Part shown: positions 1 through 64,000 of the stretch, in pieces
Numbering within the stretch: position 1 is the first letter of the stretch
Layout: the number at the start of each line of letters is the position of its first letter
Origin: Mucilaginibacter roseus
GTDB lineage: Bacteria > Bacteroidota > Bacteroidia > Sphingobacteriales > Sphingobacteriaceae
Assembly (NCBI RefSeq): GCF_021215455.1
Contig: NZ_JAJPWV010000005.1
Span: 124,001-188,000 of the forward strand
DNA: 64,000 bases
Direction of reading: 5' to 3'
Notes under the pieces: model-generated
The model's database searches: none
Told to the model about the DNA's origin: nothing
Seen by the model: the letters and a program-made list of their open reading frames with translations, nothing else
Made by a program: the position numbers and the translations under genes

Positions 1-187
1 GCTGAATGGTAGGCCCATCCGCCACCGGGTCAGAGTAAGGAAAACCGATCTCCAGGAAATCAGCCCCGGCTTTTTCCAATGCCTCGGCAATATCAAGCGT
101 AGTATTCAGTTCAGGGTAACCCGCCGTAAAATAGATGGATAGCAGGTTGCTTTTTTTATTCGCGAAAAGATTTTGTAAACGGTTCAT
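1..187 (-). CDS. trpA: Tryptophan synthase alpha chain, N-terminal part (cut by window edge)
   Basis: Only the first 62 codons are present; the gene runs off the left edge. The alpha subunit splits indole-3-glycerol phosphate into indole and glyceraldehyde-3-phosphate and passes indole to TrpB. The translated start (MNRLQNLF) is followed by the TrpA motifs YFTAGYP, the ALEKAGADFLEIG strand with the catalytic-glutamate region, and PYSDPVADGPTIQ, which carries the catalytic aspartate. The ATG at 187 is the first in frame after the repeat that fills the gap to trpB. It is the last visible gene of the leftward trpD-trpF-trpB-trpA operon, 71 bp after the trpB stop. Identification is secure; the C-terminal part cannot be assessed. 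Confidence 0.95.
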   Translation of the reverse strand, partial: MNRLQNLFANKKSNLLSIYFTAGYPELNTTLDIAEALEKAGADFLEIGFPYSDPVADGPTIQ

Positions 188-191
188 GTGT

Positions 192-258
192 TTAGTCGAT
201 GGCCTATAGACCATAGTCCATAGCCACTATCGACTATCGACCATGGACTATAGACTAA
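192..258. repeat. Heptanucleotide tandem repeat forming an imperfect hairpin between trpB and trpA
   Basis: The whole trpB-trpA gap is built of degenerate 7-base units of the type GNCYATN: gtcgatg, gcctata, gaccata, gtccata, gccacta, a two-base slip, then gactatc, gaccatg, gactata, gactaat. The left half (192-223) and right half (227-258) are inverted with 24 of 32 positions able to pair around a 3-base loop. The right arm directly abuts the trpB stop codon. No T-run follows, so it is not a standard terminator. It may be a member of a dispersed intergenic repeat family; I cannot test copy number here. Confidence 0.75.
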
Positions 259-1446
259 TTAATATCCAAAGTGTTTTATGTATGTATCCAGATCCTTATC
301 ACCCCGACCTGACAGGCAGATTACTACATTATCGCCGAGTTTAAAAGTCATTTTTTCAAGGTGAGCCAATGCGTGGGCACTTTCAATTGCCGGGATGATG
401 CCTTCTAACTGACAGGCTAATAATCCGGCATTCAATGCCTCATCATCCGTAGCACTTACATATTCCGCACGGTTTACTTTATACAAATGTGCGTGCTGCG
501 GTCCAATGCCCGGATAATCCAGTCCGGCCGAGATAGAGTATGGTTCAACCACCTGCCCGTCCTCCGTTTGCATTAAGATTGTACGGGTACCATGCAATAC
601 CCCCTCTTTACCTAATGATGTGGTAGCTGCTGAATGACCTGTTTCAACTCCCTTACCTGCCGCCTCAACAGCTATTAACTTAACAGATTCATCATCCAAA
701 AAGTTATAGAACATGCCAATAGCATTGCTGCCGCCACCCACGCAGGCCAACACATATTGCGGTAACTCACTGCCGGTCTGTTCAAGCAATTGTTTTTTTG
801 CTTCGAATGATATGATCGACTGGAACTTGGCCACCATCTCCGGATACGGGTACGGCCCCACTGCTGAACCGATGATATAATGTGTGTCCTCCGGGTTGCC
901 TATCCAGTCGCGCAGAGCTTCGTTGGTGGCATCTTTCAGGGTTTTACTGCCTGATGTAGCCGGTACCACCTTAGCGCCCAGCATCTTCATGCGGGCAACA
1001 TTTGGTGCCTGGCGCTCCATATCTATCTCACCCATATATACCACGCACTCCAGCCCTTTCAGGGCACACACCGTAGCAGTTGCCACGCCATGCTGCCCGG
1101 CACCGGTTTCGGCTATGATTCGCTTTTTGCCCAGGCGTTCAGCCAATAATATCTGCCCAATAGCATTGTTTATTTTGTGTGAACCGGTATGGTTCAAATC
1201 CTCACGCTTGAAAAAAATGTTGGCACCGTACTTTTCTGAATAGCGTTTGGCATGGTACAGCGGCGAAGGGCGGCCAACGTAATCCTTCAGTAACTGATCG
1301 TACTCCGCTTTAAAGTCGTTATCATTCAATACTTTTAAATATTGAGCACGCAACGCCTCTATATTAGGGTACAGCATTTCGGGAATATAAGCTCCGCCAA
1401 AATCGCCGTAATAACCATGTTCATCAACTCCGTATTTCATGTGCAT
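259..1446 (-). CDS. trpB: Tryptophan synthase beta chain
   Basis: TrpB condenses indole with L-serine to L-tryptophan using pyridoxal phosphate, in a tunnel complex with TrpA. The 395-residue length is normal for the family. The PLP lysine lies in [10 protein letters not shown] (Lys91 counted from the ATG at 1446), the phosphate-binding glycine loop is [12 protein letters not shown] near residue 236, and LSGRGDKD closes the protein. The ATG overlaps the trpF stop by one base (TAATG), which implies translational coupling. A second in-frame ATG two codons later would give the start MKYGVDE, also plausible. Third gene of the attenuator-controlled trp operon. Function is not in doubt. Confidence 0.97.
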
Positions 1447-2066
1447 TATAGTTGCTTAATTATTTCAAAAGCCTGTTTTAGCTTATTTATGTCTTTATTT
1501 CCCGGCGATAGTTCAAACCGGCTGTTCAGGTCAAGTCCAGCTAACTGTGGATGTTTGACTGTTTTTACTTCTTCTAAATTCCCTAAACCAATACCCCCGG
1601 AAAGGAAGAAAGGTACATTTAATGTATAGTTTGTCAACACCTGCCAATCAAACGTTTTGCCCGAGCCTCCATGTGCTGCGGTTTTGGTATCGAATAAAAA
1701 TATATCCACCACATTTTCGTAAGGTTTCAACGTGTCAAAATCAAAATCAGCATCAACCCCAAAAGCCTTTATTACCTGTATTCTACCCTTAAACAGGGCG
1801 CAAAATTCAGGTGTTTCACTGCCATGTAACTGGATGGCTTTAAAATTATATTTTTCGATCAGCGCATTGATCTGCTCAGCGCTTTCATTAACAAATACGC
1901 CGGTTTTAGTAATATTTTTAGGCAATTGTTCCAAAGCCCCTGCCACAAGTACATCGATATATCTTGGCGATTTATTATAACATATAAAACCCACATAATC
2001 AGGTTGCAATGCTACCACCTCACTAATATTATCGGGTTCCTTTAAACCGCAAACCTTTATTTTCAC
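1446..2066 (-). CDS. trpF: Phosphoribosylanthranilate isomerase
   Basis: TrpF performs the Amadori rearrangement of N-(5-phosphoribosyl)anthranilate to CdRP in tryptophan synthesis. The 206-residue single-domain TIM barrel opens with [13 protein letters not shown] (the conserved catalytic cysteine of the KICG motif), has [12 protein letters not shown] and [11 protein letters not shown] phosphate-binding loops, and ends with the [13 protein letters not shown] motif containing the catalytic aspartate. It starts two bases after the trpD stop and its own stop overlaps the trpB start. TrpF is a free-standing protein here; no trpC lies between trpD and trpF. Confidence 0.96.
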
Positions 2067-2068
2067 CT

Positions 2069-3058
2069 TTAATTTTCAATTAGGCGTTTAAAACTTACAA
2101 GTGCCTTTTTGTTCATCAGCGTTTCCTCCGCTTCATAGTAACAATCGGCAAAGCTTTTTTCCGGTTCGATGGTGCGGATCGCTAATGCCGCGTTACACAG
2201 CACCACATTATTTTGTGCCGATGTACCCTCACCTTTCAATACGGCGCTAAATATGCCTGCCGATTCGGCAACGGTATGCCCGCCTGCAATTTCCGCCGCG
2301 TTCAAACGTTCAAAGCCCAGGCTTTCAATATTATTGATCTTTTCGCCATCAGCAGAAAAGGTTTTAAAATCGCCTGTTAATGATACCTCGTCATAACCAT
2401 CCAATGCGTTTACAATGGTGTATTTTGCTTTTGATTGCTGGTACAAATAAGCATAGACCCTTGCCAGTTCCAGGTTAAAAACACCTACCAACTGATTTTT
2501 CGGCTTTGCCGGATTCACCAATGGGCCCAGCATGTTAAAAAATGTTTTTACTCCCAGTTCGCGGCGGATCGGCGCAACGGTTTTCATGGCCGGGTGAAAC
2601 AGTGGAGCATGTAAAAAGCAGATGTTGGCTTCGTCTGTATTACGTTTCAGGGTATCCTTATCATTGGTAAACTGATAGCCTAAATATTCCATCACGTTTG
2701 ACGATCCGCAACCAGACGATACACCGTAATTACCATGCTTGGCCACCTTATACCCCGCCCCTGCTACTACAAATGAGGCCAGGGTTGATATGTTGAAGGT
2801 GTCTTTACCATCTCCTCCGGTACCGCAAAGGTCAATCAATGTATCGTGCTCAATATCAACCGGCAGGCAAAGTTCAAGCATGGCATCGCGAAAGCCCTCT
2901 AACTCGCTCACGGTGATGCTGCGCATACAATAAGCCGTCATGAACGCGGCCATTTGCGATGTATTGTATTTACCCTGCGCAATATCGGTCAGTATTTCTT
3001 TCGACTGCTCGCGGGTAAAGGTTTTGTGCTCAAATAAATGATTTAATATCTGTTTCAT
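2069..3058 (-). CDS. trpD: Anthranilate phosphoribosyltransferase
   Basis: TrpD transfers the phosphoribosyl group of PRPP to anthranilate. The 329-residue protein has the helical N-terminal domain and the PRPP-binding GTGGDGKDTFNIST loop near residue 80, then KHGNYGVSSGCGSSNVME, which matches the conserved KHGNRavSSkcGsaD(V)LE region. It is the first structural gene of the operon; the ATG at 3058 begins nine bases after the T-run of the attenuator hairpin, so every transcript reaching it must pass that terminator. No trpE or trpG precedes it, so anthranilate synthase must be encoded elsewhere. Confidence 0.96.
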   Translation of the reverse strand: MKQILNHLFEHKTFTREQSKEILTDIAQGKYNTSQMAAFMTAYCMRSITVSELEGFRDAMLELCLPVDIEHDTLIDLCGTGGDGKDTFNISTLASFVVAGAGYKVAKHGNYGVSSGCGSSNVMEYLGYQFTNDKDTLKRNTDEANICFLHAPLFHPAMKTVAPIRRELGVKTFFNMLGPLVNPAKPKNQLVGVFNLELARVYAYLYQQSKAKYTIVNALDGYDEVSLTGDFKTFSADGEKINNIESLGFERLNAAEIAGGHTVAESAGIFSAVLKGEGTSAQNNVVLCNAALAIRTIEPEKSFADCYYEAEETLMNKKALVSFKRLIEN

Positions 3059-3066
3059 GTGCCAAC

Positions 3067-3096
3067 AAAAAAGGGTTGCCTTGTGGCAACCCTTCC
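3067..3096 (-). terminator. trp operon attenuator: intrinsic terminator hairpin (regions 3 and 4)
   Basis: On the minus strand a perfect 10-bp stem (AAGGGTTGCC at 3094-3085 with GGCAACCCTT at 3080-3071, loop ACAA) is followed at once by six T residues and then, nine bases later, the trpD ATG. A strong terminator inside the operon leader, after a Trp-rich leader peptide, is the hallmark of transcription attenuation. Its upstream arm also pairs with the sequence at 3122-3130 (separate entry), so terminator and antiterminator exclude each other. Confidence 0.92.
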
Positions 3097-3121
3097 TGAA
3101 TATTATTAAAAAAACAAAAAC

Positions 3122-3149
3122 GGAATTGCCTTACGATTACTCGTTAAGC
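3122..3149 (-). promoter_or_regulatory. trp leader regions 1 and 2: pause hairpin and antiterminator strand
   Basis: Minus-strand GCTTAACGA (3149-3141) can pair with TCGTAAGGC (3136-3128) in eight of nine positions around the loop GTAA: the 1:2 hairpin. Region 2 extends as GGCAATTCC (3130-3122), which pairs fully with GGAA and TTGCC of the terminator's 5' arm (3096-3085) with three bulged Gs: the 2:3 antiterminator. Region 1 begins at the last base of the third Trp codon, so a ribosome stalled for charged tRNA-Trp would cover it and free region 2. The pairing was worked out by eye; no folding program was run. Confidence 0.85.
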
Positions 3150-3184
3150 CACCACCAGTTATTGTTTAATACTATCGATTTCAT
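3137..3184 (-). CDS. trpL: trp operon leader peptide with three consecutive Trp codons
   Basis: A 15-codon reading frame, MKSIVLNNNWWWLNE, starts at the ATG at 3184 and stops at TAA (3139-3137), 78 bases before trpD. Codons 10-12 (3157-3149) are three adjacent TGG. Its product has no expected function of its own; translation of the Trp codons senses charged tRNA-Trp. The stop codon falls inside the loop of the 1:2 hairpin, exactly where leader peptides of ribosome-mediated attenuators usually end. The peptide is far too short for ordinary gene finders. The start lies within a few bases of the predicted transcription start, so this mRNA may be leaderless. Confidence 0.92.
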   Translation of the reverse strand: MKSIVLNNNWWWLNE

Positions 3185-3191
3185 TACGGCA

Positions 3192-3221
3192 CAAATATGT
3201 AAATATTTTTTTGAAATGCAA
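3192..3221 (-). promoter_or_regulatory. Bacteroidota-type promoter of the trp operon
   Basis: Minus-strand TTG (3221-3219), a 19-base spacer and CATATTTG (3199-3192) match the Bacteroidota consensus TTG-N19-TAnnTTTG with one mismatch in the -7 box. The same spacing occurs in the tRNA-Gly promoter of this window (16245-16274). Transcription would start around 3188-3185, at or just before the leader-peptide ATG. Confidence 0.7.
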
Positions 3222-3247
3222 TTTTTAAGCATTTTAATTAGTTTATT

Positions 3248-3679
3248 TTATAATTTACTACCAATCAAAACCTCAAGGTCATTAATAGTAACAAATTCTG
3301 ATGACCTATAGAAATATATTGTTTGCTTTTTATTATCCTTTAGATAGATAATCTTAAGCAATTTTCTATTTCTCTTTTTATGCAGACTAAATGCTTTTTT
3401 TAAGCTAATGACATTTGTTGCAAGCACTTTTTCAGTTTTCTTAGTGAAGTAATTTTCCAGAAACAATGTCTTATTATCATAAAAAATTCGCCTGGATTTA
3501 AACACTAATCTTATTTGAGTCATGATCAAAATTAAAAATAAGCAGTACACAGAATTTTTAAAGTAGTTAGATACATTATCAGACATTATATTTTCAACAA
3601 ATAAAACGATCAAAATTGGACCTATAATCAAGCCAAAAAAACCTCTGTAAAAACGGCTATCAGATGATATTTTTATCAT
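3248..3679 (-). CDS. Small two-helix membrane protein of unknown function
   Basis: I do not recognise a named family. The 143-residue product (start MIKISSDSRF; an upstream TTG would add 14 residues that do not look coding) has two hydrophobic stretches at about residues 14-30 and 41-55 forming a hairpin in the membrane, then a basic, beta-strand-rich tail of about 85 residues. Layout and tail resemble bacterial PH-like or YcxB-like membrane proteins, such as the one at 29478-30014. The gene is AT-richer than its neighbours and lies alone between the trp promoter and the divergent dehydrogenase, which may indicate recent acquisition. Confidence 0.6.
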   Translation of the reverse strand: MIKISSDSRFYRGFFGLIIGPILIVLFVENIMSDNVSNYFKNSVYCLFLILIMTQIRLVFKSRRIFYDNKTLFLENYFTKKTEKVLATNVISLKKAFSLHKKRNRKLLKIIYLKDNKKQTIYFYRSSEFVTINDLEVLIGSKL

Positions 3680-3826
3680 GTTTAAATATAAGCCATTTAT
3701 TAGAGGTGTGAATGTGACCAATATTTATTTCCTTTTCAGAATCACAAATACTTATAATTAATATAATTTATTTAAAAGAAACCTATTCTATATCCGGGTG
3801 TTCATGATAAAACAAACTATTACACT

Positions 3827-4690
3827 ATGGAAAACAAACCAACATCATTTTCACCTGATGAAAAGCAACAACATCAACCGGGTAACGAGCAACAAATGGA
3901 CCCAAAGCCAGAATACATCAGCAGCAACTACAAACCTGCCAATAAGCTGAATGGCAAAGTAGCACTGATAACCGGCGGCGATAGCGGCATTGGCCGTGCC
4001 GTTAGCGTACATTATGCCAAAGAAGGCGCGGATGTGGCCATTGTTTACTTTGATGAGGATGCCGACGCTAAAGAAACCCAGCAACTTGTGGAAGCTGAAG
4101 GCCGTAAATGCCTATTGATTAAGGGAGATGTAAAGGATAGCTCGTTTTGCGCGAACGCGGTAAAACAAACTGTTAACGAATTGGGCAAGCTGAATATTAT
4201 GGTAAATAATGCCGCCGTGCAATTTCCGCAGGAGGATGTTAAGGACATTAGCGACGAGCAGTTGGAAACCACTTTTCGCACCAACATATTCGCTTACTTT
4301 TACTTTGCAAAGGCAGCGCTGGAATATCTAAAAGAAGGCGATACCATTATTAACACAACATCCGTAACTGCATACCGCTCATCACCGGGTTTGATTGATT
4401 ATTCATCAACCAAAGGTGCCATAACCACCTTTACACGCTCATTAGCTACAAGCCTGGCCGAAAAAAAGATACGCGTAAATGGTATAGCTCCCGGCCCGAT
4501 CTGGACACCGCTGATCGTATCAACCTTTGATGAAGAAAAAATCTCACAATTTGGACAGGATGTGCCACTTGGCCGTGCCGGACAACCCTCAGAAGTTGGT
4601 CCTGCTTATGTTTTCCTGGCGTCTGATGATGCCTCATACATTACAGGGCAAATACTACACATTAACGGTGGTGAAGTAATTAACGGTTAA
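3827..4690 (+). CDS. NAD(P)-dependent short-chain dehydrogenase, general-stress type (YghA/YdaD-like)
   Basis: A classical short-chain dehydrogenase/reductase with an N-terminal extension of about 40 residues rich in Gln, Pro and Lys, as in the E. coli YghA and Bacillus general-stress group. The Rossmann motif TGGDSGIG is at residues 49-56, NNAA at 127-130 and the catalytic Ser179-Tyr192-Lys196 triad in NTTSVTAY and DYSSTKG. The C-terminal LASDDASYITGQILHINGG strand is typical. The substrate is not predictable from sequence; an aldehyde or ketone is likely. It is monocistronic and ends at a bidirectional terminator shared with the convergent glycosyltransferase. Confidence 0.88.
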   Translation: MENKPTSFSPDEKQQHQPGNEQQMDPKPEYISSNYKPANKLNGKVALITGGDSGIGRAVSVHYAKEGADVAIVYFDEDADAKETQQLVEAEGRKCLLIKGDVKDSSFCANAVKQTVNELGKLNIMVNNAAVQFPQEDVKDISDEQLETTFRTNIFAYFYFAKAALEYLKEGDTIINTTSVTAYRSSPGLIDYSSTKGAITTFTRSLATSLAEKKIRVNGIAPGPIWTPLIVSTFDEEKISQFGQDVPLGRAGQPSEVGPAYVFLASDDASYITGQILHINGGEVING

Positions 4691-4701
4691 ATTACATATG
4701 T

Positions 4702-4739
4702 AACAAAAAAGCAGCTATCTGTGTAGCTGCTTTTTTGTT
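4702..4739. terminator. Bidirectional intrinsic terminator
   Basis: A nearly perfect stem (AACAAAAAAGCAGCTA with its complement) flanks the loop TCTGTG. The A-tract on the left and T-tract on the right allow termination from both sides, serving the dehydrogenase (+) and the glycosyltransferase (-), whose stop codon overlaps the right arm. Confidence 0.9.
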
Positions 4740-5574
4740 ATCGCTCAATCTCATATTGAGGTGTGTAAAGTGTTTTAACAGGCGTACCAATTGATAATTT
4801 AGGCAACTCAAAAAGGTACTTTGATATAAATGCCAACATAGCTCCGTAATAATATCTAAGGTAGCTGAAAGTATATTTCTGTACCGGCTTAATGTTAAAA
4901 TTTATTACATAGGTTTTATGGAAGTAAAAATTACGGAAACCTTCAATCTTTAACCGGAACGACAGATCAACGTCATAACCAAACATGGTGAAGCGCTCAT
5001 CGAACAAACCTACCTTATTTAGTACTGACCTGCGCAATATCATCGCGGAGCGATTGAGCACGTCAATTTCCGCGGTTTCAAATTCGTCGGGCTGCATTTG
5101 ATTTAGTGATGTGATACGGGATTTTGTAAAATACTTTGATAAACCGGTCCACTTGATCAGCAGGTTCCATTTTTTGGTAAGGCCGTATTTTGATGAGCGA
5201 ATAAAATGCCCCTGCGGGGTTACCATACGTATGCTTGAACCGGCAGCCTCGATATGGGTGTCCATAAAATCGATCGCTTTTGTAAGCGTATCTTTTGTAA
5301 CAATTGTGTCCGGGCTGACCAGAAAAACATACTCTCCTGATGTTAAACCCATAGCCTGATTGTATGCTTTTGCAATACCTACATTACTACCATTCTCTAT
5401 AACCTTTACATCTGTAAACTGACTTTTCAGCATTTCAACAGATTTGTCATCTGATCCGTTATCAACCACAACAACTTCACAATCAACACCATAACGCGCC
5501 GCTTGTAAAGCGCTAATGCATTGCCTTAGCCACATACATAAGTTGTGGTTAACTATAATAACAGATAACTTCAT
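4738..5574 (-). CDS. Family 2 glycosyltransferase
   Basis: A 278-residue GT-A fold enzyme expected to transfer a sugar from a nucleotide donor to a surface glycan. The start MKLSVIIVNHN, the VVVDNGSDDKS nucleotide-binding loop near residue 35, SPDT in the position of the metal-binding DxD, and the later FDERFTMFGYDVDLSFRLK block (the ED-like acceptor motif) are those of WbbL/rhamnosyltransferase-like GT2 proteins. No membrane anchor is evident, so it should act at the inner membrane face. It starts two bases after the recR stop and is probably cotranscribed with it, a pairing without obvious functional logic. Donor and acceptor are unknown. Confidence 0.87.
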   Translation of the reverse strand: MKLSVIIVNHNLCMWLRQCISALQAARYGVDCEVVVVDNGSDDKSVEMLKSQFTDVKVIENGSNVGIAKAYNQAMGLTSGEYVFLVSPDTIVTKDTLTKAIDFMDTHIEAAGSSIRMVTPQGHFIRSSKYGLTKKWNLLIKWTGLSKYFTKSRITSLNQMQPDEFETAEIDVLNRSAMILRRSVLNKVGLFDERFTMFGYDVDLSFRLKIEGFRNFYFHKTYVINFNIKPVQKYTFSYLRYYYGAMLAFISKYLFELPKLSIGTPVKTLYTPQYEIER

Positions 5575-5576
5575 AA

Positions 5577-6194
5577 CTACCGGGTTAGCGAATTCTCGTA
5601 CGGAACGCGCGTGGCAATCGAACGGCCAAGCGTAACTTCATCCACATACTCCAATTCACCACCAAAAGCTATGCCACGGGCAATGGTTGAGATAGTTATA
5701 GTAAAATGTTTTACACGTTTATTAAGATAGAAGATGGTAGTGTCACCTTCCATGGTAGCGCTCAGTGCGAATATAATCTCCTTAACCTCGCCGGTTTCCA
5801 ATCGTTGTATCAGCGAGTCAACCTGCAGGTCAGACGGGCCAACACCATCCATCGGCGAAATTAATCCGCCTAATACATGGTACACGCCATTGTACTGGTT
5901 CGTGTTTTCAATAGCCATCACATCGCGGGTATCTTCTACAATGCAAATCAGGCCTTTATCGCGTTTATGTGAAGCGCATATCTCGCAAATGTTCGTATCA
6001 GATATATTATGGCATACCTGGCAAAACTGTATCTCGTTGCGCAACTTGCTAATGGAACGACTGAATTTTTCAACCTCGGGTTTATCCTGGTTAAGCAGAT
6101 GCAACACCAGGCGTAAGGCGGTTTTTTGGCCTACACCCGGTAATTTTGAAAACTCTGCAACGGCATCTTCCAGTAATTTTGAAGAAAAATTCAT
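5577..6194 (-). CDS. recR: Recombination mediator RecR
   Basis: RecR acts with RecO (and RecF) to load RecA on gapped DNA. The 205-residue protein shows the helix-hairpin-helix [15 protein letters not shown] at residues 15-29, the Cys4 zinc finger (Cys58, Cys61, Cys70, Cys73) and the Toprim segment [14 protein letters not shown], with [12 protein letters not shown] following. All diagnostic elements are present and the length is standard. It heads a two-gene unit with the GT2 gene. Confidence 0.96.
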
Positions 6195-6198
6195 GTTG

Positions 6199-6206
6199 CA
6201 AAATTA
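6199..6206 (-). promoter_or_regulatory. Putative -7 promoter element of recR
   Basis: Minus-strand TAATTTTG fits TAnnTTTG and lies only four bases before the recR ATG, so the message would be nearly leaderless. The expected -33 position holds TTA rather than TTG. Confidence 0.45.
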
Positions 6207-6266
6207 GCTAATTTATCAGGCTTTTTAATTACCGCTAACTACCTACGATGGGTCTAATTTAAATTT

Positions 6267-7529
6267 TCAATGAGATACGAAAGCTTCGACAGGCTTATCA
6301 TAATGGTGTTGCACCTTTTTAAAACTGCGAACTGCCAGCCACACGCTAAGCAGCATTAAAGCCGATGCTACATAATATGGTGCGCCGGGTAAATGTACCG
6401 GTGCTTTAGGGCTGGTGAAGTATGAAAAAATTTGCGTCATAAACAGCGGGCCAAAGATGGAGCTTAAACTCATTAAGCTGGTAAGCCCACCTTGTAATTC
6501 ACCTTGTTCATTAGGCGGCACTTCGCTGGTCATGATACCCTGTAACGCCGGCCCGGCAATACCGCCAAGGGCGTAAGGTATCATAAAGGCGAACATCATC
6601 CAGCTTTTATTGGCGAGGCCAAACAGCAGCATACCAATGGCATATAGCAATAAACCAATCCATATGCTTCGCTCCTGCCCTAATTTAGGTATGGTGATGC
6701 GGATCAACCCGCCCTGAACTATGGCGATCATCAAACCAATAAAACCTAAAGAGTAGCCAATCACATCTTCACTCCATTTAAATTTCTCTATAGTATAATA
6801 TGTCCACACGCTTTGCACGGCATGGCCGGCAAAGTATACAATGAACAGGCACAAGGCTAAGCCAATAACCGACGGATATTTTTGCAATTGCAATAACGAA
6901 CCCATAGGGTTAGCTCGTTTTATATCAAATTCCCGGCGATTCTCTAAGCTGAGTGATTCCGGCAATACAAAATAGCCATATAGCGCATTAAGCAAAGCCA
7001 AACCAGCTGCCGCGTAAAACGGATAATGGGTGTCGATTTTACCAAGAATACCACCTAAGACCGGCCCAATGATAAAGCCAAGTCCGAATGCCACACCGAT
7101 CATACCGAAATTTTGTGCACGCTTTTCCGGCGCGCTAACGTCAGCTATGTAGGCTGAAGCTGTGGTAAAACTGGCACCGGTAATACCTGCAATCACCCGG
7201 CCTAAAAACAACCAACCGATGGTTGGCGCGAAAGCGCAAAACAAGTAATCAATACCAAACCCTAACAATGAGATAAGCAATACCGGCCTGCGGCCGTATT
7301 TATCACTTAAGTTACCAATTAAGGGCGAAAACAGGAACTGCATTACCGAATAAGCTACCAGCAACCAGCCGGCATAGCTCGAAGCCTGGCTTACATTGCC
7401 ATGTATCAGCTTCTCAATAAGCTTCGGAAAAACCGGGATAACTATCGCCAAACCAATAACATCAATCAATAGTGTTATAAATATAAATACTAAACCACGC
7501 TGTTGATTTTGCGTTGCAGATTTTTCCAT
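6267..7529 (-). CDS. MFS drug-efflux transporter (TetA/MdtG-like)
   Basis: A 12-helix major facilitator with the drug:H+ antiporter-1 signatures: a first helix with the [13 protein letters not shown] segment near residue 20, the loop 2-3 motif [16 protein letters not shown], and motif C-like [15 protein letters not shown] in helix 5. Closest in character to tetracycline-resistance TCR/Tet proteins, but the substrate cannot be set from sequence. I chose the ATG at 7529 ([10 protein letters not shown]), which puts helix 1 close to the N-terminus; a longer frame extends upstream but would overlap the divergent gene and is not membrane-protein-like. No regulator gene is adjacent. Confidence 0.88.
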
Positions 7530-7608
7530 TTTGCAAAGTAAATAAGTATCAATTAAATTTTTGGTTATTAATAATTTAATTTTTACATTGACTAAAATTA
7601 TAGTTACA

Positions 7609-9561
7609 ATGAAAAACTTTAAACTCTTATCCGCTTTGTTGCTCCCCCTATTGGCACAAAGTGCTTTTGGCCAGTCAACTGAAAGGCTCAAGCTTTCAAC
7701 CGCTAACCCGGCAGTAAACCAAAAAGTAACATTCACTTACGATACAACCGGATCAAACCTGGGCGGCAAGCCCGAAGCTACGGTACACTTTCTTGAAAAA
7801 ACTTACCCGGTAAGCGATGTAGAGCTTAGCCAGGATGGCAAACTATTTAAAGGCGAATTCACTGTACCGGCTTCAGCCACTGCCTTTTTCGTACGCCTGG
7901 CAAACGGTAAAAACATTGACAATAACAGTGGTAAGGGTTATATATATGAAGTTTACAATGGCAAGAAACCTGTTGAGGGCGCTTATGCAAACGAGGCTTA
8001 CCTGATACAATCAGGCATGGGTAACTATTTTGCGCAAATACCTGCTGACATTGCGCGCGCCGGAGAACTTTACAAAAAAGAATTTGCTGCTTACCCGAAA
8101 AGCGAGAAGGAGTATCTGATAAACTACCTGACGTATTTGTCATCTGTAAAAGAACCTGGCAACCAGGAACTGATAAATAAAAAGATTGCTGCTCTTGGTA
8201 CCAGTAAAGACGAAAAAGACCTGATGACCTTAAGCAACTGGTATGCACGCCAGCGCAAAACAGCACAGGCTGACTCGGTAAATGCTATAGTTAAAGCTAA
8301 ATTCCCGAAAGGTGAGTTTGCTAAAAACGAAGCAGGGATGGCTTTTAATAAAGAAGCTGACCCGGCAAAAAAAGAAGCATTATTGAATGACTACCTGGCC
8401 AAATATCCTGAAAATAAAGATAACACCAGCCTGGTTGATAACTTCAGGATGCAATTGGCTTCAGCATACTTAAAAGCGGGCAATGATGCGGGCTACCAGA
8501 AATATGCCGCGCAGATTAAGGATAAGTCAAATTTAGCAAGCGTACTAAACAGCGTTGCATGGCCAATGGCTGAAAAAGGTGAAAATCTCGAAAAAGCAGC
8601 CGCATACTCCAAGCAATCATTGGATATTTTGGATGCTGCTTACGCCAATCCGAAACCAGCTATGTTTCAGTCGGTAAAACAGGCTAAAGGCAATAACCGG
8701 TCAATGTATAACATGTTTGCCGATACCTATGCCTTTATCAAATACAAACAAGGTGATTATAACGAAGCTTTAAAATATCAGCAAAAAGTTTACGAAAGCA
8801 CCCCTACTCCGGATGCCGAGATCACAGAACATTACGCGCTGATACTTTCAGGTGCCGGACAAACAGATAAAGCGAAGCAGATCATAGAAAAAGCGCTACA
8901 GGAAGGTAAAGGCTCAACCGCTTTACGTGAAGAACTGAAAAAAATCTATGTTAAGCAAAAAGGCAGCGAAGCCGGATTTGACGCTTATGCCGGCGCATTT
9001 GATAAAGCCGCGAAAGAAAAAGCCCGTGAAGAACTGGCCAAAAGCATGATCAGCGAAACCGCGCCTACATTTGCCTTGAAGGATTTTGACGGCAAGGAAG
9101 TATCATTAGCAAGCCTTAAAGGCAAAGTGGTGATCCTTGACTTTTGGGCTACCTGGTGCGGCCCTTGTAAAGCATCATTCCCTGGAATGCAACTGGCGGT
9201 TAATAAATACAAGGATAACCCAAACGTTAAATTCCTGTTTATCGATACCTGGGAAAGTGGCGACAACTACGTACCCGGCGTAAAAAAATTCATTGCCGAT
9301 AATAAATATACTTTCCACGTGCTTATTGACGAGAAAGGCAGCGATGGTCGCCAGTCAAAAGTTGTTTCATCATACAAAGTTGATGGTATTCCAACCAAAT
9401 TCGTGATCGACCAAACCGGTAATATCCGCTTTAAGCACGTAGGTTTTTCAGGTACCGATGAAGGTGTATTGAACGAGGTAAGCAACATGATTGACATGCT
9501 GGCCAGCCCTACAGCTGCAAAAGCCGACATCAAGACAAAAGCCATCTCAACGGGTAAATAA
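7609..9561 (+). CDS. Exported TlpA-like protein: Ig-like, helical-repeat and thioredoxin domains
   Basis: A 650-residue secreted protein. A signal peptide ([22 protein letters not shown]) is followed by a beta-rich, Ig-like domain to about residue 130, a middle alpha-helical region with TPR-like repeats to about 470, and a C-terminal AhpC/TSA-type thioredoxin domain with the redox motif WCGPC at about residues 516-520 and a cis-proline in VDGIPTKFV. Such TlpA/ResA-like proteins reduce disulfides or assist cytochrome c maturation in the periplasm; the partner is unknown. The ATG at 7609 fits the signal peptide; an upstream TTG does not. It has its own downstream terminator and appears monocistronic. 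Confidence 0.87.
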
Positions 9562-9578
9562 CGCTAAGCGACGCGTAT

Positions 9579-9610
9579 AAAAAAAGCGATAGTTGCCTAT
9601 CGCTTTTTTT
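9579..9610. terminator. Bidirectional intrinsic terminator
   Basis: Stem GCGATAG/CTATCGC extended by A and T tracts, loop TTGC, between the TlpA-like gene (+) and the convergent signal-peptidase-like gene (-). Confidence 0.9.
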
Positions 9611-10260
9611 TTAATTGTTTATGATGGTGGTTATGATATCTTCTTTATCTACAAAACCTGTATATCTGCTATCTGCGCTGTTATGGCGGTTATCACCAAG
9701 CACAAATACTTTATTTTCAGGAACCTTTAGCGGTCCGAAATTATCCGGGCTAAAACCCTGCTTTTGGAAAGCTTCATAAATCACGTTCGATCTGTCAAGA
9801 ATATTCTTTTCAGGTGTGATGTTATACTTTTTTAATTCCGCGTCAGTAAGACTCACCAATATATCATTACCCTCATCTATTACAGGATTTTCATTCCGCT
9901 CAACAAAACCCCTATTCTGGCAAAGTCTTTTCTCAGCATCTTATATTCGTTATATACGTATGGCTCATGTACCTCTTTACCATTTATATATAACTCGGCA
10001 TTTTTAAGTTCAATTATATCGCCAGCCAGCGCCACGCAACGGTGCATCCAAATGCCGTTATCATATTTATAAGCAATGAAATCGCCTTGTTTCGGCTTTT
10101 TCAAACTCGTGCCAAGCACGTTTTGCCCTACTTTAAAAGTCGGCAGATTTGACTCCGTTGGAAGACGATAAACCGCGTAAATGTTGGTTACCCTGGCTAT
10201 TACAACCAGGAATACCAAGAGCGCACCCAGCGATGCCAGGATAATAAATAGTTTTTTCAT
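9611..10260 (-). pseudogene. Signal peptidase I-like gene interrupted by a -1 frameshift
   Basis: Two adjacent frames together give one S26 signal-peptidase-like protein of about 216 residues. The N-terminal part (from ATG at 10260) has one membrane anchor, a Box B-like PTESNLPT with the candidate nucleophile serine, and WMHRCVALAGD, where ordinary LepB has Lys-Arg; here His replaces the catalytic lysine. The C-terminal part carries Box E, LGDNRHNSADSR. Adding one base to the run of four C at 9909-9912 (plus strand) restores a continuous frame reading through ARIGGFVERNENP. As given, the first frame ends at 9880 and lacks Box E. Either a sequencing error in a short homopolymer or a real inactivation. 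Last gene of the murF-alr strand run. Confidence 0.8.
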
Positions 10261-10283
10261 TTGTGATAAGGTGAAGGATATGA

Positions 10284-10991
10284 TTAAAAGTTTGGCTTAA
10301 GCATGTACTTATCGTAAAACCTGAAGATGTGTTCCGTAGCTTCCTCAGCTGTGTCAACCACGCGGTACAGATTTAAGTCATCCGGACTGATGTTGTTTTC
10401 CTGGTTAAGCATCTTTTCCTCTACCCATTCAAACAACCCCTTCCAGTAATCACGCCCAACGAAAACGATTGGGAAACGGGCTATCTTACCGGTTTGTATC
10501 AGGGTAATCGCCTCAAATGATTCGTCCATTGTACCAAAACCGCCGGGTAAAATAATAAAGCCCTGCGAGTATTTCATGAACATAACCTTGCGCACAAAAA
10601 AGTAATCAAACTCCAGCAATTTATCCCGGTCAATGTATTTATTATGGAACTGCTCAAAAGGCAGTTCGATATTTAAGCCTACTGATTTACCACCTGCTTC
10701 GTAAGCACCTTTATTACCGGCCTCCATAATACCGGGACCACCGCCGGTTATTACGCCATAGCCACGTTCTGTTAACCTGCTGGCAATGTCTTCGGCCAAT
10801 CCATAAAAAGGATGATCTGTTTTGGTTCGGGCAGAGCCGAATATAGATACACATGGGCCAATACGCGCCAGCTTTTCAAACCCATCCACAAACTCGGCCA
10901 TTATTTTAAAAATTTGCCACGAGTCGGTTACCTTTACCTCAGGCCAGTTCTTATTCTCAAAGGCGTTTCTTATTTTTTCATCACCAGTCAT
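10284..10991 (-). CDS. LOG-family protein (nucleotide 5'-monophosphate phosphoribohydrolase-like)
   Basis: A 235-residue Rossmann-like protein of the TIGR00730/LOG family. The diagnostic PGGFGTMDE motif is at residues 149-157, with the upstream Arg-Lys (VRKVMF) and GGGPGIMEAGNKGA phosphate-binding loop at about 83-96. Characterised relatives hydrolyse cytokinin riboside monophosphates or other nucleoside monophosphates to base and ribose-5-phosphate; older databases call them lysine decarboxylases, which is wrong. It lies 29 bp after the symporter gene and 23 bp before the signal-peptidase-like gene, so it is probably cotranscribed. Confidence 0.9.
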   Translation of the reverse strand: MTGDEKIRNAFENKNWPEVKVTDSWQIFKIMAEFVDGFEKLARIGPCVSIFGSARTKTDHPFYGLAEDIASRLTERGYGVITGGGPGIMEAGNKGAYEAGGKSVGLNIELPFEQFHNKYIDRDKLLEFDYFFVRKVMFMKYSQGFIILPGGFGTMDESFEAITLIQTGKIARFPIVFVGRDYWKGLFEWVEEKMLNQENNISPDDLNLYRVVDTAEEATEHIFRFYDKYMLKPNF

Positions 10992-11020
10992 AAATCACAT
11001 ATATAGTTAGGAAAATATAA

Positions 11021-12505
11021 TTATAAAGCGGCCACTTTTGTTTTGGCTTTTGACGTTAACAATAACCCGGCAAAGGTTATTAATCCGTTAACAATGATCA
11101 GTTCGTTATCGAACACGTAGCCGCTAAATAGTTCGGCAGAATATGTTTTTAGGTAGAAGCAAATAGCCGGGGAAATAAGGCAAATAAAAGGTACCAGCTT
11201 ATCACTAACCTGCCTGCCGCTCATAAACAAACCAAAGGAATACAAACCCAACAAAGGCCCGTATGTATATGATGCTACCGTAAATATGGCACTTACTACC
11301 GCATCATTGTTTATCGAATTAAAAACAAGAATAGTTAAAAACATCAAGCCCGAAAAAGCAATATGCACGTAATGCCTGATGGCTACATTCCGCTTGCTGT
11401 TTACATCCTGCTTCTTATTAAAATTCAGGAAATCCACGCAGAAGGAAGTAGTTAGCGCCGTAAGCGCCGAATCGGTAGTGGCGAAAGTTGCCGCGGTTAA
11501 GCCGAGCATAAATACAATGGCCGGTACCAAACCCAGGTAATTTAATGCTATGGTTGGATATAGGTAATCTGTTTTTTCTACCGTGATGCCGTATTTATTA
11601 GCATAGATATAAAGCAAAGCGCCAACACTCAGGAAGAAGATATTGATCACCACAAATATGCTGGTGAAGCTAAACATATTCTTCTGCGCTTCGTGGATAT
11701 TTTTGAGGCTTAGATTTTTTTGCATCAGATCCTGATCAAGGCCCGTCATGGCCACTGTAATAAACAGTCCGCCTAAAAACTGCTTACTGAAGTGAAATTT
11801 GCTGGTTACAAAATCATCAAAGAAGAATATTTTTGAGTAACTGCTCTTGGCAATTTCATCAGCAGCCTGAAAAACAGACATATCCAGGCTATCGCAAATA
11901 AAGTAAATGGACAAAAAAACGGATGACACCAGGAACAAGGTTTGTAAGCTATCCGTTATGATGATGGTTTTTAGCCCCCCCTTAAAGGTGTACGACCATA
12001 TAAGCAAAAGACAGATGAGCACTGTAGCGGCAAAAGGCACATGGTACGCATCAAAAATAAAGCGTTGTAATACAATTACCACCAGGTACAGGCGAAATGC
12101 CGAGCCAATAGTGCGACTGATTAAGAATATACCTGCGGCTGTTTTGTAACTCCAGGTACCTAATGCGCCTTCTATATAACTGTAAATTGATGTAAGCTTA
12201 AGCCGATAATATAAAGGCAGCAATACCGTGGCGATAATAACAAAACCGGCTGCGTTACCCAGCACAAACTGAAAGTATGCAAACTCATCGCCCGAGGGTG
12301 CCCCTACTTTGCCCGGTACAGATATAAAGGTAACACCGCTCAGCGCCGTACCGATCATACCGAAAGCTACCAGGTACCATTTAGAGTTGCGGTTGGCCAC
12401 AAAAAAGGTATCATTATCGGCTGAGTTGCGCGAGGTTAGCCATGAAATTACAATAAGCACCAAAAAGTACCCGATGATGAACGAAAGCAGTATAGCTGGT
12501 GACAT
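11021..12505 (-). CDS. Sodium:solute symporter (SSS family)
   Basis: A 494-residue polytopic membrane protein with about 13 hydrophobic segments. The sodium:solute symporter signature is visible: GMIGTALSGVTFISVPGKVG in the second helix region and the later SRTIGSAFRL and GLTAATFATTDSALTALTTSF blocks, the latter corresponding to the helix-8 sodium site with Ser/Thr ligands. The substrate may be a sugar, amino acid or organic acid. It sits 67 bp downstream of the DUF502 gene in a leftward run that begins with murF-alr. Confidence 0.9.
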   Translation of the reverse strand: MSPAILLSFIIGYFLVLIVISWLTSRNSADNDTFFVANRNSKWYLVAFGMIGTALSGVTFISVPGKVGAPSGDEFAYFQFVLGNAAGFVIIATVLLPLYYRLKLTSIYSYIEGALGTWSYKTAAGIFLISRTIGSAFRLYLVVIVLQRFIFDAYHVPFAATVLICLLLIWSYTFKGGLKTIIITDSLQTLFLVSSVFLSIYFICDSLDMSVFQAADEIAKSSYSKIFFFDDFVTSKFHFSKQFLGGLFITVAMTGLDQDLMQKNLSLKNIHEAQKNMFSFTSIFVVINIFFLSVGALLYIYANKYGITVEKTDYLYPTIALNYLGLVPAIVFMLGLTAATFATTDSALTALTTSFCVDFLNFNKKQDVNSKRNVAIRHYVHIAFSGLMFLTILVFNSINNDAVVSAIFTVASYTYGPLLGLYSFGLFMSGRQVSDKLVPFICLISPAICFYLKTYSAELFSGYVFDNELIIVNGLITFAGLLLTSKAKTKVAAL

Positions 12506-12572
12506 GCAGATGTTGTTTTAGTTACATCCGAATGTATAAATTTTTCGGTTACTTTAACAAGACGAGTAAAGT

Positions 12573-13184
12573 TTAATGCGTTTTGTGATGATCATCCAGC
12601 CCGCTCACACCGCCCGATACTACGAACTTCATCACTTCGGCAGCGTTTTTGTTGATGGGTTTAACTTTGTCGTTCGGGATGATAACCACCTGCCCCGCAA
12701 ATGAATAGGATAGCGGGAAATAAACGGCAACTTCGCCCGGCAGATCGATGGAGCTTAAGTCCTTCTTAACTAAAAAACCTATCTTTTTCAGGCCAAATTC
12801 ATTTACCTCAACTAAAACCGGTTCGCTGAATTTCTTTTCTTCGCCCACAAAAGCCTCTGTTAAATCTTTGATGGATGAATACAGAAACTTGAAAAGAGGT
12901 AAGCGGTTGAGCCAGCGGCTCATCCAGCGTTTAATAGGGTCGGTAATTACGTTGGTAACCAATATGCCTGCTATCAGGATGATAACCAAGACGTTTAAAA
13001 TGCCCAATCCCGGTATGTAAACAGGTTTGCCATGTTTATCCGTCCAGAATACGTCGCTCAGGTTAAGCGCATTATCAATGCTTGATACAGCCCAGAATAT
13101 TAAAAAGAAAGCCGCGCCCAAAGGTACTACCACGAGCAAGCCTTTGATGAAGTAGTTTAATATGGCACCGGCTAATTTTTTCAT
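12573..13184 (-). CDS. DUF502 inner-membrane protein
   Basis: A 203-residue protein with two N-terminal transmembrane helices (about residues 8-33 and 58-80), then a soluble domain containing the family blocks RLPLFKFLYSSIKDLTEAF and AVYFPLSYSFAGQVVIIP. DUF502 members are widespread in Bacteroidota and plants (LCV/COV proteins); the molecular function is not established. It starts 22 bp after the murF-alr stop and is likely translated from the same message. Confidence 0.88.
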   Translation of the reverse strand: MKKLAGAILNYFIKGLLVVVPLGAAFFLIFWAVSSIDNALNLSDVFWTDKHGKPVYIPGLGILNVLVIILIAGILVTNVITDPIKRWMSRWLNRLPLFKFLYSSIKDLTEAFVGEEKKFSEPVLVEVNEFGLKKIGFLVKKDLSSIDLPGEVAVYFPLSYSFAGQVVIIPNDKVKPINKNAAEVMKFVVSGGVSGLDDHHKTH

Positions 13185-13206
13185 AATGCAGAGCTAAGTA
13201 ACAAAA

Positions 13207-15669
13207 TCACTCGTAAAAATACACCCTTTTTACCCTTTGCGAAATATTGGTGAGTATTTCATAAGGAATGGTGCCTATCTGTTTGGCTAACTCTTCGATG
13301 CGCAGCTTGTCGTTAAAAACGATCACTTCGTCGCCCTCCTTCACTTCTACCTGGCTTACGTCGATCATACACATATCCATCGTGATGTTGCCTACGGTCG
13401 GAGCCAACACACCATTAACCAGCATACACCCTACTCCATTGCCAAAAGCCCGCAGGTAACCATCGGCATAGCCAATGCGCACAGTAGCTATTCGGCCGTC
13501 TTTAGCCAAACTACCATTCCGCATGTAGCTCACCGTTTCGCCGGCAATAATTTTTTTCACCTGCGAGATACTTGTCTTTAACGTGGCTATGGGTTGAAGC
13601 ACACCATCATCGGCAGGTATGGCGCCATCAACACCATAAAGGCCAATGCCCAGCCTCACCATATCGTACTGTGCCTGCGGCCAGCGTGTAATGCCCGAGG
13701 TATTGCAGATGTGCTTGATCACTTTATAACCTAAAGCGTCTTCAATATCGGTGTAGGCTTTCTCAAATGAATTGATCTGTTTCAGGGTAAACAAGTCATG
13801 TTCTGCCGTATCGCTGGCTACCAGATGTGAGAATACCGACTGCACCCGTATGTATTGATTTTCCTCGAGCATATCGCACAGCGTTTCCACTTCAAAATTT
13901 TCAAAACCAAGTCGGTGCATGCCCGTATCTATCTTGATGTGCACCGGGTAGTTGAAGATATTGCTATCCTGCACAAATTTTATAAATTCATCAAACAAGC
14001 CAAAACTGTAAATAACCGGTTCAAGTTTAAAGCTAGTCAGCTTTTCAAAAGCTCCAACCTCAGTGTTTAAAACAACTATCGGCAAAGTTATACCCGCCTG
14101 GCGCAAGGCCACGCCTTCATCGACGTAAGCCACGGCCAGGTAATCAACCTTATTGTATTGCAGCACATTGGCCAGCTCGTAAGTACCGCTGCCGTATGAG
14201 AACGCCTTAACCATAGCCATAACCTTTACGCCGGGCTTTAACTTTGAGCGGTAATGGTTAAGGTTATTCAGCATGGCGTTCAGGTTTATTTCCATCACCG
14301 TTTCATGCGCCTTTTGCACTAATACCCGGCTTATGCGCTCAAACTCAAAACTGCGCGAGCCTTTTACCAAAATAGTTTCGTTACGGTATTGCTGGGTTTG
14401 CAGGTGCGTTAAAAAGCTGGTGGTATCAGGATAAAAATGTTTTTCGGCCACTTCAAAATTATCGCGATAGCCTGAAATTGATGGACCGATGCCGATAAAC
14501 TTATCCACCTTACGGGCTTTTACCAGTTCGGCTACCTGTTTGTACAGCACATCTTGCTGCAAACCCGACTGGTAAATATCCGACAGGATCACGGTCTTTT
14601 TCTGATGCTGATTTTGTTGACTCAGAAAGTTAAGCGCAATTTCAAGCGACTGTATATCAGAATTATACGTATCATCAATAACTGAGCAATCGTTAATACC
14701 ATTCTTCAATTCCAAGCGCATGCTTACCGGTGCCAGCCGCTCCAGGCGATCATCGGCTACCGCCGGATCATATCCCATAGCCAGCATTGTTGCCCAGCAG
14801 ATAACTGCATTTTCAATAGATGCTTCATCCCTGAAAGGAATAATGCACTCTATCTCCTTACCCTTATAAATTGCCCGCATGTAATAGTTTTTAGCGATTA
14901 GCGCCTCACTAAAAACATATAGGTCAGCCTGGTTGAATTTGCGGCTCCATACAAACGTTTCGGGCGTGGTAATAAGCTTTTTATAATCGAGCATTTGTTC
15001 GTAGTTGTAAACCAGCAAGCGGCTGTGTTTAAACAACCTGAGTTTTTCGGCTACCTTTTCATCACGATCAGCAAAGCCCTCGTCATGCGCCGACCCAATA
15101 TGCGTGAGCACGCCTATTTCCGGATGAATGATTGCTTCAAGCTTATCCATCTCGCCTGTGGTTGATACGCCGGCCTCAAATATTCCCAGATCATTCTTTT
15201 CGTTGATCTGCCATACCGATAGCGGTACCCCTATTTGGGAGTTATAGCTTTTAGGGTTGCGTACAATGTTTTTATCGGGTGACATTAACTGGTATAACCA
15301 CTCCTTTACAATGGTTTTACCGTTACTGCCAGTCACGCCAATTACCGGCAAGTTAAATTCAGCACGGTGCTGAGCGGCCAAATGTTGCAGTGCTGCCAAC
15401 ACATCATCAACTATCAGTAAATTAGCTTCGGGAAAATAACCTTGCGGAGTTGCACTCAATACAAAATCACGCACGCCTGCATTATAGGCCTCAGCAACAA
15501 ACTCATGACCGTTGCGCCTGCCGCTTAGCGCGAAGAACAAGCCCCCGGACGGGTTGCTGATGCGGCGGCTATCCGTTATTAAAAGACTGATGTTGTTATT
15601 ATTAACCACATCACCTGTGGCATTTAATATTTGTTTAACCTGGCTGGTAGTATATCGGCTTTTGTACAT
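13207..15669 (-). CDS. Bifunctional MurF ligase / alanine racemase
   Basis: An 820-residue fusion of two consecutive steps of peptidoglycan precursor supply. Residues 1 to about 455 are MurF: the Mur ATP loop GVTGSNGKT at 111-119, then NSQIGVPLSVW and the DDTYNSDIQS region. Residues from about 460 are alanine racemase: the PLP lysine in MVKAFSYGSG, IDTGMHRLGF, and the catalytic tyrosine in ETVSYMRNG. The racemase makes D-Ala, which becomes D-Ala-D-Ala for MurF to add to UDP-MurNAc-tripeptide. The fusion is normal for Bacteroidota. The ATG at 15669 gives the family start MYKSRYTTSQ; a longer frame to 15786 would overlap the divergent recX. Confidence 0.94.
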   Translation of the reverse strand: MYKSRYTTSQVKQILNATGDVVNNNNISLLITDSRRISNPSGGLFFALSGRRNGHEFVAEAYNAGVRDFVLSATPQGYFPEANLLIVDDVLAALQHLAAQHRAEFNLPVIGVTGSNGKTIVKEWLYQLMSPDKNIVRNPKSYNSQIGVPLSVWQINEKNDLGIFEAGVSTTGEMDKLEAIIHPEIGVLTHIGSAHDEGFADRDEKVAEKLRLFKHSRLLVYNYEQMLDYKKLITTPETFVWSRKFNQADLYVFSEALIAKNYYMRAIYKGKEIECIIPFRDEASIENAVICWATMLAMGYDPAVADDRLERLAPVSMRLELKNGINDCSVIDDTYNSDIQSLEIALNFLSQQNQHQKKTVILSDIYQSGLQQDVLYKQVAELVKARKVDKFIGIGPSISGYRDNFEVAEKHFYPDTTSFLTHLQTQQYRNETILVKGSRSFEFERISRVLVQKAHETVMEINLNAMLNNLNHYRSKLKPGVKVMAMVKAFSYGSGTYELANVLQYNKVDYLAVAYVDEGVALRQAGITLPIVVLNTEVGAFEKLTSFKLEPVIYSFGLFDEFIKFVQDSNIFNYPVHIKIDTGMHRLGFENFEVETLCDMLEENQYIRVQSVFSHLVASDTAEHDLFTLKQINSFEKAYTDIEDALGYKVIKHICNTSGITRWPQAQYDMVRLGIGLYGVDGAIPADDGVLQPIATLKTSISQVKKIIAGETVSYMRNGSLAKDGRIATVRIGYADGYLRAFGNGVGCMLVNGVLAPTVGNITMDMCMIDVSQVEVKEGDEVIVFNDKLRIEELAKQIGTIPYEILTNISQRVKRVYFYE

Positions 15670-15733
15670 CACAATGCTAAGTTGCTTATATTTCTGCTTA
15701 ATAGAAGAAAATTTAGCGAATTTTGCTTTTGAA

Positions 15734-16216
15734 ATGGAACGCGATAATCCAATTAAAATTACCGACGAAAATACTGCCCTTACCAAGGCTATGCGTTATT
15801 GCGCCTACCAGGAACGCTCACAGCAGGAAGTTCGCGACAAAATGTACGAATGGGGTGTTGCCGGTCGTATTATCGAGATAGTGATCAGCAGACTGATCAC
15901 AGAAAATTTTTTGAATGAGGAGCGCTTCGCACGTGTTTATGCCAAAAGCAAATTCAACCAAAAACACTGGGGTAAAATTAAAATAAAGCAAGGCCTCAAG
16001 TTAAAGCGCGTACCTGATGTGCTCATTAAAAAAGCCCTTGCCGGGATTGATCTGGATGATTACATGACCACGTTGCAGCAGTTATTACAAAAAAAGGCTG
16101 CATTGGTAAAAGAAAAGCACCCGTTAAAACGCCGGTATAAGCTGCAGCAATACGCCATGAGCCGGGGTTTTGAAAGCGATTTAATTTTAGATATTTTGAA
16201 AAACAGCGAGTTATAA
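15734..16216 (+). CDS. recX: Regulatory protein RecX
   Basis: RecX binds RecA filaments and limits recombinase activity. The 160-residue basic helical protein shows the three-helix repeats of the family: RYCAYQERSQQEVRDKM, RLITENFLNEERFARVYAKSK with the FLNEERFA signature, and a third repeat ending in RYKLQQYAMSRGFESDLI. I set the start at the ATG at 15734; longer in-frame starts run into murF-alr. It is transcribed divergently from murF-alr, with only 64 bp between the two starts. Confidence 0.92.
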   Translation: MERDNPIKITDENTALTKAMRYCAYQERSQQEVRDKMYEWGVAGRIIEIVISRLITENFLNEERFARVYAKSKFNQKHWGKIKIKQGLKLKRVPDVLIKKALAGIDLDDYMTTLQQLLQKKAALVKEKHPLKRRYKLQQYAMSRGFESDLILDILKNSEL

Positions 16217-16244
16217 AAAACTTTAAACTTTTTATACTTTTTAC

Positions 16245-16274
16245 TTGCAGGAAACGGTTTTCTCTCTATCTTTG
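16245..16274 (+). promoter_or_regulatory. Consensus Bacteroidota promoter for the tRNA genes
   Basis: TTG (16245-16247), 19-base spacer, TATCTTTG (16267-16274): a perfect TTG-N19-TAnnTTTG. Transcription would begin near 16280, about 45 bases before tRNA-Gly. Confidence 0.82.
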
Positions 16275-16326
16275 CAACCACAATCAGCAAACGGAATACG
16301 GCGGCAGATTGTGAGCAAAACAAATT

Positions 16327-16401
<75 letters not shown>

Positions 16402-16402
<1 letters not shown>

Positions 16403-16435
16403 ATCCCTTCTTTTAACCAGAAGGGATTTATTTTT
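16402..16435 (+). terminator. Intrinsic terminator after tRNA-Gly
   Basis: Ten-base perfect stem AATCCCTTCT/AGAAGGGATT, loop TTTAACC, followed by TATTTTT. It begins at the last base of the CCA tail and separates the two tRNAs; read-through or partial termination would set their ratio. Confidence 0.8.
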
Positions 16436-16451
16436 AAAAGGTTAATCACCT

Positions 16452-16537
16452 GCCTGGGTGGTGGAACTGGTAGACACGCAGGACTTAAAATCCTGTTCGC
16501 CTTAAAGCGAGTGCGGGTTCGATTCCCGCCCCAGGTA
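16452..16537 (+). tRNA. tRNA-Leu (anticodon TAA)
   Basis: An 86-nt class II tRNA with a long variable arm. Acceptor GCCTGGG/CCCAGGT, anticodon stem CAGGA/TCCTG around CTTAAAA (anticodon TAA, reading UUA/UUG), T-arm GCGGGTTCGATTCCCGC, discriminator A. The 3' CCA is not encoded, unlike in the adjacent tRNA-Gly. Confidence 0.96.
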
Positions 16538-16538
16538 C

Positions 16539-16570
16539 AAAAGCACGGAGTATTTTTACTTCGTGCTTTT
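16539..16570 (+). terminator. Intrinsic terminator after tRNA-Leu
   Basis: Fourteen-base stem AAAAGCACGGAGTA/TACTTCGTGCTTTT with one G-T pair and a TTTT loop, followed by TATTTTT. It starts two bases after the tRNA. Confidence 0.85.
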
Positions 16571-16792
16571 TATTTTTAAAACCAATCTCTTACGAGAAAT
16601 TCCCTGCCGGCTAATTAAGTTTACACGCGAGGACACTCCAAGATGCAAAATCTAAGCAGAAATGTTCAGCTTTAGTTCAGTATTATGGCTAAATAAACGT
16701 TGGGCGATTAATCAATCGTTTGTTTTCTTTGGAAGTTATGACTCATGTCTTGTCTATCGATTATATGTTGAGTTCGGCATGTAAATCAATCA

Positions 16793-16830
16793 AAAAAGCG
16801 GTGGCGGTCATTAACCCGTCACCGCTTTTT
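16793..16830. terminator. Bidirectional terminator downstream of the 83-residue protein gene
   Basis: Stem AAAAAGCGGTGGCGG/CCGTCACCGCTTTTT with one wobble pair. Its T-run on the minus strand ends the transcript of the gene at 16835-17086. The 222 bp between this element and the tRNA-Leu terminator show no convincing gene. Confidence 0.85.
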
Positions 16831-16834
16831 AGTG

Positions 16835-17086
16835 TTAACTATGCTTGCTGATCCAAATCTTCATCTGAGCATTTGCCCACCATAGGGAGTCCTCTTGCCC
16901 CCAGCCATGTGTCATAGCATATTGATACGCCATTGACCATGCGGCTAAAGCGTTGGTCGGTTCCGGTGCAATCATTGCCCTGTTAGTGCCGGATTGCGCG
17001 GTTGGTTTAGTTTGAGCTTTAGATGACGATGGCATGAAGGCTACAGTCGCCAAAGCAAACATTGCTGAAAGAATGATCTTTTTCAT
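16835..17086 (-). CDS. Small exported protein of unknown function (83 residues)
   Basis: I do not recognise a family. The product starts with a good Sec signal peptide (MKKIILSAMFALATVAFMPSSSKA, cleavage before QTKPT), leaving a mature peptide of about 59 residues that is unusually rich in Trp (five, in AAWSMAY, HGWGQ, SLWWAN and KIWISKH), Ala and Met, and has no cysteine. It has its own terminator and stands alone. Codon use and the clean signal peptide argue that it is real. A periplasmic or surface role is inferred only from the signal peptide. Confidence 0.68.
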   Translation of the reverse strand: MKKIILSAMFALATVAFMPSSSKAQTKPTAQSGTNRAMIAPEPTNALAAWSMAYQYAMTHGWGQEDSLWWANAQMKIWISKHS

Positions 17087-17463
17087 GATTTGTAAATTAA
17101 TTTATGTTAAACATTAAGTTTCCTATGCTAACCGAAGCAAATAATATTAAATATTAACCTTCGATTAATAAAACAAACATGTCATTATAACGATTTTTAA
17201 TTCACAATGTTGTGATTTATTATATTTGAGAATCATGTGAACTCAATTCACAACACATCATTTGTGTGTAATTCAATATAAACAACTAAAAACCAGCATA
17301 TTCGCACGATTTTCAATTATTGAGAGATATGTCAGGCGGCATTTTTTCATGAGTTGAGATGAGGTGACCTAATCTTGACATCGTCCATACAAATATCGGA
17401 AGAGGTACCTTTAATTCTGAACAGGGTAAATGCTTGCTTTTAAAACCTGGGTTATTATCCCTT
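17087..17463. other. 377-bp intergenic region with dyad repeats
   Basis: No open frame of credible length is present. The region is AT-rich and contains the upstream sequence of the 83-residue protein gene (leftward), a pair of related dyads listed separately, and a TATATTTG element (17221-17228, plus strand) that fits the -7 consensus but has no TTG 19 bases before it. The regulator gene at 17464-18354 ends here from the other side without a clear terminator. Confidence 0.6.
17199..17268. promoter_or_regulatory. Two related TTCACAA dyads (candidate operators)
   Basis: AATTCACAA occurs at 17199-17207 and again at 17245-17253. The first copy is half of the inverted repeat TCACAA-TG-TTGTGA (17202-17215), which lies directly before a TATATTTG box. 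The second is followed by TTTGTGTG and AATT in inverted orientation, giving a looser dyad. Shared half-sites at two dyads suggest a dimeric DNA-binding protein. No regulator can be assigned. Confidence 0.4.
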
Positions 17464-18354
17464 TTAAACGCTAACCTCAAGCTTATAACCTTTACCCCTT
17501 ACAACCACAATATTGATATTGGGATCGGGATCCAATTTTTTTCTGAGTTTAGATATAAACATGTCTAAACTTCGGCCAACAATAACACCCTCATCCTCCC
17601 ATATCTCTTTTTGAAGGCGGTTGCGCTCAATGGTACAGTTGGGAGATATCGCGAAAATGCGGAGCAGGCGTGTTTCGGTCCCGGTGAGGTCTGTAGCCTG
17701 TCCGTCTATTATAAGTTTACGGTTGCGGGTGTCAAACGCTACCGCTCCCAAAGTTAATATTTCGTCGGCCGGGGCGTTGGTAATTGTGTTTTTAAGTTTT
17801 ACAGATCTGAATAATACAAACCCAACAAATGCTAAAAATGGGAAACCGGCCAAAACATATCCGTTTTTTATCACAGTTATCCCCGTAGGCTTAAATTTAA
17901 CATCGATCACGTAATTTGCCCGGGGCTGATTTCTCCCTTTACAGGACACAATATCATCTTGTTTATTTTTTGATATCGCAAATCCATAAACTACATCGTT
18001 AGTACCCTGATTAAAAACATTAACAACAAAATCTTTGGAGATCGGGTCATTGGCCAGCAAACGACTGGCAGTATTTACCATAAGGGCCGGTTGAAAAGTA
18101 AGTTTATTTTCGAAACTGATCTGGTATTCATCTGCCGAAATTTTTTTTACCGGTAAAACCCTTGATGTACTGTCGCCCGACTGTAATAGCACTTCGTGCC
18201 CTACCCTGCGGAGCAAAACCTCTCTCCGTGCGAGGTCGAAGTCGCTAACATCTGCCAAACAGAAAGCAACGCTTATCACGGCGATAAACAAAAGCGTTAT
18301 CGATACTAACAAATACTTACGCTTTCCGGAAATCAGATTTCGGCTATCAACCAT
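17464..18354 (-). CDS. Membrane-anchored winged-helix transcription regulator
   Basis: A 296-residue protein with an N-terminal transmembrane helix (about residues 13-34), a roughly 130-residue beta-rich extracytoplasmic segment, a second helix (about 163-181), and a cytoplasmic C-terminal OmpR/PhoB-type winged helix from about 200. The winged helix shows LTGTETRLLRIFA, the recognition helix region VIVGRSLDMFISKLRKKL and the wing motif VVRGKGYKLE. There is no receiver domain, so it is a one-component sensor in the ToxR/CadC style but with the DNA-binding domain at the C-terminus. It is divergent from the exported protein gene at 18465, with TTTACA repeats in between. Confidence 0.85.
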   Translation of the reverse strand: MVDSRNLISGKRKYLLVSITLLFIAVISVAFCLADVSDFDLARREVLLRRVGHEVLLQSGDSTSRVLPVKKISADEYQISFENKLTFQPALMVNTASRLLANDPISKDFVVNVFNQGTNDVVYGFAISKNKQDDIVSCKGRNQPRANYVIDVKFKPTGITVIKNGYVLAGFPFLAFVGFVLFRSVKLKNTITNAPADEILTLGAVAFDTRNRKLIIDGQATDLTGTETRLLRIFAISPNCTIERNRLQKEIWEDEGVIVGRSLDMFISKLRKKLDPDPNINIVVVRGKGYKLEVSV

Positions 18355-18364
18355 AGTGTCAATA

Positions 18365-18397
18365 TTTTATTTACAAAGTTTACATTTTTATTTACAA
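18365..18397. promoter_or_regulatory. TTTACA direct repeats, candidate operator of the winged-helix regulator
   Basis: TTTACA occurs three times in the same direction at 18370-18375, 18379-18384 and 18391-18396. The outer two lie inside identical 12-mers TTTTATTTACAA spaced exactly 21 bp apart, two helical turns. Head-to-tail half-sites at about one-turn spacing are typical targets of OmpR-type winged helices. The element is 10-40 bp from the regulator start and about 70 bp from the divergent gene. Confidence 0.6.
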
Positions 18398-18464
18398 TAC
18401 GGATAATTCAGATGGGCAGCTATCAGCGTAGTTTCGTTGTATCAAATCGATAAAATATAAAAAT

Positions 18465-19031
18465 ATGAAAAAAATCATTTATGCGCTCGTTTTACCGCTG
18501 GTGGTGGTAAGCGGGCTTGTATTTGCTAATGATGAGGTAAAAGACGAGCCTTTAAAAAAAACAACCTCGAAGCCGCTAACCGCTACCGAAAAGGAAGCTG
18601 CACTAAAAAGATGGGAGGCTACACCTGATGGCATAAAGTACAAAGAATGGAAAGCCTCTGCCGAAGGTAGAAAGGTATTTGACGCCTCTGAGAAAGTAAG
18701 AGCGGATATTAAGGATTACAGCGATATGGATGCAGTTATAACCTCACTATCGCTTCCACCAAATTCATCATTAGGTTTCGGACTGATGGTAAAGATCAAT
18801 AATGAAGATTATATACTTAGTTTTGGAACTGAAAAGACTTTCGTAAATTTTTTAACATTTAATGGCGAATTTAAACAATTGTACAACCTGAAAATTAACG
18901 ACAGGATAATTATCAGGAGTCATAGCGTATCACACGCACCTAAATATTCCTATCCAATTATATCAGGCGACTACGTGAAATATGACGGTAAAGTAATTTA
19001 TGAACGCGCACCTCGCAAAGGTGGTTGCTAA
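18465..19031 (+). CDS. Exported protein of unknown function, divergent from the membrane regulator
   Basis: No family recognised. The 188-residue product has a signal peptide (cleavage after about residue 21, LVFA-NDEV), then two consecutive 12-residue units with the pattern W-x-A-S/T-x-x-G-x-K (RWEATPDGIKYK and EWKASAEGRKVF), then a beta-rich domain of about 100 residues (MVKINNEDYILSFG, NFLTFNGEF, INDRIIIRSHSVS), and a terminal Gly-Gly-Cys. Its promoter region is shared with the winged-helix gene, so it is the most likely regulatory target. It ends before a strong bidirectional terminator. Function cannot be inferred beyond export. Confidence 0.72.
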   Translation: MKKIIYALVLPLVVVSGLVFANDEVKDEPLKKTTSKPLTATEKEAALKRWEATPDGIKYKEWKASAEGRKVFDASEKVRADIKDYSDMDAVITSLSLPPNSSLGFGLMVKINNEDYILSFGTEKTFVNFLTFNGEFKQLYNLKINDRIIIRSHSVSHAPKYSYPIISGDYVKYDGKVIYERAPRKGGC

Positions 19032-19122
19032 GCTGTTATTTAGCGTATAGTGAATTGTTGGCAACTATAAAACGGGTTAAACAATCAAAATAAGTAAATA
19101 CAAATCAGGTGCAAACCGATAC

Positions 19123-19167
19123 ATATAAACACTGAAGCGCTTTTAATAAGCGCCTCAGTGTTTATAT
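19123..19167. terminator. Bidirectional intrinsic terminator
   Basis: Twenty-base arms (ATATAAACACTGAAGCGCTT and its near-complement) differ at one position and enclose the loop TTAAT, between the exported protein gene (+) and the convergent GH76 gene (-). Confidence 0.85.
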
Positions 19168-19171
19168 GACA

Positions 19172-20329
19172 TTAGTGATATCGGTATACATTATTCAGCA
19201 TAGAGACGCCGTTATGCGTTTCGAAGGAGTTAAGCACACCGGTGTCAGGCGTACGGATTCCCCATTTACCCCACATCAAACCGTTTGAATTGCGTGCTGC
19301 CCAGGCGGCTGTAGCATTATTGTCGAGCCATTGCCCGTAGGTACCCTGCAGTCCGGCCGATGCTACGTAAATACAAGCCCAGCGTGCGAATATTCCTTTA
19401 AATCCTTGCGTGTCGCCTGTATCATATTCATCAGGTAGTATGCCCGCCGAGTTACACATATTGTTTTTGGTATAATTCATTACATTGTTTGCCATGGTTG
19501 TATAATTTACCGCCGGATAGTAGCTGCGCAAAATATCGCAGGCACCTATAAAGGTTCCTTGGGTATAAGTACGTGTACCTTCGGTGATCACATTAGCTGC
19601 GTTAACAGCCCCCTTAACCTCGCCGTTTGAGACATAGAACATACCCACCATCCAATCCATAATCATTTTGGCTTTGGTTTTATAGTCGGCATTACCGGTT
19701 GCCTGGTATATCTTCATGGCACAAATAACAGCGGGCGCGTTTACGCAAACGTTTTTGGATTGCTTATCCGTTTTCCACCATAGGCCTCCACCCAGTTGCG
19801 TATCCCAGGCACGGTTCCAAACCAAGTCGAAGTTGGCTTTAGCCATATCCAGCATACCGCCATCATTGGTAATAGTATAAGCACGGATGCACATCAACGC
19901 CCCCCAGATGACGTCATCATTAAATTCGTTATTGGCCCAATTGGTTCCGTAACCATCGCGCATGCCGTTGTACAGGTAATGTATCTTGTTCTTAAAATCC
20001 TGGCTGGGGTTGGCATCGTAAGCATCAATAAACATCTCAATGGCTTCGGCCTGCGTCCAGAAGTCCATGCGGCCATTATGGTTCAGGTCTTTCCAATAAT
20101 AAGCTTTGAACGATGGCCCGTAGGTTCCATATTGATTGTAAAAATTGTTATTATAAACCTGCATAGCTAACAATGCTTCGCTTCGAGTAGGTATAGCCGC
20201 GGTCCGTTTATTACCGTTGGACACTGCCCCGCCGACTTTTGTTAGCGGTTCATTCTTTTTGCACCCCATTATTGAAAACGCGGTTATTACAATAGATAAT
20301 AAGCACAAAACAAGCGTTTGCTTTTTCAT
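19172..20329 (-). CDS. Family GH76 glycosidase lipoprotein (alpha-1,6-mannanase type)
   Basis: A 385-residue surface or periplasmic lipoprotein: signal peptide with the lipobox cysteine at residue 23 (SIMGCKK). The rest is an (alpha/alpha)6 fold with GH76 blocks YYWKDLNHNGRMDFWTQAE, and NDDVIWGALM, whose adjacent aspartates Asp138-Asp139 match the catalytic pair of characterised GH76 enzymes, plus WWKTDKQSKNVCVNAPAVI. GH76 enzymes cut alpha-1,6-mannan backbones of yeast or bacterial cell walls. The following GH18 gene on the same strand, upstream, is separated by a terminator, so both are probably single-gene units with related substrates. Confidence 0.9.
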   Translation of the reverse strand: MKKQTLVLCLLSIVITAFSIMGCKKNEPLTKVGGAVSNGNKRTAAIPTRSEALLAMQVYNNNFYNQYGTYGPSFKAYYWKDLNHNGRMDFWTQAEAIEMFIDAYDANPSQDFKNKIHYLYNGMRDGYGTNWANNEFNDDVIWGALMCIRAYTITNDGGMLDMAKANFDLVWNRAWDTQLGGGLWWKTDKQSKNVCVNAPAVICAMKIYQATGNADYKTKAKMIMDWMVGMFYVSNGEVKGAVNAANVITEGTRTYTQGTFIGACDILRSYYPAVNYTTMANNVMNYTKNNMCNSAGILPDEYDTGDTQGFKGIFARWACIYVASAGLQGTYGQWLDNNATAAWAARNSNGLMWGKWGIRTPDTGVLNSFETHNGVSMLNNVYRYH

Positions 20330-20361
20330 AAGTAAGTTGAATTTAATTGGTTGATGATAAA

Positions 20362-20404
20362 AAACGGTTAAAGCCTTTATGTGATATAAAAGCTTTAACC
20401 GTTT
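20362..20404 (-). terminator. Intrinsic terminator after the GH18 gene
   Basis: Thirteen-base perfect stem AAACGGTTAAAGC/GCTTTAACCGTTT with an AT-rich loop; on the minus strand it ends in TTTTTT. It lies between GH18 (upstream) and GH76 (downstream). Confidence 0.8.
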
Positions 20405-20407
20405 GTA

Positions 20408-21628
20408 TTATTGAATTTTAACTGATGTAATTACATCATTAGCGTTAGGTGACAGTGTAGTAAAGTTTGAATTGTTGGATGTCAGCGTCCACGATTGTCC
20501 GGTCGAGTTATTATCGGCATACATCGTCACGGTCCAACCGCTTGGTATTTTAATGGATGATGCCCAATCGTTCACAAAGCCAAATTTTTCGAGCTGGGTA
20601 AGCGTGTAAGTACCTTTCGGGATAATGCCGGTACCATAGCCACCATAATTAGCATCAGCAAAAAAGCGCACGCCAGTACCCAGGCTGGTATCGTATACCG
20701 TGGCCTTGCCATACAAAACATTTGAAAAACTGGAGAGATAGGTATGCACATCGGTATTTGGCAAATTATAAGTAAGGTAAATGCCGTAACCGTTATTCAC
20801 CGTTTGCGTAGCCAGGCTGGCCGCGGTAGCTGAGCTGGTTGCCTGAATGTCAATCGCAGCCGGACCAAGATTGGCCGCGCTTAAACCTGGAACTGTGGGT
20901 ACGGAGTACGTGCCATAAATGGCATTCCAGCTATAATTAATTTTTGAACCGACTGTTACTCCGTTATAGGATAATCGGGAAGCCGCAGGACCATAATAAT
21001 AAAATGAGATTATTTTGTTAGGCAACAACTGACGCAAGGCAGTTACCAAGTAAACAAACGAGCTGGAATTAGGCTGCCCGGTTCCATTAGCACCATAATT
21101 GGCATACTCATCGTCAAAGTCGATACCATCCAGATTATAGGTATTTACGGCATTAGCTAACTGCTGCGCGAAGGCCTGCGCGGCAGCCTGATTTGGAAAA
21201 TTACAAATACCCGCTCCCTGGTGATTACCTAATATAGACAGTAAAACTTTTATCCCCCTATCCTGCAATGGTTGGATATAAGTGTTACGATTAGTTAGCA
21301 CATTGGTAACCTGCTGATTAAAATAAAGCTGAGCCGTTTGAGTTGATGTATTGTAATTGATGTTAGCCGCGAAGATGATACCGATATCAAACAATTGCTC
21401 GCCTGTTGTGAGCTTGTAGTTGCCTACATTACGTATATCATTGTAATTCACTTCAACGTAACATACGCTTTTGGGGCCGCTTGCACCAAGTGCATCCGAC
21501 CTTTTTACAGGTGCTTGTTTATTCACGTCAACAACAGGTGCCGCGTCTTTTTTACAGGCTGAAATTGAGAGCATAAGCGCTCCGGCCGTCATAACGACAG
21601 CATTTTTAAATACTAAGTTTGTTTTCAT
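20408..21628 (-). CDS. GH18 endoglycosidase-like lipoprotein with C-terminal beta/gamma-crystallin-like domain
   Basis: A 406-residue lipoprotein (lipobox SISAC, Cys25). The central domain carries the GH18 catalytic signature DGIDFDDE (Asp167, Asp170, Asp172, Glu174), with SILGNHQGAG and FAQQLANAV around it, in the arrangement of endo-beta-N-acetylglucosaminidases (EndoH/EndoF type) that release N-glycans. Residues from about 317 contain two Greek-key-like units, VRFFADANYGGYGTGI and VTMYADNNSTGQSWTL, resembling beta/gamma-crystallin domains that bind calcium or glycans. Beside a mannanase, high-mannose N-glycan removal is the obvious guess. Chitinase activity is an alternative that sequence alone cannot exclude. 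Confidence 0.82.
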   Translation of the reverse strand: MKTNLVFKNAVVMTAGALMLSISACKKDAAPVVDVNKQAPVKRSDALGASGPKSVCYVEVNYNDIRNVGNYKLTTGEQLFDIGIIFAANINYNTSTQTAQLYFNQQVTNVLTNRNTYIQPLQDRGIKVLLSILGNHQGAGICNFPNQAAAQAFAQQLANAVNTYNLDGIDFDDEYANYGANGTGQPNSSSFVYLVTALRQLLPNKIISFYYYGPAASRLSYNGVTVGSKINYSWNAIYGTYSVPTVPGLSAANLGPAAIDIQATSSATAASLATQTVNNGYGIYLTYNLPNTDVHTYLSSFSNVLYGKATVYDTSLGTGVRFFADANYGGYGTGIIPKGTYTLTQLEKFGFVNDWASSIKIPSGWTVTMYADNNSTGQSWTLTSNNSNFTTLSPNANDVITSVKIQ

Positions 21629-21879
21629 AAATTGGTTTTTTTGGATTAATTGGTTTGGTTAGTAAAGAGCAGAACTTAGTTTATCCATAGGCAAATTGAT
21701 TTAGCTTAATAGGTGTGTTTACCTAAACCGGTAGATACGATAATGCAAACACGTTGACAGCAAGGGTGCCGGGCACCGAAAGAAATTTAATTGGTTATAG
21801 TTTATTCAAACGGACAAGCCAACCGTTTGGTTACATCACGATGTACAAAAAGAGTAGAGGCTATATTTTGCTAAAACAA

Positions 21880-21910
21880 AAACGGCCGCCTTTACAAAAA
21901 GCGGCCGTTT
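21880..21910 (-). terminator. Intrinsic terminator of the 3-keto-glycoside operon
   Basis: Ten-base perfect stem AAACGGCCGC/GCGGCCGTTT; the minus strand continues with TTTTTGTTTT. The 250 bp between here and the GH18 start hold only small hairpins (21765-21777 and 21807-21829). Confidence 0.85.
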
Positions 21911-21927
21911 ATTTTAGTTGGCATATA

Positions 21928-22692
21928 CTATAGCTCTCTCACCCAGATATTTCGATAACTGATAGGCTCGCTTGGGTCGCCGTGCGATTGTAGCTTTATT
22001 GGCGCAGGCCCATGCGCTTTATAAGCCGGTTGGCCGATGTATGGCGTATCTCCTTTTAAAATATAATTATTTTGCACCAGCACCCCGTTATGTATAGCGG
22101 TAACACGCGCAGGCGATTTCAGGCTGCCATCCTCGTTAAAACGTGGCGCGGTCCAGATAACATCATAGGTTTGCCACTCGCCCGGTTTGCGCGCAGCGTT
22201 AGCCAGCGGGATGGATTGCTTGTAGATACTACCTACCTGCCCATTTACATAAGTTTTATTCTGATAGTTGTCCAGCACTTGCAGTTCGTAACCACCAGCA
22301 CCCCAGGGCAACGCCGCTAAAAATATACCGCTGTTGCCCCTGCCCTGCCCGGTGCCATGTATAACCATGGGTATCTGGTACTCAATGTGGAGCTGGTAAT
22401 CGGTAAAGTTTCGTTTTGTGCGCAGGTCACCTTTGGTTTTATCAACAGTCATAGCGCCATTGGCAAGTTTCCATTTTTGGGTTGATGTGCTATCATTTAG
22501 TAACACCCATTCGTCAAGGTTTTTTCCGTCAAATAGCACAATAGCATCCGAAGGTGCTCCGCCCAACGTTTTGGCGGGTGTTACCATCTTTGGTTCGGGT
22601 GACCAAACCTCCGTATCTTCGGGCTTTGCATTCTGCGCATGCGCGTTCAGCGCAAATAAACCGGCTATTCCAATTGTATAGAGACTTTTCAT
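21928..22692 (-). CDS. 3-keto-disaccharide hydrolase-like protein (DUF1080 / PF06439)
   Basis: A 254-residue exported protein with the concanavalin-like fold of PF06439. Signal peptide MKSLYTIGIAGLFALNAHA; then IVLFDGKNLDEWV, GDLRTKRNFTDYQLHIEY, NSGIFLAA and YELQVLDNYQNKTYVNGQVGSIY, all hallmarks of the family. Some members cleave the glycosidic bond of 3-keto-glycosides by elimination; activity of this one is inferred. I prefer the ATG at 22692, which leaves a clean signal peptide and a 10-bp gap; the ATG at 22713 would overlap the previous gene. Third gene of an operon with the propeller-cytochrome protein and a larger DUF1080 protein. Confidence 0.88.
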   Translation of the reverse strand: MKSLYTIGIAGLFALNAHAQNAKPEDTEVWSPEPKMVTPAKTLGGAPSDAIVLFDGKNLDEWVLLNDSTSTQKWKLANGAMTVDKTKGDLRTKRNFTDYQLHIEYQIPMVIHGTGQGRGNSGIFLAALPWGAGGYELQVLDNYQNKTYVNGQVGSIYKQSIPLANAARKPGEWQTYDVIWTAPRFNEDGSLKSPARVTAIHNGVLVQNNYILKGDTPYIGQPAYKAHGPAPIKLQSHGDPSEPISYRNIWVREL

Positions 22693-22702
22693 TACTGTAA
22701 AT

Positions 22703-24628
22703 CTATTTTTCAAGCGACTTTATCCATTGAGCAATTTTGCGGGCTTCAGCCTTAGGTACCTGTGGCATAGGTGGCATAGGCGTTGAATAATCAGGCCAAT
22801 GCTCTGGTTTGGGCTCGCGTATCAATTCCATAATTTCTTCAACGCTATACTTGCGCTTAGCCACTTCAACATAAGCCGGGCCAACCTGGCGAGTATTAGC
22901 ATTATGGCAAGCCAGGCAAGTGTTTTTGGTAAGTAACGTTTTTACTTCAGCATAAGTGGGTGCTTTAGCGGGTGCAGCTGTTTTGGTGGCGGTACCCTTG
23001 CTCTCCTTTTTAGGTGCTACCACAACATTTTTGGCGGCAGTATTCTTTGTGCTTACACCTGTCATACTTAACTTCGGCCCTTCCGGGATATTGTTAAGCG
23101 TATAATAACCCGTTGGATGTACCAAAGAATAAGAGTTTTCAGCATCGCGTACGCCATCTACCGTGATTGTATGAATATAATATCGGCGCAGCTTGCTTAC
23201 AATTAAGCGGGCTTTAAATCCGTCTGCCGATACCTTAACACCCAGTATCGGGCATTTTTGCTCGTTAACCGGCGGGCTGCCGTAAACGCTATGGTATTTA
23301 TAGATGTAACTTTCAATGTTGTATGAGGCAATGTCGCTGGCCGTCTTTTGATCAACTGGTTTTGTAAACTCAATCTCAAAACCATCAGGCATGGCGCGGA
23401 TAGCACGCATTTCAAACGGCACTTTGTTATTCCATACCAAACGCTGTAAGCCCTCAGTAGCCTCGCCTGCCGACCCCCAACCGCGGTTAGTTTCGCCCGC
23501 GAAAAGAGAACCGTCCTTACCCCAGGCCAACCTTACCACTCCCGACTGAAAGCCACTGCGGAACGGCCAGGCAACGCCTTGATACTCACCGTTTACTTTT
23601 TCCATAAATACGCGGCTTACCATACTCTGGCCCTGATCGCCTACAAGTAGCTGGCCCTGGAACGGGCCAAATACGCCTTCCGGAATCTTAACGATCTCAG
23701 AATTTGAAATACCTAAAATACCGTGTGGCAACCATACAGCCGGCAATTGCAACTGGGGGAAGTCTTTCTTTATTTCGAATTCCGTGTTAAACTTTTCATT
23801 CACGATGTTTTGCGGTTTAACCGGGTTGCCATTTTTGTCGAACTCTTCGCGCATTTTGTTTTTAGCAAAAAACTGCTCAGACGTTATTTGTACCGGAGAG
23901 CCCGGCAAACCTGACCAAACCAAACTGGCCGGATGCCCCATAAATGAGCCCTTTTTAACCTGCATGATACTGCCTGAACCTACCCAATCGCCTTGATTAT
24001 CCGTATAAAATAATTCATTGTCGATCATACTGATACCGCAGGGAGAGCGCATACCTGCCGCCCATGGTTCAACCCGGCCATCTTCATAAATATGCAGCGC
24101 CCAGCCACGCCACGGCACCATGCTTTTAGGTATCCACCAAATTGGCGGGAAACCCAGATTGAGGGTAACAAAGAAAGATCCATCGGCAGCCAGCTTCGGG
24201 CCAAAGCTGTACTCGTGATAGTTACCTGATAATGGCCAGGCATAAATAGTTTTAAATTCATCGGCCACACCGTCCATATCGGTATCGGTCATTTTAGTTA
24301 ACTCGCCGCGCTGAACGCAATACAATGAGCCATTTTTGTAAGCCACACCTAAAACCTCATGCAAACCCGAAGCAAACTTGCGAAAAAAAGGCCGCTGGCT
24401 TGATGGATTCTCCACAATGAAAATATCCCCACGACGAGTTGATACCGCCAGGTTGCCGTTAGGCATAACGCATAAGCCACCTACCTCCAGTATGTTACCT
24501 TCGGGAGCAGGCACGCGCATTATCTTAAAATAGTCGTCCTCTTTTGGTGATTCGGCTTGTGCTAAACATGTACCGGGTAGCAACAGGCTTAACAAACCAA
24601 CCTTTATATATTTAATAATATTGTTCAT
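22703..24628 (-). CDS. Exported beta-propeller dehydrogenase-like protein with C-terminal cytochrome c
   Basis: A 641-residue protein: signal peptide, a long NHL/sorbosone-dehydrogenase-like propeller (LEVGGLCVMPNGNLAVSTRRGD, PCGISMIDNELFYTDNQGDWVG, LLVGDQGQSMVSRVF), a short middle beta domain, an Ala/Lys/Pro/Thr-rich linker at about 535-560 and a class I cytochrome c with the heme motif CLACH at 571-575 and a candidate axial Met in PMPPMP. This architecture is called membrane-bound dehydrogenase in Planctomycetes and Bacteroidota. Sandwiched between two 3-keto-glycoside hydrolase-like genes, it may oxidise a sugar or take electrons from a 3-dehydrogenase; that role is inference. Confidence 0.85.
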   Translation of the reverse strand: MNNIIKYIKVGLLSLLLPGTCLAQAESPKEDDYFKIMRVPAPEGNILEVGGLCVMPNGNLAVSTRRGDIFIVENPSSQRPFFRKFASGLHEVLGVAYKNGSLYCVQRGELTKMTDTDMDGVADEFKTIYAWPLSGNYHEYSFGPKLAADGSFFVTLNLGFPPIWWIPKSMVPWRGWALHIYEDGRVEPWAAGMRSPCGISMIDNELFYTDNQGDWVGSGSIMQVKKGSFMGHPASLVWSGLPGSPVQITSEQFFAKNKMREEFDKNGNPVKPQNIVNEKFNTEFEIKKDFPQLQLPAVWLPHGILGISNSEIVKIPEGVFGPFQGQLLVGDQGQSMVSRVFMEKVNGEYQGVAWPFRSGFQSGVVRLAWGKDGSLFAGETNRGWGSAGEATEGLQRLVWNNKVPFEMRAIRAMPDGFEIEFTKPVDQKTASDIASYNIESYIYKYHSVYGSPPVNEQKCPILGVKVSADGFKARLIVSKLRRYYIHTITVDGVRDAENSYSLVHPTGYYTLNNIPEGPKLSMTGVSTKNTAAKNVVVAPKKESKGTATKTAAPAKAPTYAEVKTLLTKNTCLACHNANTRQVGPAYVEVAKRKYSVEEIMELIREPKPEHWPDYSTPMPPMPQVPKAEARKIAQWIKSLEK

Positions 24629-24636
24629 GCTGATAA

Positions 24637-26472
24637 TTAAAAAAGAATGGAATAAGTTAACTTTTTGCTGATAGGTACAATGAGCTCTTCTTGCAGCCCG
24701 CTGTTGCGTATAATTGGTTTGCCGCTGTCATCACTCAAGTGCAAATAATAGCTTTTGTCGTTGATGATATACAAACCTTTACCTATTTCCTCGATCTTGT
24801 CAGCAGCCACAACCCGATAATAAAGCTTATCAGCCGGTTGTTGCAATTCAATAACGCGTTCAATGCCTTGCCCGCCATCTAAAACCGTAGTTGCGTCGGT
24901 TACTACAGTACCATAAATACTGTAGCTAAATGCTGGTTTTTTATCCTTATCTAACTTATAACCAATGGTTTTAAAACCGGTACCTGTAGTATCACTTCCC
25001 CACGCAGCAGTTGCATCACTTAACTTGTTAATAGCCGGTTTGGCACTACCGAACTGCAGCGCAAAACCGGTAGCGCGCGATGATCCGTCGCCGCGGTCGT
25101 GCCACATTGGGGTGGCATCTAAAAAGCCTCCGCGCCATAATTGTACCAGCATACCATTATCGGCATCGTAGGTGTAGTGCACCTGGGCACTGCTGCCTAC
25201 ATTGATGGCATGCGTTACACGCTTTCCATCCCTGAGGTCGATAAAACAGCGCAGCAACGAATTCTTGCCCGTCACGTTGATCAGTATCGGATCAACCATG
25301 TCTGATGAGGGTACATTGCCGTCGCTTATCAAATACTCGCGCACGCCTGGTCCGGCCACTACTAAACCTAAAGCAGGTCTGGCCCAGTCTACCACCTTTG
25401 AGTAATACAGATCAAACGGTGTTGTACCTGCTTTAAGCGTTACCTTACCTGTTCCGCCATTCTCTTTTACGGTTACCACGGGATTGCCTGCCACACGCAT
25501 AATGCCGCTGCCACCGGGAACGCTTAGGTTAAAAGAATATTCGCCCGGCTCCGCTACTTTTATATCGCCGGTATAATGTATCAGGAAATCGTTTTGCAGG
25601 GTATTTACGTTTGATGACAATAGTACAGAGGTACCCTTAGCTTCAGGAGCGGCTGTTTTATAATCGGGCTCGCCATCAAACTTACCTTTATAAACCGCAT
25701 AGTTAAGGTTAAGCAGTTCGGGGCGAGGCTTATTGTATAGTGTGTAGCTTATATTGCGAAACGCTACGGAACCATGATCACCCTGCAACCGCAACGGCCC
25801 GTTGGCTGTTTCCTGCTGACTAAGCGCACCCCGCGTCGGGCCCGACAGCTCAACGTTATCCTGAATCCTGATACCATTTAGCTCAACAAGTAAAATACGT
25901 GCATTTTCAGTTTTCTTACCTGCACCATCAAACTTCGGCGCCTGAAAAGATATTTTAATATGCTGCCAAACGCCTGGAGCTCGTGTTACATTTTGCCTCG
26001 GCGCATGGCCGTCGTAACCTCGCTGCCCTTCCGGACGGGCATCATCCCAGCGTTCATAAATCCCTCCGTTATCACTGGCTTTCGCGTCAGTTGCTCCCCA
26101 GCTATCTGCCAGTTGAATTTCATATAATCCCTGCAGGTAAATTCCGGAGTTTGAACCACGTGCCATCATGTAATCCATTTCCATATCCATGTCGCCATGC
26201 TGCATTTGGGTTAGCAAGTCTTCACCCTTCTTTTTCTCATCAAAAACATTAACAAGCACACCTGTGCCTTTAACTATACTTAAGGCGCCTGCTTTTTCGG
26301 GATTCATGATTACATCGCCGGCTATTTGCCAGCTTTTGGCAAGCTTAAATGCAGATAGATCAGTAAGCGGCAGCTTATTTTGCTGACCATTTGATTGTGC
26401 AATTACTGCCAGCGGGAAGCAAATCCACAAAAAAACAGGCACGTTGCACAACATGCGTTTTAATTTATTCAT
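24637..26472 (-). CDS. Multidomain DUF1080 exported protein
   Basis: A 611-residue protein opening the operon, eight base pairs before the propeller-cytochrome gene. After the signal peptide (cleavage near AVIAQ) residues 35-245 form a DUF1080/PF06439 domain (MARGSNSGIYLQGLYEIQLADS, GPLRLQGDHGSVAFRNISY). Residues about 255-370 look like a PA14-type beta domain (PGEYSFNLSVPGGSGIMRVAG, GTTPFDLYYSK), then about 230 residues of beta-rich sequence (LLRCFIDLRDGKRVTHAINVG, MLVQLWRGGFLDATPMW) that accompany such proteins but that I cannot name. Likely a periplasmic 3-keto-glycoside hydrolase or carbohydrate-binding partner. The LacI-type palindrome lies 22 bp upstream of its start. Confidence 0.8.
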   Translation of the reverse strand: MNKLKRMLCNVPVFLWICFPLAVIAQSNGQQNKLPLTDLSAFKLAKSWQIAGDVIMNPEKAGALSIVKGTGVLVNVFDEKKKGEDLLTQMQHGDMDMEMDYMMARGSNSGIYLQGLYEIQLADSWGATDAKASDNGGIYERWDDARPEGQRGYDGHAPRQNVTRAPGVWQHIKISFQAPKFDGAGKKTENARILLVELNGIRIQDNVELSGPTRGALSQQETANGPLRLQGDHGSVAFRNISYTLYNKPRPELLNLNYAVYKGKFDGEPDYKTAAPEAKGTSVLLSSNVNTLQNDFLIHYTGDIKVAEPGEYSFNLSVPGGSGIMRVAGNPVVTVKENGGTGKVTLKAGTTPFDLYYSKVVDWARPALGLVVAGPGVREYLISDGNVPSSDMVDPILINVTGKNSLLRCFIDLRDGKRVTHAINVGSSAQVHYTYDADNGMLVQLWRGGFLDATPMWHDRGDGSSRATGFALQFGSAKPAINKLSDATAAWGSDTTGTGFKTIGYKLDKDKKPAFSYSIYGTVVTDATTVLDGGQGIERVIELQQPADKLYYRVVAADKIEEIGKGLYIINDKSYYLHLSDDSGKPIIRNSGLQEELIVPISKKLTYSILF

Positions 26473-26493
26473 TTTGGGTTATAAAGGTTATTT

Positions 26494-26505
26494 GCAATCG
26501 ATTGC
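26494..26505. promoter_or_regulatory. LacI-type operator palindrome
   Basis: GCAATCGATTGC is a perfect 12-bp palindrome containing AANCGNTT, the core typical of LacI-family operators. It lies 22 bp before the start of the three-gene DUF1080/cytochrome operon. Farther upstream, TGATACA (26525-26531) and TGTATCA (26565-26571) form an inverted pair 40 bp apart. No LacI-family gene occurs in the window. Confidence 0.5.
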
Positions 26506-26703
26506 TTAAAGATGCATGTAAATTTGATACATCCTAAAGTTGGCCTATTTTATTTAAAGCGAATTGTATCATTTTAACCTTTGATAGTGTTATTTTAACA
26601 GGATTGGCAAGGTAGAAATTGAGCATGCCATCGCTAATCCATCAAAAAGTAATCCGGCGCTAAAAAGCCTTAGCTTAAGTAAGATTATTGGCAATAAAAA
26701 CTA

Positions 26704-26711
26704 TATATTTG
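26704..26711 (+). promoter_or_regulatory. Putative -7 promoter element of the RRM protein gene
   Basis: TATATTTG matches TAnnTTTG 31 bases before the RRM gene start. No TTG is found at the ideal 19-base distance. Confidence 0.45.
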
Positions 26712-26742
26712 AGTTTACATCTACTAATTACAAAAAAGGCAA

Positions 26743-27132
26743 ATGGTCAAATTATTCATTGGCGGGCATCCGCTAACTATGGATGAGCTGCAACTCGTTC
26801 AGCTTGTAAGTCCATACGGGCAGGTTGCTACTATAAAAATGGTACGCGACAGGCAAACAAGAAAATCAAAGGGATACTCATTTTTAGAAATTACAGATAT
26901 TGAAGGTGCGGAACGCATAATGGAGGCGTTACAAGGGAAAGCTTACGGCGATAAAGAATTAAAGATAAACATTGTACCACCTGATGCTGAGCCGGCAAAG
27001 AAACCACAAAGGCCGGGGGGGTTCAGGGCACCTACTTATGCTAAGGTTGAGCGCCGAGGCCCATCGCCATCTTACGGTGGTTCACCATCACAAGATGGCT
27101 CAAAACCGAGAAGGCCACGTAAGCAATTTTAA
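26743..27132 (+). CDS. RRM-domain RNA-binding protein
   Basis: A 129-residue protein with one RNA recognition motif: RNP2 LFIGGH at residues 4-9 and RNP1 KGYSFLEI at 43-50, with aromatic residues at the RNA-contact positions. The tail (about 80-129) is disordered and basic, rich in Pro, Gly, Arg and Ser, a common RNA-binding supplement. Small single-RRM proteins of this kind are frequent in Bacteroidota and cyanobacteria and are thought to act as RNA chaperones or post-transcriptional regulators. Monocistronic, with its own terminator. Confidence 0.92.
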   Translation: MVKLFIGGHPLTMDELQLVQLVSPYGQVATIKMVRDRQTRKSKGYSFLEITDIEGAERIMEALQGKAYGDKELKINIVPPDAEPAKKPQRPGGFRAPTYAKVERRGPSPSYGGSPSQDGSKPRRPRKQF

Positions 27133-27142
27133 GACATGACAG

Positions 27143-27163
27143 ATAGCCGCGATAAGCGGCTAT
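27143..27163. terminator. Intrinsic terminator
   Basis: Eight-base perfect stem ATAGCCGC/GCGGCTAT, loop GATAA, then TTTAG; between the RRM gene (+) and a convergent gene ending at 27165. Confidence 0.7.
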
Positions 27164-27164
27164 T

Positions 27165-27974
27165 TTAGTATTCAACCGTTACGTTAAAACCTAAACCGCC
27201 AACACCAACCCTCTCCCAGCGCGCCTGGCTTGTTTCGCGCCATACCAATGCACCGCTTAAAAAGCTCGATGAAAACATTACGCCACCCCTGGCCGACTGT
27301 ATCCACTCCAGGCTTACAAAGAAGTCGTCTTCCACGTAAATATTATAAGGTTCAAGGTTTACGCTTATCTCATCGTCACCATTGTGCAGGGTAACAAAAA
27401 TATTTTGGTGCTGCAATATCTGATCGGGCAAACCGTTTTTCACGCTGTAAAAGTTAAGGCGCATTTTAACAGAGTCTGCTGGTCCGGATGATATGGAAGC
27501 GTTGAAACGTTTAAGATAAGTTGGCGAGCGCTTTATCTTGATGATGCGACCAAGCTCATGCCCCAACCTGCTGCTGGAAAACCCTGAATTTGATGATTTA
27601 GATTTGGTGGTATTACCCAAAACAGCTGTTTTCCACTTTTTAGGCTTGACCGTTACTTCTTTCAGTTTGATGTTATCAGCCTCGAGCTTCACGGTTTTAC
27701 CCTGATAGCCTGATGCGAAAGCAGATGAAAGCAAAACAAAAGGCTTGTAACCTATCATAGATATTTTAACCGTATCGCTTACACTGCCTTTTAAATCGAG
27801 CTTATAACGCCCCTTATCGTCGGTAACAGTACCAATGGATTTACCTACTATACCAACGTTAACGTAGGCCAATGGCTGCCCGCTACCGGCATCGGTCACA
27901 ACACCTTCAACCAATTGGGCATAAGAAACACTGTAACAAAACAGTGTAAATAATAAGGCCAGGATTTTTTTCAT
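27165..27974 (-). CDS. Exported CarboxypepD_reg-like domain protein
   Basis: A 269-residue exported protein. Signal peptide ending at SYA-QLVEG; residues 20-95 are a carboxypeptidase-D regulatory-like domain (LVEGVVTDAGSGQPLAYVNVGI, GTVTDDKGRYKLDL, VKISMIGYKPF), as at the N-terminus of TonB-dependent receptors, but no barrel follows. The C-terminal 150 residues are a beta-rich domain (GHELGRIIKIKRSPTYLKRF, RMNFYSVKNGLPDQILQH) seen in Bacteroidota envelope proteins of unknown function. It follows the YitT gene by 13 bp and is probably in its operon. Confidence 0.82.
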   Translation of the reverse strand: MKKILALLFTLFCYSVSYAQLVEGVVTDAGSGQPLAYVNVGIVGKSIGTVTDDKGRYKLDLKGSVSDTVKISMIGYKPFVLLSSAFASGYQGKTVKLEADNIKLKEVTVKPKKWKTAVLGNTTKSKSSNSGFSSSRLGHELGRIIKIKRSPTYLKRFNASISSGPADSVKMRLNFYSVKNGLPDQILQHQNIFVTLHNGDDEISVNLEPYNIYVEDDFFVSLEWIQSARGGVMFSSSFLSGALVWRETSQARWERVGVGGLGFNVTVEY

Positions 27975-27987
27975 TAAAAAGAATTGA

Positions 27988-28866
27988 TTAGTGTAAACCC
28001 TTGCGTTTTAATAAGCCGCCAGTAGTATCTTCAATACTTTGCTGCACGATGAAAGCCTTAGGGTCTATCTCTAATATAACTTGTTTGATGGATGGTACCT
28101 CAAGCCGGGTGGCTACGGTGAACACGATATCACGGGTATCGTTAATCTCACCATCCTTGCCATAGCCGCTTTTACCCTGATAAATGGTAACGCCACGGCC
28201 AAGTTGGTTGGTAATGATGCGGCGTATTAATTCGCTCTTGGTTGAGATTACAGTTATGCCGGTGTATTGTTCCAAACCATTCAATATAACATCAATCATT
28301 TTTGAGGCAGCAAGATAAGTCAGAATAGAATAAAGTGCCGACTCAACACCCAGAAACTTAGCCGCAGTAAGGAATATGATTACATTAAAAATCAGGATAA
28401 CGTCGTTAACCTTAACTACCTGCGCCTTTTTGCTGACTAACAAAGCGGCTATCTCGGTACCATCCAACACCGCGCCGCCCCTGATAGCCAATGCTATACC
28501 CACGCCAATAAACAAGCCACCAAATACGGCGGTAAGTAATTTATCTGAAGTAACATCAGGTACGTTAATAAAAGCCAGCGCTAACGAAAGCCCGGCAATA
28601 GCGGCTGTGCTTTTTACGGCGAATAGTGTGCCCAGCTTATTATACCCTAACCACAAAAACGGTACGTTTATAACAAAAATAAGTATAGCGATTGGTATGC
28701 CGAATATATTAGAGATCAGCATGGATATACCGGTTACGCCGCCATCAATAAAATGGCTGGAAAGTAGAAATCCTTTAAGGCCGAAGGTTGCTGAAATAAT
28801 ACCAAGTAAAATCAGGATAGTATTGTTGATAATGGTCCTTTTGGAGAAGGTTGACATTTTCTTCAT
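27988..28866 (-). CDS. YitT-family membrane protein (DUF161 plus DUF2179)
   Basis: A polytopic membrane protein of about 292 residues with five to six helices in two DUF161 halves (GGVTGISMLISNIFGIPIAI, and GGAVLDGTEIAALLVSKKAQ) and a C-terminal cytosolic DUF2179 ferredoxin-like domain (GRGVTIYQGKSGYGKDGE, DPKAFIVQQSIED). Transport activity is suspected for the family but substrates are not established. I start at the ATG at 28866; a TTG two codons upstream also exists, but it overlaps a TATATTTG promoter box (minus strand, 28877-28870). Confidence 0.88.
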   Translation of the reverse strand: MKKMSTFSKRTIINNTILILLGIISATFGLKGFLLSSHFIDGGVTGISMLISNIFGIPIAILIFVINVPFLWLGYNKLGTLFAVKSTAAIAGLSLALAFINVPDVTSDKLLTAVFGGLFIGVGIALAIRGGAVLDGTEIAALLVSKKAQVVKVNDVILIFNVIIFLTAAKFLGVESALYSILTYLAASKMIDVILNGLEQYTGITVISTKSELIRRIITNQLGRGVTIYQGKSGYGKDGEINDTRDIVFTVATRLEVPSIKQVILEIDPKAFIVQQSIEDTTGGLLKRKGLH

Positions 28867-28913
28867 TCCCAAATATAACTTTTTTGAGCCTAAAAGCCAT
28901 TCTTAAATTTTGC

Positions 28914-28921
28914 TACCTTTG
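28914..28921 (+). promoter_or_regulatory. Putative -7 promoter element of the DUF4920 gene
   Basis: TACCTTTG matches TAnnTTTG exactly, 24 bases before the ATG at 28946. The -33 position is not TTG. Confidence 0.5.
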
Positions 28922-28945
28922 TATTAAACTATTTGCTAAGCACTT

Positions 28946-29419
28946 ATGAAAAGATTGTTTTTACTTGTAGCCAGCTTATTTATAGCTGCCACAAGCTTTG
29001 CACAGGACGAAATTATACCTGCCGCGCCAGGTGTTACCTACGGCGATAAAGTTACCGCCAACAACGCTATCCAGCTAAATGAATTAAATACCAAACTTGG
29101 TAAGGATTCAGTTTATAAAGGAAAGATTACCGGTAAGGTGGTTGAGGTATGTAAAAAGAAAGGCTGTTTCATGACGCTTACACAACCAAGCGGATCGCCG
29201 ATTATGGTTCGCTTTACTGATTACGCTTTTTTTATGCCGCAAAACATAGTAGGCAAAACCGTGGTAGTTGAAGGTACTGCTACTGTTAAAACCATATCAG
29301 TTGACCGCCTGCAGCATTTTGCTGCCGACGCCGGTAAAAGCAAAGAAGAAATTGCAAAAATAACCAAACCCAAAAAGGACGTTCAGATTATGGCTAACGG
29401 CGTGCTGGTGATGGATTGA
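28946..29419 (+). CDS. Exported DUF4920 protein (OB-fold)
   Basis: A 157-residue exported protein with a clear signal peptide (cleavage near TSFA-QDE). The body is a DUF4920 domain: NAIQLNELNTKLG, then GKITGKVVEVCKKKGCFMTLTQ with two conserved cysteines, then MVRFTDYAFFMPQNIVGKTVVVEG. The strand pattern is that of OB-folds. Two Cys in the CxxxxC spacing may bind metal or form a disulfide. Function of the family is not known to me. Single gene with a very strong terminator. Confidence 0.85.
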   Translation: MKRLFLLVASLFIAATSFAQDEIIPAAPGVTYGDKVTANNAIQLNELNTKLGKDSVYKGKITGKVVEVCKKKGCFMTLTQPSGSPIMVRFTDYAFFMPQNIVGKTVVVEGTATVKTISVDRLQHFAADAGKSKEEIAKITKPKKDVQIMANGVLVMD

Positions 29420-29434
29420 TTTTAAATCATACAT

Positions 29435-29476
29435 AATAAAAATGCCCGGTGTTATTCAACACCGGGCATTTTTATT
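29435..29476. terminator. Bidirectional intrinsic terminator
   Basis: Nineteen-base perfect arms around the loop ATTC (core AATGCCCGGTGTT), with A and T tracts on both sides, between DUF4920 (+) and the YcxB-like gene (-). Confidence 0.92.
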
Positions 29477-29477
29477 A

Positions 29478-30014
29478 TCACCATTTCCAGTTAAGTTCAG
29501 TAATATATTTTAAGCCCTGCTTGTTACAAATATCTATTAATTCGTTTTTCAAAGCATCAAATCCATGTGTAGTTTTAGGAACTATTATCGCATTTCCACC
29601 TTTTATATTAATAAATATATGCTTACCTGTTTCACTTATATGAGTTAATCCAGCAAATGTTAAATTGGTTTCAGAATAGGAGTTTGCAATCTTCAGATGG
29701 TCGGTAAAGATATCTATCTTTCTGATTGCTATGTCCTTATTATATTGATCATTAATATATTTTTTATAATGATTGATATAATGCTTCTTTTGATAACTCG
29801 GGTAAAACAACAAAGAAACTATCCCTAATACACCAAAACAAATAGCAAACGATAAATTCTCTAACAAATACATGCCTATTGCAAGCCCAAAAAACGCTAT
29901 CGATAACCATGCCCAATTACTATTCATTTGCTTTATAGCTATTTTACTCTTTGATGCTTTATATAATGAATAAATCAAAAAATCCTCTTCGTTTAAAGAT
30001 AGATCGTACTGCAT
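29478..30014 (-). CDS. YcxB-like membrane protein
   Basis: A 178-residue protein with an N-terminal acidic segment, two transmembrane helices (about residues 33-50 and 53-69) and a C-terminal beta domain (IDIFTDHLKIANSYSETNLTFAGLTHI, GKHIFINIKGGNAIIVPKTT), the YcxB-like (PF14317) pattern. Function is unknown for the family. It sits 34 bp after the aspartate kinase gene, last in a leftward run of five genes, and is AT-richer than its neighbours, like the membrane protein at 3248-3679. Confidence 0.78.
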   Translation of the reverse strand: MQYDLSLNEEDFLIYSLYKASKSKIAIKQMNSNWAWLSIAFFGLAIGMYLLENLSFAICFGVLGIVSLLFYPSYQKKHYINHYKKYINDQYNKDIAIRKIDIFTDHLKIANSYSETNLTFAGLTHISETGKHIFINIKGGNAIIVPKTTHGFDALKNELIDICNKQGLKYITELNWKW

Positions 30015-30048
30015 AAGGTTGTAATTGAGGTTGATTGGAATTTGTGGC

Positions 30049-31305
30049 CTATTTAAACACTATCTGTATCGTATTGCGGCTCTGCTGTTCAAGCAGCACC
30101 TCTCTACCATTAATATACTGGTCTACTGAGTCTGCCTGATAATGCCGTAAAGTAATCAGGCTTAGCCCGTCATTGTATTTTACTTTAAATGCTTGTTTTA
30201 TGCTGATAAGCAAATCATCAAAACGCTCCGGCTTCATATCTATGCATATGGAGAAGCTTAACGCCGATGTTTGCAGCACATTGGCTTTTACATGATGACG
30301 CGCAAAGACGGCGAATATGCTGCTCAAATGATCTTCGGTTATGAAAGAATAATCCTTAGCGGAGATGGATATCAGCACCTGGTTTTGCTTAACAATAATC
30401 ACCGGCTTCTCAAACACCGGCACCACTCCTTCTTTGATCACCGTTCCGCGCGCATCCGGCTGATTGAAAGATTTTACTAACAGCGGTATATCGGCATTTT
30501 GCAGCGGCTTAATAGTTTTCGGGTGTATAACACTTGCGCCATAATAGGTCATTTCAATAGCCTCGTTATAGCTCAACTCATCAAATTTAACCGTATCCGT
30601 AAACAATTTAGGATCGGCATTCAGGATGCCGGGTACGTCTTTCCAGGTAGTTACTGATTCAGCATTGAGGCAGGATGCGAATATCGAAGCCGTATAATCA
30701 GAACCTTCGCGCCCTAAAGTAGTCGTAAAATTTTCAGATGTGCCGCCTAAAAAACCCTGCGTAACAACTATACTATTTTGTAAAAGCATAGGGATATCCT
30801 GCCGAATAGCTTCGCGGGTTTTTTGCCAGTCAACCACGCCCTCCCGATAAGTATTATCGGTATGTATAAAACTGCGTACGTCCAGCCATTTACTGGTTAA
30901 GCCGATAGTATTCAGGTAGGCATTTACAATACGGGTTGATACTAGTTCGCCGATGGATACAATCTGATCGTAAATGAAATCAAAGTTGTCATGCGGCTCA
31001 TCTTCTATCATCCAGTCTATTTCAACAAAGGTATTTTGTACCTCGTCAAAAACCGGGTGCCCGTCCTCAAACAAGTTATGCATGATGTTGAAATGATAGC
31101 TTTTAATATCTTCATAAACATCATGCATATCATTGCGTTGTTCAACATAGGCACGCGTTAAGTTTTCGAGCGCGTTGGTGGTTTTGCCCATTGCCGAAAC
31201 AACAATAAGCATTTGTTGCGCCTGGTACTGTTTAACTATATGGCCAAGGTTTTTAACACCTTCAGCATCCTTTACCGAAGCGCCTCCGAATTTAAATACA
31301 AGCAT
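30049..31305 (-). CDS. Aspartate kinase, monofunctional
   Basis: Aspartokinase phosphorylates L-aspartate in the first step to lysine, threonine and methionine. The 418-residue protein begins VFKFGGASVKDAEGV (ATP and aspartate site), has the GFLGGTSENFTTTLGREGSDYTAS block and ends with ACT-type regulatory domains from about residue 300. No homoserine dehydrogenase domain is fused. Its ATG follows the stop of the DUF3298 gene with no gap, so translation should be coupled. Feedback specificity cannot be told from sequence. A threonine synthase lies 14 kb away, unlinked. Confidence 0.94.
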   Translation of the reverse strand: MLVFKFGGASVKDAEGVKNLGHIVKQYQAQQMLIVVSAMGKTTNALENLTRAYVEQRNDMHDVYEDIKSYHFNIMHNLFEDGHPVFDEVQNTFVEIDWMIEDEPHDNFDFIYDQIVSIGELVSTRIVNAYLNTIGLTSKWLDVRSFIHTDNTYREGVVDWQKTREAIRQDIPMLLQNSIVVTQGFLGGTSENFTTTLGREGSDYTASIFASCLNAESVTTWKDVPGILNADPKLFTDTVKFDELSYNEAIEMTYYGASVIHPKTIKPLQNADIPLLVKSFNQPDARGTVIKEGVVPVFEKPVIIVKQNQVLISISAKDYSFITEDHLSSIFAVFARHHVKANVLQTSALSFSICIDMKPERFDDLLISIKQAFKVKYNDGLSLITLRHYQADSVDQYINGREVLLEQQSRNTIQIVFK

Positions 31306-32124
31306 TTATTGTTTAAGGTATTGTGTTATTACGGTATTAGGCCGTAACAGTTTTTTAATTTGAGCGTATGGTACAACCAGCTCGGTTTGCCCGGCTGCGT
31401 AAGGCTTTATTTCATACTGATTATATAAAAATCTTAAGCCTATAGGTGTAACCAGGAAATTTTTATTCAGCGCAAATTTATTGTTATCAAAAAAATAATT
31501 GGTAGCTAATGATGCCGTATCGCTTAATTTCTCATTGGTTCTGAATATTTTTTCTGCAACTGCGTTTAACCTGGTGTTATATCCGTCAACCAGCAGATCA
31601 TCAAGCGTCAGATCTTTATTGGTTTTGGTATCCCAGTTAATAAAGGCGGTAGTAGTGCCCCCATGCGCCCCACCCTGAAAAATATAACCCGAAACCTCTA
31701 TGGCTACCAGATTAGTATCCTGATGTACAACGGTGGCATGGCTGTCCATCTCAAAATACATCTTGGTATCCGGGTTTTCCTTTTTAAACGTTTCGTAGTC
31801 GTTTAAAAAGCGTTTGGCATAAGCGCTAATACTGCTGTCCGCCTTTCCATCATAAGCAAATAGCAAAAGCAACTTACGTTCAACGCTATCATTAAGCTTT
31901 GGCTGATCTTTAAATTCAGGATATTTAACAGTAAAATGCGTGCAGGTACTGTCACCTTTATCGCCACAATCGGCAGCACGTTCAGAAAAAGTTTTGTACT
32001 CGTAATTTAGGGTATCTTTGTAAATAGCGTCCTTTTGTTCAATATGCTGATCGCTCCAAACGCATGAGGCCAGCGATACGCTAAAAAATATAAAAACAGC
32101 GGCAAGATAATATATTGTTCTCAT
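31306..32124 (-). CDS. DUF3298-type exported lipoprotein (RsiV-like)
   Basis: A 272-residue lipoprotein (lipobox SLASC, Cys21). It shows the DUF4163/DUF3298 pair found in PdaC and RsiV: a first region with CTHFTVKYPEF and VERKLLLLFAY, then YIFQGGAHGGTTTAFINWDTKTNKDLTLDDLL, the strongest hallmark, and a C-terminal LVVPYAQIKKLL strand. In RsiV this fold binds lysozyme; here no sigma factor is adjacent, so such a role is speculation. It lies between the GNAT and aspartate kinase genes with tight spacing. Confidence 0.82.
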   Translation of the reverse strand: MRTIYYLAAVFIFFSVSLASCVWSDQHIEQKDAIYKDTLNYEYKTFSERAADCGDKGDSTCTHFTVKYPEFKDQPKLNDSVERKLLLLFAYDGKADSSISAYAKRFLNDYETFKKENPDTKMYFEMDSHATVVHQDTNLVAIEVSGYIFQGGAHGGTTTAFINWDTKTNKDLTLDDLLVDGYNTRLNAVAEKIFRTNEKLSDTASLATNYFFDNNKFALNKNFLVTPIGLRFLYNQYEIKPYAAGQTELVVPYAQIKKLLRPNTVITQYLKQ

Positions 32125-32137
32125 GCTGATAATAACC

Positions 32138-32605
32138 TTAAAAGCTAAGTAATTGTTCTTTACTGAGCGATGCGTTCAACCAACCGGCTTCAATGGCTGC
32201 GTTATATTTGTTATAGAAATTGATGGCAGGCTCGTTCCAGTCAAGCACCTGCCAGCTCATGCCGTTAAAGCCAAGTTCCTGCGCTTCCTGCACTATACGG
32301 TCAAACAACAATTTGCCCAGCCCGCGGCCACGCATAGTTTCAGTAACGTAAAAATCCTCGAGGTATAGCCGGCAGCCCTTCCAGGTTGAAAAACGCACAT
32401 AATAAAGTGCAAAACCAACTATAAGTCCGTCAACCTCGGCAACAAAGGCTTTCCATACCGGTTTGTTGCCAAAGCCGGCTTCCTCCAGTTCCTGCAAGGT
32501 TATGGTTACCTCTTGCGGCGCCTTTTCATACAAAGCTAATTCGTTCACCAGTTCTAAAATGCGGCGGCAGTCATCCTTAATGGCAACACGTAAATGCAAT
32601 TTCAT
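32138..32605 (-). CDS. GNAT-family N-acetyltransferase
   Basis: A 155-residue GNAT enzyme using acetyl-CoA. The start LHLRVAIKDDCRRILELVNELALYEKAP, motif A TETMRGRGLGKLLFD with the RGxGLG pyrophosphate loop, and SWQVLDWNEPAINFYNKYNA of motif B closely follow the spermidine/diamine acetyltransferase (SAT) subgroup. The acceptor could be a polyamine or a thialysine-like amine. It follows yggS by four bases. Confidence 0.88.
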   Translation of the reverse strand: MKLHLRVAIKDDCRRILELVNELALYEKAPQEVTITLQELEEAGFGNKPVWKAFVAEVDGLIVGFALYYVRFSTWKGCRLYLEDFYVTETMRGRGLGKLLFDRIVQEAQELGFNGMSWQVLDWNEPAINFYNKYNAAIEAGWLNASLSKEQLLSF

Positions 32606-32609
32606 ACCC

Positions 32610-33299
32610 TTAATTATTTTTCCAGTGTTTAACTACCCGCAAACCAAAAATATTGCTACCCAGCCTCACCAGGTTGCTACCCTGCTCAATAGCTATCTTA
32701 TAGTCTGACGACATACCCATCGACAATACGTTGAAGCTTTCCTCTTTACGGAAGTAACTTACCTTAATACCATCAAACAAAGTACGCAGTTCATAAAACT
32801 CTTCTTTTATCTGCTTCTCGCTGTCGGTATTGGTGGCAATACCCATCAGGCCGCGTATGCGGATGTTATTTAATTCGCTAAACTCATCTGAACGCAACAG
32901 TTCTATCAACTCATCATACTGCAAGCCAAACTTGGTTTCTTCGTCGGCAATGTAAACCTGCAGCAGGCAATCTATCACACGATCGTTCTTTATTGCGTGC
33001 TTGTTAATTTCCTGCAAAAGCTTCAGGCTGTCAACCCCTTCAATCATGCTGATGAAAGGTGCGATGTATTTAACCTTGTTAGTTTGTAAATGACCGATGA
33101 GGTGCCACTCTATATCCTTTGGCAATTGCTCATACTTTTCTACCAACTCCTGCACGTTATTTTCGCCAAACAACCGCTGCCCGGCATCGTAGGCCTCCAT
33201 AATATCTTCTACAGGTTTTGTTTTTGATACGGCCAGCAACGCAACATTTATGGCATCTGTTTCGTTTTTTAAAGCGCGTATGTTATCTGCAATGCTCAT
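32610..33299 (-). CDS. YggS/PLPBP-family pyridoxal phosphate homeostasis protein
   Basis: A 229-residue PLP-binding TIM barrel without enzymatic activity, needed for vitamin B6 and amino-acid homeostasis in characterised relatives. The PLP lysine is Lys26 in LLAVSKTKP; FGENNVQELVEK, WHLIGHLQTNKVKYI, GLMGIATNT and LSMGMSSDYKIAIEQGSNLVRLGSNIFG are family signatures. First gene of the leftward yggS-GNAT-DUF3298-aspartate kinase-YcxB run and divergent from the DUF4296-mutS2 pair. Confidence 0.94.
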   Translation of the reverse strand: MSIADNIRALKNETDAINVALLAVSKTKPVEDIMEAYDAGQRLFGENNVQELVEKYEQLPKDIEWHLIGHLQTNKVKYIAPFISMIEGVDSLKLLQEINKHAIKNDRVIDCLLQVYIADEETKFGLQYDELIELLRSDEFSELNNIRIRGLMGIATNTDSEKQIKEEFYELRTLFDGIKVSYFRKEESFNVLSMGMSSDYKIAIEQGSNLVRLGSNIFGLRVVKHWKNN

Positions 33300-33308
33300 T
33301 TTTATCCG

Positions 33309-33316
33309 TAATTTTG
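33309..33316 (+). promoter_or_regulatory. Putative promoter of the DUF4296-mutS2 operon
   Basis: TAATTTTG fits TAnnTTTG; 19 bases upstream lies CTG (33287-33289), one mismatch from TTG, inside the divergent yggS start region. Confidence 0.5.
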
Positions 33317-33341
33317 CTCAATTAAGCCGCTAAATTAAATA

Positions 33342-33803
33342 ATGCGTAAATATATAATCCTGTTTTTTTCAGCTTTGACTGTTTTATGTTCATGCGGTGA
33401 TGATAAACCGGATGGTATATTGGATGAAAATCAAATGGCCGATGTGCTTACTGACGTACACATAACCAATGGCACTATGTTCAGCGTACCAGCCATATCG
33501 GATAGTTTATACAAATATGGCCTTGGCCGGTATATGCTGGTATTTAAGCAGCACGGTACCGATTCGGCACAGTTTACCCGCAGCTATAAGTATTACACGC
33601 GCGACGTTGAAAAACTGGTTGCGATTTACGATGTTGTAAATAAAAAGCTGCAAAAGAAATCAGACTCGCTCAATAAGATCTACATAAAACAACAACAGCA
33701 ACCGCAAAAAATAAAGCCCCAAAACCCTAAGCCGGCACAAAGTACCGACACCGCCAATAAGATAAAAAGAAAGTTGGCAAAAGATACCCTAAACAGAATA
33801 TAA
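33342..33803 (+). CDS. DUF4296 lipoprotein
   Basis: A 153-residue lipoprotein (lipobox VLCSCG, Cys18). The DUF4296 core ILDENQMADVLTDVHITNG is followed by a helical segment with SLYKYGLGRYMLVFKQHGTD and YYTRDVEKLVAIYDVV. The C-terminal third is Lys/Gln/Pro-rich and disordered. DUF4296 proteins are common in Bacteroidota and of unknown function. The mutS2 ATG follows after five bases, so the two are cotranscribed. Confidence 0.87.
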   Translation: MRKYIILFFSALTVLCSCGDDKPDGILDENQMADVLTDVHITNGTMFSVPAISDSLYKYGLGRYMLVFKQHGTDSAQFTRSYKYYTRDVEKLVAIYDVVNKKLQKKSDSLNKIYIKQQQQPQKIKPQNPKPAQSTDTANKIKRKLAKDTLNRI

Positions 33804-33808
33804 GAGGA

Positions 33809-36169
33809 ATGCTATACCCTGATAACAGTGCTGACAAACTCGGATTTAACGAGGTTAAGGAACTGATAAAAGCCCATTGCCTAAGTACCATGGGCCGCCA
33901 AATGGTGGACAAGATACAGGTAATGAACAATTACGATAATATCCGTAAATTTTTGAGCCAGGCCGCTGAGTTCAAAAATATTTTGACTAATGACGCGGCA
34001 CTGCCTATACAACATTTTTTTGATATAAAAACGCTGGCTAATAAAGCCCGTATTGAAGGCGCTTTTTTAAGCGAGGAAGAGTTTTACCAGGTACAGGCAT
34101 CGCTTTCAACCGTGTTTGCGGTTATTGCTTACTTTAACGAGCGTGAAGGCCAGTACCCTAACCTGGAAGCACTGTTTGAACACTTGCCAATTGAGAAGTC
34201 GATTTTAAAAAAGATCGGGCAGGTAATTGACGAAAAGGGCAAAATAAGGCCAAATGCCTCGCGCGAACTTTTGGATATTACCAGTTCAATTGCGAAAGCT
34301 GAACAGGAAGCCCGCCGGAAAATTGACCAGATTTTTAAAAGCGCCGCTGCTAACAACTGGACTGCGGACGGATCGCTCACCGTGCGTGACGGCCGCTTGT
34401 GCATACCGCTGTTAGCCGAAAATAAGCGCAAACTTAAAGGCTTTGTGCATGATGAATCAGCATCCGGCCAAACGGTTTATATAGAACCTGAAGAAGTGTT
34501 CACACTAAACAACCGCGTGCGCGACCTGGAGTTTGAACGCCGCCGGGAGATAGTGAAAATCCTGACACAATTAACGGATGAGCTGCGCCCATATGTACCG
34601 CTTTTGCTATCATACCACGGCCTGTTAACCAAACTCGATTTTGTACGTGCAAAAGCGCTGTTCGCTATTGATATTGACGGATCATTACCTGAGGTTACCA
34701 ACGATGCATCATTAAAATTAGTTAACGCGCGGCACCCCTTGCTTTACCTCAGCTTTAAAAAAGAGCAGCGCACTGTTGTTCCGCTTAACGTTAGCATTGA
34801 TGAATCATCGAGGGTAATTGTCGTATCGGGTCCCAATGCCGGTGGTAAATCAGTATGTATGAAAACCGTTGGCTTATTAATGATGATGGTGCAGGCAGGA
34901 TTGCTTATTCCGGCAGATGATACCAGCCGCATGGGTGTTTTCAAGCAATTATTTGTTGATATTGGCGATGATCAATCCATTGAAAGTGATTTGAGTACCT
35001 ACAGCGCCCACTTATCAAAAATGAAATATTTTGCTGAGCATGCCAACGGCAAAACCATGATACTGATTGATGAATTTGGAACAGGTACCGATCCGCAATT
35101 TGGCGGGCCGATAGCCGAAGCTGTGCTCGAATCACTTAATCAAAAAAAGGTGAAGGGTATGGTCACTACGCACTACTCAAACCTCAAGATATTTGCCAGC
35201 AACACCGAGGGCCTGGAAAATGCCTCCATGCTATTTAACAATGTGGAGATGAAGCCGCTTTATATTTTGGAAGTGGGCAAGCCTGGTAGTTCGTACGCAT
35301 TCGAAATAGCGCAAAAAATCGGGTTGCCCCAACATGTACTCAACCTGGCCAAGAACAAAATCAGCGCGGGTCAAAAAAAGGTAGATACCCTATTGGTTGA
35401 CCTTGAACGTGAAAAGAAAGAGATTTACGACACCCGTATAAAACTAAACAGTCAGCAGCAAAAGGTAAACACCTTGCTTGCAGAAAATGCCAAGCTGAAG
35501 GATTATCTGGAAGAGAATAAAAAGAACCTGATCCGTGAGGCTAAGCAACAGGCACAAAGTATTATTCTCAATGCTAACAAGTTGGTTGAAAACACCATTG
35601 CTGAGATTAAAAGCAGCAATGCCGACAAGGAAAAAACCAAAGCCCTGCGCGATAACCTGAACGTTGAACTTAAAAAGAACACCGTTAAAACCGAGCAGCC
35701 TAAACCCGCCGCAAATACTGAAGAAATACAAAAGGGCGATTGGGTGAAGCTTACCGACTCCGACACTACCGGGCAGGTTATAGAAATCAATAAGGATAAC
35801 GTAGTAATAGCCATTGGCGACCTGCGTACGGTTGCCAAACGTAAGCGGGTACAAAAAGTATCCAGTTCATCAGTTCCGAAAGAAGTAAGACGAAGGTCAG
35901 CATCAAGTGTTGGCGATTATTCAAGTTTTAGCCCCGAGATAGATGTGCGCGGTATGCGCGGCGAAGAAGCCCTTTATGTTATCGAGCGTATGCTGGACAG
36001 AGCCTTGATGATGAGTTTTAACAACATCAAGATATTACATGGCAAAGGCGACGGTATATTGCGCAAACTGATACGTGACTATTTGAAAAAGTATGACCAG
36101 GTGGACCGTATGGAAGATGAACACGCCGACCGCGGCGGAGATGGCATTACCTATGTATACCTGAGATAA
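33809..36169 (+). CDS. mutS2: MutS2 ATPase/endonuclease with Smr domain
   Basis: MutS2 suppresses homologous recombination and rescues collided ribosomes in other species. The 786-residue protein has the MutS-type core (lever domains RIEGAFLSEEEFYQV, then VRDGRLCIPL), the ABC ATPase with Walker A SGPNAGGKS near residue 341, LIDEFGTGTDPQFGG (Walker B) and TTHYSNLK, a long coiled coil (about 525-625), and a C-terminal Smr nuclease domain with IDVRGMRGEEAL and ILHGKGDGILRK. The mismatch-recognition N-terminal domain of MutS is absent, as usual for MutS2. Confidence 0.96.
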   Translation: MLYPDNSADKLGFNEVKELIKAHCLSTMGRQMVDKIQVMNNYDNIRKFLSQAAEFKNILTNDAALPIQHFFDIKTLANKARIEGAFLSEEEFYQVQASLSTVFAVIAYFNEREGQYPNLEALFEHLPIEKSILKKIGQVIDEKGKIRPNASRELLDITSSIAKAEQEARRKIDQIFKSAAANNWTADGSLTVRDGRLCIPLLAENKRKLKGFVHDESASGQTVYIEPEEVFTLNNRVRDLEFERRREIVKILTQLTDELRPYVPLLLSYHGLLTKLDFVRAKALFAIDIDGSLPEVTNDASLKLVNARHPLLYLSFKKEQRTVVPLNVSIDESSRVIVVSGPNAGGKSVCMKTVGLLMMMVQAGLLIPADDTSRMGVFKQLFVDIGDDQSIESDLSTYSAHLSKMKYFAEHANGKTMILIDEFGTGTDPQFGGPIAEAVLESLNQKKVKGMVTTHYSNLKIFASNTEGLENASMLFNNVEMKPLYILEVGKPGSSYAFEIAQKIGLPQHVLNLAKNKISAGQKKVDTLLVDLEREKKEIYDTRIKLNSQQQKVNTLLAENAKLKDYLEENKKNLIREAKQQAQSIILNANKLVENTIAEIKSSNADKEKTKALRDNLNVELKKNTVKTEQPKPAANTEEIQKGDWVKLTDSDTTGQVIEINKDNVVIAIGDLRTVAKRKRVQKVSSSSVPKEVRRRSASSVGDYSSFSPEIDVRGMRGEEALYVIERMLDRALMMSFNNIKILHGKGDGILRKLIRDYLKKYDQVDRMEDEHADRGGDGITYVYLR

Positions 36170-36173
36170 GTTA

Positions 36174-36214
36174 TAAAGCGCTAAAGCTACTTTGCGGTTA
36201 GCTTTAGCGCTTTA
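36174..36214. terminator. Bidirectional intrinsic terminator
   Basis: Sixteen-base perfect stem TAAAGCGCTAAAGCTA with its complement, loop CTTTGCGGT, between mutS2 (+) and the DUF4382 pseudogene (-). Confidence 0.88.
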
Positions 36215-36217
36215 TTA

Positions 36218-36987
36218 TTAATTATTCAAATTAACGGTTCCTAAATCTTTTACGGAATTGTTTTGTACGGAAACGTTATCGATAATTATACCATTGTAAG
36301 GCGACAAGGGCACAACCTCTACCCTGTAGTTTCCGGCTTGTAAACCAGGTAAAAAGAAATTACCGTTGTTATCTGCAATAGCGCCTACAGTATCAGTACC
36401 GTTTATAGCGTAAACCCTTGGATAAGCAGAAACCGGCTGAACCACACCTTTAATGGCGCCCGAAACGGCCATTGGGATAGCCCTTATCACCGGTTTTAAA
36501 TTATACTTGCCATTACCTGTAACTACAATAGATTTAGCAGCATCAAAATCCAACAATAATGTGTAGGCTATGCCTGCGGTAAGATTATCCTGTACCTTTA
36601 ATTTCACACCGGATGATTGCCCGCTTGGGGTTTTTAATTCATAGGATACTCCGTTGACAACCACTCTGTTGCCGGTATTATATAACACCAGCTTACTTCC
36701 TGTAAACGTCCTGCGGGAACAACTACGCCCGCTAAAACCGTGTCTCGCCCAGCTCTGAAACGCAATATGTCTATCGGCCTCTCGTTAAGATCTACAGTAG
36801 CGCGTCCGCCCGACGAAATTATAACCACTTGCTTAACATTTAAAATCAATGCATCAAACAAACCCGGAGCATCAGTTAGTTTTACCGTAACCCGTGAGGT
36901 GTTACCATTGCCATCAGAGTTATTCTTTTTACAGGAGGCTCCTAATAACAATAATCCTGTGGCAAAAAATAAAATTACCTTTTTCAT
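36218..36987 (-). pseudogene. DUF4382 lipoprotein gene with a single-base frameshift
   Basis: Two overlapping frames make one DUF4382 protein of about 256 residues. The N-terminal frame starts with a lipoprotein signal (LLLLGASCKK) and RVTVKLTDAPGLFDALIL, and reads to VPAGRLQEV. The rest of the domain continues in another frame as KLVLYNTGNRVVVNGVSYELKT, LLLDFDAAKSIV and NLKPVIRAI, followed by an Ig-like carboxypeptidase-regulatory tail (AISGAIKG-like, GNFFLPGLQAGNYRVEVVP). The junction lies near 36692-36695: one extra A in GTAAG would restore a continuous frame. As given the first product ends at 36634 and lacks most of the domain. Sequencing error or real disruption. Confidence 0.85.
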
Positions 36988-37072
36988 AGTATTAGTTTTA
37001 ACAATGGTATAAAAACAACTGTTAAACTAAAATGTTGACGCTGACTACGCCTGTTGTCACAACTCAACGGGG

Positions 37073-38581
37073 TCACTTAAAGTCTATTTTGAATTCTATA
37101 AATTCAGCACTACTTATTGAGGTGCCTTTATAATGTAAACCGATTCGCGGGCTTCTATCCCATTGCGGTAAATAACTTGCCGATAAAGTTTGCGTTAACG
37201 GTACGGCCAGCCAGCCTTTGCCATCAGCGTTATAGTAAAATGTGCAGTTATGATTAGCATCTACCTTAATTTGCACACCAACATTTTGCGGCTGTGCAAC
37301 CTTCACACCACCGGCTTTCTCCCATTTGCCGTCGCGCACGGCCCAGCATATTACACTATCGCCTTTAACGCCGATACCTAAAGCGGCGTTGGCATCGCCA
37401 TAGTATGCCAGACCCTTTAATTCGTTATTGCTGTTAGCTACCTTTACAGATGCCTCCAAAATTGCCGAATACGGGCGCAGTGCCAGCACGATGCCTGTTT
37501 TATTATCGGCGGTAGTGGTACCGCTCAATTTTAGCTTACCGTTGGCTTGACTGAATTGGGGGGCGCTATTTCTAAAATCCCACTGCCAGTTTTTAGCAGG
37601 AGTTGATCCTGAAAAATTATCAGTTACCAAAGTTGGAACCGGCGGCACATCGGGCAAGCTCTTGAACGCAGGCCAGCCTGATTTGCTGTCCCATTGAACT
37701 TGCGATACCAATCCTTCGCGGCCCGCGAAAACCGTATTTTCTTTACTGTAGCCGTGATGTATATAGTAGTACTTACCGGCAACATCATTAACGAGCGTAC
37801 CGTGGCCCATACATTTCCATTTATCGTTTTGAAACAGTACCGGGTTATTGCTATACAACTCATAAGGCCCCTTAAAGTTAGTGGAGCGCGCCACGCGCAC
37901 GTTATAGCTGCAATCAACCCCACAGCAGTTTCCTGCAGAATAAAACAGGTAATAATATTTACCCCTCTTGAGGATGCTTTGCCCTTCAAGGCCGATGCGC
38001 TCGGTATCCTTCAGCATCGAGAATGGTTCGCCCTCAAGCCGTAATCCATCTGCTGATAATTTGCTTCCTAATATTTCAATCGGCCTGTCATCTAAACCAT
38101 AGGCTTTAAAAGTGATGTAAAGCTGACCCTTTTCGCGATATAAAAAGGCATCAATAGCCTCTTTCCCGTAAGCTATAATAACGCCTTTATCTGTAAAACC
38201 GCGATCAGGATATTTTGAGGTGGCTACGCCGATGCATGATATACCGTCAGCTTTGCGGCGGGCTGTATAATAAATGTAATAGGTATCATTTATCTTATAA
38301 TACTCAGGTGCCCAGAACGACCCGGATATCCAATCAGGTGTTTTATCAAACACGTAGCCCGTTAGCTTCCAGTCTTTAAGATTCTGCGATTGATAGATAG
38401 GATAGTGCGGTGCCCATTCAGATGACGTGGCAACCGAAAAATAGTTATTGCCTACTCGTAAAACGGATGGATCGGCATAATCACCAGGAATGGCAGCAGG
38501 TATCTGTGCCATTAACGAGATGGCCGCGCATAGCGGAGCACAAAGCATTAAAAATGCTTTTTTTAAGAAAGTATAGTTCAT
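37073..38581 (-). CDS. Exported family GH43 glycosidase
   Basis: A 502-residue secreted five-bladed beta-propeller enzyme. Signal peptide ends near SLMAQ. GH43 catalytic elements are visible: the base Asp37 in GDYADPSV, the transition-state Asp in KEAIDAFLYR, and the acid Glu in RIGLEGQSIL. SGSFWAPEYYKINDTYYIYYTA is typical. From about residue 325 a C-terminal jelly-roll domain (DNFSGSTPAKNWQWDF, LGIGVKGDSVICWAVRDG) resembles the beta-sandwich accessory domain of larger GH43 xylosidase/arabinofuranosidase proteins. Substrate is likely an arabinose- or xylose-containing glycan. The ATG at 38581 fits the signal peptide; a longer upstream frame is not plausible. No SusCD neighbours. Confidence 0.88.
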   Translation of the reverse strand: MNYTFLKKAFLMLCAPLCAAISLMAQIPAAIPGDYADPSVLRVGNNYFSVATSSEWAPHYPIYQSQNLKDWKLTGYVFDKTPDWISGSFWAPEYYKINDTYYIYYTARRKADGISCIGVATSKYPDRGFTDKGVIIAYGKEAIDAFLYREKGQLYITFKAYGLDDRPIEILGSKLSADGLRLEGEPFSMLKDTERIGLEGQSILKRGKYYYLFYSAGNCCGVDCSYNVRVARSTNFKGPYELYSNNPVLFQNDKWKCMGHGTLVNDVAGKYYYIHHGYSKENTVFAGREGLVSQVQWDSKSGWPAFKSLPDVPPVPTLVTDNFSGSTPAKNWQWDFRNSAPQFSQANGKLKLSGTTTADNKTGIVLALRPYSAILEASVKVANSNNELKGLAYYGDANAALGIGVKGDSVICWAVRDGKWEKAGGVKVAQPQNVGVQIKVDANHNCTFYYNADGKGWLAVPLTQTLSASYLPQWDRSPRIGLHYKGTSISSAEFIEFKIDFK

Positions 38582-38613
38582 CAGCAAATTGGTTAAATGC
38601 TTTTTGTATTCAC

Positions 38614-38621
38614 CAAAAATA
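38614..38621 (-). promoter_or_regulatory. Putative -7 promoter element of the GH43 gene
   Basis: Minus-strand TATTTTTG fits TAnnTTTG, 32 bases before the GH43 start; GTT occupies the -33 position 19 bases upstream. Confidence 0.4.
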
Positions 38622-38659
38622 GCATTAACCTGCACTATTAAACGCATTAATAGCAAAAA

Positions 38660-38688
38660 ACAAGGGGAGGCTTGCGGCCTCCCCTTGT
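38660..38688 (-). terminator. Intrinsic terminator of the RND efflux operon
   Basis: Twelve-base perfect GC-rich stem ACAAGGGGAGGC/GCCTCCCCTTGT; on the minus strand it ends in a T-run, 24 bp after the stop of the outer-membrane channel gene. Confidence 0.92.
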
Positions 38689-38711
38689 CAACTAAACTAT
38701 TTAACTGATGG

Positions 38712-40154
38712 TTACTCCCAACCGCCGCCTAAAGCCTGGTATATATTTATACGGGCATTTATTTGCTGCTTTTTGGTTTCAATAAGTTCAAACTTAGCTT
38801 CGAGTGCTTCACGCTGGGTTAGCAAAACTTCCATATAATCAGCTCGGGTTGATGTGAACAGATCATTAGAAATTTTTACCGATTGCGACAATGCCAGCAC
38901 CTGCTTGGATTTTAGCGCATAGCTTTTCTCCAGGTTGTCCATCTTCGACATTTGATTAGCTACCTCGATGTAGGCGTTTAACACCGTACGCTCATAGTCA
39001 AACACCGCCTGTATTTGCTTGGCGTTGGCATTAACATACTCTGCCTTTATAGCATTTCTGTTAACCAATGGTGCCATAATATCGCCGCCTATTGAGTATA
39101 GTAATGATTCCGGCGTATTTAGCAGGAATGATGGATTAAACGCCTGGTAACCTATAGATGCCGATATACCCAATGACGGATAAAACCTTGCCTTGGCCGA
39201 TTTTACGTCAAGCTTTGCGGCGGCAATGTTCAGCTCTGCCTGGCGTATATCCGGCCGGTTAACCAGCAATTGCGATGGTAACCCGGCCTGTACAGATAGT
39301 GGCGGCAGGTTTTCAAACCCTTCGCTGCTACGCGCTATTGGCTGCGGGTAGCGTCCCAGCAAAAAATTGATCTTGTTTTGCGTTTCAACAATCTGCTGCT
39401 GAATATCATACTGCAAACTCTGCGTACTAAGCACCTGCGCCTCAAAGCGGCGAACTGCCAGTTCAGTTACACGTGCCGCCTCCTTTTGCAACCGCACTAT
39501 TTTAAGCGCATTTTGCTGTATGGCGATGTTTTGTTTTACTATACTTAACTGATTATCAAGCGCAAGTAATTCGTAATATGAATCAGCTATTTCGGTAATC
39601 AAATGGGTTACCATAAAATTACGCCCTTCAACCGATGCGAGGTACCGTGACACGGCAGCTTTTTTAGCGTTGCGCAGTTTGTGCCAAATGTCAACTTCCC
39701 AGGTCGCGTAAGCTGCTACAAGGTAATCAGGCAGCGGATCGGGCATTTCCTTTCCGGGCATTATTTCTGTCGTAGCTTCAGATGCGCCGCGGCTGGTGTA
39801 CCGCGCTACCTTGTCTAACCCCGCACCGGCTTTAACACCAACAAATGGCAGGTATTCACCTTTACGGGCTTTGATCTCGTTGCGGCTCATCTCTATCTCC
39901 TGCATGGTAATATTCAGCTCCTGGTTGTTTTTAAGCGCTGTATCTATCAGGTTTTTCAGGTACTGATCCTGGAAAAAATTACGCCATACCACCTTTGCCG
40001 TATTTGTAGTATCGGTAACGCTATCAGCGCCAAAAGCTGTAGGCACGTTTTTATTCGCCGTACGTTCGGCAAGGGGTGGTATGCGGCAGGCCGCGTATAT
40101 TAACGACAGGCCCGCTATACCTATATATCTGTATATTCTGCGTCTGCTACTCAT
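38712..40154 (-). CDS. Outer-membrane efflux channel lipoprotein (OprM/NodT type)
   Basis: TolC-like trimeric exit duct of the tripartite efflux pump. The protein of about 480 residues has a lipobox (LIYAAC, Cys about 19), then two OEP repeats with coiled coils: YLKNLIDTALKNNQELNITMQEIE, LARYNTSR-like helices, and SQLLVNRPDIRQAELNIAAAKLDVKSAKARFYPSLGISAS, the standard second-repeat signature. The ATG at 40154 overlaps the transporter stop by eight bases; an ATG at 40163 is also in frame. Third gene of the operon adaptor-transporter-channel. Confidence 0.92.
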   Translation of the reverse strand: MSSRRRIYRYIGIAGLSLIYAACRIPPLAERTANKNVPTAFGADSVTDTTNTAKVVWRNFFQDQYLKNLIDTALKNNQELNITMQEIEMSRNEIKARKGEYLPFVGVKAGAGLDKVARYTSRGASEATTEIMPGKEMPDPLPDYLVAAYATWEVDIWHKLRNAKKAAVSRYLASVEGRNFMVTHLITEIADSYYELLALDNQLSIVKQNIAIQQNALKIVRLQKEAARVTELAVRRFEAQVLSTQSLQYDIQQQIVETQNKINFLLGRYPQPIARSSEGFENLPPLSVQAGLPSQLLVNRPDIRQAELNIAAAKLDVKSAKARFYPSLGISASIGYQAFNPSFLLNTPESLLYSIGGDIMAPLVNRNAIKAEYVNANAKQIQAVFDYERTVLNAYIEVANQMSKMDNLEKSYALKSKQVLALSQSVKISNDLFTSTRADYMEVLLTQREALEAKFELIETKKQQINARINIYQALGGGWE

Positions 40155-43100
40155 GTTGATCATTATTTACTAATGTTGACTGATCTTTCTTAAATTTTAA
40201 AAACCATCCTTTTTTCTTCTTCCTGCGTTTATGGGTAAAGTCCTCGGTCAGCGGCAACTCGTCCTCGTCCCTTATGAGCTTACGCCCCTCGGCTATGCTG
40301 CCGAAAACGTAATACAAGCCCGGCACCAGTATTACCCCGAACACGGTACCCAACAACATACCCCCTGCTGATGAAGCGCCGATGGTACGGTTACCCAAGG
40401 CACCCGGACCGGTAGCGAACAAAAGCGGTATCAAACCGGCAATAAACGCGAAGGATGTCATCAATATCGGGCGGAAACGAACCTTGGCGCCCTCAATGGC
40501 TGCCTCAAGCACAGTGGCACCCTGCTCATGTTTCTGCGCGGCAAACTCTACGATCAGTACCGCATTTTTACCCAGCAAACCAACCAGCATCACCAAACCT
40601 ACCTGGGCATATATATCGTTTGATAAGCCCATGATCTTAAGCAGCATAAATGCTCCAAACACACCCACCGGCAACGAAAGGATAACCGAAAACGGAATAA
40701 TGAAACTCTCGTACTGAGCAGCCAATACAAAATACACGAATATCAATACTACCAGGAAGATATATAGCGCCTCATTACCACGGCCAACCTCATCTTTAGA
40801 GAGGCCGATCCAATCAATACCGTAACCGCGTGGCAGCGTTTGTGCTACTTCCTGAATTGCTTTAATGGCCTCGCCACTACTATAACCCGCAGCCGGAGCA
40901 CCATTAATAGCCGATGCCGTGTACATGTTAAATCGCGTAATCTCATTCAGACCCTGCTTTTTAACAATGCGCATAAAGGCCGAATAAGGCACCATTTCAT
41001 CCCGGTCGTTCTTTACATACAGCTTCAGCACATCTTCAGGCAATGCGCGGTACTCAGGTAGCGCCTGCACATAAACCTTAAAGAAGTTACCAAAACGCAC
41101 AAAGCCTTGCTCGTAAGTACTACCTATCAGGATGGACAGGTTATTCATCGCCTTTTCAATACTTACGCCTTTTTGCATGGCGGCCTTGTTGTCTATCTCC
41201 AGCTCATATTGCGGGTAATTAGCAGCGAAGAACGTGAACAATCCGGTGAGCTCCTTACGTTTGCGCAGGGCTGCCATAAACTCGTCGTTCACTTTACCAA
41301 AGGCTTTGTAATCTGACGAGTTGGTTTGATCGAGCAAACGGAGTGAGAAACCACCTGCCGCGCCATAGCCCGGTACTGCCGGCGGTTCAAAAAACTCGAT
41401 GGTAGCACCCGGAATTACCCTTGCCTTTTCTTCCAGCTCCTCGATGATCTCCTTAGCATTATGTTCACGGTCTGACCAATCTTTCAGGTTAATCAAACAG
41501 GTACCCGCGTTTGAACCACGACCCTCGGTAAGTACTTCGTAACCGGCCAGCGCCGATACTGATTGTACTCCTTCGACATGCTCCGCGATCTTTTGAAGCT
41601 GGCGCGATACATCATTGGTACGCTCTAAGGTTGAGCCCGGAGGCGTTTGAATAATAGCGTATATCTGGCCCTGATCCTCATTTGGTATAAAGCCTGAAGG
41701 TAAGCTTGTTGAAAGCAGCCAGGTTCCGGCGCAAAAGGCGATCAGCAAGCCAAAGGTTACTACCCCGCGGCCAACTATGCGGCGCAATAAATTGGTGTAA
41801 CTACCGGTAACTCTGTCAAACCAGGCATTGAAGGCATCAATCATCCTGTTTATTGGCGTACGCTTGCGGGGCTGGCCGTGCGTATTCCTCAATATAATAG
41901 CACATAAAACCGGCGTAAGCGTTAAAGCCACCAAACCCGAAATAACAATTGACGTTGCCATGGTGATGGAGAACTGACGGTAGAAAATACCTACAGGCCC
42001 TGTCATAAAAGCAACCGGAACGAACACCGCCGTCATCAAAAAGGTAATAGCGATTATAGCACCGCTAATCTCCTGCAATACCTGTTTGGTAGCTTTAAAT
42101 GGCGAGAGGTGTTCTTCGTGCATCTTGGTGTGTACCGCCTCAACCACCACAATGGCGTTATCCACCACAATACCAATGGCTAACACCAACGCAAAGAGCG
42201 TTATCAGGTTGATAGTAAGCCCGAACATCTGCATAAAGAAGAAAGCCCCAATGAGCGACACCGGCACCGCCAGCGTAGGTATAAGCGTTGAACGCCAGTC
42301 GCCCAAAAAGATGAATACCACAATGGCCACCAGCACAAATGCCTCAACCAGTGTGTGAATTACCTTTTCCATCGAAGCATCAAGGAAGCTGGAAACGTCA
42401 TAACTGATCTGGTAGTCCATCCCAGGAGGGAATGATGTTCTCTTGATCTCTTCGAGCTTCTCCTTAACTTCTTTAATTACATCGCTGGCGTTACTACCAT
42501 ACGTTTGCTTAAGTGTAATAGCCGCCGAGGGGTGGCCATCCATGTTAGAATAGATATCGTAAAACTCACTACCCAGCTCTACGTCGGCCACATCTTTCAG
42601 GTAAAGCAATTCCCCTTCTTTATTGGCACGGATAATTACATTTTTATATTCTTCGGGCTGATTGTAACGGCCTTTGTAAGTAAGTACATACTCAAGCGAT
42701 TGCGAACGCTTGCCCGTACTTTGCCCCAGCCTGCCCGGCGAACCAATAACACTTTGTTGCGCAAGGGCTTCCATCACCTCATCGGTTGAAATATTGTAGG
42801 CCCGCATCCTGTCAGGCTTTAACCAGATACGCATGGCATACTGGCGGCTACCTAATATTTTGGCACTACCTACGCCCTTTAAACGGCTCAGCTCGTTAAT
42901 AATATTTACCCCGGCGAAGTTGTACAAAAAGTTCTCGTTCGCCTTTGGGTCCTTACTATATAAGTTAACGTACATCAGCATATTTGGCGAGGTATAGCTC
43001 ACCACCAAGCCTTCGCGTTGTACCAGCTCGGGCAGCCTATTGGTTACCTGCTCAATACGGTTTTTTACGTTTACAACGGCCTGGTTGGGGTCAACACCTA

Positions 43101-43386
43101 AGTCAAACACTACCTGTATGGTTGCCTCACCTGCGCTGGTAGCGTCAGACGTCATGTACTTCATGCCCGGCGCGCCGTTGATGGCTTTTTCCATCGGGAT
43201 AAGTACGGAGTTAACGAGTACATCGGCACTGGCGCCCGGATAGGCTACGTTTACCACAACCATTGGCGGCGCAATGGACGGGAACTGCGACACGGGCAGC
43301 GTTTCGATAGCGATCGCCCCCATGAACATGATGACCAGCGACAGCACGATGGCCAGCACCGGTCTTTGAATGAATTTATTAAACAT
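40147..43386 (-). CDS. RND efflux transporter, AcrB/HAE1 family
   Basis: A 1079-residue 12-helix proton-driven pump of the inner membrane. Features: helix 1 followed by FPSIAPPMVVVNVAYPGASADVL, the helix-4 proton relay Asp in GIVVDNAIVVVEAV, GPVGIFYRQFSITMATSIVISG, and the second-half GLLGKNAVLIVEFA with the relay lysine. Length and motifs place it among drug- and bile-type HAE1 pumps rather than heavy-metal HME pumps, which have a different relay signature. The lysine-rich tail is normal for Bacteroidota. The adaptor gene is 27 bp upstream. Confidence 0.95.
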   Translation of the reverse strand: MFNKFIQRPVLAIVLSLVIMFMGAIAIETLPVSQFPSIAPPMVVVNVAYPGASADVLVNSVLIPMEKAINGAPGMKYMTSDATSAGEATIQVVFDLGVDPNQAVVNVKNRIEQVTNRLPELVQREGLVVSYTSPNMLMYVNLYSKDPKANENFLYNFAGVNIINELSRLKGVGSAKILGSRQYAMRIWLKPDRMRAYNISTDEVMEALAQQSVIGSPGRLGQSTGKRSQSLEYVLTYKGRYNQPEEYKNVIIRANKEGELLYLKDVADVELGSEFYDIYSNMDGHPSAAITLKQTYGSNASDVIKEVKEKLEEIKRTSFPPGMDYQISYDVSSFLDASMEKVIHTLVEAFVLVAIVVFIFLGDWRSTLIPTLAVPVSLIGAFFFMQMFGLTINLITLFALVLAIGIVVDNAIVVVEAVHTKMHEEHLSPFKATKQVLQEISGAIIAITFLMTAVFVPVAFMTGPVGIFYRQFSITMATSIVISGLVALTLTPVLCAIILRNTHGQPRKRTPINRMIDAFNAWFDRVTGSYTNLLRRIVGRGVVTFGLLIAFCAGTWLLSTSLPSGFIPNEDQGQIYAIIQTPPGSTLERTNDVSRQLQKIAEHVEGVQSVSALAGYEVLTEGRGSNAGTCLINLKDWSDREHNAKEIIEELEEKARVIPGATIEFFEPPAVPGYGAAGGFSLRLLDQTNSSDYKAFGKVNDEFMAALRKRKELTGLFTFFAANYPQYELEIDNKAAMQKGVSIEKAMNNLSILIGSTYEQGFVRFGNFFKVYVQALPEYRALPEDVLKLYVKNDRDEMVPYSAFMRIVKKQGLNEITRFNMYTASAINGAPAAGYSSGEAIKAIQEVAQTLPRGYGIDWIGLSKDEVGRGNEALYIFLVVLIFVYFVLAAQYESFIIPFSVILSLPVGVFGAFMLLKIMGLSNDIYAQVGLVMLVGLLGKNAVLIVEFAAQKHEQGATVLEAAIEGAKVRFRPILMTSFAFIAGLIPLLFATGPGALGNRTIGASSAGGMLLGTVFGVILVPGLYYVFGSIAEGRKLIRDEDELPLTEDFTHKRRKKKKGWFLKFKKDQSTLVNNDQHE

Positions 43387-43413
43387 CTTTCTCTCTTAGT
43401 TTTAGATTGTGAA

Positions 43414-44493
43414 CTATTCTGACGGTAATCTTAACTGAGGAATGATCGACTTGAGATTTTGATAGTTATAAGCTATTTTATCGTTGTTTTTTACTTTACG
43501 TAAGCCTTCAAGTAATATCTTATCATTAGCGGTAAGCCCTGCCCTAACCTCATACAGATCGTTCATCTCGGCACCTATCTCAATTTCGCGGGCTTGCACA
43601 CGGTTATCTTTATCAACCACGTACACGTATTTTTTATCAAGCACCTCAAAAGTTGCCTTTTGCGGAATGATCAGCGCACCTTTAAGCGGAACCTCGATCT
43701 GCACGTTACCAGTTTCGCCATGCCTTAATAAGCCCTGCGGGTTAGGGAATGTAGCCCGGAAAGGGATGTTTCCTGTTTCATTATCAAAATCAGCCTCGAT
43801 GGTTTCAACCTTGCCCGGGTAGTTAAATACCTTGTGGTTAGCCATAAGCAGGGTTACCTTCGAGTTATCTTTATTGGTTTGAGTTTGGTAATCCAAGTAT
43901 TCAGCCTCGGGCACGTTAAAGTACACCCACATCTGGCTGTTATCGGCAAGGGTGGTAATTAAATCACCCTCGTCAATCAGGCTACCCAACCTTGCCTGCA
44001 GGCGGTCAATAATGCCATCAAACGGGGCGCGTATCTCGGTAAACTGTAAGTGGGCTTTGCTTAAAGCCAGTTCGGCTTTGGCTTTGCGCAGTTTGGCTTT
44101 GGCCATGGCCAGTTCATTGGGCGCAACTACGTTACTGTCGGCAAGCCTTTTGGTATTGCGGTATTCTATTTCGGTAAAATTTACTTCGGCAGCAGCTTTA
44201 TCCTGCTCGGCACCGTAAATTTTAGGCATTATTTTAAACAGTAGCTGGCCTTTTTTTACATGCTGACCTTCGTCAACATAGCTACCTTCGAGATAGCCCT
44301 TTTCCTGGGCACGCAGTTCAATGTGGCGGATAGAGCGCACCTGGCCTACATAGTCGTTAACCACGGTGGTATCCATTTTTAGCGGACTGGTAACCAGTAA
44401 TTTTTCTTCTGTTTCTTTTTTTTCATTGTGGGATTTGCAGCTTGTATAGCATAACAAGGCGCACAAACCCATAAGCATGAGTTTCATCTTCAT
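43414..44493 (-). CDS. RND periplasmic adaptor lipoprotein (AcrA/MFP)
   Basis: A 359-residue membrane-fusion protein with a lipobox (LCYTSC, Cys about 19). It shows the lipoyl half-motifs IELRAQEKGYLEGSYVDEGQHVKKGQLLF and HLQFTEIRAPFDGIIDRLQARLGSLIDEGD around a hairpin coiled coil (about 95-150), then beta-barrel and membrane-proximal domains ending VRAGLTANDKILLEGLRKVKNND. It links the inner-membrane pump to the channel. First gene of the three-gene pump unit; the 173 bp upstream separate it from the His-rich gene. Confidence 0.93.
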   Translation of the reverse strand: MKMKLMLMGLCALLCYTSCKSHNEKKETEEKLLVTSPLKMDTTVVNDYVGQVRSIRHIELRAQEKGYLEGSYVDEGQHVKKGQLLFKIMPKIYGAEQDKAAAEVNFTEIEYRNTKRLADSNVVAPNELAMAKAKLRKAKAELALSKAHLQFTEIRAPFDGIIDRLQARLGSLIDEGDLITTLADNSQMWVYFNVPEAEYLDYQTQTNKDNSKVTLLMANHKVFNYPGKVETIEADFDNETGNIPFRATFPNPQGLLRHGETGNVQIEVPLKGALIIPQKATFEVLDKKYVYVVDKDNRVQAREIEIGAEMNDLYEVRAGLTANDKILLEGLRKVKNNDKIAYNYQNLKSIIPQLRLPSE

Positions 44494-44666
44494 GATAGTT
44501 CGTTGTTAAACGGGTGTGATTTTTTATGTTGAATTGGGAGTTAAATAATAGCAACCAGGGACGCGCATAAACTGCACAGGACGACACACACAGCGCCTAA
44601 AAGCAGCAAAGCGCAATACTTTTTTAAGTAAATCGGCACAGAAAAAAATGCCTGCAGGAAGAAAAA

Positions 44667-45086
44667 TCAGATACGGAATACCTTAAGGCTAAGGTATATT
44701 TTGTGGATAGCAGATATTGACGGAGAAACGTTGGTATATAAGTACTTATTTACATACCTGAAATAGTTGCCGTAGATGTAGAGTTGAGAAACGGCTGAAA
44801 AGAAATCAACATGATCGGCAAGCCGGCTATGCGTTAACGACTCATCAATCTCTTCGTCGGCTTCAACAATATAAATTTTATGATTATCACTTTGTTTATG
44901 CCGGTTTGCCAGTTTAGCCTGGACGGCATTTCGCGTTCGGTCGGCAAGCGCCGTTTGATGGTGGTGATACTTGCTGGCAATAAGATCATCGTCATGATGG
45001 TTATTTACTGCACCCGCATGAACAGCATCGTGCCCAAAGGACACCATGAACGTAAGCGACAGAAATAACCTAAATAACCACCTCAT
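44667..45086 (-). CDS. Small His-rich exported protein upstream of the efflux operon
   Basis: A 139-residue protein that I do not recognise. From the ATG at 45086 it begins with a signal-peptide-like segment (MRWLFRLFLSLTFMVSFGHDAVHAG), followed by a His/Asp-rich stretch (NNHHDDDLIASKYHHHQTA), a basic helix, an acidic segment (VEADEEIDESLTH) and an aromatic C-terminal part (SQLYIYGNYFRYVNKYLYTN). An upstream TTG would add 18 residues without a better signal. The His cluster could bind divalent metal. Position, same strand, 173 bp before the RND adaptor, suggests a link with the pump, but there is no direct evidence. Confidence 0.62.
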   Translation of the reverse strand: MRWLFRLFLSLTFMVSFGHDAVHAGAVNNHHDDDLIASKYHHHQTALADRTRNAVQAKLANRHKQSDNHKIYIVEADEEIDESLTHSRLADHVDFFSAVSQLYIYGNYFRYVNKYLYTNVSPSISAIHKIYLSLKVFRI

Positions 45087-45180
45087 TGCCGGGGCCAAAT
45101 GTAAATAAAAAAGTGAAACGCAAGTATAGGTTGCGGACAAAGCAACGCCGCATAGTTCAAATACTCTAACTATAACTCAA

Positions 45181-45298
45181 TTATAATTATAATATTTTTA
45201 ACGATCCAGACTTTTTATTAAAAATATTTACAGAAACTACCGTTACAAAGCTGATTGACGGTGTAAGTTTTACATCAAACAAACAAAATTTTTACATC
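45181..45298. promoter_or_regulatory. AT-rich palindromes and GATGTAAAA direct repeats upstream of the His-rich gene
   Basis: TTATAATTATAA (45181-45192) is a perfect palindrome. AATATTTTTAA (45191-45201) and TTAAAAATATT (45218-45228) form an 11-bp inverted repeat with a 16-base loop. TTTTACATC (GATGTAAAA on the minus strand) occurs at 45268-45276 and 45290-45298, 22 bp apart. The block lies 95-215 bp upstream of the His-rich gene and just after the threonine synthase stop. Confidence 0.45.
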
Positions 45299-45323
45299 GA
45301 ACATTATCAGTCGAAGGAAAAGC

Positions 45324-46520
45324 TTAAATAATGTTTTCTAAATATTTATATCCGCTGCCTGTATTGAGCAACAGCACCCGCTCTCCCGGTTTAACCCAGC
45401 CTGATGCACTTAGTTTTTTAAATGCCACCCACAAAGCAGCGCCTTCGGGTGCAATCAGCATACCCTCTTTAGCGGCTATGTGTTTAACGGCGGTGTTCAT
45501 CTCCCTATCGTCTATCGCTATGGCGTTACCATTACTCTCATACAAAGCCTTTAGTATCTGCTTATCGGCATAGGGTTTGGGTACGCGCAATCCGTTGGCT
45601 ACGGTGAAACCGGCGTCTTTAAATTCTGACGTTGATCTTCCGGCATGAAAAGCCGACACAATACCATCGCAACTAACTGATTGTACCGCTACCATTCTCG
45701 GGCGCTCCTTGCCTATCCAGCCTAACTGCTCAAGTTCCTTAAACGCTTTCCAGATACCGATTAAACCTGTACCGCCTCCAGTTGGATAAAAAATTACATC
45801 AGGCAGCTGCCAGTTAAATTGCTCGGCTATTTCATAGCCCATTGTTTTTTTACCCTCCAGGCGATAAGGCTCTTTTAAGGTTGATACCTGGAACCAACCG
45901 TTTTGCAAGGCGTGCTCGTTGGCAAGCTTGCCGCAGTCGGCGATGTTGCCGTCCACCTCAACCAGGTCGGCACCGTAAAGGCGGCATTCGTCTTTAAATA
46001 CCTTAGGCGTTAGCTGCGGCATATACACCGATGCTCTTATACCCGCCCTGGCACAATAAGCCGCAAGTGCACCGCCTGCATTACCGGCTGTAGGCGTAAC
46101 AATGTGCCCAATACCCAATTCCTTTGCTTTTGAAACGGCCATGCCTATACCACGGGCTTTGAATGAGCCGGTGGGGTTGCCTGATTCATCCTTCCAAAAA
46201 ACTTGGTTATCAGGCGCTTCAACACTTAACCCGGCAAGGGGTGGCAATGGTGTAAAACCCTCGCCCAGCGTTACAACATTATCAGGATGGATAACCGGCA
46301 AAAACTCGTTATAACGCCACATGCTTGCAGGGCGGCCTGCCAAAAATTGTTCAGGTTTTAAGTTCGTGGGCAAATCATACTCCGCAAATAATGTCGACCT
46401 GCAATCGGGGTTCTCACATACGGTGTTTATTTTAGTTACATCGTGTACAAGTCCGCATTCGGGGCAACGCAGATGTTTAAGCCATGAAAACCGGGAGTTA
46501 TGAAGATATGCAGACGTCAT
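45324..46520 (-). CDS. thrC: Threonine synthase
   Basis: PLP enzyme converting O-phosphohomoserine to threonine. The 398-residue protein has an N-terminal zinc-ribbon-like segment (Cys19, Cys22, Cys35, Cys40) typical of the short archaeal/plant-type class, the PLP lysine Lys121 in SGNPTGSFKARG, TAGNAGGALAAYCARAGI and YPTGGGTGLIGIWKA phosphate-binding loops. A cysteate synthase or other fold-type II lyase is a less likely alternative. It is monocistronic in appearance and not linked to the aspartate kinase gene. Confidence 0.88.
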   Translation of the reverse strand: MTSAYLHNSRFSWLKHLRCPECGLVHDVTKINTVCENPDCRSTLFAEYDLPTNLKPEQFLAGRPASMWRYNEFLPVIHPDNVVTLGEGFTPLPPLAGLSVEAPDNQVFWKDESGNPTGSFKARGIGMAVSKAKELGIGHIVTPTAGNAGGALAAYCARAGIRASVYMPQLTPKVFKDECRLYGADLVEVDGNIADCGKLANEHALQNGWFQVSTLKEPYRLEGKKTMGYEIAEQFNWQLPDVIFYPTGGGTGLIGIWKAFKELEQLGWIGKERPRMVAVQSVSCDGIVSAFHAGRSTSEFKDAGFTVANGLRVPKPYADKQILKALYESNGNAIAIDDREMNTAVKHIAAKEGMLIAPEGAALWVAFKKLSASGWVKPGERVLLLNTGSGYKYLENII

Positions 46521-46828
46521 ATTAATTTTTCTTAAAAGGACAGCAAATTACGTATTCGTAAAGCAGATTTGAGCTAAACTTTGTTATTTTTGCATTGCAT
46601 TAAATGAAAAGGAATTTTTTTAGCAGCCCTGTTACACCGCCTTGATCCATACTTTTGCCCGGATCGGCATAAGCATATTACGCAACATTTTGTTTCAACC
46701 ACTTGTCACTTTGGCTTGAGGTTTAAATCGTAATGGTCCGGCCTGATTCTCATTTATTCCGTTACATCAATTCTGTCTGCCATACAAATTAATCCGGCAT
46801 TCACATTTTATAAAGCACTTACTAAACG
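46521..46828. other. 308-bp intergenic region between threonine synthase and the SulP gene
   Basis: Both genes start here and point outward. A TATTTTTG box at 46585-46592 may be the promoter of the SulP gene, which would give a leader of about 230 bases. I see no open frame, no strong hairpin and no riboswitch consensus that I recognise. Confidence 0.5.
46585..46592 (+). promoter_or_regulatory. Putative -7 promoter element of the SulP gene
   Basis: TATTTTTG fits TAnnTTTG and is followed by CATTGC; a TTTG lies 13 bases upstream instead of 19. Confidence 0.4.
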
Positions 46829-48370
46829 ATGAGCAAAACATACAATCGCTTATTTGATTTCTCGCAAAAGGTAAACTACAAAAATGAAATATTTGCCGGG
46901 CTAACCGTCGCCATGACGATGATGCCCGAATCTTTGTCATTCGCTATACTGGCGGGCTTTCCGCCGCTGGTTGGTTTATATGCGGCATTTATTATGGGCT
47001 TGGTTACCTCCATATTTGGTGGGCGACCGGGTTTAATCTCAGGCGGCGCGGGCGCTACGGTGGTAGTTTTGATAGCGTTGATGAAAAGCCATGGCATTGA
47101 GTATGTATTCGCGGCTGTAGCATTGGCCGGCACCATCCAGATATTGGTTGGCGTATTTAAGTTGGGCAAATTTGTGCGGCTTGTACCCCAACCCGTAATG
47201 TATGGTTTTGTTAACGGCCTGGCAGTTATCATTTTTATGGCTCAACTTAACCAATTTAAAACCATAGTTAATGGCCAGGAGACCTGGCTAAGCGGAACTC
47301 CACTATTGATAATGAGCGCTTTGGTAGCGCTTACTATTGCCATTGTATTCATTTTTCCGCGTATAACTAAAGCGTTTCCGCCAAGTTTGGTTGCCATCAT
47401 TGTGGTATTTGCCATAGTTATTGGCTTTGGCATCGAAACCAAAACGGTTAAAGATATTGCATCCGTAAGTGGTGGTTTTCCACCGTTTCATATTCCGGTG
47501 GTGCCATTAAACTGGGGTACGCTGGAAATCATTTTTCCATACGCGCTAATTATGGCTGGTGTTGGCTTAACCGAGGGTTTGCTTACCCTTAACTTGGTTG
47601 ACGAAATTACAGCTACCCGGGGCAACAGCAACCGCGAGTGTATTGCGCAAGGCAGCGCCAACATACTGAACGGCTTTTTCTTTGGAATGGGCGGCTGCCC
47701 CATGATCGCGCAAACGCTGGTGAACCTTACGGCCGGAGCAAGGGCGCGACTGTCTGGTATTATCGCCTCGTTAACCATACTGGTTATAATTTTATTTGGC
47801 GCGCCGGTTATTGAAAAGCTGCCGATGGCCGCGCTTACCGGGGTGATGATTATGGTTGCAATTGGCACTTTTGAATGGGTAAGCCTGCGTATCATCAACA
47901 AAATGCCCCGGCAGGATATTTTTGTGGGTATACTGGTGGCGGTGATCACGGTATGGTTGCATAACCTGGCCCTGGCCGTTTTAATTGGCGTAATTATATC
48001 GGCGCTGGTATTTGCATGGGAAAGCGCCAAACGCATACGCGCCCGCAAATATGTTGACGAAAAGGGTGTTAAGCATTATGAACTATATGGCCCGCTGTTT
48101 TTTGGTTCGGCAATGGCGTTTACGGAAAAGTTTGATGTAGATAGCGATCCCACCGAGGTCATTATTGATTTTAAGGACAGCCGCGTGGCTGATATGTCTG
48201 GCATCGAAGCGTTAAACAAACTTACCGATCGTTACAAAAAAGCAGGCAAAATGCTTCACCTAAAACATTTAAGCGATGACTGCCGCATCTTATTAAAAAA
48301 CGCCGAAGATGTAATTGAAGTTAATATTATGGAAGACCCTGCTTACCATGTTGCTATTGAAGGTAAATAA
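46829..48370 (+). CDS. SulP/SLC26-family anion transporter with STAS domain
   Basis: A 513-residue membrane protein with the 7+7 inverted-repeat fold: EIFAGLTVAMTMMPESLSFAILAGFPPLVGLYAAF is the SulP signature, followed by FGMGGCPMIAQTLVNLTAGARARLSGI and about a dozen helices. Residues from about 415 form a cytosolic STAS domain (VIIDFKDSRVADMSGIEALNKL). Family substrates are sulfate, bicarbonate, or dicarboxylates; the short STAS and close fit to bicarbonate/sulfate transporters do not settle which. It may use a long leader. Confidence 0.92.
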   Translation: MSKTYNRLFDFSQKVNYKNEIFAGLTVAMTMMPESLSFAILAGFPPLVGLYAAFIMGLVTSIFGGRPGLISGGAGATVVVLIALMKSHGIEYVFAAVALAGTIQILVGVFKLGKFVRLVPQPVMYGFVNGLAVIIFMAQLNQFKTIVNGQETWLSGTPLLIMSALVALTIAIVFIFPRITKAFPPSLVAIIVVFAIVIGFGIETKTVKDIASVSGGFPPFHIPVVPLNWGTLEIIFPYALIMAGVGLTEGLLTLNLVDEITATRGNSNRECIAQGSANILNGFFFGMGGCPMIAQTLVNLTAGARARLSGIIASLTILVIILFGAPVIEKLPMAALTGVMIMVAIGTFEWVSLRIINKMPRQDIFVGILVAVITVWLHNLALAVLIGVIISALVFAWESAKRIRARKYVDEKGVKHYELYGPLFFGSAMAFTEKFDVDSDPTEVIIDFKDSRVADMSGIEALNKLTDRYKKAGKMLHLKHLSDDCRILLKNAEDVIEVNIMEDPAYHVAIEGK

Positions 48371-48385
48371 GCAGTTAGTATATAC

Positions 48386-49006
48386 TTATTTATCTGATAA
48401 TGTGGGCAACCGCCAGTTTTTACGATAAGCTACGATACGTACCACACAAATTATCATGATCGCTATCACCTGCGCCCACTCTTCATTGATATAACCTATC
48501 ATCAAAATATAGAATAAGCCGCCTACAATACAGGGCGTGGCATATAAATCGGCATGAAAAAGAGCAGGTATACGGTTAAGCAGTAAATCACGGATGACGC
48601 CGCCAAAGCAACCAGTTATAGTGCCAAGCGTTATACATATGCCGGGTTTAAGATCAATTGCCAAACCCTTTTTTATGCCAATTATTGTGAATAAACCTAA
48701 CCCAAGGGCATCAAACAACAGCAATGTGTTTTGTTGGTTAACAATACGGTTGCGGAAGAGCATGGTTACAACAGCTGTACCTAATATAATGAGCAGCGTA
48801 TTAATGTCCTTCATCCAGGCAACCGGCGTAGCGCCGATTAATACATCCCGCACGGTACCGCCGCCTATAGCTGTAACAAAAGCTATAATGGTAACACCAA
48901 ATACATCCAGCTTTTTATCCATAGCGGCAAACACACCCGATATGGCGAAAGCGACTGTACCCAGTATTTCAATAATGTGTGAAAACGTAGAAAGCGATAT
49001 ATTCAT
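48386..49006 (-). CDS. TRIC-type channel / UPF0126 membrane protein (YadS-like)
   Basis: A 206-residue seven-helix protein with the two UPF0126 repeats, each with the glycine-rich kink: FVTAIGGGTVRDVLIGATP and GTITGCFGGVIRDLLLNRIPALF. Crystal structures of bacterial relatives show trimeric cation channels of the TRIC class, while genetic work links others to glycine transport; which applies here is unknown. Convergent with the SulP gene, 15 bp between their ends, and no terminator seen in the gap. Confidence 0.9.
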   Translation of the reverse strand: MNISLSTFSHIIEILGTVAFAISGVFAAMDKKLDVFGVTIIAFVTAIGGGTVRDVLIGATPVAWMKDINTLLIILGTAVVTMLFRNRIVNQQNTLLLFDALGLGLFTIIGIKKGLAIDLKPGICITLGTITGCFGGVIRDLLLNRIPALFHADLYATPCIVGGLFYILMIGYINEEWAQVIAIMIICVVRIVAYRKNWRLPTLSDK

Positions 49007-49104
49007 CTTAACCTAAAGCCAAAAATAGCATAAAAGCCGTTTGAAGCCTAACGTTTAACAGATGAACTTATGCCATGCCACCCTGTGCGAGCGTCCTGTC
49101 TTTT

Positions 49105-50946
49105 TTAATTTGCTTTCTGGCCGTTTTGCTGATTGTTTTTTTCTGCGCTCATTTTACGGACGAAAGCCACATCTGCCGCTGTAACTATTTCGGGCGTATT
49201 ATTGAAGTTTGATTTGACATAGTTAAGCACTTCTGCTATCTGTGCATCATTCAAAAAGCTGCCATGCGCAGGCATTACTTCGTTATAAGGCAAGCCCTTT
49301 ACTGTGATAGGGCCTTTCAATCCGTTCAATACCACGTTGATCAGCCTGAACTTATCGACATTCACCCACTCCGACTGCTCTAATGGTGGAAACCTGTTGC
49401 CATCTCCCTTACCGTCGCGCTGGTGGCAGGCCACGCAATAGGTGTTGTATATCTGGGAATTTTGGGGTAGATTCTTAAAAAGATTATCCTTTATCTCATC
49501 CGGTGTTTTTATGTTAGATGCCGTTTGCTTACGCTTAAGCATGCCTACCAATTGAGTTGTACCAAATTGCTTTTTATCACCGGTATAAATTACCCGCCAT
49601 ATACGCCCCATCTCGGTGTCGGCTATATATAATGAGCCGTCCGCACCTTCAGCCAGTCCCATCGGCCTGTATTTGGCATCACGAACGCTGATAATAGGGT
49701 CAACTCCGGCAAAACCATCGGCAAACACTTCCCAATCTCCCGAAGGCATACCGTTTTTAAACGGAACGAACGCTACAATATAACCCGCCTGCGGATACGG
49801 CGCCCGGTTGGTAGCGCCATGAAATGCTATGAAAGCGCCATTTTTATATCGTTCCGGAAATTGCTTGCCTTTGTAAAACAGCAGGTCATTAGGGGCAAAA
49901 TGCGCAGGGAAGCCAATGAGTGGTTTTTGCAGTTTTGCGCCATTGCCTTCTTTTACCTTATCGCCGCCAAACTCTGGATTGAGCAGCTTTTTGCCTTTAA
50001 TCTGATCGTAATAATAATATGGCCAGCCACCGTCAAGCCCTTCATTCACTTTGAAAAACTCTTCGGCAGGTAGCATGGCGCTTTCCCATGGCGAATAAAT
50101 ATCGGGCCACAACAGCCTGAAGTCATCGCGCCCATGGTTAACGGTGTATAAGGCTTTGCTTTTCTGGTCCCAGTCAAGCGCGACAATGCTTCTTAAGCCG
50201 GTTGCGAAGCGGGTGCCGTCTGTTTGTTTCTGGTTTAATTTATTGGCATCAAATCGCCATATGCCACCGTGATCTTTCAACAGCGGGTTACCCTGATCGG
50301 GTGAGAACGGATCGCCGATACCCTTTGAACCCGGCACCCGGTTTTTCTCCTGTCCGGCATTTGAGCCTGCTCCCCAACCGACATAGATATGGCCATCGTT
50401 ATCAAAGGCGATAGGTTTTGTTTGATGCTCGTGATAGGGGGGCACATCGGCAACAACGGTTTCTACTTGCTCATCAGGCAGTAACTCATTGCCCTTAAGC
50501 TTCATGCGGTATACTGATAATTCCGAACTGAAATAGAGATAACCATTATAAATACGCATAGCAGTTCCGTACGACCGCCCCTCATATTTTCCGAAAGGCC
50601 GGATAACATCCATCCTGCCATCGTTATTGGTATCGCGCAGGGCGATATTGCCAAACCCTTCATTGTAATTAGGGAAACGTGCCTTCACATAAATATCGCC
50701 CGTGCTGCTTACAGCAATTTGCCTTGCGCGGCCTTTCAGGCTGTCCACAACTACTAACGCCCTGAAGCCTCCGGGCAGGTATAAACCTCCATTGTTAGCG
50801 TCTGGCTTGGGTAATTTGCCGTCGTTATTATACCAGGTAAACGCGCTCAGTATAAATAAACTACCGGTGCCAATTACTTTTAAGTAACGACTTTTAAAAA
50901 AATTGAGGCACGCGAATGCCATTAAGGTTGTTTTGGTGCGGTTCAT
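49105..50946 (-). CDS. Exported sorbosone-dehydrogenase-like propeller with C-terminal cytochrome c
   Basis: A 613-residue exported protein with a signal-anchor region in the first 40 residues, then a six-bladed soluble-quinoprotein (PQQ glucose/sorbosone dehydrogenase) domain: LPGGFRALVVVDSLKGRARQIAV, SSTGDIYVKARFP, RFATGLRSIVALDWDQKSKALYTVNHGRD, and LAEGADGSLYIADTEMGRIWRVIY. The C-terminal class I cytochrome c has the heme motif CVACH at 504-508 and candidate axial Met in EVMPAHGSF. It probably oxidises a sugar or alcohol in the periplasm and feeds electrons to the respiratory chain. A single gene; similar in layout to the protein at 22703-24628. Confidence 0.87.
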   Translation of the reverse strand: MNRTKTTLMAFACLNFFKSRYLKVIGTGSLFILSAFTWYNNDGKLPKPDANNGGLYLPGGFRALVVVDSLKGRARQIAVSSTGDIYVKARFPNYNEGFGNIALRDTNNDGRMDVIRPFGKYEGRSYGTAMRIYNGYLYFSSELSVYRMKLKGNELLPDEQVETVVADVPPYHEHQTKPIAFDNDGHIYVGWGAGSNAGQEKNRVPGSKGIGDPFSPDQGNPLLKDHGGIWRFDANKLNQKQTDGTRFATGLRSIVALDWDQKSKALYTVNHGRDDFRLLWPDIYSPWESAMLPAEEFFKVNEGLDGGWPYYYYDQIKGKKLLNPEFGGDKVKEGNGAKLQKPLIGFPAHFAPNDLLFYKGKQFPERYKNGAFIAFHGATNRAPYPQAGYIVAFVPFKNGMPSGDWEVFADGFAGVDPIISVRDAKYRPMGLAEGADGSLYIADTEMGRIWRVIYTGDKKQFGTTQLVGMLKRKQTASNIKTPDEIKDNLFKNLPQNSQIYNTYCVACHQRDGKGDGNRFPPLEQSEWVNVDKFRLINVVLNGLKGPITVKGLPYNEVMPAHGSFLNDAQIAEVLNYVKSNFNNTPEIVTAADVAFVRKMSAEKNNQQNGQKAN

Positions 50947-51249
50947 CTATTGGTTAATATATTGTGTTACAGCACTGCCTTAAAACGGGAGCTTTCTTGC
51001 AAACGCTTTCATCAACATCAATTCAAAGGCAGAATGGAAAACGAGTTACTTTAATGACACCTGAAAATGGCCGGCAGACTAATGATTTGCAAAAAGTTAC
51101 AATAATTTTTTTTGAGCCCGTAGGGAACCATACGGTTTTAGGTAATAATCACAAACACAACCTGAATATATACCGGATTTAAAAATGGTACATAAACTTA
51201 AGCCAATGTTTTAAAACTGATTTTTATAACATATATTGGTAAATTAAAT
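50947..51249. other. 303-bp intergenic region upstream of the ECF sigma gene
   Basis: The divergent propeller-cytochrome gene and the sigma factor gene both start here. An AT-rich block before 51250 probably holds the sigma-factor promoter, but no TTG-N19-TAnnTTTG match is clear. I see no open frame or strong hairpin. Confidence 0.5.
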
Positions 51250-51828
51250 ATGCACACCAGGAGCTTACAGCACGCAAACGATCAGGAATTGCTTTTTTTG
51301 CTTACGCAAGGAAGCAAGGCCGCCTTTGACGCACTGTATGATAAATACTGGAAAAAAGTATACAACGCGGCATACAAAAGGCTAAACGATACCGAATACG
51401 CGCAGGATATAGCGCAGGACGTATTTGTACAATTATGGACACGCGCCACTACTGCCCCCATTGATAACCTGCCCGCTTACCTAAACGTGGCCGCGCGTAA
51501 CGGTGTATTTAAGCACATGGAAAAGCAAAGCCGTTTTGCCGATCTACCTGAAGCGCCGGTACATTTGGAAGGAATTGATAAAGCCGACGAAAAATTATTA
51601 TTCGCTGAGTTTTGCACAGCTTTTTATAAGTTGATTGACTCCTTACCTGCCCAGCAGCGTTTAATTTTCAAAATGCGCTTTGAGGATGACCTCTCCACCA
51701 ATGAAATTGCTGAAAAATTGCAGATAGCTCCTAAAACCGTACGCAACCAAATAGGCAAAGCACTTACCACCGTTCGATCATCGTTGCTTATTATGCAAAT
51801 TTTAATTTATTGTTGCAATCAGCGATAG
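51250..51828 (+). CDS. ECF RNA polymerase sigma factor (FecI/RpoE-like)
   Basis: A 192-residue group IV sigma factor. Region 2 is FDALYDKYWKKVYNAAYKRLNDTEYAQDIAQDVFVQLW with the typical DIAQDVF helix; region 4 is FKMRFEDDLSTNEIAEKLQIAPKTVRNQIGKALTTVRSSL with the helix-turn-helix. It should recruit RNA polymerase to the downstream SusCD-type operon when the FecR partner is signalled through the STN domain of the TonB receptor. The FecR gene follows by 134 bp. Confidence 0.93.
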   Translation: MHTRSLQHANDQELLFLLTQGSKAAFDALYDKYWKKVYNAAYKRLNDTEYAQDIAQDVFVQLWTRATTAPIDNLPAYLNVAARNGVFKHMEKQSRFADLPEAPVHLEGIDKADEKLLFAEFCTAFYKLIDSLPAQQRLIFKMRFEDDLSTNEIAEKLQIAPKTVRNQIGKALTTVRSSLLIMQILIYCCNQR

Positions 51829-51962
51829 GATAAACAAGATTTGGCGCTCTTTTCTTAAAAAAGACAATCATTGTTATCATTTATTAAAATTTTTGTAAAA
51901 AAATTCTAAATCGGCGTGGGCTAATTTGCTTTTTTTCACTCATGTATATATAACCTACATTA

Positions 51963-53120
51963 ATGAACGATCTGGATAAAAAATATTTTGCCGATCTGCT
52001 TAAAAGATACCGTAACGGTAAAGCTACCGAAGAAGAAATAAACTTCCTGGTTGCTTACTATAACGTTTTTGATATTAATGAAGATGCTATTGATGAAACC
52101 GACAACACCCATTCAGAGTCGGTTAAACACAGGCTAAAATCACGCATTGATGAGCAGATAGGATTTAACAATACGAACCATTATAAATCGGTATGGTTAA
52201 GGTATGCCGCCGCGGCTGTTATTTTAATCGGCATAATGGCCGGCGGCTACACCTTTTTCAGCCGCAAACATAAAACGCAACAACTGGCAACGGTTACTGA
52301 TGTAGCTCCGGGTGGTAATAAAGCAGTGCTGACATTGGGTAACGGGCAGCGTATAGTACTTGATGACTCGGGTAAGGGCGAAATTGCCCGGCAAGCCGGT
52401 ATCAGCATTACCAAAACAGCCGATGGTCAAATCATCTACAAAACAGCCGGCAACACCGATAATGCGGATCAGCCTGCGGTACAAAATACCGTAAGCACGC
52501 CAAAAGGCGGGCAGTACACCGTGATACTGCCGGATGGAACAAGCGTGTTTTTAAACGCAGCATCCACAATTACTTATCCATCTTACTTTGCCGGCAATGA
52601 GCGCCTGGTCAAACTTAACGGCGAGGCCTATTTTGAAGTAACCAAAAATAAGGCAATGCCGTTTCGGGTATCATCAAACAACCAGGTGGTTGAAGTATTG
52701 GGCACGCATTTCAACATTAACGCATATACCGATGAGGGCGTAATTAAGACTACGCTACTTGAAGGATCGGTAAAAGTAATAAGCGGTGCATCAGCAATAA
52801 CCATTAAACCTGGTCAGCAAGCTGTGGTAAACGGCAGCAGTATAAGCAGCAAACAGGTAGACCTTGATGAAGAAATCGCCTGGAAAAATGGGGTATTCGC
52901 TTTTGAAGATGCTGACCTGCGCTCGGTTATGCGCCAGGTATCACGCTGGTATGATGTAGATGTTGTTTATGATGACAACCTGCCCGATGATAAATTTTAC
53001 GGAGAGATATCACGCAACAGCAAACTATCAGAAGTATTCAAAATACTGGAACTTAACAATTTTAAATTCACTTTAAAGGGCAAAACAGTAACCGTATCAT
53101 ACGCCCCTAAAGCATTGTAA
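51963..53120 (+). CDS. FecR-family anti-sigma factor
   Basis: A 385-residue inner-membrane regulator: cytosolic N-terminal sigma-binding region with KATEEEINFLVAYY, one transmembrane helix at about residues 81-99 (AAAAVILIGIMAGGYTFF), then the periplasmic FecR domain (VSTPKGGQYTVILPDGTSVFLNAASTITYP, FEVTKNKAMPFRVSS) and a C-terminal STN-interacting/DUF4974 domain (FAFEDADLRSVMRQVSRWYDVDVVYDD). It holds the sigma factor inactive until the receptor signals. Second gene of the sigma-FecR-SusCD locus. Confidence 0.93.
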   Translation: MNDLDKKYFADLLKRYRNGKATEEEINFLVAYYNVFDINEDAIDETDNTHSESVKHRLKSRIDEQIGFNNTNHYKSVWLRYAAAAVILIGIMAGGYTFFSRKHKTQQLATVTDVAPGGNKAVLTLGNGQRIVLDDSGKGEIARQAGISITKTADGQIIYKTAGNTDNADQPAVQNTVSTPKGGQYTVILPDGTSVFLNAASTITYPSYFAGNERLVKLNGEAYFEVTKNKAMPFRVSSNNQVVEVLGTHFNINAYTDEGVIKTTLLEGSVKVISGASAITIKPGQQAVVNGSSISSKQVDLDEEIAWKNGVFAFEDADLRSVMRQVSRWYDVDVVYDDNLPDDKFYGEISRNSKLSEVFKILELNNFKFTLKGKTVTVSYAPKAL

Positions 53121-53231
53121 CCAAAACCCTCACTATCACTAATTAACTAAAACAATTAATTAACCCCTAAAAACTAAAAGATGGAGATACTGCTACAAAA
53201 GCCACATTAACTACAGGTACATGACATAAAA

Positions 53232-53300
53232 AGCCGGAAGCCTCTCACCGCCCCCGGCTATAAAAAGGTCAGCAGCAATGGTTTACAACAAGCTGCTTTT
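53232..53300 (+). promoter_or_regulatory. Hairpins in the leader before susC
   Basis: Two small inverted repeats precede the SusC gene: AGCCGG/CCGGCT (53232-53237, 53254-53259), without a T-run, and AGCAGC/GCTGCT (53271-53276, 53292-53297) followed by TTTATT. The second resembles a weak terminator 25 bases before the ATG at 53325. Either could tune expression between FecR and SusC. Confidence 0.35.
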
Positions 53301-53324
53301 ATTAACCCTATTCTATTCAAAAGT

Positions 53325-56300
53325 ATGAAATTAAAATTTCTTTACAACGCCGTATTGCCCATACGGCAGGTAAAGTATAAACTGTTATTAGTGATGAAAC
53401 TCACTGGCATATTGCTGCTTGTGGCCAGTTTACACCTGTCGGCAGCTACTTTTTCACAAACGGTAACTATATCGAGGCAAAACGCCACGCTTGAAACCGT
53501 ATTTAAGGACATAAAGAAACAAACGGGCTATTTGTTTTTCTATAACGGAAAAATAAATACCAAGGGACAGCGCCTTGATGTCGACCTTAAAAATGTAACG
53601 CTTGACGAGGCTTTGGGCTATTGCCTGTCCCGCTATAACCTCACCTACACCATTGTTGATAAAACCATAGTAGTACGTAACAAAGCACCCGAAGCCCCGG
53701 CCAGCGACGTTGTATCAATGCCGGTAAAATTCCAGCTGAGCGGTAGGGTGATTGCCGCAGACAGCAAAGAGCCATTACCGGGGGTTAACATTGTAGTTAA
53801 AAGCAATAATGCAGCCTGGGCGCAAAGTAACAACAAAGGCGAATTTAAACTGATGGTTGATGCCGGCGATGTACTTGTATTTACTTACATCGGTTTTAAA
53901 ACCAAAGAGGTAAAGGTTACCGATGCCAAGGCAATTACAGTTATGCTTGAAACGCAGGTAAATGCCATGAGCGATGTAGTTGTTACGGGCTATCAAACAT
54001 TAAAGAAAGATACTTATACGGGTAATGCCGTTACCATCACGGGCGACGACCTGCGAAAATTCAACTCGCAAAATGTGCTTAAAGGCGTTGCCGCGTCCGA
54101 TCCTTCATTTCGCATACTGGAGAACAACCTGGCGGGATCAAACCCGAATAACCTGCCCAGAATCAACATTCGTGGCGCAACAGCGCTACCCTCAATAACT
54201 GATCAGATTGACCGAAACAACCTCTCGAGCACCTATAACCTGCCAACATTTATACTGGATGGTTTCGAGGTATCGCTGCAAAAGGTGATCGATTTGGATA
54301 TTAACCGTATAGAAACGGTTACCATACTTAAGGATGCTGCCGCCACGGCCATATACGGCTCTCGTGCCGCCAATGGCGTTATGGTAATCACTACCAAAGC
54401 GCCCGTAGCCGGCCAGCTTCAGTTAACGTATAATTACGAGCTTAACGCAACTGCTCCTGATTTGAGCGGCTACCATTTACTTAACGCGAAAGAAAAGCTA
54501 CGTTACGAAGAGCTTGCAGGTTTGTATGTAAGTGGCGGCCTGTCGGGCGGCAGCCAGGATGAACTGACCAACCAGTACTATAGTAAACTGAAGAATGTAG
54601 TAAGCGGTGTTGACACCTATTGGTTATCGCAACCGCTGCGTAACACCTACGGACAGAAGCATGGCTTGTACGCCCAAGGTGGCGATTCAACGTTCAGATA
54701 CGGAGTAGACTTACGTTACCAGGCTAATCCGGGTGTAATGAAAGGCTCAGACCGTAACCGTTATAGCGGAGGTATGAGCTTTACTTATAATCCTTCTAAA
54801 AAACTTATTTTCCGTAATGACCTAACGGTTACGCAGGTAAATGCGCAAAACTCCAAGTATGGTAATTTTGCAGACTACGTTTACATGAACCCGTACTATC
54901 CTATCTACGGACCCGATGGAAAAATTATTCGCGAGGTAGCCAACTGGAACGTAAACACCGGTTTGCAAGGTGAAGATCAATTTAAAAATCTGCCTGTTTT
55001 TAACCCGCTATATGAGTCTACTTTGGGCAATTTTGATAAATCGTCTTACCTCGAAATTATTGACGCACTATCGGTTGATTGGTTCATCAACAAAGCTTTA
55101 CGGTTAAAGGGCCTTGTTAGTTTAAATAAAACAAAGAGCACAGCTGATAAATTCGCTTCTCCGTTGAATAACGAGTTTTATCTCGGCCCATTAAGCGAGA
55201 TAAAAAATCGTGGCCGTTACAATTACTCAAGCGACGATCTGCTTGGTATTGATGGTAACGTCAGGTTATTATACAATAAACTTATTGGCGATCACTCGTT
55301 AAACTTTAATTTGGGTGTAAACGTAACTTCAAAAGATTACGATAACAAAAGCTTTGAAGCACGCGGTTTTACTAATGACCGATTTACCAATATCGGTTTC
55401 GCGCGTACCTACACGCCAAATTCAGCGCCTTACGGTTTTGTATCAACCAGCAGGTTGGTAGGCTCATTTGCTTCGTTAAACTACTCTTACAAAAACAAGT
55501 ACTTACTGGATGCCAGTTACCGCCTTGATGGATCATCGGCCTTTGGCAGCGAACGCCGCTTCGCTCCTTTCTGGAGCACAGGTATTGGCTGGAACGTACA
55601 TAAAGAAAGCTTTATGGAGGGCAGCAAAATATCCCGTTTAAGAATTACCGGAACTGCTGGTATGACCGGTTCAGTTGACTTTCCGCCTTATTTATCTAAA
55701 TCATTGTACAGCTACCAAAGCTCTAACTGGTATTCAACCGGTGTAGGTGCCTTAGTAAATGGTTATGGCAATGAAAACCTGGAGTGGCAGCGCACTAATG
55801 AGTACCAGGCACGTTTGGAGGTAGGCTTATTTAATGATAAGATAGTGATAACCCCTATCTATTATTACAAACTTACCAAGGGCGTACTTACTGATATTAA
55901 CCTGGCACCATCAACCGGTTTTACCACTTACAAGGAAAATCTGGGCGATATGAAAAATCAGGGTTATGAGCTTTATTTAACCGCAAACGTTTACAAGAAT
56001 AAGGACTGGAACGTAAACCTGATAGGTAACCTGGCCCATAATAAAAACAAGATAGTTAAGATAGCCAATTCGTTAAAAGCGTATAACGAAGCGATAGACG
56101 ATTATCAGCAGGACCCCGACAATAAATTGCAGGGAGTGCCGCTACTGCGTTATAATGAGGGACAGTCGTTAACCACTATATACGCTGTAAAATCATTAGG
56201 TATTGATCCGGAGAATGGCAAAGAGATCTATGTAAAAAAAGACGGATCGCTCACCTATATATATGATGTAAAGGATACCCAGCCGATCATTGACGCAGCA

Positions 56301-56750
56301 CCTAAAGCAGCAGGCAACTTTGGCAGCACCGTTACTTACAAGCAATTTCAGATGAGCCTGAGCTTTTATTACACTTTTGGCGGTAACCTGTATAACCAAA
56401 CGCTTGTTGATCGTGTAGAAAACGCCGACCCTCGTTTTAATGTTGACCGCCGCGCATTGGAGCAACGTTGGGTAAAACCGGGTGATGTTACTTTTTATAA
56501 AAACATCGCCGACCAGAATGTAACGCAAGCCTCATCCCGCTTTATACAAAAGGAAAACCGTATTGAGTTGCAGTCGCTCTACTTGTCATACGATATGAAG
56601 AGAGAGGTTGCTCGCAAAATAGGCTTGCAAACTTTACGTCCTTCTATAACTATGAACGATGTTTTCAGGGCTTCATCTATCGAGATCGAAAGAGGTATAA
56701 GCTACCCTTTTGCCCGCAATATCACTTTTGCTTTACTGGCCACATTTTAA
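53325..56750 (+). CDS. SusC-family TonB-dependent receptor with N-terminal STN domain
   Basis: A 1141-residue outer-membrane transporter. N-terminal leader with a hydrophobic segment (LTGILLLVASLHLSAATFSQ), STN/secretin domain (LETVFKDIKKQTGYLFFYNGK, ALGYCLSRYNLTYTI) that signals to FecR, a carboxypeptidase-D regulatory domain (LSGRVIAADSKEPLPGVNIVV), the plug (DVVVTGYQTLKKDTYTGNAV, IETVTILKDAAATAIYGSRAANGV) and a 22-strand barrel ending in RNITFALLATF. A shorter start at Met24 is possible for the signal peptide. It pairs with the SusD protein 11 bp downstream. The cargo is not fixed by sequence. Confidence 0.94.
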   Translation: MKLKFLYNAVLPIRQVKYKLLLVMKLTGILLLVASLHLSAATFSQTVTISRQNATLETVFKDIKKQTGYLFFYNGKINTKGQRLDVDLKNVTLDEALGYCLSRYNLTYTIVDKTIVVRNKAPEAPASDVVSMPVKFQLSGRVIAADSKEPLPGVNIVVKSNNAAWAQSNNKGEFKLMVDAGDVLVFTYIGFKTKEVKVTDAKAITVMLETQVNAMSDVVVTGYQTLKKDTYTGNAVTITGDDLRKFNSQNVLKGVAASDPSFRILENNLAGSNPNNLPRINIRGATALPSITDQIDRNNLSSTYNLPTFILDGFEVSLQKVIDLDINRIETVTILKDAAATAIYGSRAANGVMVITTKAPVAGQLQLTYNYELNATAPDLSGYHLLNAKEKLRYEELAGLYVSGGLSGGSQDELTNQYYSKLKNVVSGVDTYWLSQPLRNTYGQKHGLYAQGGDSTFRYGVDLRYQANPGVMKGSDRNRYSGGMSFTYNPSKKLIFRNDLTVTQVNAQNSKYGNFADYVYMNPYYPIYGPDGKIIREVANWNVNTGLQGEDQFKNLPVFNPLYESTLGNFDKSSYLEIIDALSVDWFINKALRLKGLVSLNKTKSTADKFASPLNNEFYLGPLSEIKNRGRYNYSSDDLLGIDGNVRLLYNKLIGDHSLNFNLGVNVTSKDYDNKSFEARGFTNDRFTNIGFARTYTPNSAPYGFVSTSRLVGSFASLNYSYKNKYLLDASYRLDGSSAFGSERRFAPFWSTGIGWNVHKESFMEGSKISRLRITGTAGMTGSVDFPPYLSKSLYSYQSSNWYSTGVGALVNGYGNENLEWQRTNEYQARLEVGLFNDKIVITPIYYYKLTKGVLTDINLAPSTGFTTYKENLGDMKNQGYELYLTANVYKNKDWNVNLIGNLAHNKNKIVKIANSLKAYNEAIDDYQQDPDNKLQGVPLLRYNEGQSLTTIYAVKSLGIDPENGKEIYVKKDGSLTYIYDVKDTQPIIDAAPKAAGNFGSTVTYKQFQMSLSFYYTFGGNLYNQTLVDRVENADPRFNVDRRALEQRWVKPGDVTFYKNIADQNVTQASSRFIQKENRIELQSLYLSYDMKREVARKIGLQTLRPSITMNDVFRASSIEIERGISYPFARNITFALLATF

Positions 56751-56761
56751 TTAATGCGTAA

Positions 56762-58234
56762 ATGAAAAAACTGATCTATATACTAACCCTGCTAGTGCTT
56801 ACTTCGTGCAACAAGTTTCTGGATGTAAAACCGGAATCGGAGATTGATAAGGAAGAGCTTTTTAAAACCGAGGAAGGCTATAAAGAAGCATTGAACGGTG
56901 TTTATACCCTTTGCTCATCGCAATCGCTGTATGGTGAAAACCTTACCTATGGCAATTTAGATATCATGGCTCAAAACTACGAGTTTACCGACCTGATACT
57001 ACGCCGCGTAGCTAATTTTGAATATGAGTCGCCGGCCATGGTAGGTTTCCGTAACACTGTTTGGGCCAATGCCTATCGCGCTATAGCGAACTGTAATAAC
57101 ATACTGGAGAATATCGACTCGCGTAAGTCCCTTTTCCAAGGAAATAATTATCAAATTATTAAAGGTGAAACGCTTATACTGCGCGCTTACCTGCATTTTG
57201 ACATGCTGCGTTTGTTTGCGCCGTCGTTTAAAAGCAACCCTGCGGCTAAGGGCATACCTTATGTGATAAAGGTATCAACACAAAGCACACCTTTTTCTAC
57301 CGTAAGTGAATCGCTGGATAAAATCATTGCTGACCTGAACGAAGCTAAGGCGATACTTAAAGATACCGACCCTATTGTATCAGGCTACCAGGTAGGATAT
57401 CCGGGGGATGTGGGTAACCCGGAGGTAAATACGCCCGACCTGTTTATGCAAAACCGACGCCACCGCATGAATTATTTTACCGCTTGCGGCGAATTGGCGC
57501 GGGCTTATCTTTATAAGAACGATATGGCCAACAGCCTGCTTAACGCGCGTATTATCATTAACGCCAACCGTTTTCCGTGGACTGAGGAAGCTGACTTTTT
57601 TCAGCAGGATCTCACCAAACGCGACCGTATATTATACAAAGAGTTAATAAGCGCATGGTACGTTAACGATAACAATGCGATAAGGGAAAAACTGATTAGT
57701 CTGTACACAGCTGTAAGTCCAACTTTCGCACCTTCAACCTCGTTAATTGATGATATTTATGAAAGCGCCCGCTCCGGCGCTGACGACTGGCGACTTAAAC
57801 AGTGGTTTTTCCGTACCACCATACAGTCGGGCACCGGCGTTCGTGCGCTATTGCAAAAATATGTTTCAAACACCACCCCTACGCCTAACAGGCACCCGCT
57901 GGTGATGCCAACCCTGCGCCTGAGCGAAATGTATTACATAGCCGCCGAAGCGAGTTTTGACAGCGACCCCGCGCAAGCTGTAGCATATTTTAATACGCTG
58001 CGTAGGCAACGCGGTATAGGCACAGCCGTTAGTGCTCAAATTGCGAAAGATGATTTTATAAACATGCTGGTGCTTGACGCGCGCAAGGAATTTTACGGTG
58101 AAAGCCAGATTTTTTACATGTACAAGCGCCTTAACAAAGCAGTTAAAGTATCGGCTACGATAAGCATGCCGCCATCCGACAGGATATTTGTGCTGCCACT
58201 ACCAAATGATGAAGAAGCTTACCGCAATAATTAA
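56762..58234 (+). CDS. SusD/RagB-family surface lipoprotein
   Basis: A 490-residue outer-membrane lipoprotein (lipobox VLTSC, Cys16), the lid of the SusC channel. The N-terminal CNKFLDVKPESEIDKEELFKTEEGYKEALNGVYTL, TPR-like central part (GETLILRAYLHFDMLRLFAPSF) and LRLSEMYYIAAEASF block near the end are SusD hallmarks. It binds the ligand and closes the barrel. It follows susC by 11 bp and precedes the DUF4843 gene by seven. Confidence 0.94.
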   Translation: MKKLIYILTLLVLTSCNKFLDVKPESEIDKEELFKTEEGYKEALNGVYTLCSSQSLYGENLTYGNLDIMAQNYEFTDLILRRVANFEYESPAMVGFRNTVWANAYRAIANCNNILENIDSRKSLFQGNNYQIIKGETLILRAYLHFDMLRLFAPSFKSNPAAKGIPYVIKVSTQSTPFSTVSESLDKIIADLNEAKAILKDTDPIVSGYQVGYPGDVGNPEVNTPDLFMQNRRHRMNYFTACGELARAYLYKNDMANSLLNARIIINANRFPWTEEADFFQQDLTKRDRILYKELISAWYVNDNNAIREKLISLYTAVSPTFAPSTSLIDDIYESARSGADDWRLKQWFFRTTIQSGTGVRALLQKYVSNTTPTPNRHPLVMPTLRLSEMYYIAAEASFDSDPAQAVAYFNTLRRQRGIGTAVSAQIAKDDFINMLVLDARKEFYGESQIFYMYKRLNKAVKVSATISMPPSDRIFVLPLPNDEEAYRNN

Positions 58235-58241
58235 TTAAAAG

Positions 58242-59084
58242 ATGATGAAAAAGAATTTGATCTTGATATTATTAGCCTGCGTTGCATTTGCGGCTTGTAA
58301 AAAAAGCGAGAAGCTAACTTATGATTCTCCTGAAAACATCTATCTCAATTACAGTGGCGGCAGTGCAGATACTATAACCTACTCCTTCGCTTATGTGCAA
58401 GGTGTAGATCGTGATACTATTTGGGTGCCGGTAATTATATCAGGCAACCGCGTGAATCGTGATCGCAGCTTTATATTACAAGTAGTAGACACAGCTACCA
58501 GCGCGGTTAAAGATCTCCATTACGAGCCGTTAAAAGAAACGTATACCATGCCGGCCAACTCCGGTAGGGTGAATGTACCGGTTATCATAAAAAATACCGA
58601 TAAGGAATTGGAAAACAAATCGGTTACGCTTACAGTACGCGTATCGGGCGGACAGGATTTTGGCACTAATCTGCCTGATACCATCCGTAAAAAAACCATC
58701 ATGTTCTCTAACAGGCTTGAACGCCCGCAATGGTGGAATTTTTGGGAAGGCGAGCTTAAAACTTACAGTCGTACCAAACATCAATTGTTTTTGATAACAT
58801 CCGGCACTCGTGATTTAATTGACCTGTCAACGCCTGATTATTACCTGTATATTCCCCGTTCTCTCTACTACATTGAAAACACACGCACATTTTTGAAGTA
58901 TCCGTTTGACTGGATTAGGCAACATCCTGATTCTGGCTATGTGTTGACCAAACGAACTGACAACAGCGGCGATTATGACTTTTACAGCGTAAATGCGCCC
59001 GACAAAAAGTTCTTGCTAAAATACTTCAGCAGTGTTGACCAGTACCGTTTTATTGACGAGAACAACAAAGAAATCAACATGTAA
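58242..59084 (+). CDS. DUF4843 lipoprotein
   Basis: A 280-residue lipoprotein (CVAFAACKK). The domain DUF4843 is recognised from its IYLNYSGGSADTITYSFAYVQG opening, SGNRVNRDRSFILQVVD and TLTVRVSGGQDF strands, a Calx-beta-like fold; genes of this family almost always follow susCD and are thought to be surface-exposed accessory binding proteins. It is the third gene of the operon. Direct ligand is unknown. Confidence 0.85.
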   Translation: MMKKNLILILLACVAFAACKKSEKLTYDSPENIYLNYSGGSADTITYSFAYVQGVDRDTIWVPVIISGNRVNRDRSFILQVVDTATSAVKDLHYEPLKETYTMPANSGRVNVPVIIKNTDKELENKSVTLTVRVSGGQDFGTNLPDTIRKKTIMFSNRLERPQWWNFWEGELKTYSRTKHQLFLITSGTRDLIDLSTPDYYLYIPRSLYYIENTRTFLKYPFDWIRQHPDSGYVLTKRTDNSGDYDFYSVNAPDKKFLLKYFSSVDQYRFIDENNKEINM

Positions 59085-59107
59085 TTGTACCCTTAGCTAA
59101 ATAAACA

Positions 59108-60523
59108 ATGAAATTTAAATACATAGCATACTTACTGTTACTAACTGTGCTGGCAGCCTGTAAAAAGGATTTGGGTAATTACATTTACACGCCGCCATCA
59201 GAACCGGTAATCGTAAATTTTACCGACCGAACTTTTGATGCGCTGGTTGGTGATTCCCTCATTTTACAGCCTTATGTTGAACTTGACGGCGCCGATCCGT
59301 ATAAAGACTTAACCTTTGACTGGGAGATATTTGTGGACGAGGCCGCGCGTACAGATAAATACACGGGCTATCCGCTTAAAATAGTTTATAACTTAAGCCC
59401 TAAAACGCGCACAGCCAAGCTTACCGTAACCGATAAGCGGAACCAAATGAAATACTTTTTCCCTTTTAAAATTGCGGGGAACACGCAGTTTACCAAAGGT
59501 TTTACTGTGCTGAGTGTTGATGCTGGTGTTACCAAGCTATCCTTCATCAAACCGGATAGCGCGAGCATTTTAAGCAACCTGTATTTTTCTTTACACAACG
59601 AGAATTTGCCGGATAATCCCGTTCAGTTATTTGCAAAGCCCTATGCCTATCAGCCAGGTACTGCCGAGGATTATTGGGTAATAGCCAAGGACCCGCAAAA
59701 AAACAGCGTAATTATTGATGGCAATACCATGTTGCGTAAAAGGTTCTTCGCTGATCAGTTTTTTAGTCCGCCGGCAAGCATTGTTACCGAAAGGTTTGAA
59801 GCGTCAAAAGGTTTTGCTACTGGGATAATTAACGGCAAGCTTTACCTAAGCGTTACTACTACTGCTCCATTTGCACCTGACTGGGGTAAGTTTTCTAATC
59901 CGCAGGCGGGGGATTATGAATTGTCGCCATACTTTGGTAATACCAATAATTATTATTTTGGATTTGATATTAAAACCAAGGCTTTCGTATCATTCAGTAG
60001 CACAGGCGGCTATTCAGGTACCGAATACCAGGTTAACGGCGATGCCTTTAATCCTAAAAACATAGGAATGAGTAACCTGCTATTTATGCAGCCGGTGCCC
60101 GGCACTAATTATGCCTTTTTCAAGGATGATGCCGGCAGCGTTTACGAAATCTCGTTCGGGATAGAAATGGATAATTATTTTTCTACGCGCGTTATTAAGC
60201 CGTACGCTAAAAAAATCTTTAAAGGCTCGGCAATGGTAAATGGTGATACTAAGTGGCAGCGCTCGGGTACTGATGTGTTTTACTTTAGCTCAAACGATAA
60301 AATCTACCGGTATAACCCGATCAACGAGGATTTAAGACTGCTGGACGCCAATCTGTCTGGCAAAAAAATCAGCATGTTAAAGCTTAGCGGAAATACGCTG
60401 ACCGCCGGTGTTGATGGCGAACTTGTTTTTCTGGATGTTAGCGTTGGCGCTAATGGCAAACTTGTTAAAACCATTAAAGGCATACCTGGTGCCCCGGTTG
60501 ATTTTGTATCCAAAAACCTTTAA
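59108..60523 (+). CDS. PKD-like family lipoprotein (PF16407 type)
   Basis: A 471-residue lipoprotein (LAACKK). A PKD-like N-terminal domain (EPVIVNFTDRTFDALVGDSLILQPYVEL, DPYKDLTFDWEIFVDE) is followed by a large beta domain with propeller-like repeats (SGTEYQVNGDAFNPKNIGMSN, KKISMLKLSGNTLTAGVDGELVFLDV). I believe it to be the family that follows DUF4843 in many Bacteroidota loci. Role: likely surface ligand binding, inferred from position. Fourth structural gene of the operon. Confidence 0.78.
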   Translation: MKFKYIAYLLLLTVLAACKKDLGNYIYTPPSEPVIVNFTDRTFDALVGDSLILQPYVELDGADPYKDLTFDWEIFVDEAARTDKYTGYPLKIVYNLSPKTRTAKLTVTDKRNQMKYFFPFKIAGNTQFTKGFTVLSVDAGVTKLSFIKPDSASILSNLYFSLHNENLPDNPVQLFAKPYAYQPGTAEDYWVIAKDPQKNSVIIDGNTMLRKRFFADQFFSPPASIVTERFEASKGFATGIINGKLYLSVTTTAPFAPDWGKFSNPQAGDYELSPYFGNTNNYYFGFDIKTKAFVSFSSTGGYSGTEYQVNGDAFNPKNIGMSNLLFMQPVPGTNYAFFKDDAGSVYEISFGIEMDNYFSTRVIKPYAKKIFKGSAMVNGDTKWQRSGTDVFYFSSNDKIYRYNPINEDLRLLDANLSGKKISMLKLSGNTLTAGVDGELVFLDVSVGANGKLVKTIKGIPGAPVDFVSKNL

Positions 60524-60536
60524 AACCTGACCGATC

Positions 60537-61451
60537 ATGAAATTATTGAAATATAAAGTTGCAGCTTTTGCCTTGATAATGGCACTTGGAGCTGCATCGT
60601 GTAAAAAGTCTGCAGTTGATAGTGAACCTAAACCTGACCCCGAAGGTGCTCCTCCAAAAACCTGGAAGGAGCACTGGGGTTATCACCACCAGTTGCTTAA
60701 CCGGGTGTATTATGATGAACACGTAGCTGTTTATTATGACAACCTGATGGATCCGTCTGTTACCTGGCTTAACAAAGCCATGTCAGACTCATGGGCTTAT
60801 GTAAAAAAGACTTATGGCGAGTTTGGGCCCGACCAGCGTTTGTTTGTAATATGCCATCGCACTGTTGATACTACTAACAACCTTGGCGGCGGGCACCCGG
60901 CATCATGGCGCGATGCTACCCACGATAACCGCAACGTGATTGATAACGGTCTCGGTAGCTGGACCTACCCCACCGGCGAACAGATTGGATTGCCCATACA
61001 TGAGATTGGCCACATTGTAGCCAACGCATCGCATGGCCGCAGCCATGAGGACGGCAATTTATGGGGCGATAGTAAATTCGCGGAGATATTTGTTTATGAC
61101 GTGCTGCTCAATATTGGCAGGCAGGACGAAGCTTTGCGAGTGTATTACGAACTGCAAACCAAAACAGACAACTTTCCGCGGACGGGCACACAATGGTTTA
61201 AAAACTGGTTCTACCCTATCTACAGCAAATATGGAAAAGGCCGGGTGCTGAGCAAATATTTTGAATTAAAAGGCAAGTACGAAAAACAAAACCGGGACAT
61301 AAACTGGGGTGAATTCATACACTTTTGGAGCGGCGCGGCAGGCGTTAACCTGAAAGAGCAGGCGACCATCGCCTTTGGCTGGCCCGATGAATGGGAGCAG
61401 CAATTCCGCAAAGCACAAAAGGATTTCCCTGAAGTTAAATACCCATACTGA
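60537..61451 (+). CDS. Putative zinc metallopeptidase lipoprotein
   Basis: A 304-residue lipoprotein (GAASCKK, Cys22). It contains the gluzincin-type zinc motif HEIGH (His155, Glu156, His159), preceded by EQIGLPI and followed 24 residues later by Glu183 in WGDSKFAEIF, a candidate third ligand. The pattern fits the putative zinc-binding metallopeptidase family that accompanies SusCD/DUF4843/PKD loci. The C-terminal 100 residues (IYSKYGKGRVLSKYFELKGKYEKQN) are helical. Peptidase activity is inferred. No glycosidase is present in the locus, so this is its best candidate enzyme. Confidence 0.75.
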   Translation: MKLLKYKVAAFALIMALGAASCKKSAVDSEPKPDPEGAPPKTWKEHWGYHHQLLNRVYYDEHVAVYYDNLMDPSVTWLNKAMSDSWAYVKKTYGEFGPDQRLFVICHRTVDTTNNLGGGHPASWRDATHDNRNVIDNGLGSWTYPTGEQIGLPIHEIGHIVANASHGRSHEDGNLWGDSKFAEIFVYDVLLNIGRQDEALRVYYELQTKTDNFPRTGTQWFKNWFYPIYSKYGKGRVLSKYFELKGKYEKQNRDINWGEFIHFWSGAAGVNLKEQATIAFGWPDEWEQQFRKAQKDFPEVKYPY

Positions 61452-61482
61452 TCATCAAACCAATAAATAAACAAACTTAAAC

Positions 61483-62619
61483 ATGAAAAAATTTTTAATG
61501 ATAGCCGCACTGTTACCCGCAGTAGCATCGGCACAAACCGGTAAGTTTACCATCACCGGCAAAATTGGCAACCTAGATAAACCCGCTAAAGTTTACTTTG
61601 ATTACATGGACAGCAATGGCGCCGGTAAAGAGGATTCTGCCGTAGTTGTAAACGGCACTTTTAAATTTACCGGTACACTTACCGGTACAGGCAACACCCG
61701 TATGTCGCTGGACCATACAGGCGAGGGTAAGCCACATTCTATTTACGCACCGGGTGCTGACGTTATCTACTTTTACTTTGGTAAAGAAAATATTGTTATC
61801 AATTCTAAAGACTCGTTGAGCAACGCCAAGTTCACTGGTTCAAAGGTATACGACGATTTCCAGGCTTATAACAAACAGATTGGTGGTACCATAATGGATT
61901 TGACCAAAGCAGCTAACAACGCCTATTCAAAAGCCACACCTGAGCAGCAAAAGGACAGTATTTTTATGGCAGGATTAAATGCGAGCTTCAAAAAAAGTAT
62001 TGATGCACGGTCTGAAAAACAGTACCTGTTTGCAAAAAGCAATCCTAAATCATATTTCGCGCTGGTTGGCCTGTCAGAAGCCGCCGGAAGCAAAGTGGAC
62101 GTAAAAAAGATACAGCCGGTATTCGCAGCCCTCGACCCAAAACTGAAGCAACTGGACATGGGAAAAGAACTGCAGCAACGCATTGAAGCGGCGGGTTTAA
62201 CCTCGATAGGCTCAACAGCTCCGTCTTTTACGCAAAACGATGTAAATGGCAAACCGATATCATTGGCTGACTTTAAGGGCAAAGTGGTATTAGTGGAGTT
62301 TTGGGCAAGTTGGTGCGTACCGTGCCGTGCGGAAAACCCGAACCTGGTTGAACAATATAAAAAATATAAGGATAAGGGCTTTGAAATACTATCGGTATCG
62401 CTTGACAACAACAAGGCTGCATGGCTTGCTGCTATTGAGAAAGACGGGCTGCCCTGGGCGCAAGTATCTGACTTGAAAGGTTGGAACAATGCCGTTGGCC
62501 GTTTATACGGGGTTAGAGCGGTGCCGCAAAGCTTTTTAGTTGACCGCGACGGCAAAGTTATAGGCAACACCCTGCGCGGCGAAACGCTTAACCAAAAGCT
62601 GGCCGAGCTGATGAATTAG
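61483..62619 (+). CDS. Exported TlpA-like thioredoxin with N-terminal DUF4369
   Basis: A 378-residue exported protein (signal peptide ending ASAQTG). Residues 20-125 match DUF4369 (FTITGKIGNLDKPAKVYFDYMD), a common N-terminal companion; the middle is helical; the C-terminal 140 residues are a thioredoxin/AhpC domain with WCVPC near residue 278 and a cis-proline at VRAVPQSF. It should reduce disulfides in the periplasm. Last gene before a strong terminator, likely part of the SusCD operon, 31 bp after the metallopeptidase. Confidence 0.9.
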   Translation: MKKFLMIAALLPAVASAQTGKFTITGKIGNLDKPAKVYFDYMDSNGAGKEDSAVVVNGTFKFTGTLTGTGNTRMSLDHTGEGKPHSIYAPGADVIYFYFGKENIVINSKDSLSNAKFTGSKVYDDFQAYNKQIGGTIMDLTKAANNAYSKATPEQQKDSIFMAGLNASFKKSIDARSEKQYLFAKSNPKSYFALVGLSEAAGSKVDVKKIQPVFAALDPKLKQLDMGKELQQRIEAAGLTSIGSTAPSFTQNDVNGKPISLADFKGKVVLVEFWASWCVPCRAENPNLVEQYKKYKDKGFEILSVSLDNNKAAWLAAIEKDGLPWAQVSDLKGWNNAVGRLYGVRAVPQSFLVDRDGKVIGNTLRGETLNQKLAELMN

Positions 62620-62643
62620 TCACCAATTAGAATATGCTATACT

Positions 62644-62685
62644 ACACCACCCGGTAACGCCGCCGCGTACGGGTGGTGTTTTTTT
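62644..62685 (+). terminator. Intrinsic terminator directly before the HtrA-like gene
   Basis: Ten-base GC-rich stem ACACCACCCG/CGGGTGGTGT, 16-base loop, then a run of seven T. It ends the TlpA-like transcript. The next ATG is only four bases after the T-run. Confidence 0.88.
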
Positions 62686-62689
62686 ACAA

Positions 62690-64000
62690 ATGAAAAAATT
62701 TATAGTCACCTGCCTTTCTATTACGCTGTTTTTGGGCGTGGTAAAGGCTCAAAAAGTTAAGCTGCCCCAATTGCAGGCAACACTGCAAAAGGGCATTAAA
62801 AGCGCCTATTTTCCGAGCGTACGCATGTGGGGTTATGACACCACAGCCCGCCAGCAAATGAGCGCGCAATTCAGCGGCGTTGTGGTTACAGCTGATGGCT
62901 ACATTTTAACCGCTGCCCACGTTACCATCCCCGGCAAAACTTATAAAGTGATGTTTGCCGATGGCAAGGAAGCTATAGCGGTAGCGTTAGGAAAAATTGA
63001 GCTGGCAGCCGACCGCACCATACCCGACGTAGCATTGATGAAGATAGTAACACGTGGTAGCTGGCCCTTTGCTCCGATGGCTAACTCGTCCACTATCAAA
63101 ATAAATGAGCCATGCCTGAGCATCGCTTACCCGGAAAGCCTTAATCAATCCAAACCGACTATAAGGTACGGGCGGATCAGGGCGATAAAAAACGACCGCG
63201 GATTTATCGAGTCAACCTGTAAGATGGAGCCGGGTGATTCAGGCGGGCCATTGTTTGATTATATGGGCAGAGTGATCGGTATACACAGCGCTATAAATAC
63301 TGATGAAGACACCAATTACGAGATACCTGTTGATCTTTACCATAAATATTGGAATGCGCTCCAAAAACAGCAGGTATACACCGAGTTTCCAACCGATACG
63401 CAGGCCATTGCGCATGACAATATCAAAAACCTGTTAACCGAACCTGGAATGGCCAACATACAGCCTACTTCAGCAGTGCTGATTAAGAAATATAAGCTCG
63501 ACCGTTTAGTAGTAAACATAACCAGTACTGCCGACTCAGCTAATACCCCTGTGCTTGGTACAATTGTTAAGGCGAATGGCAGCACTACATATATTGTTAG
63601 CAAAAGCTCTATCGTGGGCAATGATCCGAAGATTATTACGTCAGGAAACAAAACATCCGATGCCAGGGTAATTGCAAGGGATCGCCAAACCGACCTTGTA
63701 TTATTAAAAACGTCAACAAATTTTAAAGATGCGATAACCATCGCCCAAAATGATCAATCAGGTGCCAATTTAGGATCACTGTTAATTAATCCAGTGTCTG
63801 ATAAAGAAGGTTTGATCAGTATAACCAGCGGCCTGGACGTTTCGCTTACCCGTTTCTGGAGCCTTGGTTATTTGGGTGCGGCGGTGGGTTACAGCGCCGT
63901 TCCGCCAACATTTACCTTTGTACAGCCAAATTCGCCGGCGGCAAAAGCGGGGTTGCTTGTTGATGATGAAGTACTGTCTGTAAACAACGTGGCAATGAAA
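62690..64000 (+). CDS. HtrA-like serine protease, tandem catalytic and degenerate domain (cut by window edge)
   Basis: The first 437 residues are open and the gene runs off the right edge. A signal peptide (cleavage near VVKA-QKV) is followed by a trypsin-like domain with the full triad His77 (LTAAHVT), Asp113 (IPDVALM) and Ser184 (GDSGGP). Residues about 250-375 repeat this fold weakly: VLGTIVKANGSTTYIVSKSSIVG and DARVIARDRQTDLVLLK, where the His position is occupied by Ser. From about 405 a PDZ domain begins (FTFVQPNSPAAKAGLLVDDEVLSV). A DegP/HtrA-type envelope protease with a second inactive domain is the most likely reading. A terminator ends just before its ATG. Confidence 0.85.
   Translation, partial: MKKFIVTCLSITLFLGVVKAQKVKLPQLQATLQKGIKSAYFPSVRMWGYDTTARQQMSAQFSGVVVTADGYILTAAHVTIPGKTYKVMFADGKEAIAVALGKIELAADRTIPDVALMKIVTRGSWPFAPMANSSTIKINEPCLSIAYPESLNQSKPTIRYGRIRAIKNDRGFIESTCKMEPGDSGGPLFDYMGRVIGIHSAINTDEDTNYEIPVDLYHKYWNALQKQQVYTEFPTDTQAIAHDNIKNLLTEPGMANIQPTSAVLIKKYKLDRLVVNITSTADSANTPVLGTIVKANGSTTYIVSKSSIVGNDPKIITSGNKTSDARVIARDRQTDLVLLKTSTNFKDAITIAQNDQSGANLGSLLINPVSDKEGLISITSGLDVSLTRFWSLGYLGAAVGYSAVPPTFTFVQPNSPAAKAGLLVDDEVLSVNNVAMK

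Follow-up and report, generated by a model that had tools for sequence, protein, structure and literature searches.

TRAP and the T-box are known modes of trp gene regulation, and in the trpL leader of E. coli control codons are combined with the alternative RNA pairings 1:2, 2:3 and 3:4. In Bacteroidota, the closest described class is Bacteroid-trp (Rfam RF01692), which Weinberg et al. 2010 (PMC2864571) list in their Table 1, and a report on the transcriptome of Flavobacterium psychrophilum mentions strong clues of leader-peptide attenuation upstream of amino-acid operons (PMC9723704). Two other systems concern trp genes that are split over the genome. For Corynebacterium diphtheriae candidate attenuators were predicted at trpB1EDGC and trpB2A (PMC1262725), and the leader RNA rnTrpL of Sinorhizobium meliloti is reported to start at the ATG and to destabilise trpDC mRNA (PMC7298713). 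In a non-exhaustive search of the open-access literature we found no description of a trpD leader from the Sphingobacteriaceae.

The leader studied here stands before trpD of Mucilaginibacter roseus, in a stretch of 64,000 nucleotides that we call the window. With RF01692 it shares a leader ORF with Trp codons, an overlapping 1:2 helix and a place before a trp unit in Bacteroidota; however, the RF01692 matches that we found across the phylum stand before units containing trpE, whereas this leader precedes trpDFBA. The enterobacterial Trp_leader (RF00513, E. coli trpL) has the same logic but differs in promoter type and target gene. Like C. diphtheriae, the genome has two trp units, each with a candidate attenuator, although the phylum and the split (EGC and DFBA) are different, with GC-rich terminators as a further difference. 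As paired candidates were predicted earlier in C. diphtheriae, the two-attenuator arrangement is not new in kind. With the trpLE(G)/rnTrpL system of S. meliloti it shares split trp genes and, by prediction, a similar start at the leader ATG; there the trpE(G) leader RNA destabilises trpDC in trans, whereas here trpDFBA has a Trp leader of its own. The trpD leader is a genuine and well-supported regulator of a known kind. Its newer parts are the clade, the position at trpDFBA while trpE carries another leader, and the prediction of a near-leaderless start.

The genes behind the leader lie on the minus strand and were identified as trpD (anthranilate phosphoribosyltransferase, 2069-3058; TIGR01245, 307.8 bits, cut-off 199.05), trpF (phosphoribosylanthranilate isomerase, 1446-2066; best NCBIfam match NF002298, full length, 172.4 bits, below the cut-off of 215) and trpB (tryptophan synthase beta, 259-1446; TIGR00263, 589.9 bits). 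They are followed by trpA, which is mostly past the window edge (L054 2412-3215; TIGR00262, 237.6 bits, cut-off 102). The trp genes of this genome are split into trpEGC and trpDFBA, trpG and trpC being found behind trpE on another contig; the best NCBIfam match of trpE was TIGR00564 (anthranilate synthase I, 428.4 bits, below the cut-off of 517.7). According to a survey of trp operons, the split is usually into E-G-D-C and F-B-A, and in the part of its text available to us the E-G-C and D-F-B-A split does not appear (PMC2395257). Two ORFs here have unusual ends that resemble translated repeats: trpG as called (L053 4361-5065) at its N-terminus, THTSSPFRGPGGN, and a neighbour (L053 1057-2181) at its C-terminus, SPPKGETLTENGKPSDRQVSPLGEDLGG.

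All parts of the trpD leader are on the minus strand. Its promoter (3192-3221), as read from the sequence, is of the Bacteroidota type and consists of TTG at 3221-3219, a 19-nt spacer and a -7 box, CATATTTG, at 3199-3192. The leader ORF, MKSIVLNNNWWWLNE (3137-3184), has 15 codons between the ATG at 3184 and the stop codon TAA at 3139-3137 and is presumably translated; its three adjacent Trp codons at 3149-3157 would be the control codons. Region 1 (3141-3156), the 5' strand of the 1:2 hairpin in the consensus fold, overlaps the Trp codons, and region 2 (3122-3136) is the 3' strand, with the antiterminator half GGCAATTC at 3130-3123. Region 3, GGGTTGCC (3085-3092), can pair with either region 2 or region 4. 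The intrinsic terminator (3067-3094) has arms at 3094-3085 and 3080-3071 that form 10 pairs around the 4-nt loop ACAA, and its T run extends to 3067. The ATG of trpD is at 3058. A 157-aa ORF without an NCBIfam match lies immediately upstream of the leader (3248-3721, minus strand).

An earlier note on this DNA had described the same TTG-N19 promoter, the 15-codon peptide with three adjacent Trp codons and the 10-bp terminator stem with its T run, and all of these agreed with our reading. Its other details needed to be adjusted. The T run ends 8 bases before trpD and not nine; region 1, which was placed from the last base of the Trp codons, begins in the register obtained by comparison at 3156, the second base of the first Trp codon. 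The 1:2 hairpin is present and covaries, and in this register it has an A.A mismatch rather than a bulge. Complementarity for the 2:3 antiterminator is also kept, but the best reading is not nine pairs with a bulge: GGCAATTC and GGGTTGCC would form eight uninterrupted pairs, including two G.U pairs. Folding of the leader RNA, which the note had proposed as a check, gave -37.6 kcal/mol (z -4.20), and none of 200 shuffles was as good.

The leader is conserved together with trpD. A search for trpD in 60 genomes gave 36 Mucilaginibacter genomes with the gene, M. roseus included, and a short ORF with WW or WWW lay 5' of trpD in all 36; a 37th genome of the genus (G009, 58% complete) had no trpD match. 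When the best 80 of 584 trpD relatives in named genomes were scanned, TGGTGG followed by an intrinsic terminator was found 5' of trpD in 74 of 74 loci (L055-L128), labelled as Mucilaginibacter, Pedobacter, Sphingobacterium, Pelobium, Parapedobacter, Pararcticibacter and unclassified MAGs; L108 is near a contig end, with the start codon missing. For loci with a split trpD, adjacent Trp codons and then a terminator were present in 110 of 111, the sole exception being L131, from a Sphingobacteriaceae MAG, where trpDFB lacks a WW leader before trpD. The comparison of orthologous leaders suggested in the earlier note, which concerned the Trp codons and compensatory changes in the stems, was therefore favourable, with both the 1:2 and the 3:4 stems covarying.

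From these loci 110 leaders were extracted (99 distinct, some organisms being represented twice). Three Trp codons were found in 106 of them and two in the other 4, and in 110/110 the adjacent Trp codons were 76-94 nt upstream of the end of the terminator stem. The spacing from TTG to the box was 19-20 nt in 96 of the 106 scored leaders (4 of the 110 were unscored), and CATATTTG occurred in 80 of the 108 leaders having a -7 box. The stop codon fell anywhere from 12 to 42 nt downstream of the start of the last Trp codon, while the hairpin sequence was kept; thus, past the Trp codons it is the RNA, not the peptide, that looks conserved. Among 11 trpD loci of other families (L037-L047), 10 had no WW ORF in the stretch read, which for L040 included only 206 nt of upstream sequence; the WW ORF in L046 was taken as a chance occurrence. 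In L129, L130 and L132-L134, trpD is within an E-G-D-C-F-B operon and the WWW leader stands before trpE instead.

Covariation was analysed in an alignment of 69 leaders (68 distinct) out of the 110, with 41 left out. The consensus fold of these 69 has a 1:2 helix starting within the Trp codons and a terminator of 11 pairs. Standard pairs filled 96.7% of the cells in the 1:2 and 3:4 stems and at most 53.8% with slid partners, in a comparison where a structure derived from an alignment tends to beat its own slid versions. Changes on both sides were seen in 8 pairs and 54 cells, compared with 4.6 and 12.8 in the shuffles, and 0 of 500 shuffles reached the paired share, the both-side pairs or the both-side cells of these stems, a contrast inflated by the relatedness of the leaders. 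The number of pair types was weakly above that of the shuffles (28 versus 25.3, with 26 of 500 as high). The more telling part of the covariation, compared with these shuffle and slide statistics, is the set of double changes, from U-G to A-U at columns 44/63, from U-A to C-G at 45/62 and from A-U to C-G at 50/57.

For the putative 2:3 antiterminator, 91.0% of the cells could pair, compared with 23.9-55.8% for slid partners. Its covariation was not above that of the shuffles (2 cells versus 1.5; score 0.220 versus 0.241; 500 of 500 shuffles as high), which would be expected of a region 3 constrained by two partners. The predicted 2:3 pairing is therefore argued from complementarity, not from covariation. 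Compared with dinucleotide-shuffled spacers, 66 of 97 leaders had a stronger 2:3 duplex at the p<=0.05 level and 31 at p<=0.01; the p<=0.05 level was missed in 31 of the 97. The weakest duplexes were those of some Sphingobacterium and of a Pedobacter clade with GGCAAATTC, and the duplex of the window itself had p=0.06.

We then simulated a stalled ribosome by folding each leader at the stage where region 3 exists and region 4 does not. Three states were compared: no ribosome, a ribosome whose A site is on the last Trp codon, and one whose A site is on the stop codon; the downstream edge of the ribosome was assumed to lie at 14 nt. Over 97 leaders, the mean number of expected 2:3 pairs was 2.3 without a ribosome, 9.3 at the Trp codon and 2.0 at the stop codon, compared with 2.3, 3.3 and 2.0 in the shuffled controls. 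Among the real leaders 78 of 97 switched by 4 pairs or more, compared with 96 of 970 shuffled ones, and 94 of 97 real leaders were above the average of their own shuffles. With no ribosome, 32 of the 97 kept more than 2 expected 2:3 pairs. The modelled behaviour matches what attenuation would need, in that a stall at the Trp codons would free region 2, and completed or absent translation mostly would not. In the window, the values were 12.0 at the Trp codon, 6.0 at the stop codon and 1.9 for the free RNA, a contrast below the mean; 6.0 pairs were left at the stop codon because this codon is early. The leader had been called unusually clean, but it is typical of its family, and its 2:3 duplex and its stop-codon contrast are weaker than in most relatives.

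The best Rfam match of the leader at relaxed thresholds was RF01692, with 38.1 bits (cut-off 49), over the full length of the model (1-131) and with an E value of 0.0043 for a 321-base stretch. At the gathering threshold the window contained two tRNAs only, neither RF01692 nor a T-box; a search of the whole M. roseus genome with RF01692 was negative, and RF00513 was absent among the 16 Rfam matches up to E 10 for the leader stretch. The Rfam search for trp leader models proposed in the earlier note hence produced a match to RF01692, but one below threshold, and none to RF00513. The remark in that note that the class may be known was right, in view of this match and of relatives whose trpD leaders pass the cut-off. 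They include a Mucilaginibacter leader (G457, 53.4 bits, followed by trpD and trpF in L231) and two Sphingobacterium leaders (L117 and L121, 51.6 bits; 2 of 20 trpD loci scanned). The leader of the window is thus a sub-threshold member of RF01692.

Across the phylum, RF01692 matched 29 of 296 genomes, 27 of them over the cut-off; 27 matches were in one family (f26), one each in f31 and f22, and none in the Sphingobacteriaceae (f1), in a scan whose stricter filters lose weak matches. All 29 loci contained trpE, which adjoined the leader in 28 (in L203, trpB is between). Within the Sphingobacteriaceae, RF01692 matched 28 of 201 genomes at E<=0.001, 9 over the cut-off, and R1, a model built here from trpD leaders, matched 170 of 201 and left 31 without a match, both under similarly strict filters; the R1 figure is partly circular, as a share of these genomes also went into building the model, and it counts matches whatever lies downstream. 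Of 10 fetched Sphingobacteriaceae loci with an RF01692 match, trpD was downstream in 9 and the tenth ended at the contig end. The Bacteroid-trp class, which by the Rfam model is mainly found in f26 (27 of 29 matches), is extended by these leaders to the Sphingobacteriaceae.

The earlier note had contrasted a leader before trpD with one before trpE; the leader before trpD is real, but trpE also has a Trp leader. In M. roseus (contig C3, L053 2750-2915) this second leader has the ORF MIKITLLNNWWHHLILAAG, the -7 box TAAATTTG, the region 2 GGCAGCCGG and a terminator formed by CCCGGCGAA...TTCGACGGG (CCCGGCG). Trp codons and a terminator were found in 30 of 30 Mucilaginibacter trpE loci read, out of 36 Mucilaginibacter genomes that gave a strong trpE match (28 by ORF search and two near contig edges), and a loose region 2 pattern fitted 27 of the 30. 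The trpE leader of M. roseus was detected neither by RF01692 (E up to 5) nor by R1 (E up to 1), and its score with RF00513 was 14.9 bits, below the cut-off of 41. Since trpEGC carries a Trp leader too, each half of the pathway appears to be subject to candidate tryptophan attenuation, which suggests that the split pathway is held by two parallel attenuators. R1 had three further matches in the M. roseus genome. At C6:114298 (34.2 bits) and C2:648807 (32.8), 300 bases showed a terminator-like hairpin and no Trp leader, and these two were rejected; the third was at C1:954793 (26.1 bits). Scanning the genome for ATTTG-ATG-TGGTGG gave 39 matches, and the same scan with the pattern reversed, as a control, gave 66; by itself the pattern is therefore uninformative. 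The trpD and trpE leaders were the sole ones recognised among the 39.

The -7 box of F. psychrophilum is reported at -12 to -5, and 5.5% are given as leaderless in that species (PMC9723704). By this box position, the predicted start in the window falls near 3187, which is 3 nt ahead of the leader ATG. The same rule predicts a 5' UTR of at most 10 nt in 79 of the 106 scored trpD leaders, and in the trpE leaders (n=30) the distance from box to ATG is 7-12 nt, for a predicted 5' UTR of about 3-8 nt.

We consider it very probable that the trpD leader acts as a ribosome-mediated transcription attenuator and makes the transcription of trpDFBA depend on charged tRNA-Trp. RNA polymerase would start about 3 nt upstream of the leader ATG. 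When tryptophan is scarce, the ribosome would stall at the three Trp codons and cover region 1; region 2 would then pair with region 3, no terminator would form and trpDFBA would be transcribed. When tryptophan is ample, the ribosome would reach the stop codon and cover region 2 wholly or partly, leaving the 3:4 terminator to form, and in a leader that is not translated the 1:2 hairpin would form, with termination as the result again. The trpEGC unit would follow the same logic through its second leader, which has no detectable sequence similarity to the trpD leader. The layout agrees with the enterobacterial type named in the earlier note, as supported by the Trp codons, the covariation of 1:2 and 3:4, the complementarity of 2:3 and the stall switch. 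Termination in the cell and a response to tryptophan are what we would expect from this anatomy, its conservation, its homology to RF01692 and the switching in silico. Attenuation by a translating ribosome implies a working coupling of transcription and translation in Bacteroidota without Shine-Dalgarno sites.

A working attenuator of this kind would also produce a terminated leader RNA, and this RNA (or the peptide) might act mainly in trans, like rnTrpL and peTrpL of S. meliloti, with cis attenuation being secondary. The S. meliloti RNA, which destabilises trpDC mRNA, starts at the ATG (PMC7298713), and a near-leaderless start is predicted for the trpD leader too. However, the covariation and the stall-dependent switching fit control in cis, and because the trpE unit has a Trp leader of its own, the two units could be coordinated without a link in trans. 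We thus regard a mainly trans-acting role as improbable.

The stable terminator hairpin close to trpD could also belong to a plain promoter and terminator that insulate trpD from upstream transcription, the WWW peptide being a coincidence. A coincidence would hardly place adjacent Trp codons within 76-94 nt of the terminator stem end in every one of the 110 loci, nor would an insulator need a covarying 1:2 stem and 2:3 complementarity, and we give this explanation almost no credence. The same is true of a leader sensed by a protein or by tRNA, as in TRAP-like or T-box systems. Both are known to regulate trp genes, but the window has no T-box at the Rfam gathering threshold and the conserved element is a leader ORF with control codons, which makes such sensing extremely unlikely. 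It is conceivable, though we would sooner doubt than assume it, that the Sphingobacteriaceae keep trpEGC and trpDFBA in step via two dissimilar Trp attenuators whose ORFs begin a few nt past the start, and that such a near-leaderless start, without a Shine-Dalgarno site, may load the first ribosome fast enough.

Several features were seen around the leaders of other genomes. The loci with the WWW leader before trpE (L129, L130 and L132-L134) are from Algoriphagus, Litoribacter and a Cyclobacteriaceae MAG; the leader there reads WWWH, and in four of the five the terminator resembles GGCTTACTGG/CCGGTAAGC, L134 being different. The gap between terminator and trpD, which is 8 nt in this window, exceeds 60 nt in 47 of 110 loci. 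Elements of about 95-120 bp whose ends are inverted repeats with G and C runs (for example CCCCCTGAAGGGGG ... CCCCCTTTAGGGGG) lie between attenuator and trpD in several Mucilaginibacter (L003, L007, L014, L015, L018, L031, L057 and L069), and some of the long gaps have other repeats. An Rfam Flavo-1 RNA (50.4 bits) is located upstream of a Pedobacter trpD, at L090 1400-1539.
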